Assembly: GCA_017405085.1 (NCBI GenBank) | Contig: JAFRBB010000017.1 | Location: 1 to 41,417, forward strand | Reading direction: 5' to 3' | DNA length: 41,417 bases | From: Eubacteriaceae bacterium | GTDB taxonomy: Bacteria > Bacillota > Clostridia > Eubacteriales > Eubacteriaceae | Shown: in pieces, positions 1 to 41,417 of the stretch | Position numbering within the stretch: position 1 is the stretch's first letter | Layout: every line of letters starts with the position of its first letter | Position numbers and translations under genes: made by a program | The notes under the pieces: model-generated | Told to the model about the DNA's origin: nothing | Database searches by the model: none | What the model saw: the letters and a program-made list of their open reading frames with translations, nothing else

Positions 1-145
1 AAAAAAATACAAAGGAAATCCCGTAAAAATAAAGTGTTTTTTTCGAATTTTCTTATATGATAAATATTTAATGACAACAAAGAAACGCGACATCCGATTG
101 TCGGCACGAATGGGTTCATATTCAAGTTAACACTACCAAATTGAA

Positions 146-159
146 GTAAATTAGTTTAC
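146..159. promoter_or_regulatory. Candidate operator upstream of the XRE gene
   Basis: A perfect short inverted repeat, GTAAA-ttag-TTTAC, lies 53 bases before the XRE start codon, and a further GTAAA follows at about 166. The surrounding 1-178 is AT-rich and I see no gene in it. A self-regulating XRE protein would plausibly bind here, but I could not settle a -35/-10 pair with good spacing, so this is inference. Confidence 0.3.
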
Positions 160-211
160 AATAGAGTAAAATTTATCGATGAGCGGTAATTCTAAAAAAG
201 GAGGTTTCAGC

Positions 212-517
212 ATGAACACCTTGGAACGTATTCACTATCATATGAAACTCAGAGGTTGGTCTGAATACCGCCTGGCTAAAGAAGCGGATCTGTCACAATC
301 CACCATTGCCAACATTTTCCGCCGGGATACCATTCCCTCCATTCCCACCCTGGAATGTATCTGCAAAGCCTTCGGTCTGACCCTGAGCCAGTTTTTCTCC
401 GATTCGGAGCAGGAAGACGGGGTGACCGAAGACGAGCATGAGCTCCTCATGATATGGAGTACATTGAGTGGGGAGCAGCAACAACTGATGATGAATCTCA
501 TCCGGGAAATGAGATAG
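212..517 (+). CDS. XRE-family helix-turn-helix regulator
   Basis: A 101-residue DNA-binding protein of the XRE/Cro type. Residues about 5-65 form the five-helix HTH_3 fold, with the recognisable pattern RLAKEADLSQSTIANIF followed by a PSIPTLECICKAFGLTLSQFF segment, as in phage-type repressors. The acidic C-terminal tail (residues 66-101) has no recognised domain. An upstream in-frame ATG at 179 exists, but AAAGGAGG at 197-204 is placed correctly for the ATG at 212. It stands alone, convergent with the larBCE operon and sharing a bidirectional terminator with it. Target genes are not shown by the sequence. A candidate operator (146-159) suggests autoregulation. Confidence 0.85.
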   Translation: MNTLERIHYHMKLRGWSEYRLAKEADLSQSTIANIFRRDTIPSIPTLECICKAFGLTLSQFFSDSEQEDGVTEDEHELLMIWSTLSGEQQQLMMNLIREMR

Positions 518-542
518 CCGACGATACGGAACCATTGCATTT

Positions 543-568
543 AAAAAAACGCCTGACGGCGTTTTTTT
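543..568. terminator. Bidirectional rho-independent terminator between XRE gene and larE
   Basis: Stem ACGCC/GGCGT with loop TGAC, flanked by seven A on one side and seven T on the other, so it can terminate in both directions. It sits between convergent genes and overlaps the larE stop codon. Confidence 0.85.
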
Positions 569-1415
569 ATTTCTCTTTAAGGTGACGCGGTCCCTCGTCG
601 AAACTGCCCGAGCGAAAGCCATCCAGATCGAGGGTGACTTTGCCATAACCCAAGCCGTGCATCGCGGAGGAGATGGCTTCTCTTTCGGCCATGACTTTGT
701 CAAAATCGGAAGTCGGCACCTCCAGCCGCACCAGGGCATCGTGCACCCGCACCCGCAGGGTGGAAAAGCCCATGGCCTTCAAGGCCGCCTCGGCCCGAGC
801 CACGCGGTCCAGGCGCTCCCGGGTTAGTCTGGTGCCATAGGGAAAGCGCGTGGCCAGACAGGGTGCCGACGGTCTGTCGTGGGCGTCAAGCCCCATCTCC
901 GCGGCCATCGCCCGCACGTCCGCTTTGGTCAAACCCGCCAGCGCCAGGGGACTGACGATGCCCAGTTCGGAAAGCGCCGCCTTGCCGGGACGGTGAGCCG
1001 CCATGTCGTCGGCGTTGGTGCCGTCTAAGATGGTGGTGACGCCATAGGATTCGGCCATTTCGGCAAGGCCCGAAAACAAATAGCGCTTGCAGCGGTAGCA
1101 GCGGTTCGGCGGATTGTCCCGGATGTCCGCCGCGTCAATCATATCGATCTGGACAATTTGATGAATGCCGCCGATGGCCTTCGCGCTCGCTTCGGCAAAA
1201 GCCGTGTCCTCCCCGGTGGTCATCGGCAAATCGAAGGTGACGGCATACACGTTGGTACCCCGGGCTTCGGCCGCGTCGACGGCAAGCTTCAGCACCACCG
1301 CGGAATCCACACCGCCGGAAAAGGCCACCAGGATGTCCTTCGCAGCCAAGGTATTCATTTTAATTGCCAATTTCGCGCGCTTTTCGCCGTCTACGGCGCT
1401 TTTATTGTTTCTCAT
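567..1415 (-). CDS. larE: LarE, ATP-dependent sulfur transferase for nickel-pincer cofactor
   Basis: A 282-residue PP-loop enzyme that adenylates the carboxylates of pyridinium-3,5-biscarboxylic acid mononucleotide (made by LarB) and converts them to thiocarboxylates. The PP-loop SGGVDS is at residues 33-38. Three cysteines are visible, C106 and C109 (CYRC) and C186 (APCLATR). That is the pattern of the LarE class that binds a [4Fe-4S] cluster, not of the Lactobacillus enzyme that sacrifices one cysteine; the assignment to that class is inference from the motif. It overlaps larC by 14 bases, with AGGA in front of the ATG, indicating coupled translation as the last gene of larB-larC-larE. No larA racemase is present in this window. 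Confidence 0.93.
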   Translation of the reverse strand: MRNNKSAVDGEKRAKLAIKMNTLAAKDILVAFSGGVDSAVVLKLAVDAAEARGTNVYAVTFDLPMTTGEDTAFAEASAKAIGGIHQIVQIDMIDAADIRDNPPNRCYRCKRYLFSGLAEMAESYGVTTILDGTNADDMAAHRPGKAALSELGIVSPLALAGLTKADVRAMAAEMGLDAHDRPSAPCLATRFPYGTRLTRERLDRVARAEAALKAMGFSTLRVRVHDALVRLEVPTSDFDKVMAEREAISSAMHGLGYGKVTLDLDGFRSGSFDEGPRHLKEK

Positions 1416-2808
1416 GGTAACTTATCCTTATCTCATTAAAAATGTCTGAAAAAGGCGCTCCGCTCTGCCTCGCGATGGCCTTAACCGATTCGTATTCGGG
1501 ATAGACCTTTACGCCGCCGTCGATGCGGCACACCTTGACCTTTGCCTCGCCCCGGGGCGTGGCGACGGTCTCAATCCTTCGGTCAAGCACCCGCCTGCTC
1601 ATCCGCGTGCGGCGAAGGCCGATGGTGGTGGTCTCCCGCAGAATGATATCTTCCAGCACGTCGGCGGTGGTGTCGTCGGCAATGACCGAGAGCATCACGG
1701 CGGGACGGTTTTTCTTCATGGTGATCGGGGTGAAATAGACATCCCGGGCACCGGCGCTAAACAGCCGCTCCATCACATAGCCGAGCATCTCCCCGGAGGC
1801 GTCGTCGATGTTGGTTTCGATTTTGATGATCTCGTCGGTCGGCGTTTCTTTCGCGCCTTCCCCTTCGATTTCAAAAATTCTGAGCATGCTCTGTCTGGGA
1901 AATTTGCGTTTCCCCGCGCCGATGCCGACGGCTCCCACGACAAGGGGCGACGGCAGTGTTTGATCGGTCATTAAGGCGGCGGCAATGGCCGCTCCCGTCG
2001 GGGTGATGAGCTCTGCCGGGCGCTCGGTGAGCTTGAGGGGCAGTCTGTGCGCCGCGGCGATGCCCGCGACCGCCGGCACCGGCACCGGCATGATGCCGTG
2101 GGCGCATCGCACGCTGCCCGTGCCTTCGCAAAGTCCCGGGATCGTCACCCGAGAGATGCCCAGATTGTCGGCGCAGACCGCGGCGGCCACCACGTCGACA
2201 ATGCTGTCGACGGCGCCGACCTCGTGAAAATGCACATCCTCCGCGCTGACGCCGTGGGCCTTGCCTTCGGCCTCAGCGATGATGTCGAAGACGCGAAAGG
2301 CCAATGCTCTGGCGCCGTCGGTGAGGTTTCCTTTTTCGATGATCTCCCGGATTTCTTTTAAGCCCCGATGAACGTGATCGTGTTCATGATGATGGGGATG
2401 GCCGTGATCTTCACCGTGGTGGTGATCATGTTCGTGCTCCCCGTTGTCACCATGATGGTGACCATGATGCCCCTGGCCGTGATGATGGTCATGCCCGTGG
2501 GGATGATCGTGATCCTGGGCCTGATGCTTTTGGTGTGATGGGCCATCGCCCCCCGATGTGCCGCTTAAGTGCCCGTAGAGATAGGCGTCATCATGGTCGT
2601 GATTGTCCGTCTCCAAGATGACGTCAAAATCGGCGCAATCAATCCCCGAGACGCTCACCCGGGATATTTTCACGCGGTATCCCGGCAAGGGCAGGCTTGC
2701 CAATGCTTCTCTCAGCGCCTGCTCGTCGGCGCCGAGATCGAGTAGCGCCGCGACGATCATGTCGCCGCTGATGCCGTCAGCGCCTTCAATGTAGATATGT
2801 TTTCCCAA
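1402..2808 (-). CDS. larC: LarC, nickel-pincer nucleotide cyclometallase
   Basis: A 468-residue nickel insertase that consumes CTP to place Ni into pyridinium-3,5-bisthiocarboxylic acid mononucleotide, completing the cofactor of lactate racemase and related LarA enzymes. The N-terminus (IYIEGADGISGDMIVAALL) is the hallmark of the family. Residues about 70-147 are an exceptionally histidine-rich insert with about 30 His, likely a nickel store. The start is a TTG at 2808: TAAGGAGG lies six bases upstream and its TAA is the larB stop codon. The open frame extends much further upstream, but that part is larB read out of frame. In Lactiplantibacillus plantarum larC needs a programmed frameshift; here it is one continuous frame. 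Confidence 0.93.
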   Translation of the reverse strand: MGKHIYIEGADGISGDMIVAALLDLGADEQALREALASLPLPGYRVKISRVSVSGIDCADFDVILETDNHDHDDAYLYGHLSGTSGGDGPSHQKHQAQDHDHPHGHDHHHGQGHHGHHHGDNGEHEHDHHHGEDHGHPHHHEHDHVHRGLKEIREIIEKGNLTDGARALAFRVFDIIAEAEGKAHGVSAEDVHFHEVGAVDSIVDVVAAAVCADNLGISRVTIPGLCEGTGSVRCAHGIMPVPVPAVAGIAAAHRLPLKLTERPAELITPTGAAIAAALMTDQTLPSPLVVGAVGIGAGKRKFPRQSMLRIFEIEGEGAKETPTDEIIKIETNIDDASGEMLGYVMERLFSAGARDVYFTPITMKKNRPAVMLSVIADDTTADVLEDIILRETTTIGLRRTRMSRRVLDRRIETVATPRGEAKVKVCRIDGGVKVYPEYESVKAIARQSGAPFSDIFNEIRISYHEKQ

Positions 2809-2819
2809 TGTGAACCTCC

Positions 2820-3605
2820 TTACGCTCTCATGGTAGTGCCCGACACCGCCAGCCGGTTGATTTGCGCTGCCAAATAGCCCGCGCCGTAGCCGTTGTCGAT
2901 GTTGACGACCGCGATGCCGTTGGCGCAGCTGTTGATCATTGAGAGCAGCGCCGCCACACCTCCGAAACTCGCGCCGTAACCCACCGATGTCGGCACGGCG
3001 ATCACAGGCACGCTCACCAGCCCACCGATGACCGAGCCGAGCGCCCCTTCCATGCCGGCGACGGCAATGACGCAGTTGGCCGCGTCCAGGCGATCTTTGC
3101 GGGAAAGCAGTCTGTGCAGACCGCTGATGCCCACGTCGTAGAGGCGATCGGCTTTGGTGCCGAAATATTCCGCCGTTTGCGCCGCTTCCTCCGCGACAAA
3201 AATATCCGATGTGCCGGCAGCGCAGACCGCCACACACCCTTCCAGCGGTTTGTCCGGTTTTTCGATTTTGAGCACGCGGGAAACCGCGTCATACGCTGTC
3301 TCGGGCAATGCCCGCGTCACGGCTTCGGCCTGCTCCGGCGTCGCTCGGGTGCCGAGCACCTCGCCTTCCTTGTCATAGAGCTTTTTGAATATGTCCACCA
3401 ATTGGCTATCGGTTTTGCCCGCGCAGTATACCACTTCGGCAAAGCCGGTCCGCGCTTTGCGGTCTGTGTCCAAAAGCGCTCCCTCCGCCTTGACTTCCAT
3501 GTCCGATCCCACGGACGCGCGAAGCACGGCTTCGGCATCGGCCACGCTTAAGCGCCCCGCGCGAACGTCCTCCAGCAAGGCACGGGTTGTCGTATCCTTT
3601 GGCAT
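2820..3605 (-). CDS. larB: LarB, pyridinium-3,5-biscarboxylate mononucleotide synthase
   Basis: A 261-residue enzyme with a C-terminal PurE-like (AIR carboxylase) domain. It carboxylates and hydrolyses nicotinic acid adenine dinucleotide, the first step of nickel-pincer cofactor synthesis. Conserved blocks are AAGTSD (middle), GISGLHRLL, AGMEGALGSVIGGL and PTSVGYGASFGG. The start at 3605 has AAAGGAGAA just upstream; the frame stays open for 29 more residues to 3692, but no comparable site precedes that ATG. It is the first gene of the lar operon, 100 bases behind the DUF2442-HTH gene on the same strand, so it may be co-transcribed with that pair or use its own weak promoter. Confidence 0.93.
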   Translation of the reverse strand: MPKDTTTRALLEDVRAGRLSVADAEAVLRASVGSDMEVKAEGALLDTDRKARTGFAEVVYCAGKTDSQLVDIFKKLYDKEGEVLGTRATPEQAEAVTRALPETAYDAVSRVLKIEKPDKPLEGCVAVCAAGTSDIFVAEEAAQTAEYFGTKADRLYDVGISGLHRLLSRKDRLDAANCVIAVAGMEGALGSVIGGLVSVPVIAVPTSVGYGASFGGVAALLSMINSCANGIAVVNIDNGYGAGYLAAQINRLAVSGTTMRA

Positions 3606-3705
3606 GTTCTTCTCCTTTAACGCTTTGATTTTTTTGATGACCTTTTTTAATGAGGGTTGATCATCGAAATGATCAGCTATTTGATTGATCAAAAGAAAGG
3701 AAAAC

Positions 3706-4152
3706 TCATTTCGTTTGCTTATCTGTCGGTTGTCCGTATTCCCGTTTCATGGCTTCAGTTGAAATGACCCACTGTTTGCCGTATTTGCAGGCATCGACAC
3801 CGTTTATCAATTTGCCGTAAGCGATGGCCTTGCGCAGTGTGCTTTCGTTCAGTCCCCATAGCTGAGTCGCGTCCGTGAAGGCCATCAATCCGTCAAAAGG
3901 GGTTTTGATTGTTTCGCCATTCGCGTATAGTTCGTCGCAGGATAGGTCAATGTCATCGCTCCAGATGATGCCATAGCCATGATCGTCAACAGTCACCGCC
4001 GAAAAACGTTCAGGCTCGCCTTCCAGCGCTTTGAACGGCGCCCATTTGTCAAACAGCGGTTTGACATCATAGATTTTTGTCACGCCTTCAGAAAATTGCA
4101 CGCTTAAACGATAATCCGGTAGCACGCCAACCGCTTTTACTTTATGAAACAT
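3706..4152 (-). CDS. DUF2442 protein with C-terminal helix-turn-helix
   Basis: 148 residues. The N-terminal ~80 residues match the DUF2442 pattern (DYRLSVQFSEGVTKIYDVKPLF followed by FKALEGEPERFSAVTVD and IIWSDDIDLSCDELY). The rest (LWGLNESTLRKAIAYGKL...KYGKQWVISTEAMKREYG) looks like an excisionase or MerR-like winged helix-turn-helix. It follows the DUF4160 gene by 12 bases with GAGGTGATC before the ATG. DUF4160 and DUF2442 genes are often paired and are suspected, not proven to my knowledge, to be a toxin-antitoxin-like module. The added DNA-binding domain suggests this is the regulatory partner that represses the pair's promoter. Confidence 0.75.
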   Translation of the reverse strand: MFHKVKAVGVLPDYRLSVQFSEGVTKIYDVKPLFDKWAPFKALEGEPERFSAVTVDDHGYGIIWSDDIDLSCDELYANGETIKTPFDGLMAFTDATQLWGLNESTLRKAIAYGKLINGVDACKYGKQWVISTEAMKREYGQPTDKQTK

Positions 4153-4164
4153 GTGATCACCTCT

Positions 4165-4419
4165 TTATTCAAGGGGAGAAAGGGTTTTAAACTCCTGCGT
4201 CTCCCACATGCGCAGAAGATCTGTTTGGTGAATATCCACCCATTCCCGTACCATCGCGAGCGCTTTGGGCGGCAAATGGCCCTCCAAAACGTCGCCCGTC
4301 TGTATGTCAATGGCTGCCATATCTTCATTGTAAATTGCATGAATATGCGGCGGATTGTGTTCCGCCTGTTGAAAATACATGCGGATGATGATACCGTAAA
4401 ATCTGGATAATACCGGCAT
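4165..4419 (-). CDS. DUF4160 domain protein, putative partner of DUF2442
   Basis: 84 residues with the full DUF4160 signature: a hydrophobic start (MPVLSRFYGIIIRMYF), then EHNPPHIHAIYNED, then a short C-terminal helix (PPKALAMVREWVDIHQTDLL). The HNPPHIHA segment is the invariant core of the family. The ribosome site GAGGTTAAAAG precedes the ATG at 4419. It is the first gene of a two-gene unit and sits directly behind a promoter that contains an inverted repeat. Biochemical function is unknown; a small basic partner in a toxin-antitoxin-like pair is inferred from gene pairing. Confidence 0.75.
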   Translation of the reverse strand: MPVLSRFYGIIIRMYFQQAEHNPPHIHAIYNEDMAAIDIQTGDVLEGHLPPKALAMVREWVDIHQTDLLRMWETQEFKTLSPLE

Positions 4420-4448
4420 CTTTTAACCTCCAAATTCTGATTGTTTAT

Positions 4449-4476
4449 ATTATATCACGAAATCGTGAAAACTCAA
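4449..4476 (-). promoter_or_regulatory. Promoter with embedded operator for the DUF4160/DUF2442 pair
   Basis: Read on the minus strand: TTGAGT (4471-4476), 16-base spacer, TATAAT (4449-4454). A perfect inverted repeat TCACGA-aa-TCGTGA (4455-4468) lies inside the spacer, so a bound repressor would block RNA polymerase. This fits autoregulation by the HTH-bearing second gene. Confidence 0.7.
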
Positions 4477-4596
4477 CAGCGACACACGTTTTTTCACATA
4501 TCTTTTTTGCTCAGAAAGGTTACACAGACCCACAAAGCAACCGCTTCCCGATCGCGAAACCCTCTTGATCAAAATCCAACTTCCTCAACCAATCAA

Positions 4597-4620
4597 AAAG
4601 AGCAGCTTTCGCTGCTCTTT
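4597..4620 (-). terminator. Terminator of the ChW/Ig-like protein gene
   Basis: Ten-base-pair stem AAAGAGCAGC/GCTGCTCTTT with loop TTTC, followed on the minus strand by five T. It lies about 25 bases past the stop codon of the large secreted-protein gene. Confidence 0.85.
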
Positions 4621-4643
4621 GATTATTCAGACTTTTGCCTGTA

Positions 4644-7600
4644 TTACTGCAACAAGCTGCCACTCGGTTCGCCGGGTTTGACCACATCGGGATCAGCATA
4701 GGTGAATCGGATGGATTCCATACGGAGTGCCATGCCGCGGGTACCGGAGAAGGAACCGTTGCGGACATAACCTTGCCATCCGTAGTTCTGGAGGTGTGTC
4801 GCGTATTGGAAACCGTCGACATATTTGCCTTCAGCGTCTTGGATGCCAATGCAGATGGCTTCGACACGTTGGCCTTTGCCGGTGGAACCAAATTCATAAG
4901 CGACATAACCTTCGGGGATGTCATAATCTTTGCTGGAATCGACCGGTTTGACGTCCACATCGCCTTCGTTTTGCACGTGGGCAAATCCGATGACTTCGTA
5001 ATCTTCGGGAACCATAATGGCCACGGCTTCCACACGACGGCCAAGACCGGTGGTACCCACATCCACAGCGTCGCCTACTTCAAGCTCGGTGTTTTTGGCA
5101 TCCCAGCCTTGGTTTTCAACATGCGCGTTTAAGAAGATGTCCGGTTGTTCGCTTTGTTCCGGTTTGATGGTGAAGGTGCCGAGTTCGAGGGCGTCTTCAC
5201 CGGTGGCTGCGGCATAAGTGTCATTTTCTTCGGTTTCGATTTTGACAGTGTAGACACCGGCTTCGGTGGGTTTGCCTTCGATGGGTTCTTCAGCGCCATC
5301 TTTATAGTAGATAGCTTTGCTGTATTTAGCAGCGCCTTCAGCAGGCGTGATGACCGGTTCTTGGCCCGCGCCGTTGTATTTCACTTCGGTGGGTTCCATG
5401 GTGTAGAGGTCAGCAGTAGGCATCACTTTGGTGATTTCGAACACGCCGACTTTCACACCGGGAGCGGTCGAATACACGTTAACATTCTCGTCATCGCCTG
5501 TTTCTTCAGATTTGGTTGTAACATAGACATCATATTTACCGACATTCTTCGGCGTGACAATACTGTTGCCTTGTTTGTAGGTGATTTTGTCGATGACACC
5601 GGCTTTGGTGACGCCTTCAGCAAAGCTCACTTCTGTTTTTTGTTCTTTGCCGTTGTATTCAACCTTTTCGGGATCCATGACAAACATTTCCGCAGTCGGA
5701 GTTGATGCTTGTGTGATTTTAATCAATCCGCCAACTTGGTCTTTTGATCCAGCCCATTGTTCACCGTCTTCGATATCGCAGATGACAAAGTAACTGCCCA
5801 CATCGCTCGGAGCCGTTTCCACCGCTGTCGCGATTTCAGCTTTGGTGGGTGGTGTGGATTCAGCTGTTGTTTTGAGATAACGGACTTTGCTGATTTCACC
5901 GAGACCAAGAACGCCGGTTTTCGCTTCGATTTCCGCTTCAACCGCTTCGCCTGTATAGGTTTTGGTCAGTTTACCGCTTGTGGAACCAACGAGGTTCAAT
6001 TGATTTTGAGTGTATGTTGAAGCAACTTCATAGCCTTTCGCGGCCAGGGTTACGTTGTAGCCAACCGTTTCGTCAATGGGGAGGTTGACTTCGACGTCAT
6101 TTATTCCGTCATTCGCGGTGACAGTTACGGCCATCGGACCGACAACAGGAGCCGAAACCGCGGTGCCAAGCTTTTTATGATTAAAGGTCAATTTTGCCGG
6201 AGTTGTAGCTGTTGCAGGTGTAACCTTAACTTCAGAATCGCCAATTTCGTTCACGAGGGAAGTCAGGGCTGTTGCATCTGTATCCGCGACGCTGATAGCT
6301 ACAGCGTATTTTGCCAAGCCTGTAGGCGACCCTTCTGTAACAGTTTTAAAATTCAATCCTTCAGGCAGGGTGATGGTGACGGTCGGGTTGTAACTTAAGT
6401 TCGCAGCGCCGTCGGTGCTGGTCACAATGCCGCCTGTGAGGCTTCCGTCAACGGTTTTAATGGTCGCGGTATAGTTGAAATTAGATGCGTCTGCCAAGCC
6501 TTCGCTGGCTTTGTCGAAACCGACGCGTACTCTGTATTGTGCGCCCGCTTCCAATTCGCCGGCGGGAATGGTATAGCTGTTTTTGTTCGCAGCTGAGGAG
6601 ATTTCGGTTTCAGTTCCACCACTTACAGTATACCATTTATACCATGCAGGAGTGAGTTCTCCAACTTCTGCGGTCAAGGTCAGTTCATTTTCCATATCGG
6701 CTTTTTCAACACGGATATTTCCTGTTCCAGCCGTCGCAGTCGATGTTGTTTTGCTGGGTTGTGTATATTTCGCAGCGTCGCCGTCCGCTTCAGCGATTTT
6801 AAGGGTCGGCGTGTCTTTGACGGTCACAGTAATATTCGCTGTTTCACCGGTCAAGCTTCCTTTTGTGGCAACACATTTGTAGACGCCGGCGATGTCTTTT
6901 GTAACAGCTTTGCTGCTATCGGCTAAGGTTAAGGTATCGGTTTTCGCACTATCGATTTTCTCACCGTCTTTGTACCACTGATAGGCTTCGCTTATTCCGC
7001 TCGGACCGCCGGTTGCGTTCGCCGTGAATTTGGCGTCGTCTTTTGATCCCACAAAGTACGCGTAAGCCGATTTGGCTTCTTTCGTGGAGTCCACCGAAGT
7101 TCCTTCATACGCCTTTACGGTGACCTTTGCCGTGTCGGTCACGGTCAAGGTTGCGTAATATTGAGTATCCCCCCCATCAGTAATTCCCGCAACAACGGCT
7201 TTTCCGTCCACGGTAACCACGCAGCGCACATATTTGCCGTCCATATCGGCGGTCGCCGCGGTTGAAAGTGTCGGGTCGGTCGCGCCCATATCCGTCCATT
7301 TGTTGGAGTCGGCTTTGGTCGCATCGTCTGTCTTGTCGGAAATTTGCCAGTTGTATGTCACAGTTTCCGCTGTGGTGTCTCCTGCTGCAGCGGTTAAACC
7401 GATGGCTTGACCGACATTCACTGTTGCCGTTTTCGCACTCAAGGTTGCGGTGGGAAGCGCTTTCACAGTCACTTTGCAAACCTGATCGGTTCCCGTCACG
7501 TTCGTGACACTGCCGTCGCTTGCGGTTTTGGTGACGGTGTATTTCAGGTTGTGGTCACCGATGGTGCTCGAACCGCTTGTGGCTGTAAAGTTAGCTCCAG

Positions 7601-7943
7601 GAATGGTGACCGTTACGGTCGCTTTGCCGGCGCTGTCCAATGTTACAGCGGAAGCGGTGACTGTATTCTCACCAGTTGTTGCAAATGGATGAGGAGCAGA
7701 AGCACCCGTTCCTACGTCATCGGAAAATGTTACTGCGTAAACGTCACCCGTTTTCGCGTCCGTTTCAGTGATGTCAAACGTAAAAGTCGCTTTTTCGTCA
7801 CCGACATAAGCTGTAAGGCCGGTTGACGGTGTGGGCCCGCTGACAGTAACAGTGCCGGCTGTGCTAGCGAACGCCGGAACAGCCATGACCATCATCGCCA
7901 AAGCGACCAAGAGGCCCAACAAAACTTTAGATTTTGCTTTCAT
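4644..7943 (-). CDS. Large secreted protein with Ig-like domains and C-terminal ChW repeats
   Basis: 1099 residues. Residues 1-26 are a classic signal peptide (MKAKSKVLLG then a hydrophobic run ending VPAFA). The body is a chain of bacterial Ig-like domains, two with clear Ig features (YNWQISD...GKYVRCVV and YQWYKDGEKI...GVYKCVA). These are followed by two modules of the MBG/YDG type (VEYNGKEQ...NVGKYDVYV and VKYNGAGQE...EAGVYTVKI). From about residue 939 come three ChW repeats (clostridial hydrophobic with conserved W): AHVENQGWD..., AHVQNEGDV... and THLQNYGWQ.... The middle one has lost the tryptophan. No LPXTG motif or membrane anchor is present, so it is probably released or non-covalently wall-bound. 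GAAAGGA precedes the ATG. It is a single-gene transcript with its own promoter and terminator. A role in adhesion or wall binding is likely but unproven. Confidence 0.85.
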   Translation of the reverse strand: MKAKSKVLLGLLVALAMMVMAVPAFASTAGTVTVSGPTPSTGLTAYVGDEKATFTFDITETDAKTGDVYAVTFSDDVGTGASAPHPFATTGENTVTASAVTLDSAGKATVTVTIPGANFTATSGSSTIGDHNLKYTVTKTASDGSVTNVTGTDQVCKVTVKALPTATLSAKTATVNVGQAIGLTAAAGDTTAETVTYNWQISDKTDDATKADSNKWTDMGATDPTLSTAATADMDGKYVRCVVTVDGKAVVAGITDGGDTQYYATLTVTDTAKVTVKAYEGTSVDSTKEAKSAYAYFVGSKDDAKFTANATGGPSGISEAYQWYKDGEKIDSAKTDTLTLADSSKAVTKDIAGVYKCVATKGSLTGETANITVTVKDTPTLKIAEADGDAAKYTQPSKTTSTATAGTGNIRVEKADMENELTLTAEVGELTPAWYKWYTVSGGTETEISSAANKNSYTIPAGELEAGAQYRVRVGFDKASEGLADASNFNYTATIKTVDGSLTGGIVTSTDGAANLSYNPTVTITLPEGLNFKTVTEGSPTGLAKYAVAISVADTDATALTSLVNEIGDSEVKVTPATATTPAKLTFNHKKLGTAVSAPVVGPMAVTVTANDGINDVEVNLPIDETVGYNVTLAAKGYEVASTYTQNQLNLVGSTSGKLTKTYTGEAVEAEIEAKTGVLGLGEISKVRYLKTTAESTPPTKAEIATAVETAPSDVGSYFVICDIEDGEQWAGSKDQVGGLIKITQASTPTAEMFVMDPEKVEYNGKEQKTEVSFAEGVTKAGVIDKITYKQGNSIVTPKNVGKYDVYVTTKSEETGDDENVNVYSTAPGVKVGVFEITKVMPTADLYTMEPTEVKYNGAGQEPVITPAEGAAKYSKAIYYKDGAEEPIEGKPTEAGVYTVKIETEENDTYAAATGEDALELGTFTIKPEQSEQPDIFLNAHVENQGWDAKNTELEVGDAVDVGTTGLGRRVEAVAIMVPEDYEVIGFAHVQNEGDVDVKPVDSSKDYDIPEGYVAYEFGSTGKGQRVEAICIGIQDAEGKYVDGFQYATHLQNYGWQGYVRNGSFSGTRGMALRMESIRFTYADPDVVKPGEPSGSLLQ

Positions 7944-8152
7944 GTGTTTTCCTTTCTAATATTGAATCCTAAAGAACCGTGAGGGGTCGATACAAAAAAT
8001 TTTCATCTTGTTTTCTGTGTCAATTGCCTCCCTCGATCATCTTACCCGGGTATTGCTGTAATCAAAAGTTACGGCAATGGTGGATGAAATATCGGACAGA
8101 GACCTCCCCTTTTTCGGGAAAAATCCGCCTCTTATCCATTGAGCTCAATCGC

Positions 8153-8181
8153 ATTATAGGGTTATCTTTTGTTAAAGTCAA
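8153..8181 (-). promoter_or_regulatory. Promoter of the ChW protein gene, with ~200-nt leader
   Basis: On the minus strand TTGACT (8176-8181), 17-base spacer, TATAAT (8153-8158). Transcription would start near 8146, leaving an untranslated leader of about 200 nt (7944-8146). Within that leader 8052-8078 can pair (ATTGC.GTAA with TTAC.GCAAT). I do not recognise a riboswitch class in it. Confidence 0.75.
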
Positions 8182-8404
8182 CGCAACGAAAGCACTCAGA
8201 ATGCCACTACTTTGAGCGGATTTCATACTTAGTTGAGTTTTCTTAATTTTTTGGGGTCGCAAGCCAAAAAGTTAAGATATTTTTTAGTTTTTTTTGCGTT
8301 TTTTTGGCGGGGTATTCAAATGAACAATTGATAAAATTCATTTAAATTTACGAAGGCTTTTGGGAGGAGCAACAACAGTGCGGATAACAAAAATCAAATA
8401 TACA

Positions 8405-8433
8405 TTGACTTTTCATATCGATTTTTATACAAT
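8405..8433 (+). promoter_or_regulatory. Promoter of the type III toxin-antitoxin operon
   Basis: TTGACT (8405-8410), 17-base spacer, TACAAT (8428-8433): a near-consensus sigma-A promoter. Transcription should start near 8440, just before the antitoxin RNA repeats. It is back to back with the promoter of the ChW gene. Confidence 0.85.
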
Positions 8434-8468
8434 ATATTTATCAAGAGATGCGTTTGACATCTCTCTTC

Positions 8469-8573
8469 GCGAATGATGACGCGTGACGGTTCTGACGCGT
8501 CGATAAAATAAAAATAACCGAGCGATGATGATGTGTGACGGTTCTGACACATCGTTAAAATAAAAATAACCGA
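8469..8573 (+). repeat. Two tandem 52-53 nt antitoxin repeats
   Basis: Copy 1 is 8469-8521 and copy 2 is 8522-8573; both begin GCGA and end AACCGA. In copy 1, C8480 pairs with G8499 and C8482 with G8497; in copy 2 both pairs are T-A. A trailing GCGA at 8574 begins the run into the terminator. Confidence 0.88.
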
Positions 8574-8587
8574 GCGAAGCAATCGAT

Positions 8588-8618
8588 GAGATCGGCCATC
8601 AGCCGGTCTCTTTTTTTT
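8588..8618 (+). terminator. Terminator between antitoxin RNA and toxin gene
   Basis: Stem GAGATCGGC (8588-8596) with GCCGGTCTC (8602-8610), one G-U pair, loop CATCA, followed by eight T. It ends two bases before the toxin's ribosome-binding site. In known type III loci such a leaky terminator sets the excess of antitoxin RNA over toxin mRNA. Confidence 0.92.
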
Positions 8619-8629
8619 CGGAGGTATTG

Positions 8630-9112
8630 ATGCGTCCATCGAATCATATCATTTTTTATTTATCTTCTCATTTTTATACTGAGTATCCGCCAACACACTA
8701 TCCGGAATTGATGCATAAGACCAATCGTCCGTATTTATGTTTGCTCATTCCCACAAATAACGGCTACTATATTTGTGTCCCTTTTCGTTCGCATATTCAT
8801 CATCGCAACGCGTATTTTTTCAAGCACTCAAAACGTTCCCGCGAGATGCGTTCCGGCTTGGATTATTCTAAAATCGTCATGATTCAGGATATAAAATACC
8901 TTGATCTAGAACAGAGCGCAATTGTCGATAGAGATGAATATAAAGAATGCTATGCGCAACTGCCCAAAATCACCCAAGCTGTCAAACGGTATGTCAGCCG
9001 ATATGCCGATCATATCACCGGGAGAAAACCCTTGCATCCTCAACAATTCGCACGACTGTATCAATTTTCTACGCTGCCATATTTTCATCAAATATTGCTA
9101 TCCGATCAATAA
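8630..9112 (+). CDS. cptN: Type III toxin-antitoxin endoribonuclease toxin, CptN-like
   Basis: 160 residues of the ToxN/AbiQ/CptN/TenpN superfamily, RNases that cut mRNA and their own antitoxin precursor and often act in phage abortive infection. Visible signatures are NRPYLCLLI (32-40), the core VPFRSHIHH (50-58) and RSGLDYSKIVMI (74-85), then a helical C-terminus ending FSTLPYFHQIL. The pattern fits my memory of the CptIN family best, but TenpN is not excluded. The frame can start at a TTG at 8627; the ATG at 8630, five bases after GGAGG (8620-8624), is preferred. It is preceded by its RNA antitoxin and terminator in one transcript. No protein antitoxin is nearby. Confidence 0.85.
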   Translation: MRPSNHIIFYLSSHFYTEYPPTHYPELMHKTNRPYLCLLIPTNNGYYICVPFRSHIHHRNAYFFKHSKRSREMRSGLDYSKIVMIQDIKYLDLEQSAIVDRDEYKECYAQLPKITQAVKRYVSRYADHITGRKPLHPQQFARLYQFSTLPYFHQILLSDQ

Positions 9113-9132
9113 AAGCACATTGACGCGTACTA

Positions 9133-9362
9133 AGCCATAGTCGGCGGCTCTCCGCGAAAGCTTTTCGCGAGAGAACCCTTCAGTCGCCTTCGGCGACAGC
9201 TTCCCTTATCAAGGGAAGCCTTTTTGTCGCGGAGCACACAGCTTCCCCTAGACTAGGGGAAGTGGCATCTCGCCTCAGGCGAGATGACGTAACTGACGTC
9301 CCAAGAACACGAGCGAAAGCGAGTGTGATTGGCTGACGGAAGCTATCCGTAGCGTAGCGGAG
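9133..9362. repeat. Chain of short palindromes, dispersed intergenic repeat
   Basis: No gene is seen in 9113-9488. The stretch is a chain of hairpins: CTCTC.CGCGAAA/TTTCGCGAGAG (~9139-9165), GTCGCC/GGCGAC, GCTTCCCTT/AAGGGAAGC (~9200-9220), CTTCCCCTA/TAGGGGAAG (~9243-9262), CATCTCGCC/GGCGAGATG (~9267-9288). After these comes a segment ending in GCTGACGG...GCGTAGCGGAG. The last ~75 bases recur almost exactly at the right edge of the window (41304-41417). Similar hairpin chains are common between genes of gut Clostridia. Confidence 0.75.
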
Positions 9363-9450
9363 TGTGGAGGGTTCTTCCTCGAATGGCTATCGGAGCATGT
9401 TGCGTTGCGTGGGCTGTTCGCTATTCTTCCGCTCCCGATGTCCGTCCAAA

Positions 9451-9476
9451 AAACAAAAAAATCCGGCTAAGCCGGA
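9451..9476 (-). terminator. Terminator of the dinJ-yafQ-like pair
   Basis: Stem TCCGGC (9462-9467)/GCCGGA (9471-9476) with a three-base loop, followed on the minus strand by a T-rich run (complement of 9445-9461). It lies 12 bases past the toxin stop codon. Confidence 0.85.
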
Positions 9477-9488
9477 ATGTCACATCCA

Positions 9489-9767
9489 TTAAAACCCAAA
9501 CAGATCAGCATGGGACCCTGTTTCTGTCGCGATCAGCGTCAAAACCACGTCATCCAACCGATAAATGAGCAGCCAATCCGGTTCAATATGGCACTCACGA
9601 AATCCATGATAATGACCGGTCAGTTGATGATCGCGAGCAGAATCCGGAAGCGATCGGCCGGAAGCGAGCTCGGACAAAACATTTTGCAACTTGGAAAGAT
9701 CTTTTCCCCTCTTCTTCATCCGCTTCACGTCCTTCTTCATCTTACCCGTAAACTGAATCCAGTACAT
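9489..9767 (-). CDS. yafQ: YafQ/RelE-family mRNA interferase toxin
   Basis: 92 residues with the YafQ pattern: the N-terminal helix (FTGKMKKDVKRMKKRGKDLSKL), the LPDSARDHQLTG segment, RECHIEPDWLLIYR, and the C-terminal TGSHADLF. His residues at 47, 60 and 86 match the positions used for ribosome-dependent mRNA cleavage in YafQ. Its ATG lies one base after the antitoxin stop codon, with AGG at the end of the antitoxin gene serving as ribosome site, so the two are translationally coupled. The toxin would be neutralised by the preceding DinJ-like protein. The symbol is a family-level assignment. Confidence 0.88.
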   Translation of the reverse strand: MYWIQFTGKMKKDVKRMKKRGKDLSKLQNVLSELASGRSLPDSARDHQLTGHYHGFRECHIEPDWLLIYRLDDVVLTLIATETGSHADLFGF

Positions 9768-9768
9768 C

Positions 9769-10032
9769 CTAATCCTCTAACATCGCTTTCATCGCGTCTT
9801 CAGCGGTGGCATAAGGGCCGTACAGATTTTTGCCTAACCGCGCGTCTTCCAGTGCCGCTGCGGTTTCCGAAGACAAAGGATGTTGACTGATGGGAAAAGG
9901 AAAGCCGCGATAAACCTGAGCCGCCGTGAGAAACATACGAACAGCTGTCGGGGTATCAAGACCCAAACTTGAAAAAAGCGCGTCGGAATCTTTTTTCAAA
10001 TGATCATCGATGCGTATTTGTAAAGTAGCCAT
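9769..10032 (-). CDS. dinJ: RelB/DinJ-family antitoxin
   Basis: 87 residues. The N-terminal ribbon-helix-helix (LQIRIDDHLKKDSDALFSSL followed by GLDTPTAVRMFLTAA) is the DinJ/RelB DNA-binding and dimerisation domain. The C-terminal half (SSETAAALEDARLGKNLYGPY) is the region that normally wraps the toxin. TAAGGAGG is placed well before the ATG. It is the first gene of the pair and probably represses its own promoter together with the toxin. The symbol is a family-level assignment. Confidence 0.88.
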   Translation of the reverse strand: MATLQIRIDDHLKKDSDALFSSLGLDTPTAVRMFLTAAQVYRGFPFPISQHPLSSETAAALEDARLGKNLYGPYATAEDAMKAMLED

Positions 10033-10072
10033 GGATTACCTCCTTAACATCATTATGGTGAAGATAATATTA

Positions 10073-10101
10073 ATTATAATACATTTATTATGTTTTAACA
10101 A
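10073..10101 (-). promoter_or_regulatory. Promoter of the dinJ-yafQ-like pair
   Basis: Minus strand: TTGTTA (10096-10101), 17-base spacer, TATAAT (10073-10078). The region is very AT-rich with several overlapping partial palindromes, as expected for an autoregulated antitoxin promoter. I see no gene or clear signal in 10140-10440. Confidence 0.6.
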
Positions 10102-10442
10102 TAATAATCATAGTATAATCATGACATATAATCAGTAAATGTCATCAAAAAAAGCCAAACGCAAACCGACGCGAAACAAAAGCAATGCCAATTCATCGTC
10201 GTCGCGAGACAATTAAGTCGAAGACCACGCTTTTTCGCATGCTTCAAATCTTTTTTAATTTGACGGAACGGAGCAATCTTAAGCATGGTCCGTCCCGTCT
10301 TTCATCAATGCGTCAAAGCCGCAGGCGAGGAAAGTCGCGGCTTATCCTTCAATCTTGCGCGCCTCCCGGCGCCCCACCCTCAAGACCCGCTAAAGACGTC
10401 AAATGATTGGACTGTCCTTTTGGGTCAGATTGCTCAAAGAAA

Positions 10443-10537
10443 AATACTACTGGACAATCTTTCATATTTTGGAAAATTGTCCAGTAGTATTAGACAAAAT
10501 ATCATTATTGCTCTATAATGTCCAGTAGAAAACTGGA
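10443..10537 (+). promoter_or_regulatory. Promoter and repeated inverted operator of the AAA ATPase gene
   Basis: Two perfect 16-base arms (10443-10458 and 10476-10491) with core ACTACTGGACAAT form a long hairpin or operator. A third half-site, TGTCCAGTAG (10519-10528), belongs to a second inverted repeat TCCAGT-agaaa-ACTGGA (10521-10537). Between them is a promoter, TAGACA (10491-10496), 17 bases, TATAAT (10514-10519). The right arm touches the -35 and the third site overlaps the start of transcription, so binding would repress the gene. Confidence 0.72.
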
Positions 10538-10576
10538 AAGAAGACTCACATCCGGCACATCCGGGAGGAACTTGAA

Positions 10577-11758
10577 ATGATTAAACGCGAAAAATACATC
10601 AATCCCATCCGTGAATTCTATGACGGGGATTTGATCAAAGTCATTACCGGTATTCGCCGGTGCGGAAAATCTGTTATCTTGAAACAAATATTAGAAGAGA
10701 TAAAAGAAATCACAGACAATATCCTTTTCTTGGATTTTGAAGATAGCGCTGTTCTTCACTCGATTCCCGACGAAAAGGCTCTGCTGGACTATATTGACAG
10801 TCACCGCAAAGCCACGCTTTGTTATGTGTTTCTCGATGAGGTTCAGCGAATATCGGGATGGGCAGAAGCTTGCAGGACGCTTCGCATCAGAAACTGCTCT
10901 GTTTTTATCAGCGGTTCAAATTCTAAGCTTCTATCCCGTGAATTTACAAAAGAGCTTTCCGGTAGATATGTATCTTTCCGGGTTCGGCCTTTCGTCTATA
11001 AAGAACTTGCCGAGTATGGAAAAGAACTTGGCAAGGAAATCACCCTCTCTGACTATGTGATCTGGGGCGGTTTCCCAAAACGAATCGAATTTAACAGCGA
11101 AAACGGCCAGCGAATTTATCTCAATGAATTAAACGAAACCATCATCATCAATGACATTATCAATCGTTACAAAATCAGAAAAACAGAGGTTTTTAAACGA
11201 CTTGCCAACTTTGTATTTTTATCAAACGGAAGGATCTTCTCTGCCAGATCCGTGCAGAAATACATGAAAGGGACAGGGCTGTCCTGTTCAATCACAACGA
11301 TTTCCAAATATATCGGATATCTGGAAGAAGCCTATGCCATAGAAACCGTTAAACGATATTCCGCAAAAGCTAAACGCGAGTTGGAATATTTCCTAAAAGT
11401 TTATAATGAAGACGTCGCTTTAAATTCCATACGGGTCACAAACAATCGATATGATCTTACCCACAATTTTGAAAATATTGTCTATAACGAACTCCTTTAT
11501 ATGGGGTACCGGCTACAAGTATATCATGACGGCTCTCAAGAAATAGACTTCGTGGCCTTTAAAGGGAATAAACAATATTTTATTCAGGTTGCCTACTCAG
11601 TGGCCGAAGAAAAGGCCTATGAGCGGGAATTCGGAGCTTTTGCCAAACTGGATAACACCCACCAAAAGATTGTCATTACCAATGACGATCTTGATTATAG
11701 CACCAGCAACGTCCGTCATATTCGTTTTAGAGATTTTGTGCGAATGGATGAATTATAA
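10577..11758 (+). CDS. AAA-family ATPase with DUF4143 C-terminal domain
   Basis: 393 residues. The N-terminal AAA_14 ATPase domain has Walker A GIRRCGKS (25-32), Walker B CYVFLDEVQ (82-90) and a sensor segment FISGSNSKLL. The middle (FLSNGRIFSARSVQKYMKG...STISKYIGYLEEA) is a winged-helix-like segment. The C-terminal DUF4143 part ends in a PD-(D/E)XK-like signature (GSQEIDFVAFKGNKQYFIQVAY). GGAGG precedes the ATG. It is a single-gene unit behind a striking repeated operator. These ATPases are abundant and variable in bacterial genomes, but their role is unknown; DNA-binding regulation or defence has been suggested only by inference. The frame is intact. Confidence 0.85.
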   Translation: MIKREKYINPIREFYDGDLIKVITGIRRCGKSVILKQILEEIKEITDNILFLDFEDSAVLHSIPDEKALLDYIDSHRKATLCYVFLDEVQRISGWAEACRTLRIRNCSVFISGSNSKLLSREFTKELSGRYVSFRVRPFVYKELAEYGKELGKEITLSDYVIWGGFPKRIEFNSENGQRIYLNELNETIIINDIINRYKIRKTEVFKRLANFVFLSNGRIFSARSVQKYMKGTGLSCSITTISKYIGYLEEAYAIETVKRYSAKAKRELEYFLKVYNEDVALNSIRVTNNRYDLTHNFENIVYNELLYMGYRLQVYHDGSQEIDFVAFKGNKQYFIQVAYSVAEEKAYEREFGAFAKLDNTHQKIVITNDDLDYSTSNVRHIRFRDFVRMDEL

Positions 11759-11766
11759 ACCAAATA

Positions 11767-11828
11767 GAAACTCGGCACAGCCGAGTTTCCTCCAGAATCA
11801 TTAATCATTCATCATTCATCATTAATCC
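11767..11828 (-). repeat. Dispersed repeat: AT-rich TNATGAA run joined to a GAAACTC hairpin
   Basis: A ten-base-pair hairpin GAAACTCGGC-aca-GCCGAGTTTC (11767-11789) is followed by short iterations of ATTCATCATTCATC to about 11828. Read on the minus strand this has the same order as 36484-36550 (AT-rich run, then GTGGTGGAAACTC hairpin), so it is a mobile-looking repeat. Here the hairpin may also serve as the terminator of the ATPase gene. Confidence 0.7.
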
Positions 11829-11845
11829 GCTCCAACGCCCATCCC

Positions 11846-12053
11846 AAAAAAACAGCCTCCGGCAGTTGGGACGCCGAAGGCCTCAAGAAAACCAATGTCC
11901 TCGCCGTAGGCGAGGATCATCAACCCATATACCAAAAAGACCTCCCGGCAGTTGGGATGCCGAAGGCCCCAGCAAAACCAATGTCCTCGCCGCAGGCGAG
12001 GATCATCACCCCACATACAAAAAAGACCTCCGGCAGTTGGGCTACCGAAGGCC
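11846..12053 (-). repeat. Two and a half tandem ~86-bp repeats, each carrying terminator hairpins
   Basis: GGCAGTTGGG recurs at 11861, 11947 and 12032, giving periods of 86 and 85. On the minus strand each unit contains a GGCCTTCGG/CCGGAGG hairpin followed by five to seven T, i.e. a rho-independent terminator. The first two units also carry a TCCTCGCC/GGCGAGGA hairpin. The unit nearest the peroxidase gene (12019-12053) is probably its true terminator; the others are duplications. Confidence 0.75.
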
Positions 12054-12103
12054 AAGAGAAAAGAATTTGGGAGTTGGGTTTGCGAAATTGAAGTCGGCGT
12101 TCC

Positions 12104-12646
12104 TTAGAGCAGGCCCGCCACAAAAGAATCCACCATGCTCATTTTGGCAGTGGGTTCAAAACGTTCGACGACATTGCCGTCACGGTCGACGATGAATTTG
12201 GTGAAATTCCATTTGATATCCGGATTGTTTTTATAATTCTTATCCATCTTCATCATCATCGCGCCCATGGCCATCGCCTTGGGACCGTGGCCGAATCCTT
12301 CAAAGCCCTTCTGGGATTTCAGATAGGTATAGAGCGGCAATTCGTTTTCGCCGTTGACATCGGATTTTTTCATCTGCGGAAATTGGGTGTTGTAGTGCAA
12401 GGTGCAGAATTCATGAATTTCCTCATCGCTTTCCGGCGCCTGTCCGGCAAACTGATTGCAGGGGATGTCGATGATTTCCAGGCCTTTGTCGTGATATTTT
12501 TCGTACATCGCTTCAATGTCTTTGTACTGCGGGGTAAAGCCGCAGCCCGTGGCGGTGTTGACCACCATGATCACCTTGCCTTCGTAATCTTTGAGGGACA
12601 CATCATTGCCCTTGCCGTCTTTTAACGTATAATCATAAATACTCAT
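12104..12646 (-). CDS. Glutathione/thioredoxin peroxidase (GPx family)
   Basis: 180 residues. The catalytic tetrad of the family is visible: C35 in NTATGCGFTPQY, Q69 in FAGQAP, and W146-N147 in WNFTKF. The second conserved block IPCNQF (61-66) carries a cysteine that can form the resolving disulfide in thioredoxin-dependent members. There is no selenocysteine codon. AGGAGGAATAAAA precedes the ATG. It lies 78 bases behind trxB on the same strand, downstream of trxA-trxB, which supports use of thioredoxin instead of glutathione as reductant; Clostridia mostly lack glutathione. It reduces hydroperoxides in the cytoplasm. Confidence 0.93.
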   Translation of the reverse strand: MSIYDYTLKDGKGNDVSLKDYEGKVIMVVNTATGCGFTPQYKDIEAMYEKYHDKGLEIIDIPCNQFAGQAPESDEEIHEFCTLHYNTQFPQMKKSDVNGENELPLYTYLKSQKGFEGFGHGPKAMAMGAMMMKMDKNYKNNPDIKWNFTKFIVDRDGNVVERFEPTAKMSMVDSFVAGLL

Positions 12647-12724
12647 TTTTATTCCTCCTGTAGATTGAATTTGAATGGGAATGAAATTGAATCCAATACT
12701 TGTTCGCGTGTCAAACGAACACGC

Positions 12725-13639
12725 TTATTGTTCGTTAAGATAGCGCTCAACGGCGGACACCGCGTTGGCACCGTCGCCCACCGCTGTCGCGATTTGTCTG
12801 AGCGCCTTGGCCCGGACATCCCCGGCGGCGAAAATGCCGGGAGTTGAGGTGGCGCCGGTTTCGTCGGCGATGAGATAGCCCTTGTCATCCTGGTCGATCA
12901 GACCGCCGAAGATTTCCGAATTGGGCACAATGCCCACGGCGATAAACACGCCGCTCACATCCAGTGTGCGGGTTTCGCCGGAATGTTTATTTTCCACAAC
13001 GAGGGCGCTGACCTTGCCGTCCTGGCCCTCGATGATTTTGCCGTTGGAATCCCAGACCATTTCCACGTTGTCCAAGGCAAACAGCTTGTCCTGCAGGGAT
13101 TTCTGCGCGCGGAGGGCGTCGCGCCGGTGCACCACATAGACCTTGCGGCAGGCTCTGGCCAAAAAGATCGCGTCTTCCACGGCCACGTCGCCGCCGCCGA
13201 TGACGGCCACATCCTTGCCGCGGTAAAAGGCGCCGTCGCAGGTGGCGCAATAGCTCACGCCCATGCCGCCGTAGGTGTCCTCCCCGGGAATGCCGAGCTT
13301 GCTGTGATCGGCCCCCGAAGCGATGATGACGGTTTTGGTCTCGATGGGCGCTTTGTCGGTGCTCACCCGAAAACCGCCGTCGATTTTTTCCACGCGGCGG
13401 ACATCCGCCGTCTCAAAGACGACGCCGAGGCCGTCGGCATGCTCGCGCATTTTTTGCGCCAGATCAAAGCCGTTGATACCGGGAAAACCGGGATAATTGT
13501 CCACTTCATAGGTGTTGATGATTTGACCGCCGCTGACATAATTGTGCTCTAGCACCACGGCGTCAAGCCCCGCGCGGGTGGCATAGATGCCGGCGGTCAA
13601 GCCCGCCGGGCCCGCGCCGATAATGACTAAATCTTTCAT
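12725..13639 (-). CDS. trxB: Thioredoxin reductase (NADPH)
   Basis: 304 residues, the usual length of low-molecular-weight bacterial TrxB. The FAD motif GAGPAG is at 8-13, the redox-active CATC at 131-134, the NADPH motif GGGDVAVEDA at 148-157, and the C-terminal FAD segment GDVRAKALRQIATAVGDGANA is near the end. AAGGAGAG precedes the ATG. It follows trxA by nine bases and leads to the peroxidase gene, giving a complete NADPH - TrxB - TrxA - peroxidase electron path in one operon. Confidence 0.96.
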   Translation of the reverse strand: MKDLVIIGAGPAGLTAGIYATRAGLDAVVLEHNYVSGGQIINTYEVDNYPGFPGINGFDLAQKMREHADGLGVVFETADVRRVEKIDGGFRVSTDKAPIETKTVIIASGADHSKLGIPGEDTYGGMGVSYCATCDGAFYRGKDVAVIGGGDVAVEDAIFLARACRKVYVVHRRDALRAQKSLQDKLFALDNVEMVWDSNGKIIEGQDGKVSALVVENKHSGETRTLDVSGVFIAVGIVPNSEIFGGLIDQDDKGYLIADETGATSTPGIFAAGDVRAKALRQIATAVGDGANAVSAVERYLNEQ

Positions 13640-13648
13640 GGTCTCTCC

Positions 13649-13966
13649 TTAAAGCAAGGCGTTGATTTTGCCTTCGAGCACTTCCTTGGGCTGCGCGCCG
13701 ACGACTTCGTCGACCACCTTGCCATCTTTAAAAAATTTGATGTTGGGGATGGACATGACGTTGTAGGCCGCGGCCAGCTCGCCGTTGTCATCGGCATTGA
13801 TTTTCCCGACGACGAGTTGATCGGCATAATCTTCCGCCAACGCGTCCACCATCGGACTCATCATTTTGCAGGGACCGCACCAATCGGCGTAAAAATCGAT
13901 CATCACCGGTTTGGCGCTGTTTAACACTTCCGCTTCAAAATTGGATTCGTTGATTGTTTTGACCAT
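13649..13966 (-). CDS. trxA: Thioredoxin
   Basis: 105 residues with the canonical active site WCGPC (29-33), preceded by VMIDFYAD and followed by a cis-proline segment (MSIPNIKFF) and a C-terminal helix. TAAGGAGG lies before the ATG. It is the first gene of trxA-trxB-gpx and has a near-consensus promoter at 14133-14161. It carries electrons from TrxB to peroxidases and other disulfide targets in the cytoplasm. Confidence 0.97.
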   Translation of the reverse strand: MVKTINESNFEAEVLNSAKPVMIDFYADWCGPCKMMSPMVDALAEDYADQLVVGKINADDNGELAAAYNVMSIPNIKFFKDGKVVDEVVGAQPKEVLEGKINALL

Positions 13967-14132
13967 GGTTTGGCCTCCTTAATTTTTTTGAAAAGATACG
14001 TCGGGAACGGGCCGATCACATCGACGGCCGCCCGACCGGCTGATGCTTAAGTGAGCGGGCCGGCGGAGGGAGCCTGCCCGCGTGAAAGCGGCACTAAAAT
14101 TAAATTGTGTGCGCTTTATTTTTGATATTTGT

Positions 14133-14170
14133 ATTGTACGCAATTAAAAAGAGGCTGTCAACCTCTTTTT
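14133..14170 (-). promoter_or_regulatory. trxA promoter whose -35 box sits in the loop of the upstream terminator
   Basis: Minus strand TTGACA (14156-14161), 17-base spacer, TACAAT (14133-14138). The same DNA forms the terminator of the ROK kinase gene: AAAAAGAGG (14146-14154), seven-base loop, CCTCTTTTT (14162-14170). The TTGACA lies in that loop, so terminator and promoter are interleaved. Confidence 0.8.
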
Positions 14171-14199
14171 GTTTTTCTTAAGAAAATAATATAACTTTG

Positions 14200-15096
14200 T
14201 TACCCGGCAGCGGTGAGCACCGCCGCGGCGCCGCCGATGAGGCCGTTATCCCCGTCAAGGTCCGACAGCACCACCCGCACATGGGGCGCCACCGCCGGTA
14301 GAGCTTTTTGCTTGACCATGGCTTCGATGTTTTCGGCATAGCCCGGCACATTCAGCGCCACACTGCCGCCGAGGATGACGATCTCCGGATCGAAGGCGCC
14401 GATCAAAATACCGATGAAATTGGCCATGTATTGTTCCGCTTCCGCCGTCAGGCGTTTGGCGGTGGGATTGCCCCGTTCCGAGAGCATCACCACATCCTTG
14501 GCCGAGCTCACCGCGAGCCCTGCCGCGCGGCCGCGGGACAACAGCGCCGTCCCCGACGCCACAGCCTCAATGCTCCCCCGGGCCAGATCGCCGTGGACAG
14601 GGCCTTCCTCCCACACGCACGCGTTGGCCATTTCACCGGCAAAGCCGTGGGACCCGCGGAAAATTTTGCCGTCCAGCACAACACCGAGCCCCACCCCGGT
14701 GGAGACGGTCAGATACAGCAGCGCCTTTTTGTCCTTGCCCTTGCCGATGACGGATTCCGCCAACGCCGCGAGGTTGGCGTCATTTTCCAAAATGACCGGC
14801 AGTCCCGTCGCTTCGGCAAGCTTATCCGAAAGCGGATAATCAAACCAGGACCGGTCCAGATTGGGCGTATAGATCACACAACCCGCGACCAGATCGAGGG
14901 GTCCCGGACAGCACATGCCGATGCCGACGAGGTTGTCTTGATCAAAAGCCGCCACGGCTTCGGTGATGCGGGCGACGCATTCATCGGGGGTTTTCGGCGT
15001 TGGAAAACTCACGCGCTCTGCCACGCGGTAATCCTCTCCCACCCGGGCGACGCGCACATTGGTGCCGCCGATATCGATACTGACAGCGTATTTCAT
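14200..15096 (-). CDS. ROK-family sugar kinase, atypical (no zinc-binding cysteines)
   Basis: 298 residues. The ATP-binding DIGGTN motif is at 8-13, and GIGMCCPGPLD, ENDANLAALAE (sugar-binding ENDA) and TVSTGVGLGVV follow in the normal order, as in glucokinase GlcK. The usual CxCGxxGCxE zinc motif is missing: the equivalent region reads GHGFAGEM-like HGFAGEMANACVWEEG, then HGDLARGSIEAVASG. Substrate is therefore uncertain: glucose, N-acetylmannosamine or another hexose. The start at 15096 has GGAGG seven to eight bases upstream; an earlier in-frame start at 15129 lacks one. Divergent from bioY, single gene, with a terminator interleaved with the trxA promoter. Confidence 0.85.
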   Translation of the reverse strand: MKYAVSIDIGGTNVRVARVGEDYRVAERVSFPTPKTPDECVARITEAVAAFDQDNLVGIGMCCPGPLDLVAGCVIYTPNLDRSWFDYPLSDKLAEATGLPVILENDANLAALAESVIGKGKDKKALLYLTVSTGVGLGVVLDGKIFRGSHGFAGEMANACVWEEGPVHGDLARGSIEAVASGTALLSRGRAAGLAVSSAKDVVMLSERGNPTAKRLTAEAEQYMANFIGILIGAFDPEIVILGGSVALNVPGYAENIEAMVKQKALPAVAPHVRVVLSDLDGDNGLIGGAAAVLTAAG

Positions 15097-15157
15097 GATA
15101 AAGCCTCCTCGTTTCATATCTTTCGTCACGTTTTAATTTTGAAAGGTCATGGATAGA

Positions 15158-15186
15158 TTGCCTAGATTATGCTATGATACTATTAT
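15158..15186 (+). promoter_or_regulatory. Promoter of the bioY gene cluster
   Basis: TTGCCT (15158-15163), 17-base spacer, TATTAT (15181-15186), 83 bases before the bioY start. I see no TTAAC-type inverted repeat of a BirA operator here. Confidence 0.55.
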
Positions 15187-15268
15187 AAAAGAAGAATTGG
15201 AAAAGCACATCCTTTTTTTCCATGAAAAACACATCAAACATTGAAAGGATTCAATCGAAAGGCAGCAC

Positions 15269-15853
15269 ATGCGCAATCATTCCGACAACACATCAAAAAA
15301 TATCGCCTTGACGCCGACCGAACGGCTGACCCGCACGGCCCTGGCCGCCGCGGTCATCTGCATTCTGGGGCCCCTCTCAGTGCCGATTCCCGTCAGTCTC
15401 GTGCCTTTAAGCCTGACCCATCTCGGCATTTATTTGGCGGCCTATACCTTAGGCCGCAAAGACGCCACCGCCGCCACCCTCATCTATCTGGTGCTGGGTG
15501 CGGTGGGCCTGCCGGTGTTCTCCGGCTTTTCCGGCGGCTTTGCCAAACTGGCCGGCCCCACCGGCGGTTATCTCCTCGGCTTTGTGATGTTGACCTTCGC
15601 GGTGGCCGCCGCTGTCGACCGCTATGACGGCAAACGCGGACCCGTGGCGCTGGCCATGCTCATGGGCAATCTGGCGGTCTATGCCTTCGGCACCGCGTGG
15701 CTTGCCGTCTCGGCCCATCTTTCTTTTGGCGAAGCCCTCGCCATGGGCGTCGCGCCCTATGTGGTCTTTGACGTCATCAAAGCCGCCGCGGCCCTGGCTG
15801 TCGGCCCCGTCATTCGCGAGCGCGTCCGCGCCATCACCTTAAAGCGCCAATAA
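15269..15853 (+). CDS. bioY: BioY, substrate-binding subunit of biotin ECF transporter
   Basis: 194 residues, about six hydrophobic segments. It shows the BioY order: VPIPVSLVPLSLTHLGIYLAA, then LIYLVLGAVGLPVFSGFSGGFAKLAGPTGGYLLGF (the biotin-binding GPTGGY motif), and a C-terminal PYVVFDVIKAAAALAVGP. It is an S component that works with a shared energising module (EcfA-EcfA'-EcfT), not encoded here. Family members are 180-200 residues, so it is complete. The ribosome site is weak (GAAAGG). It begins a same-strand cluster with a small ORF, a NUDIX gene and idi. Confidence 0.93.
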   Translation: MRNHSDNTSKNIALTPTERLTRTALAAAVICILGPLSVPIPVSLVPLSLTHLGIYLAAYTLGRKDATAATLIYLVLGAVGLPVFSGFSGGFAKLAGPTGGYLLGFVMLTFAVAAAVDRYDGKRGPVALAMLMGNLAVYAFGTAWLAVSAHLSFGEALAMGVAPYVVFDVIKAAAALAVGPVIRERVRAITLKRQ

Positions 15854-15895
15854 AACGTGCAACCCCAAAATCACGATAAAAAAGGAGGCCATCCC

Positions 15896-16048
15896 ATGGA
15901 TCACACCAAAACCGATGCCTATTACAGCACCCTGGACGCCATCATCGCGGCCATCAACCACAAGCTTCCCAAAGAAGCCCAAGACCCCGAAACCTTAGAG
16001 CGTCTTTTGGACGAGGTGCTGATGCACTTTAAAATGCAAGCGCTCTAA
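15896..16048 (+). CDS. Small hypothetical protein (50 residues)
   Basis: A 50-residue acidic protein (MDHTKTDAYYSTLDAII...FKMQAL), predicted to be mostly helical. AAAAAGGAGG followed by CCATCCC makes the ATG at 15896 the clear start; the frame also opens at 15857 without such a site. It lies 42 bases after bioY and 23 before the NUDIX gene, so it is probably co-transcribed. No family recognised. Confidence 0.6.
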   Translation: MDHTKTDAYYSTLDAIIAAINHKLPKEAQDPETLERLLDEVLMHFKMQAL

Positions 16049-16071
16049 CCATTACATTCAAAGGAACAATC

Positions 16072-16578
16072 ATGACTCTCAAACACGAAACCCACTGCGC
16101 CGCCTGCGGCGCGAAACTCATCACCAAAACCCACCCCACCGACGGCGAGATTCCCTACTGCCCCGCCTGCGGCGATTTTCGCTTTCCGGGATTTAACACC
16201 GCCGTCAGCATGATCGTCTTTAACGCCGACAAAACCCGCATTCTGCTTCTGAACCAATACGGCAAGGACGGCATCCTCGTCGCCGGCTATGTGGGGCGCG
16301 GAGACAACCTGGAAGACACCGTCCGCCGCGAAGTGATGGAAGAGACGGGCCTTGCCGTCAAGGAAATCATCTTCAACACCAGCCGTTACTACGAAGGTTC
16401 CAACACCCTCATGTGCAACTTTGCCTGCGTCACCGAAGCTGACGAATTTCACATTGCCAAGGACGAAGTGGACAGCGCCCGCTGGGTGCCCGTCCAAAGG
16501 GTTCTCGATGACATGCGCCCCCATTCCCTGGCCAAATGGTTCACCGGCGAATATCTCAAAAAAACCGGGCGCCTCTAA
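16072..16578 (+). CDS. NUDIX hydrolase with N-terminal zinc ribbon
   Basis: 168 residues. A four-cysteine zinc ribbon (C9, C12, C30, C33: CAAC and CPAC) precedes a NUDIX fold, the layout of NADH pyrophosphatase-like proteins. The NUDIX box runs 72-94 (GYVGRGDNLEDTVRREVMEE...), with Asp in place of the first Glu. The catalytic REVMEE helix is intact. Substrate is unknown; hydrolysis of an NAD-type or nucleoside diphosphate derivative is inferred from the domain layout. AAAGGA precedes the ATG. Neighbours in the same run are bioY and idi, itself a NUDIX-fold enzyme. Confidence 0.88.
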   Translation: MTLKHETHCAACGAKLITKTHPTDGEIPYCPACGDFRFPGFNTAVSMIVFNADKTRILLLNQYGKDGILVAGYVGRGDNLEDTVRREVMEETGLAVKEIIFNTSRYYEGSNTLMCNFACVTEADEFHIAKDEVDSARWVPVQRVLDDMRPHSLAKWFTGEYLKKTGRL

Positions 16579-16738
16579 AGCGAAAAGGCAAACCGCTTCA
16601 CCCTTCGCGTCAGCCGCGATCAACCCGCAATCAACGGCATGCCCGCCCGCGGCCAAAAGCGGCAATGATTCTGAACAAACCAAAGGCATCGACAGGTTCG
16701 ATCGCCGATGCCCAATCATCGGAAAGGATGATATCCCC

Positions 16739-17314
16739 ATGAAAAACCAATCCACTCCACCCCAAATCTCTGCCAATGACCCGGCAAATCTTCCGGCGGA
16801 AGACAACTTGATTCTGGTTGATCTTGACGACAATCCCATCGGCGAGATGGGCAAAGCCGCCGCCCATGCCCAAGGCCGGCTTCACCGGGCCTTTTCGATC
16901 TTTGTGGTCGGTGAAAAAGGCATGTTGGTGCAGCGCCGGGCAGCAAACAAATACCACTCCGGCGGACTCATCGCCAACGCCTGCTGCTCCCATCCCCGCG
17001 TCGGCGAAACCTTGGGTGAGGCAGTCGCCCGCCGCATGCAAGAAGAGCTGGGCTTTTCCTGCCCCGCCAAGAAAGTGTTTGCCTTTGTCTATCGGGCACC
17101 GGTCGGCGGCGGCCTCATCGAATACGAATTTGACCATGTGTTTCTCGCCCGGTATGACGGGGAAGTCCGCCCCAATCCCGACGAAATCGACGAGGTTTTT
17201 TGGATCCCCTATGACGACCTGTCCCAAAGGCTTCTGGAGACCCCCGAGCAATTTGCCCCGTGGTTTGTCATTGCCGCCCCAAGGGTGCTCAAAGGGCTGA
17301 CCCGCAGCGTCTAG
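16739..17314 (+). CDS. idi: Isopentenyl-diphosphate delta-isomerase, type I
   Basis: 191 residues. It interconverts IPP and DMAPP for isoprenoid synthesis. The type I (NUDIX-fold) signatures are visible: LHRAFSIFVV (48-57), NACCSHPRVGE (80-90) with the catalytic cysteine C83, the RRMQEELGF helix (98-106), and EYEFDHVF (128-135), which supplies the second catalytic acid E130. The frame is open far upstream, but this is the NUDIX gene in another frame; the ATG at 16739 follows GGAAAGGA. The N-terminal 20 residues are extra compared with Escherichia coli Idi. Last gene of the bioY run, followed by a terminator. Confidence 0.93.
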   Translation: MKNQSTPPQISANDPANLPAEDNLILVDLDDNPIGEMGKAAAHAQGRLHRAFSIFVVGEKGMLVQRRAANKYHSGGLIANACCSHPRVGETLGEAVARRMQEELGFSCPAKKVFAFVYRAPVGGGLIEYEFDHVFLARYDGEVRPNPDEIDEVFWIPYDDLSQRLLETPEQFAPWFVIAAPRVLKGLTRSV

Positions 17315-17415
17315 GCGTGATGGTTGGATGATTCGTCAAACAAACATCACCGATTATGAACAATTTATGAGATTTCAATCAAATAACGTCTCGCTTATTG
17401 CCGGACAGAATAATG

Positions 17416-17451
17416 AAAAAAGCATCGTCAGCTTATGAACGATGCTTTTTT
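17416..17451. terminator. Bidirectional terminator between idi and the toxin-antitoxin pair
   Basis: AAAAAAGCATCGT (17416-17428) pairs with ACGATGCTTTTTT (17439-17451), ten-base loop, with A and T runs allowing termination on both strands between convergent genes. Confidence 0.9.
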
Positions 17452-17510
17452 AGAGTTGAAACGAGCGCCGCACCAAAAGATCAAGGCGGCCAGAAAAACT
17501 CAATTGATGA

Positions 17511-17879
17511 TTATTTCATACGTGAAAGCGTGATTTTTTGATAAGCGTTTCTTTTGCTGTCATTGGGATGAGGCTCTATGGCCAAAATGGTGATATCGCC
17601 TTTGTCAGGTCCGTAAGACCAGAACAGACGGCCTGCCGCGGGAGTATTGTTTTGCAAATAAGAGCACCAGACCTTTTTGCCGTATCTGGCGGTCAGCGCG
17701 TCAATCTCATGACTGTTCAATCCGGGATGTCTGGGATTATCGGCCAGCAACACCAAAGCCTTACCAATCTGATGATACTGTTTTATTTCAGTTTTTGAGG
17801 CTTTTCCCGAACGAACATTGTCTGTCAAATCATACCAAAACGCTTCCATTTCCGGAATACCCATGTGAATATGAAACAT
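17511..17879 (-). CDS. RelE/ParE-like toxin of a type II toxin-antitoxin pair (putative)
   Basis: 122 residues. The order of elements (helical start FWYDLTDNVRSGKASKTEIKQ, then KALVLLADNPRHPGLNSHEI, GKKVWCSYLQNNT, GRLFWSYGP, GDITILAIEPHPND) resembles RelE/HigB-like toxins. In those proteins an Arg/Trp strand is followed by ILAIEPHP near the end. It starts two bases after the antitoxin gene, an arrangement typical of such pairs. The assignment comes from pattern and gene order; I cannot name the exact family. Confidence 0.65.
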   Translation of the reverse strand: MFHIHMGIPEMEAFWYDLTDNVRSGKASKTEIKQYHQIGKALVLLADNPRHPGLNSHEIDALTARYGKKVWCSYLQNNTPAAGRLFWSYGPDKGDITILAIEPHPNDSKRNAYQKITLSRMK

Positions 17880-17881
17880 AT

Positions 17882-18130
17882 TTATTCCTCGAAATCCGAA
17901 AGGTCAATCGCTGGAGACACCTTTCTTTGTTTGAGATTTTCCATGGACTGATCCATCATCGCTAAACTCTTATCTGAAATCTGAAAAGGCGGAACCAATT
18001 CCCGAGGTTCCAAAATAATTTTACCATCATCAAATTCTTCCACATGATAATATTCGTACAGCGCATGACGTAGAGTTATGCGCTTTTTCGAATCTATTTT
18101 CGTATCGTATACCTTAACAGCCGATGACAT
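17882..18130 (-). CDS. AbrB-like antitoxin (putative)
   Basis: 82 residues. Residues about 8-45 (KIDSKKRITLRHALYEYYHVEEFDDGKIILEPREL) have the pattern of a SpoVT/AbrB swapped-hairpin domain. The C-terminal tail (MDQSMENLKQRKVSPAIDLSDFEE) would be the toxin-binding part. TGGAGGTGATGAT precedes the ATG. It is the first gene of the pair, and a perfect 14-base palindrome lies just downstream of its promoter, consistent with self-repression. Confidence 0.7.
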   Translation of the reverse strand: MSSAVKVYDTKIDSKKRITLRHALYEYYHVEEFDDGKIILEPRELVPPFQISDKSLAMMDQSMENLKQRKVSPAIDLSDFEE

Positions 18131-18153
18131 ATCATCACCTCCAATGAATCAAT

Positions 18154-18200
18154 GTGGGAATTCCCACTTTTAAAATACAGCAATATCTTTGTTATGTCAA
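18154..18200 (-). promoter_or_regulatory. Promoter and palindromic operator of the AbrB-like/RelE-like pair
   Basis: Minus strand TTGACA (18195-18200), 17-base spacer, TATTTT (18172-18177). Immediately downstream is the perfect palindrome GTGGGAATTCCCAC (18154-18167), which would cover the transcription start. Confidence 0.75.
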
Positions 18201-18241
18201 CATTTTTAACTGACCTGATTGTTTTTCGCGTGAAAAGTAAA

Positions 18242-18261
18242 AACCCGACTTCCGCCGGGTT
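18242..18261. terminator. Hairpin terminator beside the repeat array
   Basis: AACCCG/CGGGTT stem with an eight-base loop, flanked by AAAAA on the left and TTCTTTT on the right. It could end minus-strand transcription coming through the repeat array from argS. Confidence 0.55.
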
Positions 18262-18300
18262 CTTCTTTTATCATCTATTGCTTATAATATTGTTTATTTC

Positions 18301-19001
18301 GCGAGAAAACATCACACCCCGCTTCGCGGGGTAAATTCGCATGGGTAAGCCCTGCACCTTATGCCCTTTGGGCATTTCGGTCGGGGCGTGCGCCCTATAG
18401 CCTTCCGACGGTTCACGGCACCTCGCTCTTGCAACCATGGCGTCTCCCCCTGAACCATCGATAGTCTGCACGGCTTACTTTTACGAAAATCATAGATTTG
18501 GATGCTCACTTACGCTCGGAACGGCTGTTCCTCGCGGGGGCGCCGCTCGTTTCCTTTGGCTTCTCGGTAGGGTTTCGCTTGTCTTTTTTGGGCAGTTTTC
18601 TCGCTGCGCGAGAAAACATCTCCACCCGTTTCACTCGATAAGTTCGCATAAGCCAAATCACAGATTTGGATGCTCACTTACGCTCGGGCTTACGCCCTCG
18701 CTAGAGCGCCGCTTTTTCTACTGGCTATTCGTTAGGTTTTGACAGATCCTTTTTGGGGCAGTTTTCTCGCTGCGCGAGAAAACATCTCCACCCGCTTCGC
18801 TCGATAAGTTCGCATGGGCCAAATCATAGATTTGGATGCTCACTTACGCTCGGGCTTACGCCCTCGCTAGAGCGCCGCTTTTTCTACTGGCTATTCGTTA
18901 GCTTTTCGCTTGTCTTTTTTGGGCAGTTTTCGAGCTTTGCTCGAAAACATCCGCTCGGAACAGCTGTTCCTCGCTCAAGCGCCGCTCGTCTCGCTCGCGG
19001 C
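18301..19001. repeat. Array of ~166-bp hairpin-rich repeats
   Basis: No gene is seen in this 700-base stretch. A unit beginning GGGCAGTTTTC recurs at 18592, 18758 and 18923 (periods 166 and 165). Each unit strings together a GTTTTCTCG/CGAGAAAAC hairpin, CGCTTCGCTCGATAAG, an AAATC.AGATTT hairpin, CTCACTTACGCTCGG and a GC-rich block. The same unit occurs at 40953 and 41121. The first part (18301-18480) begins with a partial unit and then has unrelated hairpins such as GCCGTGAACCGTCGGAAGGC (minus strand) that I cannot assign. Confidence 0.8.
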
Positions 19002-20693
19002 TTACATTCGATCGGGGGCGTCGACGCCGAGGATGGTCAGGACGTTTTTGAGGACCTGTTTGGCCGCGGTGATTAACGTTACCCGGGCATGCATGAGATC
19101 CGCGTCATCGACCCGGACGCGGCAGGCGTTGTAAAACGTATGGAAGGCCGACGCCAAATCAATGGCGTAATGGGTGATGCGGCTCGGATCCATTTTGGCT
19201 TCCGCCGTGATGATGGTCTCGGGCAGATCCGAAATCAGCGTCATCAAATCCCGTTCTTCGGGGGCCGTGAGCAGCGATAAATCCGGTGTAGCCGTCGTGT
19301 TGACATCATCGGTCATCTGACGCAGAATACTGGTGATGCGGGCGTGGGCGTATTGAATATAAAACACCGGGTTGTCGTTGGAATTGGTCAGCGCCAAGTC
19401 GAGGTCAAAATCAAAATGGCTGTCGGGAGAGCGCAGGTTGAAAAATACCCGGGCCACATCGGTGCCGCACATGTCCAGGAGATCGCTTAGGCCGAGGGCT
19501 TTGCCCTTTCGTTTGGACATGCGGTAGGGTTCGCCGTTTTTGATCAGGCGCACCAGCTGCATGATGACGATCTCCAGCCGGTCGGGATCGACCCCGGCCG
19601 CTTGCATCGCCGCTTTGAGTCTGGCGATGTGTCCGTGATGATCGGCGCCCCAGACGTTGACGGCGCGGTCAAATTTCCGGGTGACCAATTTGTTTAAATG
19701 ATAGGCGATATCCCCCATAAAATAGGTGGGAAGGCCATTGGCGCGAATGAGCACATCGTCCTTTTCGCAGCCGTAATCGGTGGTTTTAAACCACAGTGCC
19801 CCTTCTTTTTCGTAGACGGCGCCTTTGGCTTTGAGCAGGTCGAGGGCGTGTTCGATTTCGCCGTCGTCATAGAGGCTTTGTTCTGAAAACCACACGTCGT
19901 AGTGCACGCCGTAGCGCGCCATATCGGCCTGCATGCCGGCCAGATTGATTTCCAGCGCGTAGTCGACAAAGACGGCTTTGCGCTCATCGGCGGACATGTC
20001 GAGGTATTTGGCGCAGGCGTCTTTGCCGCCGGCGTTTTCGATGAAGTTCGCCATGTGGTTCGTGATGTCTTCGCCCTGATAGCCGTCTTCGGGGAAGGTG
20101 ACGGGCTCACCCATGAGCTCCAAAAACCGGGCGTCCAGCGAATCACCGAATTTGGCGATTTGATTGCCGGCGTCGTTGACGTAGAATTCTCTGGTGACGT
20201 CATAGCCCGTCCAGGCGGCGGTTTCGGCCAGGATATCGCCGATGGCGCCGCCCCGGGCGTTGCCGATGTGCATCGGTCCCGTGGGGTTGGCCGAGACAAA
20301 TTCCAGATTGTAGGTCTTGCCGGCGTTGCCGTCGGTGCGTCCGTAATCGTCGCCCTTTTCCAGAACGTCGTTCACGGCGGCGGACAGCCACTCGGCTTTC
20401 AGCTTGAAGTTGATAAAACCGGGTCCGGCGATGCTTACGTTGTCGATGAGGCTGCCCTCAGTGTCAACATGACGCACAATGGCCTCGGCGATGACCTTGG
20501 GGGCCTTGTGCGCCTGTTTGGGCAGCTGCATGGCAATGTTGGTGGAATACTCGCCGAATTGTTTTTCTCTGGGGATTTCCAGCATGATCTCCGGCATGGC
20601 CGCGATGTCAAAATCCCCGGCCTCCCGGGCGGCCTCCACAGCCCGCGCGACGCGGGCTTTGATATCGGTGGTCAGTTGTTCTCTGATGTACAT
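19002..20693 (-). CDS. argS: Arginyl-tRNA synthetase
   Basis: 563 residues, class I synthetase charging tRNA-Arg. The ArgS-specific N-terminal domain (Add-1) is at 1-100. The HIGH motif appears as NPTGPMHIGNARG (HIGN at 142-145). The KMSKS counterpart is RMSKRKGKAL at about 391-400. The C-terminal DALR anticodon-binding domain runs from about 445 to the end (YIQYAHARI...YNACRV). AGGAG precedes the ATG. It follows the DUF1934 gene by eight bases; this pairing is also known from Bacillus (ywiB-argS). The 3' end runs straight into the hairpin-repeat array, and no close terminator is visible. Confidence 0.97.
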   Translation of the reverse strand: MYIREQLTTDIKARVARAVEAAREAGDFDIAAMPEIMLEIPREKQFGEYSTNIAMQLPKQAHKAPKVIAEAIVRHVDTEGSLIDNVSIAGPGFINFKLKAEWLSAAVNDVLEKGDDYGRTDGNAGKTYNLEFVSANPTGPMHIGNARGGAIGDILAETAAWTGYDVTREFYVNDAGNQIAKFGDSLDARFLELMGEPVTFPEDGYQGEDITNHMANFIENAGGKDACAKYLDMSADERKAVFVDYALEINLAGMQADMARYGVHYDVWFSEQSLYDDGEIEHALDLLKAKGAVYEKEGALWFKTTDYGCEKDDVLIRANGLPTYFMGDIAYHLNKLVTRKFDRAVNVWGADHHGHIARLKAAMQAAGVDPDRLEIVIMQLVRLIKNGEPYRMSKRKGKALGLSDLLDMCGTDVARVFFNLRSPDSHFDFDLDLALTNSNDNPVFYIQYAHARITSILRQMTDDVNTTATPDLSLLTAPEERDLMTLISDLPETIITAEAKMDPSRITHYAIDLASAFHTFYNACRVRVDDADLMHARVTLITAAKQVLKNVLTILGVDAPDRM

Positions 20694-20701
20694 GTTTGCT
20701 C

Positions 20702-21157
20702 CTATGCTTTGGTTTGGACGCGGCTTCCCCGCACGGTGATGTGCAGATTGTTGGTGCTGCTGGGCTTGCCCTGCAAATCCACCGCGTATTGTAAATCGAG
20801 TTCGGTGGGCTCCATGTCCTGATTAAAATCCAAGGACACGTTGGTGGTGGTGACATCCATCGGAATCTCGCCGAAGGGGGTGGCGTACATGGTGGTCATG
20901 CGAACGTCGCGCTCGAATTCCATCAAGCTGTTGACCTCGCCCATGCGAATGACGGATACCCGATCGCCGTCCATTTTGACGGTGGTCGTGGTGCCGGCCA
21001 TACCGGAAACTTCGGTTTCGTCATAGGTGATGCAGGTCACGCCGTTTTCTTCGTAAAGGTAACCCTCGGTCACCAGTTCCAGGCGGTCCGTATGCTGCTC
21101 GGCGTCGGTTACCTCGCCCACAATGGTGAGCCATACGGGTTTTTTTCGGTTGGCCAT
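20702..21157 (-). CDS. DUF1934 (YwiB-like) beta-barrel protein
   Basis: 151 residues, rich in alternating beta strands, with the DUF1934 pattern (VWLTIVGEVTDAEQHTDRLELVTEG near the start, YLYEENGVTCITYDETEVSGM, then TTTTVKMDGDRVSVIRMGEVNSLMEF). The family is predicted to be a calycin-like barrel with unknown ligand. GAAAGGAGG precedes the ATG. Position between ddl and argS (23 and eight bases) shows one operon; the conserved link with argS is known but unexplained. Confidence 0.88.
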   Translation of the reverse strand: MANRKKPVWLTIVGEVTDAEQHTDRLELVTEGYLYEENGVTCITYDETEVSGMAGTTTTVKMDGDRVSVIRMGEVNSLMEFERDVRMTTMYATPFGEIPMDVTTTNVSLDFNQDMEPTELDLQYAVDLQGKPSSTNNLHITVRGSRVQTKA

Positions 21158-21180
21158 CTCGGGCCTCCTTTCTCCTGGGC

Positions 21181-22245
21181 CTATCCCAAGGTATAGGCCG
21201 TCACTTTTTTGACGTCGGCGCCTTCGATCATCCGCTCGATGAGCTCAGCATAGCTGACGCCCTCATTTTCCCACATCATGGGGTACATGCTGATACCCGT
21301 AAAGCCCGGCATGGTGTTGACTTCGTTGAGATAGATCTCGCCGTCGTCCCGGTCGATGAAAAAGTCGACGCGCATGGGGCCGTCGCCGTCGATAGCGCGG
21401 TAGGCCCGGGCGGCGTAGTGTCTGATGGTTTTGGCCTCTTCGTCGGTGATGGGCGCCGGAATGATGATTTCCGAGTGCTGATCGTCGGCGTATTTGGCCT
21501 CGTAATCATAAAATTCTTTGGAAGCGACAATCTCGCCGGGAAAAGCCGTCTTGACCCGCTCGCCCATGCGCAGCACCGCCACCTCGATTTCCCGGGCGTT
21601 GATGCCTTTTTCCACAAGCACTTTGCGGTCAAATCGAAAGGCTTCCTCAATGCCCGAGATGAGTTCCTCGCGGTTGTGGGCTTTGCTGATGCCGACGGAG
21701 GAGCCCATGTTGACGGGTTTGATGAACATGGGATAGCCCAAGAAGCTTTCCATGTTCTCGACAAGGACATCGCGCTTGGACGCCCAGCGGTCGGGATAGA
21801 GGGTCATGGACGGCACGACGGGAATGTCTTCCGCCGAAAAGCACACCTTGGCGACAGCCTTGTCCATGCCCACCGCCGAGGCCAAAACCCCGCTGCCCAC
21901 ATAGGGCTTGCCGAGGAGTTCAAAGAGCCCCTGAACGGTGCCGTCTTCGCCCATCGGTCCGTGAAGGACGGGGAAAAAGAGATCGATGGCGGTCAATTCA
22001 GGATCGCCCATCAGCGAAAAACCATAGCGGCAATGCTCCATGTCCCGCTCCCAGGACCCGTCGGGGATTTTGTCCGCATCGCCGGTATAAACGGCCCATC
22101 TGCCGTCTTTGGTGATGCCGATCATGGTAATGTCGTATTTTTCCCGATTAATGACGGCCATCACGTTATAAGCCGATATTCTGGAAATTTCGTGTTCACC
22201 GGATTGGCCGCCGAACAACACGCCGATTCTTTTTTTCTTTTGCAT
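21181..22245 (-). CDS. ddl: D-alanine--D-alanine ligase
   Basis: 354 residues, ATP-grasp enzyme joining two D-Ala for peptidoglycan. Visible signatures are VLFGGQSGEHEIS (9-21), LHGPMGEDGTVQGLFELLGKPY, KPVNMGSSVGISKA, and the C-terminal NEVNTMPGFT. The omega-loop reads EFYDYEAKY; its tyrosine is the residue that favours D-Ala-D-Ala over D-Ala-D-lactate, so a vancomycin-sensitive type is inferred. GAGGAG precedes the ATG. First gene of ddl - DUF1934 - argS. The 22246-22500 gap has no gene; I could not settle a promoter there. Confidence 0.96.
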   Translation of the reverse strand: MQKKKRIGVLFGGQSGEHEISRISAYNVMAVINREKYDITMIGITKDGRWAVYTGDADKIPDGSWERDMEHCRYGFSLMGDPELTAIDLFFPVLHGPMGEDGTVQGLFELLGKPYVGSGVLASAVGMDKAVAKVCFSAEDIPVVPSMTLYPDRWASKRDVLVENMESFLGYPMFIKPVNMGSSVGISKAHNREELISGIEEAFRFDRKVLVEKGINAREIEVAVLRMGERVKTAFPGEIVASKEFYDYEAKYADDQHSEIIIPAPITDEEAKTIRHYAARAYRAIDGDGPMRVDFFIDRDDGEIYLNEVNTMPGFTGISMYPMMWENEGVSYAELIERMIEGADVKKVTAYTLG

Positions 22246-22500
22246 GTCACACTCCTCACTACATTCGCGTTAAGTGACGAAAAATTGATTAACATGAGCG
22301 GCGATTTGCATGAGCGATAACGTCAAAGAAGCTTATACACACACTCATTTGTTCCCGCAGATCACGCTGATATGCGCGGATTTAAGAAATAAAAATTAAA
22401 TCATTGATCCGCGATCATCCGCGAAATCTGCGAGAGATCATGATATATTCATTATTCATAGATATAATGCTCACTTATCGCCGCGGGTTAATGAACAAAT

Positions 22501-22965
22501 TCAAAGGCAAATGAGATCTTCTTCCGTGATGACGGTAAACCCATTTGCTTTTAAAAGGGCCGCGGTGATGCCGTCCCCCTCGCGGAGGGTTCCGCTGAAG
22601 CTGCCGTCATAAACGGCGCCCGCGCCGCAGGAGGGTGAGCGGGCTTTGAGGACCGCGAGCTTGACGCCGTTGGCTTTGGCCGCTGCCAGGGCTTTTTTCG
22701 CGCCGAGGACAAAGGCCTCCGTCACGTCATCGCGGCGTTTATTATACACTTTCTCGCCGGAGGATGCCACTGTTATTTCCGAAGGCTCCCGGGGCGTCGA
22801 AAGACCGCCCGCCACCTCAGGGCAGACGGGAATGAGCCGATAGGCTTTCGATAGTTCCCGCACGGCAGCATTGGGTTTACTCTTCCCGTCATAGCGGCAG
22901 GGATGGCCGAGCAGACAGGCCGAAACCAAAATCGCCTCTTTCGGTTTTATATTCGCCTTTGTCAT
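22501..22965 (-). CDS. DUF523 (YbbK-like) protein
   Basis: 154 residues. The family's cysteine-bearing motifs are all present: SACLLGHPCRYDG near the N-terminus, VCPEVAGGLSTPREPSEI in the middle, and LKARSPSCG with YDGSFSG toward the end. Function is unknown; the conserved cysteines suggest a metal or redox site. The ATG at 22965 follows AGGAGGACAG; the frame opens at 23001 but has no such site. It appears to be a single gene. Confidence 0.88.
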   Translation of the reverse strand: MTKANIKPKEAILVSACLLGHPCRYDGKSKPNAAVRELSKAYRLIPVCPEVAGGLSTPREPSEITVASSGEKVYNKRRDDVTEAFVLGAKKALAAAKANGVKLAVLKARSPSCGAGAVYDGSFSGTLREGDGITAALLKANGFTVITEEDLICL

Positions 22966-23295
22966 CTGTCCTCCTGTTGATGATCGCTTCACCTTTGACA
23001 CGCGTGGGCTCGGTTCAGACCGCCAAATCCGTCAATGGATGATCATGCCATCACTTTGATTGCCGGATATTTCGCCGTGGCCATCCGCGTCTTTTGTCTA
23101 TTTTTTTATTATACCAAAAAAGACGGCGCGCTGTCATTAAAGAAGCGGCGCCTTCGCTCAAAAATCGACCCGCAGCTCTCAGCCGCTTAGGCTTTCCGTC
23201 AGGCCCGGTGTTGATGATGTTGATGATTAATGAAGATAAACGGCTTTTTCTCTTTTTTACCATTCCGTTTTAAAGTGATTGGGGATTTTATCCTT

Positions 23296-23304
23296 TGCTA
23301 TAAT
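23296..23304 (+). promoter_or_regulatory. Extended -10 promoter of the lipoprotein operon
   Basis: TGCTATAAT (TG at 23296-23297, TATAAT at 23299-23304), about 70 bases before the first lipoprotein gene. No good -35 is visible, which fits an extended -10 promoter. The rest of 22966-23373 holds no gene that I can support. Confidence 0.6.
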
Positions 23305-23373
23305 GTGTTAAAATGGAATCGATCATTTCCGATTTTTGCACAACATTCAAGATCACCCGAAAAGGAGCCCGTC

Positions 23374-23856
23374 ATGAATTTTCGCCATACGATCAAACGC
23401 CTCGCTTTGTCATCTCTGATGGCATGCCTTGCGGTCGGTCTTTGTGCCTGCGGTCAACATCCCAACGAGACCGCCCACGTTCCGGCCTCCGCTGTGTCGG
23501 GACTCCAAGCGGTGCAGCTCATTAATTCAAAAGATGTCAAAACCATTGTGTTTGACCGCGCCGTCAAAGGCGGGCTCACCCAACTCAACGTGAAAGAGCA
23601 GGAAGCCATCGATCACTATATGAAAATGATTGGTGAGCTGCGCCTGACCGACGTCGCCGATGCCGCCGCCGAGGGCGACGGTCTGACCGTCACCATTTAC
23701 ACCCGGGACGCCACCTTTCAGCTTCGCGCCGAGGGCGACACATTGATTTTTGACGAGGGGCGTGTCCGCTGTGAGAATTTAGACGTCCTCAAACGAGCCG
23801 TTGACGCCGACATCTCGAAGCAAAACCAACCCACACCCACGGAGGAAAAGCCATGA
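23374..23856 (+). CDS. Lipoprotein, first of three tandem paralogs
   Basis: 160 residues. A lipoprotein-type signal (MNFRHTIKRLALSSLMACLAVGLCACG) precedes a small soluble domain. The lipobox is LCAC, slightly off consensus. The mature part shares with its two neighbours the order SKDVKTIVFDR, LTQLNV, LRLTDV, DGLTVTIY, LRAEGDTL, VRCENLDVLKRAVDAD. AAAAGGAG precedes the ATG at 23374, which is preferred over an upstream opening at 23230. It overlaps the next gene by four bases. No known family; probably anchored outside the membrane. Confidence 0.75.
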   Translation: MNFRHTIKRLALSSLMACLAVGLCACGQHPNETAHVPASAVSGLQAVQLINSKDVKTIVFDRAVKGGLTQLNVKEQEAIDHYMKMIGELRLTDVADAAAEGDGLTVTIYTRDATFQLRAEGDTLIFDEGRVRCENLDVLKRAVDADISKQNQPTPTEEKP

Positions 23857-24347
23857 TGAAAAATCAAAAACCCAAAAGCCGCGTCACCCTGCTGGTGACC
23901 GCTTTGCTGTTTGTCTGTTTGGCGTTTGGCCTTTCGGGTTGCGGCAGACTCGCGCGGCTGGCCGTCGTCTGGCATGACAAAGGCCTTTTCTCACCGGCGC
24001 CGATCTTCAAAAGCCAAAGGCTGGAAGACGCCCAAAAACTCGAGCCCGACGACGTCAAAACCATCATCATCACCCGCGTCACCGAAGACGGCGTGCAAAA
24101 GCTCATTTTGTCCGACGATGATGCCGGTCGCCGCTACATGCCTCTCATCAAAAATTTAAAACTCACAAACCCCAGCGAGACCACCACGGAAGACGACAGC
24201 CTCACCGTCGAAATCAAAACCAACTATTACTACAAAGAAATCGAGCTGGATTTTGTGGGCGAAAACTATATCGATGGAAAAAATCGCATCGTCTGTGAGG
24301 GCTTAGACGCCTTGAAAAAACAAATTGATTCCGATTTAAAAAACTGA
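23853..24347 (+). CDS. Lipoprotein, second of three tandem paralogs
   Basis: 164 residues with a standard lipoprotein signal ending in the lipobox LSGC. The soluble part repeats the family pattern (DDVKTIIITRVTEDGV, LKLTNP, DSLTVEIK, DFVGENY, VCEGLDALKKQIDSD). ATGATG at 23853: GGAGG at 23841-23845 serves either codon, and the ATGA overlap with the preceding stop suggests translational coupling. Function unknown. Confidence 0.78.
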   Translation: MMKNQKPKSRVTLLVTALLFVCLAFGLSGCGRLARLAVVWHDKGLFSPAPIFKSQRLEDAQKLEPDDVKTIIITRVTEDGVQKLILSDDDAGRRYMPLIKNLKLTNPSETTTEDDSLTVEIKTNYYYKEIELDFVGENYIDGKNRIVCEGLDALKKQIDSDLKN

Positions 24348-24434
24348 CAGAAGGGTACCGACATCATTTAAAACCGTCAAACAGAGTCACGCGGAAGTAT
24401 TCGGAAAAATTTCATGTTCAATAGGGAGGATACC

Positions 24435-24938
24435 ATGATGAAAAACCGAAACCCCAAAGAAACCAAAAGCATGCTCACGCTGCTGGCGACCGTTTGTGTG
24501 TTCATCGGCCTGACCCTGTGTCTGTCCGGTTGCGGCAACATCGCGAGAACCGTTGTGGAGAACAAGGAAAAACTTTTTCCCATGCCGGTGCCCGAAGCCC
24601 TTGAGCAAAATCTTGAGGCTGCCCAGGGACTTGACGCCGATGATATTCGGCTCATCACCGTGATTCGCGCCACCGAAGGCGGTGTGGATTCCTATTACAT
24701 CAACAACAAAACCGAAATCGCGACCTATCTCGGCCTCATTGACAATTTGACCCTGACCCGAGCCACCAAATACAGCGTGGAGGACGACGGCGTCGCCATT
24801 TATATCCACAAGGGCACCAACCAAATCAAATTGAATTTTGAAGGGGACAGCCTCACCAATGGCAAGGAAGGAGCGCTTTGCGAAGGGCTCTCCGCCTTAA
24901 AGGCCCGGGTGGACGCCGATGCCAAGATCAAAAATTAA
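24435..24938 (+). CDS. Lipoprotein, third of three tandem paralogs
   Basis: 167 residues. Signal peptide with lipobox LSGC, then the same domain (DDIRLITVIRATEGGV, LTLTRA, DGVAIYIHKG, NFEGDSL, LCEGLSALKARVDAD). GGGAGGA precedes the ATGATG at 24435; an earlier in-frame ATG at 24414 has no site. It is separated from the second gene by 87 bases and followed by a terminator. The triplet looks like local gene duplication with divergence. Confidence 0.78.
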   Translation: MMKNRNPKETKSMLTLLATVCVFIGLTLCLSGCGNIARTVVENKEKLFPMPVPEALEQNLEAAQGLDADDIRLITVIRATEGGVDSYYINNKTEIATYLGLIDNLTLTRATKYSVEDDGVAIYIHKGTNQIKLNFEGDSLTNGKEGALCEGLSALKARVDADAKIKN

Positions 24939-24966
24939 CCGATAAGCAACGATTTTCTCATCCTTT

Positions 24967-24990
24967 GGGAACGGCTTGACCGCCGTTCCC
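24967..24990 (+). terminator. Terminator of the lipoprotein operon
   Basis: Nine-base-pair stem GGGAACGGC/GCCGTTCCC with a six-base loop followed by TTTC. The T run is short, so it may be moderately efficient. Confidence 0.6.
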
Positions 24991-25175
24991 TTTCAATTGC
25001 CTCATCGCCCCCGTCCCGCGTTTTGCCGAGTCGAAACGCCCGCGCCTTTTCAATCACCCAAGGTTGTGATAAGATAAAATGAAAGAAGACGGAGCCCATC
25101 CGGTTTCCTCCACGGATCTCCGAGACAATCCCCAGGGCTTCCCGATGCAATCCATGATGTCCGGAGCAAAGCACG

Positions 25176-26594
25176 ATGCAACAGAAAAAACCTCAATTAC
25201 TTCAAACTGTCAGAACCGCCGCGAAGCTCATCCGAAACAATGACAAAGACCGATTTAAATTCGCCGGCATCGGCATCATCGATTCCGATGGCCGGGTTCG
25301 CGACCCTTCGGCATTGGGTCGGTGCGTGATGTTCGGACGCGTCGGCGATGATCTCGTGAAAATAGACAATCCAAAGTATTACATACCCATCGACGAGGTG
25401 CCCGAGACCGTAAGGCAGGCCTTTATTGCCTATGAGGACGCGCGGTTTTACCGCCACAAGGGGTTTGACCCCCGAGGGATTTTGCGCTCCGTCATCCAAA
25501 ACTTAAGCGGCAGACGCGCGCAAGGCGCCAGCACCATCACCATGCAGCTGGCGAGAATGCTGTTTTTGTACCATTACAAACGAGAGCCAAAATATAAGCT
25601 CGCGCAGCTGTACTTGGCCATTCTGCTGGAGCGGCATCTGTCCAAGGATGACATCCTTGAGCTCTACCTCAATTCCCTGTATTTCGCCAACCACATCTAT
25701 GGATTGGAAACGGCATCCCGGTTCTATTTGGGCAAAAGCGCCCGGGATCTCTCCCTGTCCGAGAGCCTGTATCTGGGCGCCATATCCCAAAGACCCACCC
25801 GCACAAATCCCTTGAGGCATCCCGAACAGACCGAGCATTACCGAAGGCAGCGCCTGAAGTATTTCCTGCGCAATGGGCTCATTACCGAAGCGCAATACCA
25901 AAACGAATTAAACGCCGTCCCGGTGCTTCGCGTGCGGGAAGAGAACAGAGCCTCCTCCGACAACTTTGACGAAATCTATACCGTGCGGTTTGACGAGGAT
26001 ACCGGGAAGTTCGGCGACAACGCGCAGACCGTCTACGAAAGGCTTCGGGCGGCGGGCTTAGGCGTGCCTGTCATCGCGGGAATCATGGGCAACCTGCAGG
26101 TGGAAAGCGGTTTGAGAGCCGACGCGGGCATCCGTTTCGGCGATCCCGTTGCCATCGGATTGGCCCAGTGGGACGGCGAAAGGCTTGAGAATTTAAAAAA
26201 AGCCTGGCCCGATGACTGGCAGAGCCTTGAGCGGCAGATCGATTTTCTTTTGTCCGAGTTCGGGATCGGCGGCGCCGGCCAAAAAGACGATCGGGTAGCG
26301 GCATTTTACAACCTTGCCCTTGACGATAATGGCGAATCTCCGGAATATTGGGCCGATGTGTTCCAAGCCCTGGTCGAGCGAAACGTCAACGTCGAGGCTT
26401 ACGCGAAGGAAATCACCGTGACCACCCCCTCGGGGTCCGTGACTTTTCAAGACCGACTGCCCAAAAGGCCCAACGCCTATAACGGAAGATATTATCTGGA
26501 TGCCGACCGAAGACGCAACTACGCGAAAATCTATGCCTACTGCATGAATTTAATGATGGAGACAGAAAGCGATGGCCGACATGACGAACCATGA
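25176..26594 (+). CDS. GT51 peptidoglycan glycosyltransferase fused to a phage tail-type lysozyme domain
   Basis: 472 residues. Residues about 65-235 are a GT51 transglycosylase, the domain of class A PBPs and MtgA: AYEDARFYRHKGFDPRGI with catalytic Glu at 87, GASTITMQLARML (117-129), and KDDILELYLNSLYF (157-170). There is no transpeptidase domain. Residues about 285-390 match the phage tail lysozyme fold (GVPVIAGIMGNLQVESGL, AIGLAQWDGERLENL). No signal peptide or N-terminal membrane helix is visible, which is unusual for GT51 enzymes. The ribosome site is weak (GGAG 12 bases upstream). It overlaps the next gene by 23 bases. Building and cutting activity in one chain suggests wall remodelling; export is unexplained. 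Confidence 0.82.
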   Translation: MQQKKPQLLQTVRTAAKLIRNNDKDRFKFAGIGIIDSDGRVRDPSALGRCVMFGRVGDDLVKIDNPKYYIPIDEVPETVRQAFIAYEDARFYRHKGFDPRGILRSVIQNLSGRRAQGASTITMQLARMLFLYHYKREPKYKLAQLYLAILLERHLSKDDILELYLNSLYFANHIYGLETASRFYLGKSARDLSLSESLYLGAISQRPTRTNPLRHPEQTEHYRRQRLKYFLRNGLITEAQYQNELNAVPVLRVREENRASSDNFDEIYTVRFDEDTGKFGDNAQTVYERLRAAGLGVPVIAGIMGNLQVESGLRADAGIRFGDPVAIGLAQWDGERLENLKKAWPDDWQSLERQIDFLLSEFGIGGAGQKDDRVAAFYNLALDDNGESPEYWADVFQALVERNVNVEAYAKEITVTTPSGSVTFQDRLPKRPNAYNGRYYLDADRRRNYAKIYAYCMNLMMETESDGRHDEP

Positions 26595-27288
26595 ACTGGA
26601 AAGGAAACTGCGGGACATCGCCTGTTCTTCCGGCGGTTTTACCCCCTCCGAGCTGCCCGACCCGCGGCGCCCGGCCATCTATCTGACCTTTGACGACGGT
26701 CCGGGGCCCTACACCGAAACGCTGTTGGACATCCTGAAGGGCTGCGGGGTGCCCGCGACCTTTTTCGTAACGGCCAACGCTCCCGAATACTTGGATTGCG
26801 TCACAAGGGCCTTCGCGGAAGGGCATAGCGTCGGCGTCCATTCTTTTTCCCATGATTACGCAGAAATTTATGCCGGAACCGAGGCTTTCTTTCGAGACTT
26901 TCTGGCCTGTGAGGACATCATCCGCGCGCGCACCGGCCGCTACACGCCGCTCTTTCGCTTTCCCGGCGGCAGTTCCAACACCATCAGCCGCGTCACCCCC
27001 GGCATCATGACGCGCCTGTCAAAAACCCTGCCCGCTCTGGGCTTTCACTATTTTGACTGGAACGTCGACAGCGGAGATACCGCGGAAATCGTCTCCGAGG
27101 AGATGATTTTTTCAAACATCATCGAAGGCTGCCGAAAAAGACAGGCCAGTCTCGTCCTGATGCACGACATCAACGGCGAGAGCGTCGGGATCCTTCGAGA
27201 CGTGATCGCTTGGGGTAGGGCCAACGGCTATTGTTTTTTACCTTTGGGGCCTGACAGTCCCGCGGCAAAGCACAACATCGCCAACTGA
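26572..27288 (+). CDS. Polysaccharide deacetylase (CE4/NodB)
   Basis: 238 residues. CE4 motifs in order: motif 1 TFDDGPGPYT with D41 and D42, motif 2 HSFSH with the two zinc histidines H90 and H94, motif 3 RFPGGSS, motif 4 DWNVDSGD, motif 5 LVLMHD. All catalytic residues are present. Likely substrate is the N-acetyl group of peptidoglycan or another polysaccharide. There is no signal peptide, as in the overlapping upstream glycosyltransferase/lysozyme gene, so the two share an unexplained location. The start overlaps the upstream gene; AGAAAG precedes the ATG. Confidence 0.9.
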   Translation: MADMTNHELERKLRDIACSSGGFTPSELPDPRRPAIYLTFDDGPGPYTETLLDILKGCGVPATFFVTANAPEYLDCVTRAFAEGHSVGVHSFSHDYAEIYAGTEAFFRDFLACEDIIRARTGRYTPLFRFPGGSSNTISRVTPGIMTRLSKTLPALGFHYFDWNVDSGDTAEIVSEEMIFSNIIEGCRKRQASLVLMHDINGESVGILRDVIAWGRANGYCFLPLGPDSPAAKHNIAN

Positions 27289-27450
27289 GCCCTGTTCGGC
27301 CTCAAAACCCAAAAGACGTCCGCCGGTGATTGATCCCGCCACGGGAGATGGTCACAACGCTTTTCCCGAATCTCGACGATCCATGAACGACATGTCTGCT
27401 CACAGAGATGACTGACAATATAAAAGAAACCCCAAAGGAGGTGACCTTGT

Positions 27451-29562
27451 TTGAATCTTTCTACAGAGAATATTGAACTTGCCGTCAAGCAGGCCGACCA
27501 ATTTATGAATGCCAATGGCGCAAACAATCAACAACGGATCAATTACTGCAAACTGCTGAAGGCAATGCTAACGGATTACCAAAACCAATACGGAGAGGAC
27601 GTTAAATTCCGACTCGTCAACAAGCGCGAAGCGAGACATGTCTTTTTGTCGGTTCACATTGCCTGCGAAAGCCGCAACCCCCTTCCGAACCATCAAGAAA
27701 TCACAAAACATCTGATGGGTCAACGACCCCTCGATCTGTTCTGGCAATACTTACGCGTCAGGCGCGAGAACGTCATCATCTACAGATATGCCTCCCACTT
27801 GATGAACTATGATAGCGTCCGGTATGTCTGGCGGTATATGAAAGACGAAAAGAAAACTTTCGTTTTCGCGGTGCTTCTGCGCTTTGTCAATATGGCTTTG
27901 GCCATCATTGAGCCCTTGCTCTCCGCGTGGATCATCACGGCGTACAGCGCCGCGGATATCCAAAAAATCATCATTTTGGCACTGCTCATTCTGGGACAGG
28001 GCGTCTTAAGCAGCATCGTCAACTACGCCGCGAGTTGGAAGCTTCGCACAGCATACGCCTCCATGCTCAAGCGGATGCAAACCGAGTTGGCCGAGCGGAT
28101 TCTTAAAATTCGGACGGATCGAATGGATAAAACCGGCAGCGGGGTCTTCTCAAGACGGCTTTTAACCGACACCACCGCCGTCGTCGACGGAATTGATCAG
28201 CTTTTGGCCGCTGCCACAGAGGGCTTTCGCCTGGTGGGGATACTGGCCGGTTTTTTCTGGGTGTCTCCCCCCATGTTCTTCTTTGAGCTGGTGATGTTTA
28301 CCGCCTATATGCTCATTCAGCGGGCCCAAAGCAAAAGTCTGCAAGAAAATGACCGTGAAACCAGTGCCGCCGGCGAAAGGCACAGCGGCTTTGTCACCGA
28401 AATGGCCCGGGCCAACCGTGATATCAAACTGCTTCACTGCGAAGGCAGCTTTATGGATAAATTTTCCGAAAGTGTTAGAGAATCGGTGGACCTAGCGTCC
28501 AAAATGCGTTTCAAATCCATGTATTTCATCTTGATGCGCACCCAATTTATCAGCTGGACTAATTTCGCGTACATGGTGATCCTCGCGATCATGATGTCGC
28601 AATTCGGCCTGGATCCGCCGACAGCCATGGTTTTGTTTAACTACAACGGTAAGGTCTATGTTTGCGCGTCGAGCCTCTCTGATCTCATGTCCACCGCCTA
28701 CTCCTTGGGTGTGGCCATCGAGCGGATTTATCAATTGATGAACAGCCCCGACTATGAATATGAACGGTTCGGCACCAAACATATCGATAACGTCCGGGGA
28801 GATATGGAAATGCGCGACGTCTACTTCTCTTATCGTCAAGAGGACGGCAAGGAAAACCCGGTGCTTAACGGCATCAACCTGAAAATTCATGCCGGACAAT
28901 CCGTTGCCTTTGTCGGGCGAAGCGGCTGCGGAAAAACGACGATATTGTCGCTTTTCTCCCGTTTGTATGACGCTGACAGCGGAGAGGTTTTAATCGATGG
29001 CATACCCGTCAAGTCGCTGGATCAAGACACCATCCGCGGCAGCATCACCGTGGTTAGCCAAATGCCTTATCTGTTCAATATGAGCGTCCGAGACAACCTG
29101 GCCACGGTGAAAGGCGACTTGACGGACGAAGAGATGATCGAAGCCTGTCAAATCGCCTGCATTCACGACGACATCATGGCCCTTCCCGACGGCTATGATA
29201 CGGTGATCGGCGAAGGCGGCGTGCAAATGTCCGGCGGTCAGCGCCAGCGTCTGGCCCTGGCCCGAAGCTTGCTTCGCAATTCGTCCATCATCATGTTGGA
29301 CGAGGCAACGTCGGCTTTGGATAACATCACTCAATCCAAAATCACCCAGGCGATTGAACATATACGCGGCAGACAAACCATCATCATGATCGCCCACCGC
29401 CTGTCCACGGTCATCAACTGCGAGCGCCTGTTCTTTTTGTCGGAAGGCAAGGTCGTGGCCTCCGGTACCCATCAGGAACTTTTGGAAAACTGCGAGGACT
29501 ACCGCATGCTCTACAGTGAAGAGAGCGATACTCAGGCTTTGCCGCGCCCAAACGCGTCGTAA
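27451..29562 (+). CDS. ABC exporter (fused permease-ATPase) with an extra N-terminal domain
   Basis: 703 residues. The ATPase at the C-terminus has Walker A GRSGCGKTT, signature MSGGQRQRLALARSL, Walker B IIMLDEATSALD and H-loop IAHRLST. The middle has an ABC type-1 exporter membrane domain with about six helices (from FVFAVLLRFVNMALAI on). The first ~95 residues (ENIELAVKQADQFMNANGAN...VKFRLVNKREARHVFLSV) are soluble and look like a degenerate piece of a GHKL/anti-sigma ATPase; this is tentative. The start is a TTG at 27451 nine bases after AAAGGAGG; no in-frame ATG is better. It probably acts as a homodimer. It lies 162 bases behind the deacetylase gene. Substrate unknown. Confidence 0.87.
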   Translation: MNLSTENIELAVKQADQFMNANGANNQQRINYCKLLKAMLTDYQNQYGEDVKFRLVNKREARHVFLSVHIACESRNPLPNHQEITKHLMGQRPLDLFWQYLRVRRENVIIYRYASHLMNYDSVRYVWRYMKDEKKTFVFAVLLRFVNMALAIIEPLLSAWIITAYSAADIQKIIILALLILGQGVLSSIVNYAASWKLRTAYASMLKRMQTELAERILKIRTDRMDKTGSGVFSRRLLTDTTAVVDGIDQLLAAATEGFRLVGILAGFFWVSPPMFFFELVMFTAYMLIQRAQSKSLQENDRETSAAGERHSGFVTEMARANRDIKLLHCEGSFMDKFSESVRESVDLASKMRFKSMYFILMRTQFISWTNFAYMVILAIMMSQFGLDPPTAMVLFNYNGKVYVCASSLSDLMSTAYSLGVAIERIYQLMNSPDYEYERFGTKHIDNVRGDMEMRDVYFSYRQEDGKENPVLNGINLKIHAGQSVAFVGRSGCGKTTILSLFSRLYDADSGEVLIDGIPVKSLDQDTIRGSITVVSQMPYLFNMSVRDNLATVKGDLTDEEMIEACQIACIHDDIMALPDGYDTVIGEGGVQMSGGQRQRLALARSLLRNSSIIMLDEATSALDNITQSKITQAIEHIRGRQTIIMIAHRLSTVINCERLFFLSEGKVVASGTHQELLENCEDYRMLYSEESDTQALPRPNAS

Positions 29563-29600
29563 CATGATCGCTCCTTTACCCCATATCAGATAAAATAACA

Positions 29601-29636
29601 AAACGACATCACCTGTTCATGAAGGCGATGCCGTTT
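29601..29636 (-). terminator. Terminator of the phosphoglucomutase gene
   Basis: Fourteen-position stem between 29601-29614 and 29623-29636 that pairs fully on the minus strand with two G-U pairs, followed by a T-rich run. On the plus strand TTTTTT follows, so it may also end the ABC transporter transcript. Confidence 0.8.
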
Positions 29637-29654
29637 TTTGTATGAGTTTTTGGG

Positions 29655-31343
29655 TTAGTCCGGAATGCGGGCAGCCACTTCTTTTTTGAGGATGTCCAGT
29701 TTTTCTTCGGCTTCGGCCCGGGTTTTGCCGGTGGCGGAGAAATAGATTTTGATCTTCGGCTCGGTGCCGGAGGGGCGCAGGGCATACCAGGAGTTTTCGT
29801 TGAAGACGAATTTGAGCACGTTGGACACGGGCAGGGTGATGGGCGATTCTTCCCCGGTTTCGAGGTTTTTGCTGACTTGGGTTTGATAGTCGTTGAAGGT
29901 GACGAGCTTCGCGTCGGCAAAAGCGTCGAAATGGTCGGCGCGGAAGGCGTCCATGATTTGGGCGATTTTCTTTTTGCCTTCGATGCCGTCGAGATCGATG
30001 GCCTGAACGGTTTCGATGAAATAGCCGTGTTTTTCGTAGAGGGCTTGGAGAGCGTCATAAAGGCTCATGCCTTTTTTCTTGTAGTAATCGGCCATTTCGC
30101 AAATCATTGAGGATGCGAAAACGGCGTCTTTGTCCCGGGCGTAGTCGCCGGCAAGATAGCCGTAGCTTTCTTCGTAGCCCATGACGAAGGTGTGTTCGCC
30201 GGAGGCTTTCCATTCGGTCATTTTTTCTCCGATGTATTTAAAACCGGTGAGGACGTCATAGACCGCGGCGCCGTGGGCCTTGGCCACCACCGCGCCCATT
30301 TCGCTGGTGACGATGGTTTTGACGATGGCTTTGTTGTCCGGCCAATCGCGGCTTTGGAGCATGTAGTCCACCATGAGGGCACCCATCTGGTTGCCGGTGA
30401 AGACCACGTAGTCGCCGTCGTTTGTGCGGCAGACCGCGCCGACGCGGTCGGAATCGGGGTCGGTGCCGATGATGATGTCCGCGCCGTCTTTTTCGGCCAT
30501 TTTGATGGCGATGTCAAAGACGGATTTTTCTTCGGGGTTGGGTTTGACCACGGTGGGGAAATCGCCGTCGGGCAGTTCTTGTTCTTTGACGACGGCCACA
30601 TGATCGTAGCCCAAATCCTTGAGGACGCGGCGCACGGGAATGTTGCCCGCGCCGTGGAGCGGCGTGTAGATGATTTTGAGATCGCTGCCGGGGTTGGCGT
30701 GCACCACTTCTTCCACGGCGGCGGCATAGGCGTCGTCCACTTCCGGCGGGATGATGTGGATGTGGGGATCGTCGTCGGCGGCGAGCTTAACGCCGAAATA
30801 GTCGTCGATGGTGCTCATTTCCGAGACGATGGCCGCCGCGGCTTTTTCGGTGATTTGACCGCCGTCGGGGCCGTAGACTTTGTAGCCGTTGTATTCTTTG
30901 GGATTGTGGGACGCGGTGATGACCACGCCGCCGGCGCAGCCCAAATGACGGACGGTAAACGAGAGCACCGGCACCGGACGCAGGCTGTCATAGAGATGGA
31001 CATCGATGCCGTTGGCGGCTAACACCTGAGCCGTCACCCGGGCGAATTCCGGTGAGAAATGGCGGGAATCATAGGCGATGGCCACGCCTTTTTTCGCGTT
31101 TTCGGGATCGGCCTTTAAGAGATATTGAGCAAAGCCCTGGCTCGCCCGGGCCACCACATAGATGTTTAAGCGGTTGGTGCCGAAGCCCAGCTTGCCGCGC
31201 ATGCCGGCGGTGCCGAAGGCCAGATCGGTGTAAAAGCGATCTTCCAATTCTTTTTCATCGGTGATGCCTTCGAGTTCTTTTTTGATGTTGATGTCGTATT
31301 CCCCGAACGCGCGCCAGGCTTCCAAAGTTTTTTTGTAATCCAT
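29655..31343 (-). CDS. pgcA: Phosphoglucomutase (alpha-D-phosphohexomutase family)
   Basis: 562 residues, close to Bacillus PgcA in length and N-terminal pattern (FYTDLAFGTAGMRGKLGFGTNRLN). It interconverts glucose 1- and 6-phosphate for UDP-glucose and storage sugar synthesis. The active serine is S145 in TASHNP. The metal loop is GTDPDSDRVG, the sugar loop GYEESYGY, and the phosphate loop RPSGTEPKIKIY near the C-terminus. All four are intact. AAAGGAGG before the ATG at 31343 decides the start over an opening at 31415. Its promoter is at 31440-31468, with a strong hairpin in the leader. Some activity on mannose phosphates cannot be excluded. Confidence 0.93.
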   Translation of the reverse strand: MDYKKTLEAWRAFGEYDINIKKELEGITDEKELEDRFYTDLAFGTAGMRGKLGFGTNRLNIYVVARASQGFAQYLLKADPENAKKGVAIAYDSRHFSPEFARVTAQVLAANGIDVHLYDSLRPVPVLSFTVRHLGCAGGVVITASHNPKEYNGYKVYGPDGGQITEKAAAAIVSEMSTIDDYFGVKLAADDDPHIHIIPPEVDDAYAAAVEEVVHANPGSDLKIIYTPLHGAGNIPVRRVLKDLGYDHVAVVKEQELPDGDFPTVVKPNPEEKSVFDIAIKMAEKDGADIIIGTDPDSDRVGAVCRTNDGDYVVFTGNQMGALMVDYMLQSRDWPDNKAIVKTIVTSEMGAVVAKAHGAAVYDVLTGFKYIGEKMTEWKASGEHTFVMGYEESYGYLAGDYARDKDAVFASSMICEMADYYKKKGMSLYDALQALYEKHGYFIETVQAIDLDGIEGKKKIAQIMDAFRADHFDAFADAKLVTFNDYQTQVSKNLETGEESPITLPVSNVLKFVFNENSWYALRPSGTEPKIKIYFSATGKTRAEAEEKLDILKKEVAARIPD

Positions 31344-31380
31344 AATGCCTCCTTTGATTCGATTTTGATCATGATTTGTG

Positions 31381-31420
31381 AAAAGATTCCGTCCGTCCAA
31401 AGGCGCGGACGGCATCTTTT
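31381..31420 (-). terminator. Leader terminator (possible attenuator) ahead of phosphoglucomutase
   Basis: AAAAGAT.CCGTCCG (31381-31395) pairs with CGGACGG.ATCTTTT (31406-31420) with one mismatch and a ten-base loop, ending on the minus strand in TCTTTTC. It lies between the promoter and the ribosome site, so transcription must pass it. An alternative pairing partner is not obvious to me. Confidence 0.6.
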
Positions 31421-31439
31421 GTCATTCGGTTTCACTTTT

Positions 31440-31468
31440 ATTATATCGAAAGCCGGAAGGTTTCTCAA
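31440..31468 (-). promoter_or_regulatory. Promoter of the phosphoglucomutase gene
   Basis: Minus strand TTGAGA (31463-31468), 17-base spacer, TATAAT (31440-31445). Transcription would start near 31433, 90 bases before the start codon. Confidence 0.75.
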
Positions 31469-31662
31469 GATAAATCAAACGCCGGGCGCCTTTTTTGTGA
31501 GAAAATCCGGGAATTTTTCGGCAGGGGTTTTGGGGGCTCAGCCCGGTTTTACCGCTTGGCGCACCTACCTCTTTTTTGTTAGGATACGCGGTTGATGCGC
31601 TAAACAAACTGACTAAAAACCCCACAACCTTTCCGCGCGAACAATTCCGCAAACCAGCCAAC

Positions 31663-31688
31663 AAAAAAAGACGCCCGTTCGGGCGCCG
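31663..31688 (-). terminator. Terminator of the rubrerythrin gene
   Basis: On the minus strand GGCGCCCG-AA-CGGGCGTC followed by seven T, six bases after the rubrerythrin stop codon. The rest of 31469-31662 holds no gene that I can support. Confidence 0.88.
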
Positions 31689-31694
31689 TGATGT

Positions 31695-32234
31695 TTAATA
31701 ATTGGTGGCTTGACGTTCGAAATAAGCTTGGGGATGTTTGCAGGCGGGGCATTCCGCCGGGGCTTCTTTGCCGATATAGATATATCCGCAGTTGCGGCAG
31801 ACCCAGACGATTTCGTCGCCGTCTTTGAAGACAATATCCTGATCCAAATTGTCCAGAAGTTTGCGATAGCGTTTTTCATGAGCCGCTTCGACTTCGGCGA
31901 TCAGGCGCATCGTGTCGGCGATGTCGTGGAAGCCTTCCGCGTCGGCGGTGTCGGCGAATTCCTTGTACATGGTCGTCCATTCATAATTTTCACCGTCGGC
32001 GGCCTCTTTCAAATTGGTGACGGTGTCGGGCACCGCGCCGCCCTGAAGGAGCTTAAACCAGAGTTTGGCGTGTTCTTTTTCGTTGGCTGCCGTTTCCTCA
32101 AAAATGGCGGCAATTTGCTGATAACCGTCTTTTTTGGCGCGGCTGGCATAATAGCTGTATTTGTTGCGGGCCATGCTTTCGCCGGCAAACGCCGTGTTCA
32201 AATTCTTTTCGGTTTGCGAACCTTTCAGATCCAT
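31695..32234 (-). CDS. rbr: Rubrerythrin
   Basis: 179 residues. Two domains: an N-terminal four-helix diiron bundle with E19, the ANEKEH motif (E52, H55) and [10 protein letters not shown], and a C-terminal rubredoxin-like iron site with CRNCGYIY and CPACKHP. It reduces hydrogen peroxide in anaerobes, taking electrons through rubredoxin or NADH-dependent partners. AAGGAGGGACAC before the ATG at 32234 decides the start over one at 32282. It is a single gene with its own terminator; I see no PerR-type palindrome, though an AT-rich promoter (TATACT) lies at about 32283-32310. Confidence 0.96.
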
Positions 32235-32393
32235 GTGTCCCTCCTTAAAAAAATAAAATGGGCAAAATGATTTAACTGGCAACAGTATAAAAGCTTAACC
32301 TTTAAAGTAAATTAAAATAAAACGATTCTAACTTTGTAAGAGCGGGCTAATCCTTGGCGCCGCCGACGCCGCCCGGGGACAGCCGGGGGAGAA

Positions 32394-32426
32394 AAGAAAA
32401 ACACCCGAACCGTCGGATTCGGATGT
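32394..32426 (-). terminator. Terminator of tRNA-Gln
   Basis: Minus strand: ACATCCGAA pairs with TTCGGGTGT (one G-U), eight-base loop, then TTTTTCTTTT. It begins 11 bases after the tRNA 3' end. Confidence 0.85.
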
Positions 32427-32436
32427 TTTGATCAAA

Positions 32437-32511
32437 TGGCGGGGGTAGCAGGATTCGAACCTGCGCATGATGGAGTCAGAGTCCATTGCCTTACCGCTTG
32501 GCGATACCCCT
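32437..32511 (-). tRNA. tRNA-Gln (anticodon CTG)
   Basis: 75 nt including an encoded CCA (complement TGG at 32437-32439). The anticodon stem ATGGA/TCCAT encloses loop CTCTGAC, giving anticodon CTG. The T arm is GCAGG-TTCGAAT-CCTGC. The D arm contains AAGCGGTAAGG. The acceptor pairs GGGGTA with TACCCC; the first pair is A-C, in line with the weak 1-72 pair of glutamine tRNAs. It is on the same strand as dnaI and followed by a terminator. Confidence 0.93.
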
Positions 32512-32560
32512 TCGCGCTAACAGCGCTATTATATAAAAAGAAGGCCCCGGTTGTCAAGGA

Positions 32561-33517
32561 TTATTTCTGAGATCTTTCGCGTCTTTTGATGAGGCGGATG
32601 TCATTGCCGTAAAACCCGATGGGTTTGAAATGGCCGGCGATGCGGGAGGCCAGTCGTCGGTCGTAGAGATTTTGAATGTCGGCGAGGTTCAAATTGGTGG
32701 AAATGATCATCTTGCCGCCGGACAAAAGTCTGCCGTTAATCACCTCAAAAAGCTGCTTGGCGGAAAAATCCGAGCTGTACTCGGCGCCGAAATCGTCAAT
32801 GATCAGCAAATCGCAGCCGGCCAGCGCCTCGTCGATGCCGCCGTCATCCTTCGCGCGAAAGCGGTCGATGAGGGCGCGAACCAAGTGCTCCGCCGTCAGA
32901 TAGACCACCAAATAACCCCGGTCGATGAGCTCCGCGGCGATGCAGCCCGACAAAAAAGTCTTGCCCAGGCCCGGAACGCCGGTGAACAAATAATTCTCGT
33001 CGATGTCGTCAAACCGCGCGCAATAGTCCCGGAAGGTGGCGAGGACCCCGGCCATCACGCTTCGGACGGGGATGCCGTCTTTGGATTCGGGATAGACGTC
33101 GAGGCGGAAGGTGTCAAAATTTTCTTCTTCGGCCCGGGGGGAGAGATCAAACCGGGAAAAGGCGGCCTTGCTCAGGCGTTTTTTCAGGCAGACGCACATG
33201 GCGCCGTCCGCGTAGCCCGTGTCGTGGCAGCGGGGGCAACGCTCCCGGACCCGAAGGTCCTCGGGGTCGATGTGATGCTCCGCCAGCAGCGCCCGCTTTT
33301 GGGCCTTGAGGGCGTCGATGCGCGCCCGGGCGGCCGGGTCGGCGGCACCGGCGGCGTTTTGATGTTTGATGGCGGCGATGGCCGCTTCGTCAATGGCCGC
33401 CTCAATGGCGGACAGTCCCGGCACCGAAGCCTTCAAGGCGTCGATGCGCTTGCGTTCCCGAAAGCGGTGGGCGTCCATTTCGTCGTGGTAGGCGCGAATC
33501 ATCGCGTTGATGCTCAT
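32561..33517 (-). CDS. dnaI: DnaI-type helicase loader
   Basis: 318 residues. An N-terminal helical part, then a zinc-binding region with four cysteines (C94, C97, C108, C110), then an AAA+ domain with Walker A GVPGLGKT (180-187), Walker B LLIIDDFGAE, sensor 1 ISTNLN and an arginine-finger segment (RLASRI). It loads the replicative helicase onto DNA at the origin and at restart sites. AAGGAGAAGG precedes the ATG. It follows the DnaD-domain gene by 14 bases, the same arrangement as dnaB-dnaI in Bacillus. Confidence 0.92.
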   Translation of the reverse strand: MSINAMIRAYHDEMDAHRFRERKRIDALKASVPGLSAIEAAIDEAAIAAIKHQNAAGAADPAARARIDALKAQKRALLAEHHIDPEDLRVRERCPRCHDTGYADGAMCVCLKKRLSKAAFSRFDLSPRAEEENFDTFRLDVYPESKDGIPVRSVMAGVLATFRDYCARFDDIDENYLFTGVPGLGKTFLSGCIAAELIDRGYLVVYLTAEHLVRALIDRFRAKDDGGIDEALAGCDLLIIDDFGAEYSSDFSAKQLFEVINGRLLSGGKMIISTNLNLADIQNLYDRRLASRIAGHFKPIGFYGNDIRLIKRRERSQK

Positions 33518-33531
33518 GGGCCTTCTCCTTC

Positions 33532-34569
33532 TTAATTGCCTTTGGCTTTTTCAATCATCTCGGCCATGCTCTCGGCTTCCAGCGCGTCGTATTGGGCGGA
33601 AAGCCACGGGTCCTGCTCGATCTCCGGTTGGAGCTTGGCCTTGCGGGGTTTTTGTTCTTTTTTGATGTCGTCCGGGGTTTTGTAACCATTTTCGTGCCAA
33701 CGCTTCAAAATGCCGTTGACATACCTGACATTGGGCGTGGTGGTCCGGGACAGGGCTTCTTTGATGACGGCCATGTCAAAATGGAAATCGTCAAACCAGG
33801 CGTCCATCATCTCCGCTTCCCACCCGATGGGCTTTCGCGTGACGCCGAGATAGTCAAAAATAGCGCGATAGGCTTTTTTGCGCTCCCGGTTTTCCCGGAG
33901 GACGGTTTCGGCATCCTGATAGGTCACGACGCCGCGATCGCGCCAATCCTTGGCGATGGCCTCGATGTAAGAGACGGTTTGGCGCTCGGTGAAGGGTTGG
34001 CCCTTTTTTTCGATGGCGTCGAGGGCGTGAGCGACCAGGTCGAAGACCGTTTCGGGCTCAAAGCCGTATTCGGTCAAAAACCGCCTGCAGGCCAACATCA
34101 CGCTTTTGGGCATGGGCTTGCTGCCGTACATGGTTTGGATTTTGTCGAACATGACGGCGATGCGTTGCTGCCTTTCGTCATCGGGCGCCCCTTGGCCGGC
34201 GGCCGGCGGTTCCTCTCTGTCGGAGATCGGGGTGTCCAGCTCGCCTCCCAGCACCCGGGCGGCGATTTGCTGATAGACGATTCGGGTGGCGCCCGAAGCG
34301 TCGGTGAGCTCGTCGATGACCCCGATTTTTTTCAGGTATTGCCATGCCGCCGCCACGTCGGCTTCGGCCAGGCCCAGACTCTCGGCGATCAGCGCGTCGT
34401 CGACGGCCGTGGGTTTGCCCGCGCGGCAGGCCCGAAGGCCGAACAGATAGACCTTGAGGACGTCGCCGGGCATTTGGGGCATATACAGACTGATAAAACT
34501 GTTTTCAACGAGAGTAACGCCCAAATCCGCGATTTGAATATCGTATTGAAACGTGAGGGATTCTGCCAT
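33532..34569 (-). CDS. DnaD/DnaB-domain primosomal protein
   Basis: 345 residues. The N-terminal part (residues about 20-115) is a winged-helix-like region (LKVYLFGLRACRAGK...IAESLGLAEADVAAAWQYLKKIGVI). Two DnaB_2/DnaD-type helical domains follow, about 145-215 (KSVMLACRRFLTEYGFEPETVFDLV...SYIEAIAKDW) and 235-305 (YLGVTRKPIGWEAEMMDAWFDDF...RYVNGILKRWHENG). Two such domains and linkage to dnaI point to the role played by DnaB/DnaD in Bacillus primosome assembly. The ribosome site is AAAGG 13 bases upstream. An extended -10 promoter lies at 34626. Confidence 0.88.
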   Translation of the reverse strand: MAESLTFQYDIQIADLGVTLVENSFISLYMPQMPGDVLKVYLFGLRACRAGKPTAVDDALIAESLGLAEADVAAAWQYLKKIGVIDELTDASGATRIVYQQIAARVLGGELDTPISDREEPPAAGQGAPDDERQQRIAVMFDKIQTMYGSKPMPKSVMLACRRFLTEYGFEPETVFDLVAHALDAIEKKGQPFTERQTVSYIEAIAKDWRDRGVVTYQDAETVLRENRERKKAYRAIFDYLGVTRKPIGWEAEMMDAWFDDFHFDMAVIKEALSRTTTPNVRYVNGILKRWHENGYKTPDDIKKEQKPRKAKLQPEIEQDPWLSAQYDALEAESMAEMIEKAKGN

Positions 34570-34625
34570 GGGAACACGCCCTTTCTCTTGGTAAATGCGT
34601 TTTAGCGGGGTGGATTGGATTTTTA

Positions 34626-34634
34626 ATTATATCA
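34626..34634 (-). promoter_or_regulatory. Extended -10 promoter of the DnaD-domain gene and dnaI
   Basis: Minus strand TGATATAAT (TATAAT at 34626-34631), 57 bases before the start codon. No good -35 is visible. Confidence 0.55.
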
Positions 34635-34796
34635 CATTCCGTCCCGGGCGGGGATCTTTTTTGCGGCTTTTGTGTTTTATTTCGCCTGCCGCGCCGAGGC
34701 GGTCTAGTCGATTTCCGAAAACCCGGCCATACTTTGATAGGCTCGCGGTTTTTGCCCGCGGCCCGGGAGGGTTTTGCCCGGACGCGTTTTAGAATT

Positions 34797-34867
34797 GTAA
34801 CAAAGCTGTTACGGAAGCGTAAATATCCGCCCGCGGCCTTGCCCGTTGCCCGTTTGGTTGGTATAAT
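34797..34867 (+). promoter_or_regulatory. murA promoter with an upstream inverted repeat
   Basis: TTGCCC (34839-34844), 17-base spacer, TATAAT (34862-34867) with an extended TG. Upstream is a perfect inverted repeat GTAACA-aagc-TGTTAC (34797-34812), which could be an activator or repressor site; no cognate regulator is visible nearby. Confidence 0.65.
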
Positions 34868-34980
34868 ATGAAGGATTGTAAAGAAAACCATGCGGCCCCC
34901 GCTCGGGCGCCGTCTATCATTATCATATGACGTGTCCCCGGCCCATCGCCGGCGCGGACACCTTTTGGAAGGATTCACCC

Positions 34981-36240
34981 ATGGAAAAGCTAAAAATCGA
35001 AGGAGGCCATCCCTTAAACGGCACGGTGCGCATCACCGGCGCCAAAAACGCCGTCTTGGGCCTCATTCCCGCCGCCATTCTCTGCGGCTGCGTCAACACC
35101 CTTGACAACGTGCCCGACATCGACGACGTCGACCAAATCGTCTCGATTCTTGAATCGCTGGGAGCCGGCATCTCCCGGAAAGACGACGTCCTCGTCATTG
35201 ACACCCGCGATCAAATTTCCTACGATTGCTCGCCCTATGAGGAAGAAATCGGCGCCATGCGCGCGTCCTACTATCTGCTCGGGGCGCTCCTCGGCCGCTA
35301 TCACAAAGCCGTCGTGCCGCTGCCCGGGGGCTGCGCCATCGGCGACAGACCCATCGACCAGCACATCAAGGGCTTTGAGGCCCTGGGCGCCAAAGTCGCC
35401 ATCCGCCACGGCCATGTGATGATGGAGGCGGAGGAACTGGTCGGCACCGACATCTATCTCGACGTGGTCAGCGTCGGCGCGACCATCAACATCATGCTGG
35501 CCGCGGTGCTGGCCAAGGGCATCACCACCATCGAAAACGTGGCCAAAGAGCCCCACATTGTGGACGTGGCCAATTTTCTCAACTTAATGGGCGCCAAAAT
35601 CAAAGGCGCCGGCACCGACACGATCCGCATCAAAGGGGTCGATCACCTGCACGGCTGCGAGTACTCCGTGGTGCCGGACCAGATTACCGCCGGGACCTAC
35701 ATGATGGCCGCCGCGGCCACCGGCGGCAATGTGCTGATCAAAAACGTGATCCCCCGGCACATGGACGCCGTGTCCGCCAAGCTCAAAGAAATGGGCGCCG
35801 TCATCACCTCCGAGGGAGATGGCCTGCGGGTCATCGGCCCCGAACGCCTGAAATGCTGCCGGGTCAAGACCCTTCCTTATCCGGGCTTTCCCACGGATTT
35901 GCAGCAGCCCATGGCCGTGCTGATGACCGTCGCCGACGGCAACAGCATCATCAACGAGAGCATTTTCGAAAGCCGTTTTAAATATGTGGATCAGCTGCGC
36001 AAAATGGGCGCCGACATCACGATCAACGGCCGGGTCGCCAGCATTGTGGGCGTGGACAAACTCTCCGCCACCCGCATCGCCGCCACGGACCTTCGCGCCG
36101 GCGCCGCCATGGTGGTCGCCGGACTCATCGCCGACGGCACCACCACCGTCAGCAACGTGCATTACATTGACCGCGGCTATGAAAATCTGGAAGCCAACCT
36201 CAGAAACTTGGGCGCCAAAATCGAGCGCGTGGACGTGTAA
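34981..36240 (+). CDS. murA: UDP-N-acetylglucosamine 1-carboxyvinyltransferase
   Basis: 419 residues, the EPSP-synthase-fold enzyme of the first committed step of peptidoglycan synthesis (UDP-GlcNAc plus phosphoenolpyruvate). K22-N23 in TGAKNAVL and the catalytic cysteine C118 in LPGGCAIGDRPIDQH are present. The cysteine is the one fosfomycin alkylates, so the enzyme is expected to be sensitive. The C-terminal ATDLRAGAAMVVAGLIADG is typical. GGAAGGA precedes the ATG at 34981; an opening at 34927 adds 18 residues without a ribosome site. Single gene on the plus strand, divergent from the dnaI operon. Confidence 0.96.
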   Translation: MEKLKIEGGHPLNGTVRITGAKNAVLGLIPAAILCGCVNTLDNVPDIDDVDQIVSILESLGAGISRKDDVLVIDTRDQISYDCSPYEEEIGAMRASYYLLGALLGRYHKAVVPLPGGCAIGDRPIDQHIKGFEALGAKVAIRHGHVMMEAEELVGTDIYLDVVSVGATINIMLAAVLAKGITTIENVAKEPHIVDVANFLNLMGAKIKGAGTDTIRIKGVDHLHGCEYSVVPDQITAGTYMMAAAATGGNVLIKNVIPRHMDAVSAKLKEMGAVITSEGDGLRVIGPERLKCCRVKTLPYPGFPTDLQQPMAVLMTVADGNSIINESIFESRFKYVDQLRKMGADITINGRVASIVGVDKLSATRIAATDLRAGAAMVVAGLIADGTTTVSNVHYIDRGYENLEANLRNLGAKIERVDV

Positions 36241-36316
36241 CGGGGTTGGCCGGTTGACGGTTTCGTTCGCGCGGGACGGTTTCGCCTTCGCGAAAAAGAT
36301 GACGGATATGGGAGCT

Positions 36317-36485
36317 GAGCGATAAGCAACGAATGGCTTCGTGCTTTGCACTCTCGCCATTCTACGTCCATTCGCACGCCGAACTATCGTTCTATGTGCT
36401 CATTTCCGTTGCCTTGTCAAATGGCCGTATGCTTTGACGAACAAGTTTGCCAAGCATACGGCCGCTTGACAAGAGCTTATCGCTC
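36317..36485 (-). ncRNA. Structured ~169-nt element, copy A (unknown family)
   Basis: Bounded by an 11-base terminal inverted repeat (GAGCGATAAGC/GCTTATCGCTC). On the minus strand it folds as a long hairpin arm (CTTGTCAA/TTGACAAG, then GGCCGTATGC/GCATACGGCC). An unpaired core CAACGGAAATGAGCACATAG follows, then a small hairpin GAAC-gata-GTTC inside GCAC/GTGC, and a hairpin GAATGGC/GCCATTC with inner GTGC/GCAC. A second copy at 38906-39069 keeps the core but changes many paired bases together. It lies downstream of murA in opposite orientation. I do not recognise it; RNA or a mobile palindromic element are both possible. Confidence 0.6.
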
Positions 36486-36550
36486 ATAATGAATAATTAA
36501 TAATGAATAATGAATAATTGTGGTGGAAACTCAGGCGGGGCCTGAGTTTC
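36484..36550 (+). repeat. Dispersed repeat: AT-rich TNATGAA run joined to a GAAACTC hairpin
   Basis: ATAATGAATAATTAATAATG and similar iterations are followed by GTGGTGGAAACTC and an 11-base-pair hairpin GAAACTCAGGC-ggg-GCCTGAGTTTC (36526-36550). It is the same composite as 11767-11828 (opposite strand), with the hairpin stem differing by paired changes. It abuts the end of structured element A. Confidence 0.7.
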
Positions 36551-36600
36551 TGACTTTAGAAGAGGGTGATGAGAGCGCACCATCTCCCCAACCTTTATCC

Positions 36601-36633
36601 AGCCTTAAAGCGATTCTCCCTTAAGGCTATTTT
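36601..36633 (+). terminator. Terminator-like hairpin ahead of the walJ-like gene
   Basis: AGCCTTAA (36601-36608) pairs with TTAAGGCT (36621-36628), followed by ATTTTT. It could stop transcription from murA, or act in the leader of the next gene. Confidence 0.5.
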
Positions 36634-36672
36634 TAAGTCTGGGGATATACCATACCATCAACAGGAGACCAT

Positions 36673-37461
36673 ATGAAATTTTGCAGTCTAGCAAGCGGCA
36701 GTTCCGGAAACTGCCTGGTGGCCTCGGCCGGACACACCACCGTGCTCATCGACGCGGGCTTAAGCGGCATCCGGGTTCAGCGGGCCTTGGCCGACGCGGA
36801 CATCGATCCCGCCAAGCTCTCGGCCATTTTGGTGACCCACGAGCACCGGGACCACATTCACGGGGTCGGGGTGCTGGCCCGGCGGTTTAAACTGCCGGTC
36901 TACGCCAACGCCGGTACCTGGCAGGCCATGGCGCCCGACTTGGGAAAGCTGGCCGATCATCAAAAGCGGGTGTTTGTCACCGGACAGGCCTTTGACATCG
37001 GCGACATGGAAATCGACAGTTTTGCCACTTCCCACGACGCCGCGGAGCCCGTGGGCTTTACCTTGACCGATGGTCAATCGGCCATGGGCATCGCCACCGA
37101 CACGGGCACGCCGACCTCTGCCATGATGCGGGCCCTTTCGGGCAAGGCGCTCGTGGTGCTGGAGTCCAATCACGATGTGGACATGCTCCAGACGGGGCCT
37201 TATCCCTATCCCCTCAAGCGGCGCATCGCCGGGGATCTGGGACATTTGTCCAACAAAACCGCGGGCAGCGTCGCGGCGGACCTGGTGGCCCATGGCACGA
37301 CGCGGCTGATTTTGGCCCATTTGAGCCATGAAAACAACTTTCCGGAGCTGGCGTACAACACCGCCAAAGGGGCCCTTCGCGAGGAGGGCATCACCGTCGG
37401 ACGGGACACGCGGCTGGCCGTGGCGCCCCGGTCGACCCGCACCGAGCTCTGCAATTTTTGA
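36673..37461 (+). CDS. walJ: WalJ/YycJ-like metallo-beta-lactamase-fold hydrolase
   Basis: 262 residues. The opening CSLASGSSGNC and the metal motif THEHRDH (55-61), with later DTG and HLSHENN segments, are the pattern of the YycJ/WalJ exonuclease-like family linked in Bacillus to the WalRK cell-wall regulon and to coordination of division and DNA replication. ACAGGAGACC precedes the ATG. It is 50 bases ahead of htrA, the order seen in Bacillus (yycJ-htrC), but the WalRK two-component genes are not in this window. Confidence 0.88.
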   Translation: MKFCSLASGSSGNCLVASAGHTTVLIDAGLSGIRVQRALADADIDPAKLSAILVTHEHRDHIHGVGVLARRFKLPVYANAGTWQAMAPDLGKLADHQKRVFVTGQAFDIGDMEIDSFATSHDAAEPVGFTLTDGQSAMGIATDTGTPTSAMMRALSGKALVVLESNHDVDMLQTGPYPYPLKRRIAGDLGHLSNKTAGSVAADLVAHGTTRLILAHLSHENNFPELAYNTAKGALREEGITVGRDTRLAVAPRSTRTELCNF

Positions 37462-37511
37462 TATTATCCTCCCGATTGACACAATTTTTTAAAGTGATAA
37501 GAGGTGATACC

Positions 37512-38708
37512 ATGAACAATGATAACGGCACGTTTCAATCCCCCAAAAAAGGCGGTAATTCCGCCATTATGTCCTCGGTGATCGGCGCGGTCATCGGCGG
37601 CGTCGTGGTGGCGGCGATCATTTTGGGCACGCTGTATTTTACGGGAACGCTCTCGGGCAAAGGCACCACCCAGACCGTCGGCGGTCAAAAGGTCATCGTC
37701 AACAACTCCGAGGCCTCCACCGCCGTGGAAGCCGTGGCCCAGGTGATTCCCGACTCGGTGGTCGGCATCACCACCGATGTGTCCCAGCAGACGGTCTACG
37801 GCACCGCCGAAGGCACGGCCATGGGCTCGGGCTTCATTGTGACCACCGACGGTTACATCGTCACCAACGCCCATGTGATTGAAGGCTCCACCGGGGACAT
37901 CAAAGTACAAACCAATGATGAAAAGACCCACACGGCCAAGGTGATTTATGAAGACACCGCCATTGACCTGGCAGTCATCAAAATTGACGCCAGCGGCCTG
38001 TCCGCCGTGAGCTTGGGCGATTCGGATCAGGTGAAAGTGGGGCAGACGGCCATCGCCGTGGGCAACCCCTTGAGCCTCGAATATCAGCGCACGGTCACCT
38101 CGGGCATTGTCTCGGCCCTTAACCGGACTTTGGTCAGCGACAATCAGATCGTGGCGGAAAATTTGATTCAGACCGACGCCACCATCAATTCGGGCAACAG
38201 CGGCGGCCCCCTGGTCAACGCCAACGGCGAGATCATCGGCATCAACACCTATAAGGCGTCCCAGGGTGAGGGCATCGGCTTTGCCATCCCCATCAACATC
38301 GCCAAGCCGATCATCAACAAGATTGTCTCCTCGGGCAAGTTTAATCCCATCGTCATCGGCGTCAGCGGTTATGACGCGGAGCAGGCCTATTATCTGTCCG
38401 GCTCGGAAGTGAACTTCGACAATGGCATTTATATCGCCAGTGTGACAAATGGCGGTCCCGCGGCGTCGGCCGGGCTTCAAAAGGGCGACATCATCACAGC
38501 CATCAATAACACGGAAGTCAACACCATGCTGCAGATGAAGACCGTGCTCTACGGCCTCAATTCCGGCGATGAAATCACCCTGACCTATCAGCGCGGCGGC
38601 AAAGAGGCTTCCACCAAAGTGAAGGTGACGGAAGGCAGCGCGAACAGCAACAGCAGTAACAATGACAATAACAACAATTACGGCAATTTATTCCCCTTCG
38701 GCCGATAA
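37512..38708 (+). CDS. htrA: HtrA/DegP-family serine protease
   Basis: 398 residues. A single N-terminal membrane helix (about 18-45, rich in Ile/Val/Gly) anchors an extracytoplasmic trypsin-like domain with catalytic triad H121 (TNAHVIEG), D152 (AIDLAVIK) and S230 (NSGNSGGPL). It is followed by one PDZ domain (about 290-375) and a Ser/Asn-rich tail. It degrades misfolded proteins at the envelope. GAGGTGATACC before the ATG at 37512 decides the start over one at 37458. It is in the same transcript as the walJ-like gene and is followed by a 39-residue membrane peptide. Confidence 0.95.
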   Translation: MNNDNGTFQSPKKGGNSAIMSSVIGAVIGGVVVAAIILGTLYFTGTLSGKGTTQTVGGQKVIVNNSEASTAVEAVAQVIPDSVVGITTDVSQQTVYGTAEGTAMGSGFIVTTDGYIVTNAHVIEGSTGDIKVQTNDEKTHTAKVIYEDTAIDLAVIKIDASGLSAVSLGDSDQVKVGQTAIAVGNPLSLEYQRTVTSGIVSALNRTLVSDNQIVAENLIQTDATINSGNSGGPLVNANGEIIGINTYKASQGEGIGFAIPINIAKPIINKIVSSGKFNPIVIGVSGYDAEQAYYLSGSEVNFDNGIYIASVTNGGPAASAGLQKGDIITAINNTEVNTMLQMKTVLYGLNSGDEITLTYQRGGKEASTKVKVTEGSANSNSSNNDNNNNYGNLFPFGR

Positions 38709-38756
38709 AAGCCGAAACGGGTTTTCCCGCAATCTCATGCCAAGGAGGTGAAGGCG

Positions 38757-38876
38757 ATGTTAACCAAATCTTTCGGTCTGGGCTTGTTGGTTTCGGCGGG
38801 CGCCGTGCTGCTCGGCTACGCGGCCTATCGCTATTTTGACAACAAGCTAAAATCCGACGAACCCATTTGGTCTTGA
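38757..38876 (+). CDS. Small membrane protein (39 residues)
   Basis: A short frame with an excellent ribosome site, AAGGAGGTGA, before the ATG and a terminator directly behind the stop codon. Residues about 6-24 (FGLGLLVSAGAVLLGYAAY) form one membrane helix, and the end (RYFDNKLKSDEPIWS) is soluble. It lies 48 bases after htrA and is probably part of that operon. No family recognised. Confidence 0.7.
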   Translation: MLTKSFGLGLLVSAGAVLLGYAAYRYFDNKLKSDEPIWS

Positions 38877-38883
38877 TTTTAAC

Positions 38884-38904
38884 GGCCCCGAAAGGGGTCT
38901 TTTT
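38884..38904 (+). terminator. Terminator of the walJ-htrA operon
   Basis: GGCCCC-gaaa-GGGGTC stem with one G-U pair followed by five T, seven bases past the small membrane protein. Structured element B begins at the very next bases. Confidence 0.88.
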
Positions 38905-38905
38905 G

Positions 38906-39069
38906 CGCGATAAGCCCTTGACAAACGGTTGTATGCGCTTTGTGCTTGCACAAAAGTGCATACAACGATTGGGCAAGGCCAACGGACATGAGCACATAGC
39001 GCGATAGCGCGGGTGCGAATGGCCGCCGAACCCGGGAGTGTGAAACACGGAGGGTTCGGGCTTATCGCG
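38906..39069 (+). ncRNA. Structured ~164-nt element, copy B (unknown family)
   Basis: Closing helix CGCGATAAGC (38906-38915) with GCTTATCGCG (39060-39069). Arm 1 is CCTTG/CAAGG, then GTTGTATGC (38928-38936) with GCATACAAC (38958-38966). The unpaired core includes AACGGACATGAGCACATAG. Arm 2 is GCAC/GTGC with inner GCGC-gata-GCGC (38999-39010). Arm 3 is GAACCC (39028-39033) with GGGTTC (39052-39057) and inner GTGT/ACAC. Compared with copy A, paired positions change together in the closing helix, arm 1, arm 2 and arm 3. It sits directly after the htrA-operon terminator on the same strand. Confidence 0.6.
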
Positions 39070-39240
39070 GCGAAACCCGCGAGATCCGCGATGAGCCCTC
39101 TCATCAGGACAGACGGACATCCAGCAAGGCTTATCGCCAAACTTACGATCGTCAACGCATACGGACATCCAGCAAGGCCAACGGACATGAGCGTAGCGGG
39201 TGGAGATGATTGTGAGCGTAGCGAGCAATCTGACCAAAAT
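39070..39240 (+). repeat. Degenerate fragments of the structured element
   Basis: No gene is seen between the small membrane protein and the transposase. 39172-39192 repeats 21 bases of the core of element B (38973-38993) exactly, then diverges. ACGGACATCCAGCAAGGC occurs at about 39112 and 39161, and GGCTTATCGCC at 39128-39138. This looks like one or more decayed or rearranged copies. Confidence 0.5.
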
Positions 39241-39324
39241 CATTGATGTTTCATCAGGGAGCCTGCTAATAAAAAGTCAAGGGGAAATTGAAAAAATTAA
39301 AACGAAATTTTGGGCATGACAAAT

Positions 39325-39346
39325 AGACCGCCCGCAAAGCCGGTCT
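39325..39346 (-). terminator. Hairpin downstream of the IS110 recombinase
   Basis: AGACCG (39325-39330)/CGGTCT (39341-39346) with a GC-rich ten-base loop, followed on the minus strand by ATTTGTC. A weak terminator or part of the right end of the IS. Confidence 0.45.
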
Positions 39347-39374
39347 TCGAAAAGATTATCTTTAATTCAATGAA

Positions 39375-40589
39375 TCAGCTTTCGATTTCCGGATGTTCTC
39401 GATAATACTCCTTGACCTTGCCGTAATAGATGCGAAGGAACTTATTGGCTCCGGCAGTCATATAAACACGATATGGCTTCCCCTCGGAACGTTTCTTGTC
39501 CATGAAGCGGTAGACAGGATCATCAGGTTTTAACTGCAAAAGAGCCTTCATGATAAGAAAAAGTGTCTTCCTGAGCCTAGGCTGTCCGCATTTAGAGGCT
39601 CGATTACTCTTACTTTTAAAATTACCGGATTGATTGACGCCGGGGTCAACACCTGCGTAGGCGGTAAGGGCTTCACGGTGATTAAATCGTGAAATATCCC
39701 CGATTTCGGCAATCAGTTGCGGTCCAAAAGTAGGGCCAACGCCTTTCATGGACATCACGATGTTGTATTCCGGCAAAGTGGAAGCAAGCCTGTTCATTTC
39801 CTGACGAGTGGTCTCCACGTTGGTAGAAATGACATTAAGCTGATTGATGCACATACGGATCATATCTTTGTATTGCTTCTCTTTTGGGAAAACCGGGACA
39901 AGCTCTTTTGAATCATTGAAAAGTTTAATAGCCTTAGCGGGTTGAAAGTTATACCCATGCTTCTTACAAAAAGAACGGTAACGTGTTGTAAAACGAGATT
40001 GACCGAGATTCCGAACGCAATCGACATGCCAAAAAGCATAAGCGTAATCAACCCATTTATCGCTTCCGTCGTCGCGTGGAGATGAGTCAAAGAGCTCATT
40101 CACACCCGGATAAGTCATATCCAGAAGTGAAATGAGGTTGGTTTTCGCAGCGATTTTCTGCTTGGTAAAAAAATCCATCTGCGCGTTCAGAGTTTTTAAT
40201 TGTGCGCGAGTCGTATCCATACTGGAATACTGACGTAACTGAGCCCAATTGTCAAGCGTAAATCGGGCAATCTTCTTGGAATCGGCAGAATCGGATTTAA
40301 CCTTGCGGATGGTGTTGTTGCCGAAGTTCTTGATCAGGCGTGGGTTGACTGCGCTGACATAGATACCAGCGTCAGACAGATAACGGAGAATCGGTTCATG
40401 GTATCTGCCGGTGCACTCCATCACCACCTTAGTCTTGCCATTTAAGGACAGAATGTAATCCGCGAGGCTTTTGAGCTCACTGGAAGAATGCGAAACATCG
40501 AAGGGTTTTCCAACAAAAGTGCCTTCCGATTGCAGAACCGCTACGGTGCTTTTACCTTTTGAAACATCAATGCCGACTGCGTTATACAT
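39375..40589 (-). CDS. IS110-family recombinase (transposase)
   Basis: 404 residues, apparently intact. The N-terminal RuvC-like DEDD domain shows D8 (GIDVSKGKS), E58 (VMECTGRY), D100 and D103 (KSDSADSKKIA). The C-terminal Transposase_20 domain has MKGVGPTFGPQLIAEIGD, AYAGVDPGVNQSG and the serine-rich KSKSNRASKCG, where IS110 enzymes carry their catalytic serine. TGGAGGTACAATC before the ATG at 40589 sets the start over one at 40637. IS110 enzymes use a bridge RNA made from the non-coding end to choose donor and target, which fits the long upstream gap. Confidence 0.92.
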   Translation of the reverse strand: MYNAVGIDVSKGKSTVAVLQSEGTFVGKPFDVSHSSSELKSLADYILSLNGKTKVVMECTGRYHEPILRYLSDAGIYVSAVNPRLIKNFGNNTIRKVKSDSADSKKIARFTLDNWAQLRQYSSMDTTRAQLKTLNAQMDFFTKQKIAAKTNLISLLDMTYPGVNELFDSSPRDDGSDKWVDYAYAFWHVDCVRNLGQSRFTTRYRSFCKKHGYNFQPAKAIKLFNDSKELVPVFPKEKQYKDMIRMCINQLNVISTNVETTRQEMNRLASTLPEYNIVMSMKGVGPTFGPQLIAEIGDISRFNHREALTAYAGVDPGVNQSGNFKSKSNRASKCGQPRLRKTLFLIMKALLQLKPDDPVYRFMDKKRSEGKPYRVYMTAGANKFLRIYYGKVKEYYREHPEIES

Positions 40590-40860
40590 GATTGTACCTC
40601 CAAGAAAAATGAATTGCATAGGCCGGCGGCTATCCATTGCTTATTCAATCTCCTGGGGTATCATACGGACGTGCACGAGGCAATCCAACCTGCATAAATC
40701 GAACGGCTGCGAATGGAGGGCCAGCTGACAGGCTCCCCGACGGACGCCTATGGGTCCAAGGAAACTGACGTCATACCAATGCCCTTCTATTCTAACAGCT
40801 TTAGCAATGGACCGGTTAGTCCTTTCCGGCTGAAAGGGTTCTAACCACCACAAATATATT
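40590..40860 (-). other. IS110 non-coding end, likely bridge RNA region
   Basis: About 270 bases without a gene upstream of the recombinase start, GC-richer than the recombinase gene and with several potential stems (for example AACCCTTTCAGCCGGAAAGG at the outer end, minus strand, and GTCCGTCGGGGAGCC). In IS110-group elements this 5' non-coding end encodes the bridge RNA; position is the only evidence here, and I did not identify its target- and donor-binding loops. Confidence 0.5.
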
Positions 40861-40865
40861 ATAGG

Positions 40866-41417
40866 AGGAAGCCTTTTTGTGCTTTGTGAGGTTTTCGCAA
40901 GAGAACCCCTCAGTCGCCTATAAAGCAGAGCTTTTCGCTATCCTTATTTGGGGCAGTTTTCTCGCTTTGCTCGAAAACATCTCCGCCCGCTTCGCTCGAT
41001 AAGTTCGCATGAGCCAAATCTTAGATTTGGATGCTCACTTACGCTCGGAACGGCTGTTCCTCGCGGGGACGCCGCTTGTTTCCTATGGCTTCTCGGTAGG
41101 GTTTCGCTTGTCTTTTTTGGGCAGTTTTCTCGCTTTGCTCGAAAACATCTCCGCTCGCTTCGCTCGATAAGTTCGCATGAGCCAAATCTTAGATTTGGAT
41201 GCTCACTTACGCTCGGAACGGCTGTTCCTCGCTCATGCGCCGCTCGTCATGCTCGCGGCTTACCCCTTGATAAGGGGAGGTGGCTCGCGAAGCGAGACGT
41301 AACTGACGTCCCAAGAACACGAGCAAAAGCGAGTGTGAGAAGGTGAATTTCGGCAAAGCCGAAAGAGAGGCCGGCCTGGGCCGTTGGCTGACGGAAGCTA
41401 TCCGTAGCGTAGCGGAG
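40866..41417. repeat. Hairpin-repeat cluster at the right edge
   Basis: No gene is supported. 40866-40947 resembles the 9133-9230 chain (GGAAGCCTTTTTGT, GAGAACCCCTCAGTCGCC). Two ~168-bp units of the 18301-19001 array begin at 40953 and 41121. From 41264 the sequence rejoins the 9133-9362 family (CCCCTT-gat-AAGGGG, CTCGC-gaa-GCGAG, then the segment ending GCGTAGCGGAG at the window end). The element continues beyond the window. Confidence 0.78.

What the first reader, a model, noticed from the sequence alone, without database searches (positions are those of the whole stretch)
36317..39069. Unrecognised ~165-nt structured element in two copies with covariation in at least four helices
Copy A (36317-36485, minus strand) and copy B (38906-39069, plus strand) share an unpaired core (AACGGA.ATGAGCACATAG and GTGCGAATGG) and the closing helix GCGATAAGC/GCTTATCGC. 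Their other stems differ by paired substitutions: GGCCGTATGC/GCATACGGCC vs GTTGTATGC/GCATACAAC; GAAC/GTTC vs GCGC/GCGC around the same GATA loop; GAATGGC/GCCATTC vs GAACCC/GGGTTC; GTGC/GCAC vs GTGT/ACAC. Paired changes with conserved loops are the mark of a functional RNA or an active single-stranded DNA fold. I cannot match it to a known riboswitch, ribozyme or other RNA family.
Basis: partly seen in the sequence, partly recalled or inferred. Interest (0 to 1): 0.9.

Follow-up and report, generated by a model that had tools for sequence, protein, structure and literature searches.

The report
Two copies of mobile Clostridiales-1 RNA
The two structured elements are real, but they belong to a catalogued RNA family of unknown function (Clostridiales-1); in this genome and its relatives it behaves as a high-copy insertion that often lands at the ends of genes and keeps its RNA fold after landing, which the papers found here do not report.

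Summary
In detail: two ~165-nt copies share loops while their stems differ by paired changes. The claim that it is unrecognised is wrong. Both copies match Rfam RF01699 Clostridiales-1 (110 and 101 bits; threshold 48), described in 2010 as a probable structured RNA without known function.

What is added here is how the family behaves in genomes. It is a dispersed repeat: 29 hits in this 2.2-Mb genome, at least 67 in another. Covariation is strong (181 doubly changed cells against 52 shuffled, 0/500), and G·T mismatches exceed A·C 55 to 14, so the fold is selected on the Rfam strand.

Insertion is shown by empty sites. Copy B follows a terminator and is absent there in the sister species. In a related genus a 178-bp insert splits two genes that overlap in close relatives. 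One genome shows inverted ends and 6-bp duplications. In other genomes 36/60 copies start at a stop codon and 38 of 42 copies inside operons are sense. Stem pairs change together at fixed sites.

Best reading: a non-autonomous mobile repeat (MITE-like, compare ERIC and NEMIS) whose RNA fold acts in transcripts. The mobilising enzyme and exact function remain unknown.

The parts
36316..36486 (-). Copy A of the Clostridiales-1 RNA element with its extended closing helix; antisense to the flanking aroA-like (34927-36240 +) and metallo-beta-lactamase-fold (36673-37461 +) genes
   Evidence: RF01699 101 bits at 36320-36482 minus; 12-bp perfect inverted ends; neighbours by Pfam
38906..39069 (+). Copy B of the Clostridiales-1 RNA element
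   Evidence: RF01699 110.4 bits, model positions 1-166 complete
38885..38905 (+). Terminator-like hairpin and T run whose end abuts copy B
   Evidence: Sequence. The sister genome G001 has a terminator at the same place but no element behind it
39070..39244 (+). Degenerate pieces of further Clostridiales-1 units in tandem behind copy B, running into another genomic repeat
   Evidence: Direct repeats 39101-39130 / 39149-39178 and 38958-38993 / 39157-39192; tandem truncated units also at other loci of this genome; 39189-39244 recurs elsewhere in the genome

Best explanation
The two elements are copies of Rfam Clostridiales-1 (RF01699). The family is a non-autonomous, high-copy mobile repeat of about 165-200 bp that carries a four-helix RNA fold. 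SHOWN: it inserts into intergenic DNA, seen as empty sites in close relatives and as 6-bp duplications with inverted ends in one genome; it amplifies and forms tandem arrays and internally deleted derivatives; its fold is maintained by paired changes, including at one fixed site in different species; and in most genomes examined it sits sense-strand inside operons with its closing helix P1 at the stop codon or just behind a terminator. INFERRED: an enzyme supplied in trans moves it as DNA (not found), and after landing it is transcribed with the upstream gene. There the fold, whose P1 helix often includes the upstream stop codon and so can be melted by the terminating ribosome, acts in cis on the mRNA (processing, stability or coupling to the next gene), as proposed for ERIC and NEMIS repeats. 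In this window copy B fits that pattern (behind a terminator, sense). Copy A is antisense to its neighbours and may simply be a tolerated insertion.
For: Identity. Copy number: 29 hits in G000, at least 67 in G343, 1-15 in the other positive genomes searched in full; 15 of 391 genomes of the class have any. Fold and strand: covariation; G.T 55 vs A.C 14 in 65 non-redundant copies, p about 7e-7, same direction in every genome. Mobility: copy B absent in sister G001 behind the orthologous terminator; 178-bp insert in G427 splitting AGATGAGC, empty in G464 at about 95% flank identity and in several others; further empty sites at other gene ends; in G343 inverted ends TGATGNNNGGGTCAAAAG 143 times against 5 control matches, and 6-bp duplications exact in 8 of 14 tailed copies (7 by script, one more read by eye), no shuffle of 20,000 reaching the observed match. 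Placement: 36/60 copies from genomes other than G000, G001 and G343 have the stop of an upstream same-strand frame within -3..+10 nt of P1, against 12/60 scattered in the mirror control; operon orientation 38 sense to 4 antisense. P1 pairing continues into host flanks, 1.87 vs 0.53 pairs, 0/2000 shuffles. At orthologous sites 142 of 215 altered P2 pairs (directed counts) are compensatory.
Against: No transposase with matching ends was found in G343, so the mobiliser is unknown. In this genome and in G343 orientation is unbiased (3:3 and 6:9), so a sense-mRNA role does not cover all copies. Clear target duplications were seen only in G343; none was evident by eye in G000. Stop codons within the element's own P1 help to produce the stop-codon coincidence. 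No transcript data were available.
Confidence: 0.7

Rival explanations
1. A trans-acting small RNA gene family, as Rfam types it (Gene; sRNA): each copy is an independently transcribed sRNA and the copies arose by gene duplication.
For: Rfam type; complete 166-position matches; fold selected on one strand; orientation-independent placement in G000 and G343.
Against: Clean insertion into operons and between overlapping genes, dozens of copies in single genomes, sense placement at stop codons and the hypervariable P2 stem do not look like a conserved sRNA gene with defined targets.
Confidence: 0.12
2. A purely selfish palindromic DNA element; pairing is kept by DNA processes (template switching between arms, or recognition of a folded single DNA strand by its transposase), not by RNA function.
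For: P2 changes wholesale in both arms at a fixed site while the rest is nearly identical; the G.T/A.C asymmetry is weaker in P2 (28:13) than in P3+P4 (27:1); inverted ends and duplications in G343.
Against: Conserved unpaired loops across distant genera and the 27:1 asymmetry in P3+P4 need selection on one strand; the sense bias in operons (38:4) is not expected of a DNA-only parasite. A single-stranded DNA fold of that same strand is not excluded.
Confidence: 0.15
3. An IS110-related element: the neighbouring IS110-type transposase (39375-40637 minus) uses or targets the repeat, or the repeat is its bridge RNA.
For: IS110-type transposase by Pfam next to copy B.
Against: The IS is single-copy in the genome while the repeat has 29 hits, and it begins about 175 nt beyond copy B, next to a different repeat.
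Confidence: 0.03

Closest known systems
Rfam RF01699 Clostridiales-1 RNA (Weinberg et al. 2010, PMC2864571)
   Same: Same family: full-length covariance-model hits at more than twice the gathering score, same helices and conserved loops, Clostridia host (the sister genome is deposited as an uncultured Eubacterium).
   Different: Rfam types it as an sRNA gene and the 2010 table lists it as probable RNA, not cis-regulatory. Mobility, copy number, placement at stop codons and in-place compensation are not described in the papers found.
ERIC / IRU / RU-1 repeats of enterobacteria (review PMC2229807)
   Same: Short, TIR-bounded, co-transcribed intergenic repeat with an RNA structure; orientation matters for its effect on the upstream mRNA.
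   Different: No sequence relation shown. ERIC is 127 bp; this has a multi-branch fold with conserved unpaired residues and a P1 that can include the upstream stop codon.
Correia/NEMIS and RUP elements (review PMC2229807)
   Same: MITE-like, high copy, inverted ends plus target duplication; RNA-level effects through RNase III proposed for NEMIS.
   Different: Different ends and sizes. Here 6-bp duplications were seen, and in one genome only.
REP/BIME palindromes
   Same: Dispersed, intercistronic, near gene ends, palindromic (from established knowledge).
   Different: Much smaller units, tied to REP-associated tyrosine transposases; no such partner was identified here.

Membership tests
Rfam RF01699 Clostridiales-1 | Covariance-model score at or above the gathering score (48) | tested here: met
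   110.4 and 101.0 bits, positions 1-166 of 166, not cut off
Rfam RF01699 Clostridiales-1 | Multi-helix fold with conserved loops kept by covariation | tested here: met
   22 of 27 pairs with changes on both sides, 0/500 shuffles
Rfam RF01699 Clostridiales-1 | Is transcribed as an RNA | not testable with these tools
   No RNA data; only the G.T over A.C excess argues for it
MITE (miniature inverted-repeat transposable element) | Terminal inverted repeats | tested here: met
   12-bp perfect ends for both window copies; about 18-bp imperfect ends in G343
MITE (miniature inverted-repeat transposable element) | Target-site duplication | tested here: inconclusive
   Met in G343 (6 bp, 8/14 exact); a 2-nt AT overlap at one site in G427; none seen by eye for copies of this genome
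MITE (miniature inverted-repeat transposable element) | Presence/absence at orthologous sites | tested here: met
   Copy B absent in G001; several sites in another genus
MITE (miniature inverted-repeat transposable element) | Autonomous element with a transposase and the same ends | tested here: inconclusive
   No pair of matching ends at IS-like spacing among the listed places of G343; not searched in all genomes
IS110 bridge RNA | Lies within the IS end next to the transposase gene and recurs with it | tested here: not met
   Copy B lies outside the IS; IS single-copy while the repeat has 29 hits

The most novel reading that the evidence does not exclude
Clostridiales-1 is a mobile RNA that seeks out the 3' ends of genes: its closing helix pairs with the target (stop codon or terminator edge), so the nucleic acid itself directs where it lands and then becomes part of the host mRNA.
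Probability: 0.1. Interest if true: 0.85.

Novelty: new member of a known kind. Interest (0 to 1): 0.47.

Why it matters
An RNA family listed since 2010 without a function gets a testable biology: it is a mobile intercistronic repeat whose fold is kept by selection after insertion, often with the host gene's stop codon inside its closing helix. That turns an orphan sRNA into a question about how mobile elements rewire operons in gut and rumen Clostridia, and it predicts effects on neighbouring mRNAs that can be measured.

Tried and rejected
Other Rfam families for copy B: nothing but chance matches. Phage, plasmid and viral-contig searches: no match. A named pattern scan of genome contigs returned only the sister MAG RUG12931, because the pattern was too narrow. 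IS110 as partner: rejected. Search for an autonomous transposon with the G343 ends: only short internally deleted derivatives and contig ends broken inside copies. The stop codon as a precise integration target: weakened, because the element's own P1 carries stops in two of three frames, and at a trpG-like gene the stop lies in the element while the relative's gene runs six codons further. Insertion into a pre-existing hairpin: possible at one groEL end, where the relative keeps ATGATGTA...TACATCAT without the element, but a deletion scar would look the same. A first structure count on the MAFFT alignment was discarded for P1 and P2, which were misaligned.

Full report
CHECK OF THE OBSERVATION. 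Both copies are present at the stated places, and all quoted stems and loops are there. Perfect 12-bp inverted ends bound each copy. On an alignment of 38 copies from eight genomes the structure drawn from copy B (helices P3, P3a and P4, where the alignment is reliable) has 87.3% paired cells and 181 doubly changed cells against 52 (sd 6) in shuffles, 0 of 500; slid versions fall to 24-45% paired.

IDENTITY. Rfam 15 identifies both copies as RF01699 Clostridiales-1, full length, 110.4 and 101.0 bits against a gathering score of 48. A permissive scan of copy B shows no other family beyond chance matches. The family comes from Weinberg et al. 2010, whose table marks it as a probable RNA, not cis-regulatory, from Clostridiales and human gut (PMC2864571). 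Full-text searches of the held library found no paper on its function.

IT IS A HIGH-COPY REPEAT. The window's genome (2.2 Mb) holds 29 hits, 20 above threshold, some in tandem arrays of truncated units that lack the 5' arm of P2. Copy B is itself followed by degenerate pieces of further units (39070-39244). Within the class 15 of 391 sampled genomes have hits. Among those searched in full the count runs from 1 to at least 67 in a 3.3-Mb genome, G343, where further copies sit broken at contig ends. No phage or plasmid record matched; one exact-pattern scan of viral contigs found none.

ONE STRAND IS SELECTED. Stems were found with a scoring scheme that treats all mismatches alike. In 65 non-redundant copies, single mismatches flanked by Watson-Crick pairs were G.T 55 times and A.C 14 times (p about 7e-7), and 27 to 1 in P3 plus P4. 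The excess has the same direction in every genome. This is expected if the Rfam strand folds as RNA; a folded single DNA strand of the same polarity is not excluded. The bias is weaker in the hypervariable P2 (28:13).

IT INSERTS. For copy B, the sister genome G001 (the deposited rumen MAG RUG12931, 'uncultured Eubacterium', matched by contig number and length) has the same small gene and a terminator at the same place, but no element behind it. Copy B was therefore gained in G000 or lost in G001, directly behind a terminator. The copy A site cannot be judged fully: in G001 the assembly breaks between the two genes, with sense tandem units on one side and the end of an antisense copy on the other. 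In genus g50 (same class) a 178-bp insert in G427 separates two genes that overlap by ATGA in G464 (about 95% identical flanks) and in several other species, with a 2-nt AT overlap; the insert brings a new stop codon and the sequence in front of the next start codon. Related species hold the same site filled, or with internally deleted remnants. Further empty and filled sites were read at pheS-, rnfA-, trpG- and rplL-like gene ends and elsewhere (gene names inferred from the translated ends, not from a database). In G343 the element has a 3' tail that gives ~18-bp inverted ends (TGATGNNNGGGTCAAAAG, 143 matches against 5 for the reversed control) and 6-bp duplications. These are exact in 8 of 14 tailed copies by eye; the script mis-parsed one and counted 7, and no shuffle of 20,000 reached even that.

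WHERE IT SITS. In 60 copies from genomes other than G000, G001 and G343, an upstream same-strand open frame of at least 240 nt ends within -3 to +10 nt of P1 in 36; the mirror-image control gives 12, scattered. Six more follow a hairpin and T run. With both neighbours called, 38 copies are sense and 4 antisense inside operons. G343 (6:9) and G000 (3:3) show no such bias. Part of the stop-codon coincidence is made by the element itself, since TGATATAG and TGAGCGATAAG carry stops in two frames; at the trpG-like site the relative's gene runs six codons further. The orientation bias is not explained that way.

SELECTION IN PLACE. P1 continues into host flanks more than by chance (1.87 against 0.53 contiguous pairs, 0 of 2000 shuffles). 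At the rplL-like site two species have TAAG|TGATATA...TATATCA|CTT and TAAT|TGATATA...TATATCA|ATTA: the flanking position changes on both sides and the pairing takes in the stop codon. Across seven sites shared by two to five species, 142 of 215 altered P2 pairs, 31 of 95 altered P3 pairs and 22 of 60 altered P4 pairs are compensatory (directed counts, so each species pair counts twice). P2 can change almost completely in both arms while the rest stays the same (pheS-like site), so a DNA-level copying of one arm onto the other may contribute there.

MECHANISM. Shown: a repeat that inserts, amplifies and decays by internal deletion, with a fold kept on one strand, in many genomes placed sense at gene ends. 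Inferred: movement by a trans-acting enzyme that was not found, and action of the transcribed fold on the mRNA that carries it. ERIC repeats are the closest functional precedent: co-transcribed, orientation-dependent, proposed to alter upstream mRNA stability through a conformational change and a ribosome-exposed cleavage site (review PMC2229807). Copy B fits this; copy A, antisense to both neighbours, need not.

VERDICT. The window finding is two members of a known RNA family. The unreported part, as far as the held literature goes, is that the family is mobile and tied to gene ends. Moderate interest; the step to a mechanism needs RNA data.

Noticed in passing
window 39245-40880 (minus); ORF 39375-40637: A single-copy IS110-type element (DEDD and Transposase_20 domains) whose ends border other genomic repeats; the ~220-nt non-coding stretch upstream of the ORF is where an IS110 bridge RNA would be expected, with no Rfam match.
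   Followed up: partly
window 40980-41045 and 41150-41215: Another high-copy repeat (GCTTCGCTCGATAAGTTCGCATG..CCAAATC..GATTTGGATGCTCACTTA) in two near-identical copies; the same repeat lies inside the P3a loop of several Clostridiales-1 copies (L014, L010, L028).
   Followed up: partly
window 36487-36560; also L002, L007, L009, L011: A third short repeat: an ATTAATGATGAATGATT-like spacer plus a GAAACTC..GGC..GCC..GAGTTTC hairpin, often joined to the 5' end of Clostridiales-1 copies in this genome.
   Followed up: no
L167 (G170 groEL 3' end) and L216 (G470): The last groEL codons (ATGATGTAA) are matched by a downstream inverted copy, with the element between them in G170 and without it in G470: either a hairpin target or a deletion scar.
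   Followed up: partly
L145, L153, L265 (pheS-like sites): The P2 stem is almost entirely replaced in both arms between species while the rest of the element is nearly identical: very fast paired turnover that point mutation alone explains poorly.
   Followed up: no
G343 contig ends, e.g. L117, L124, L128: Many contigs of G343 end inside the same stretch of the element, so its true copy number is higher than counted.
   Followed up: no
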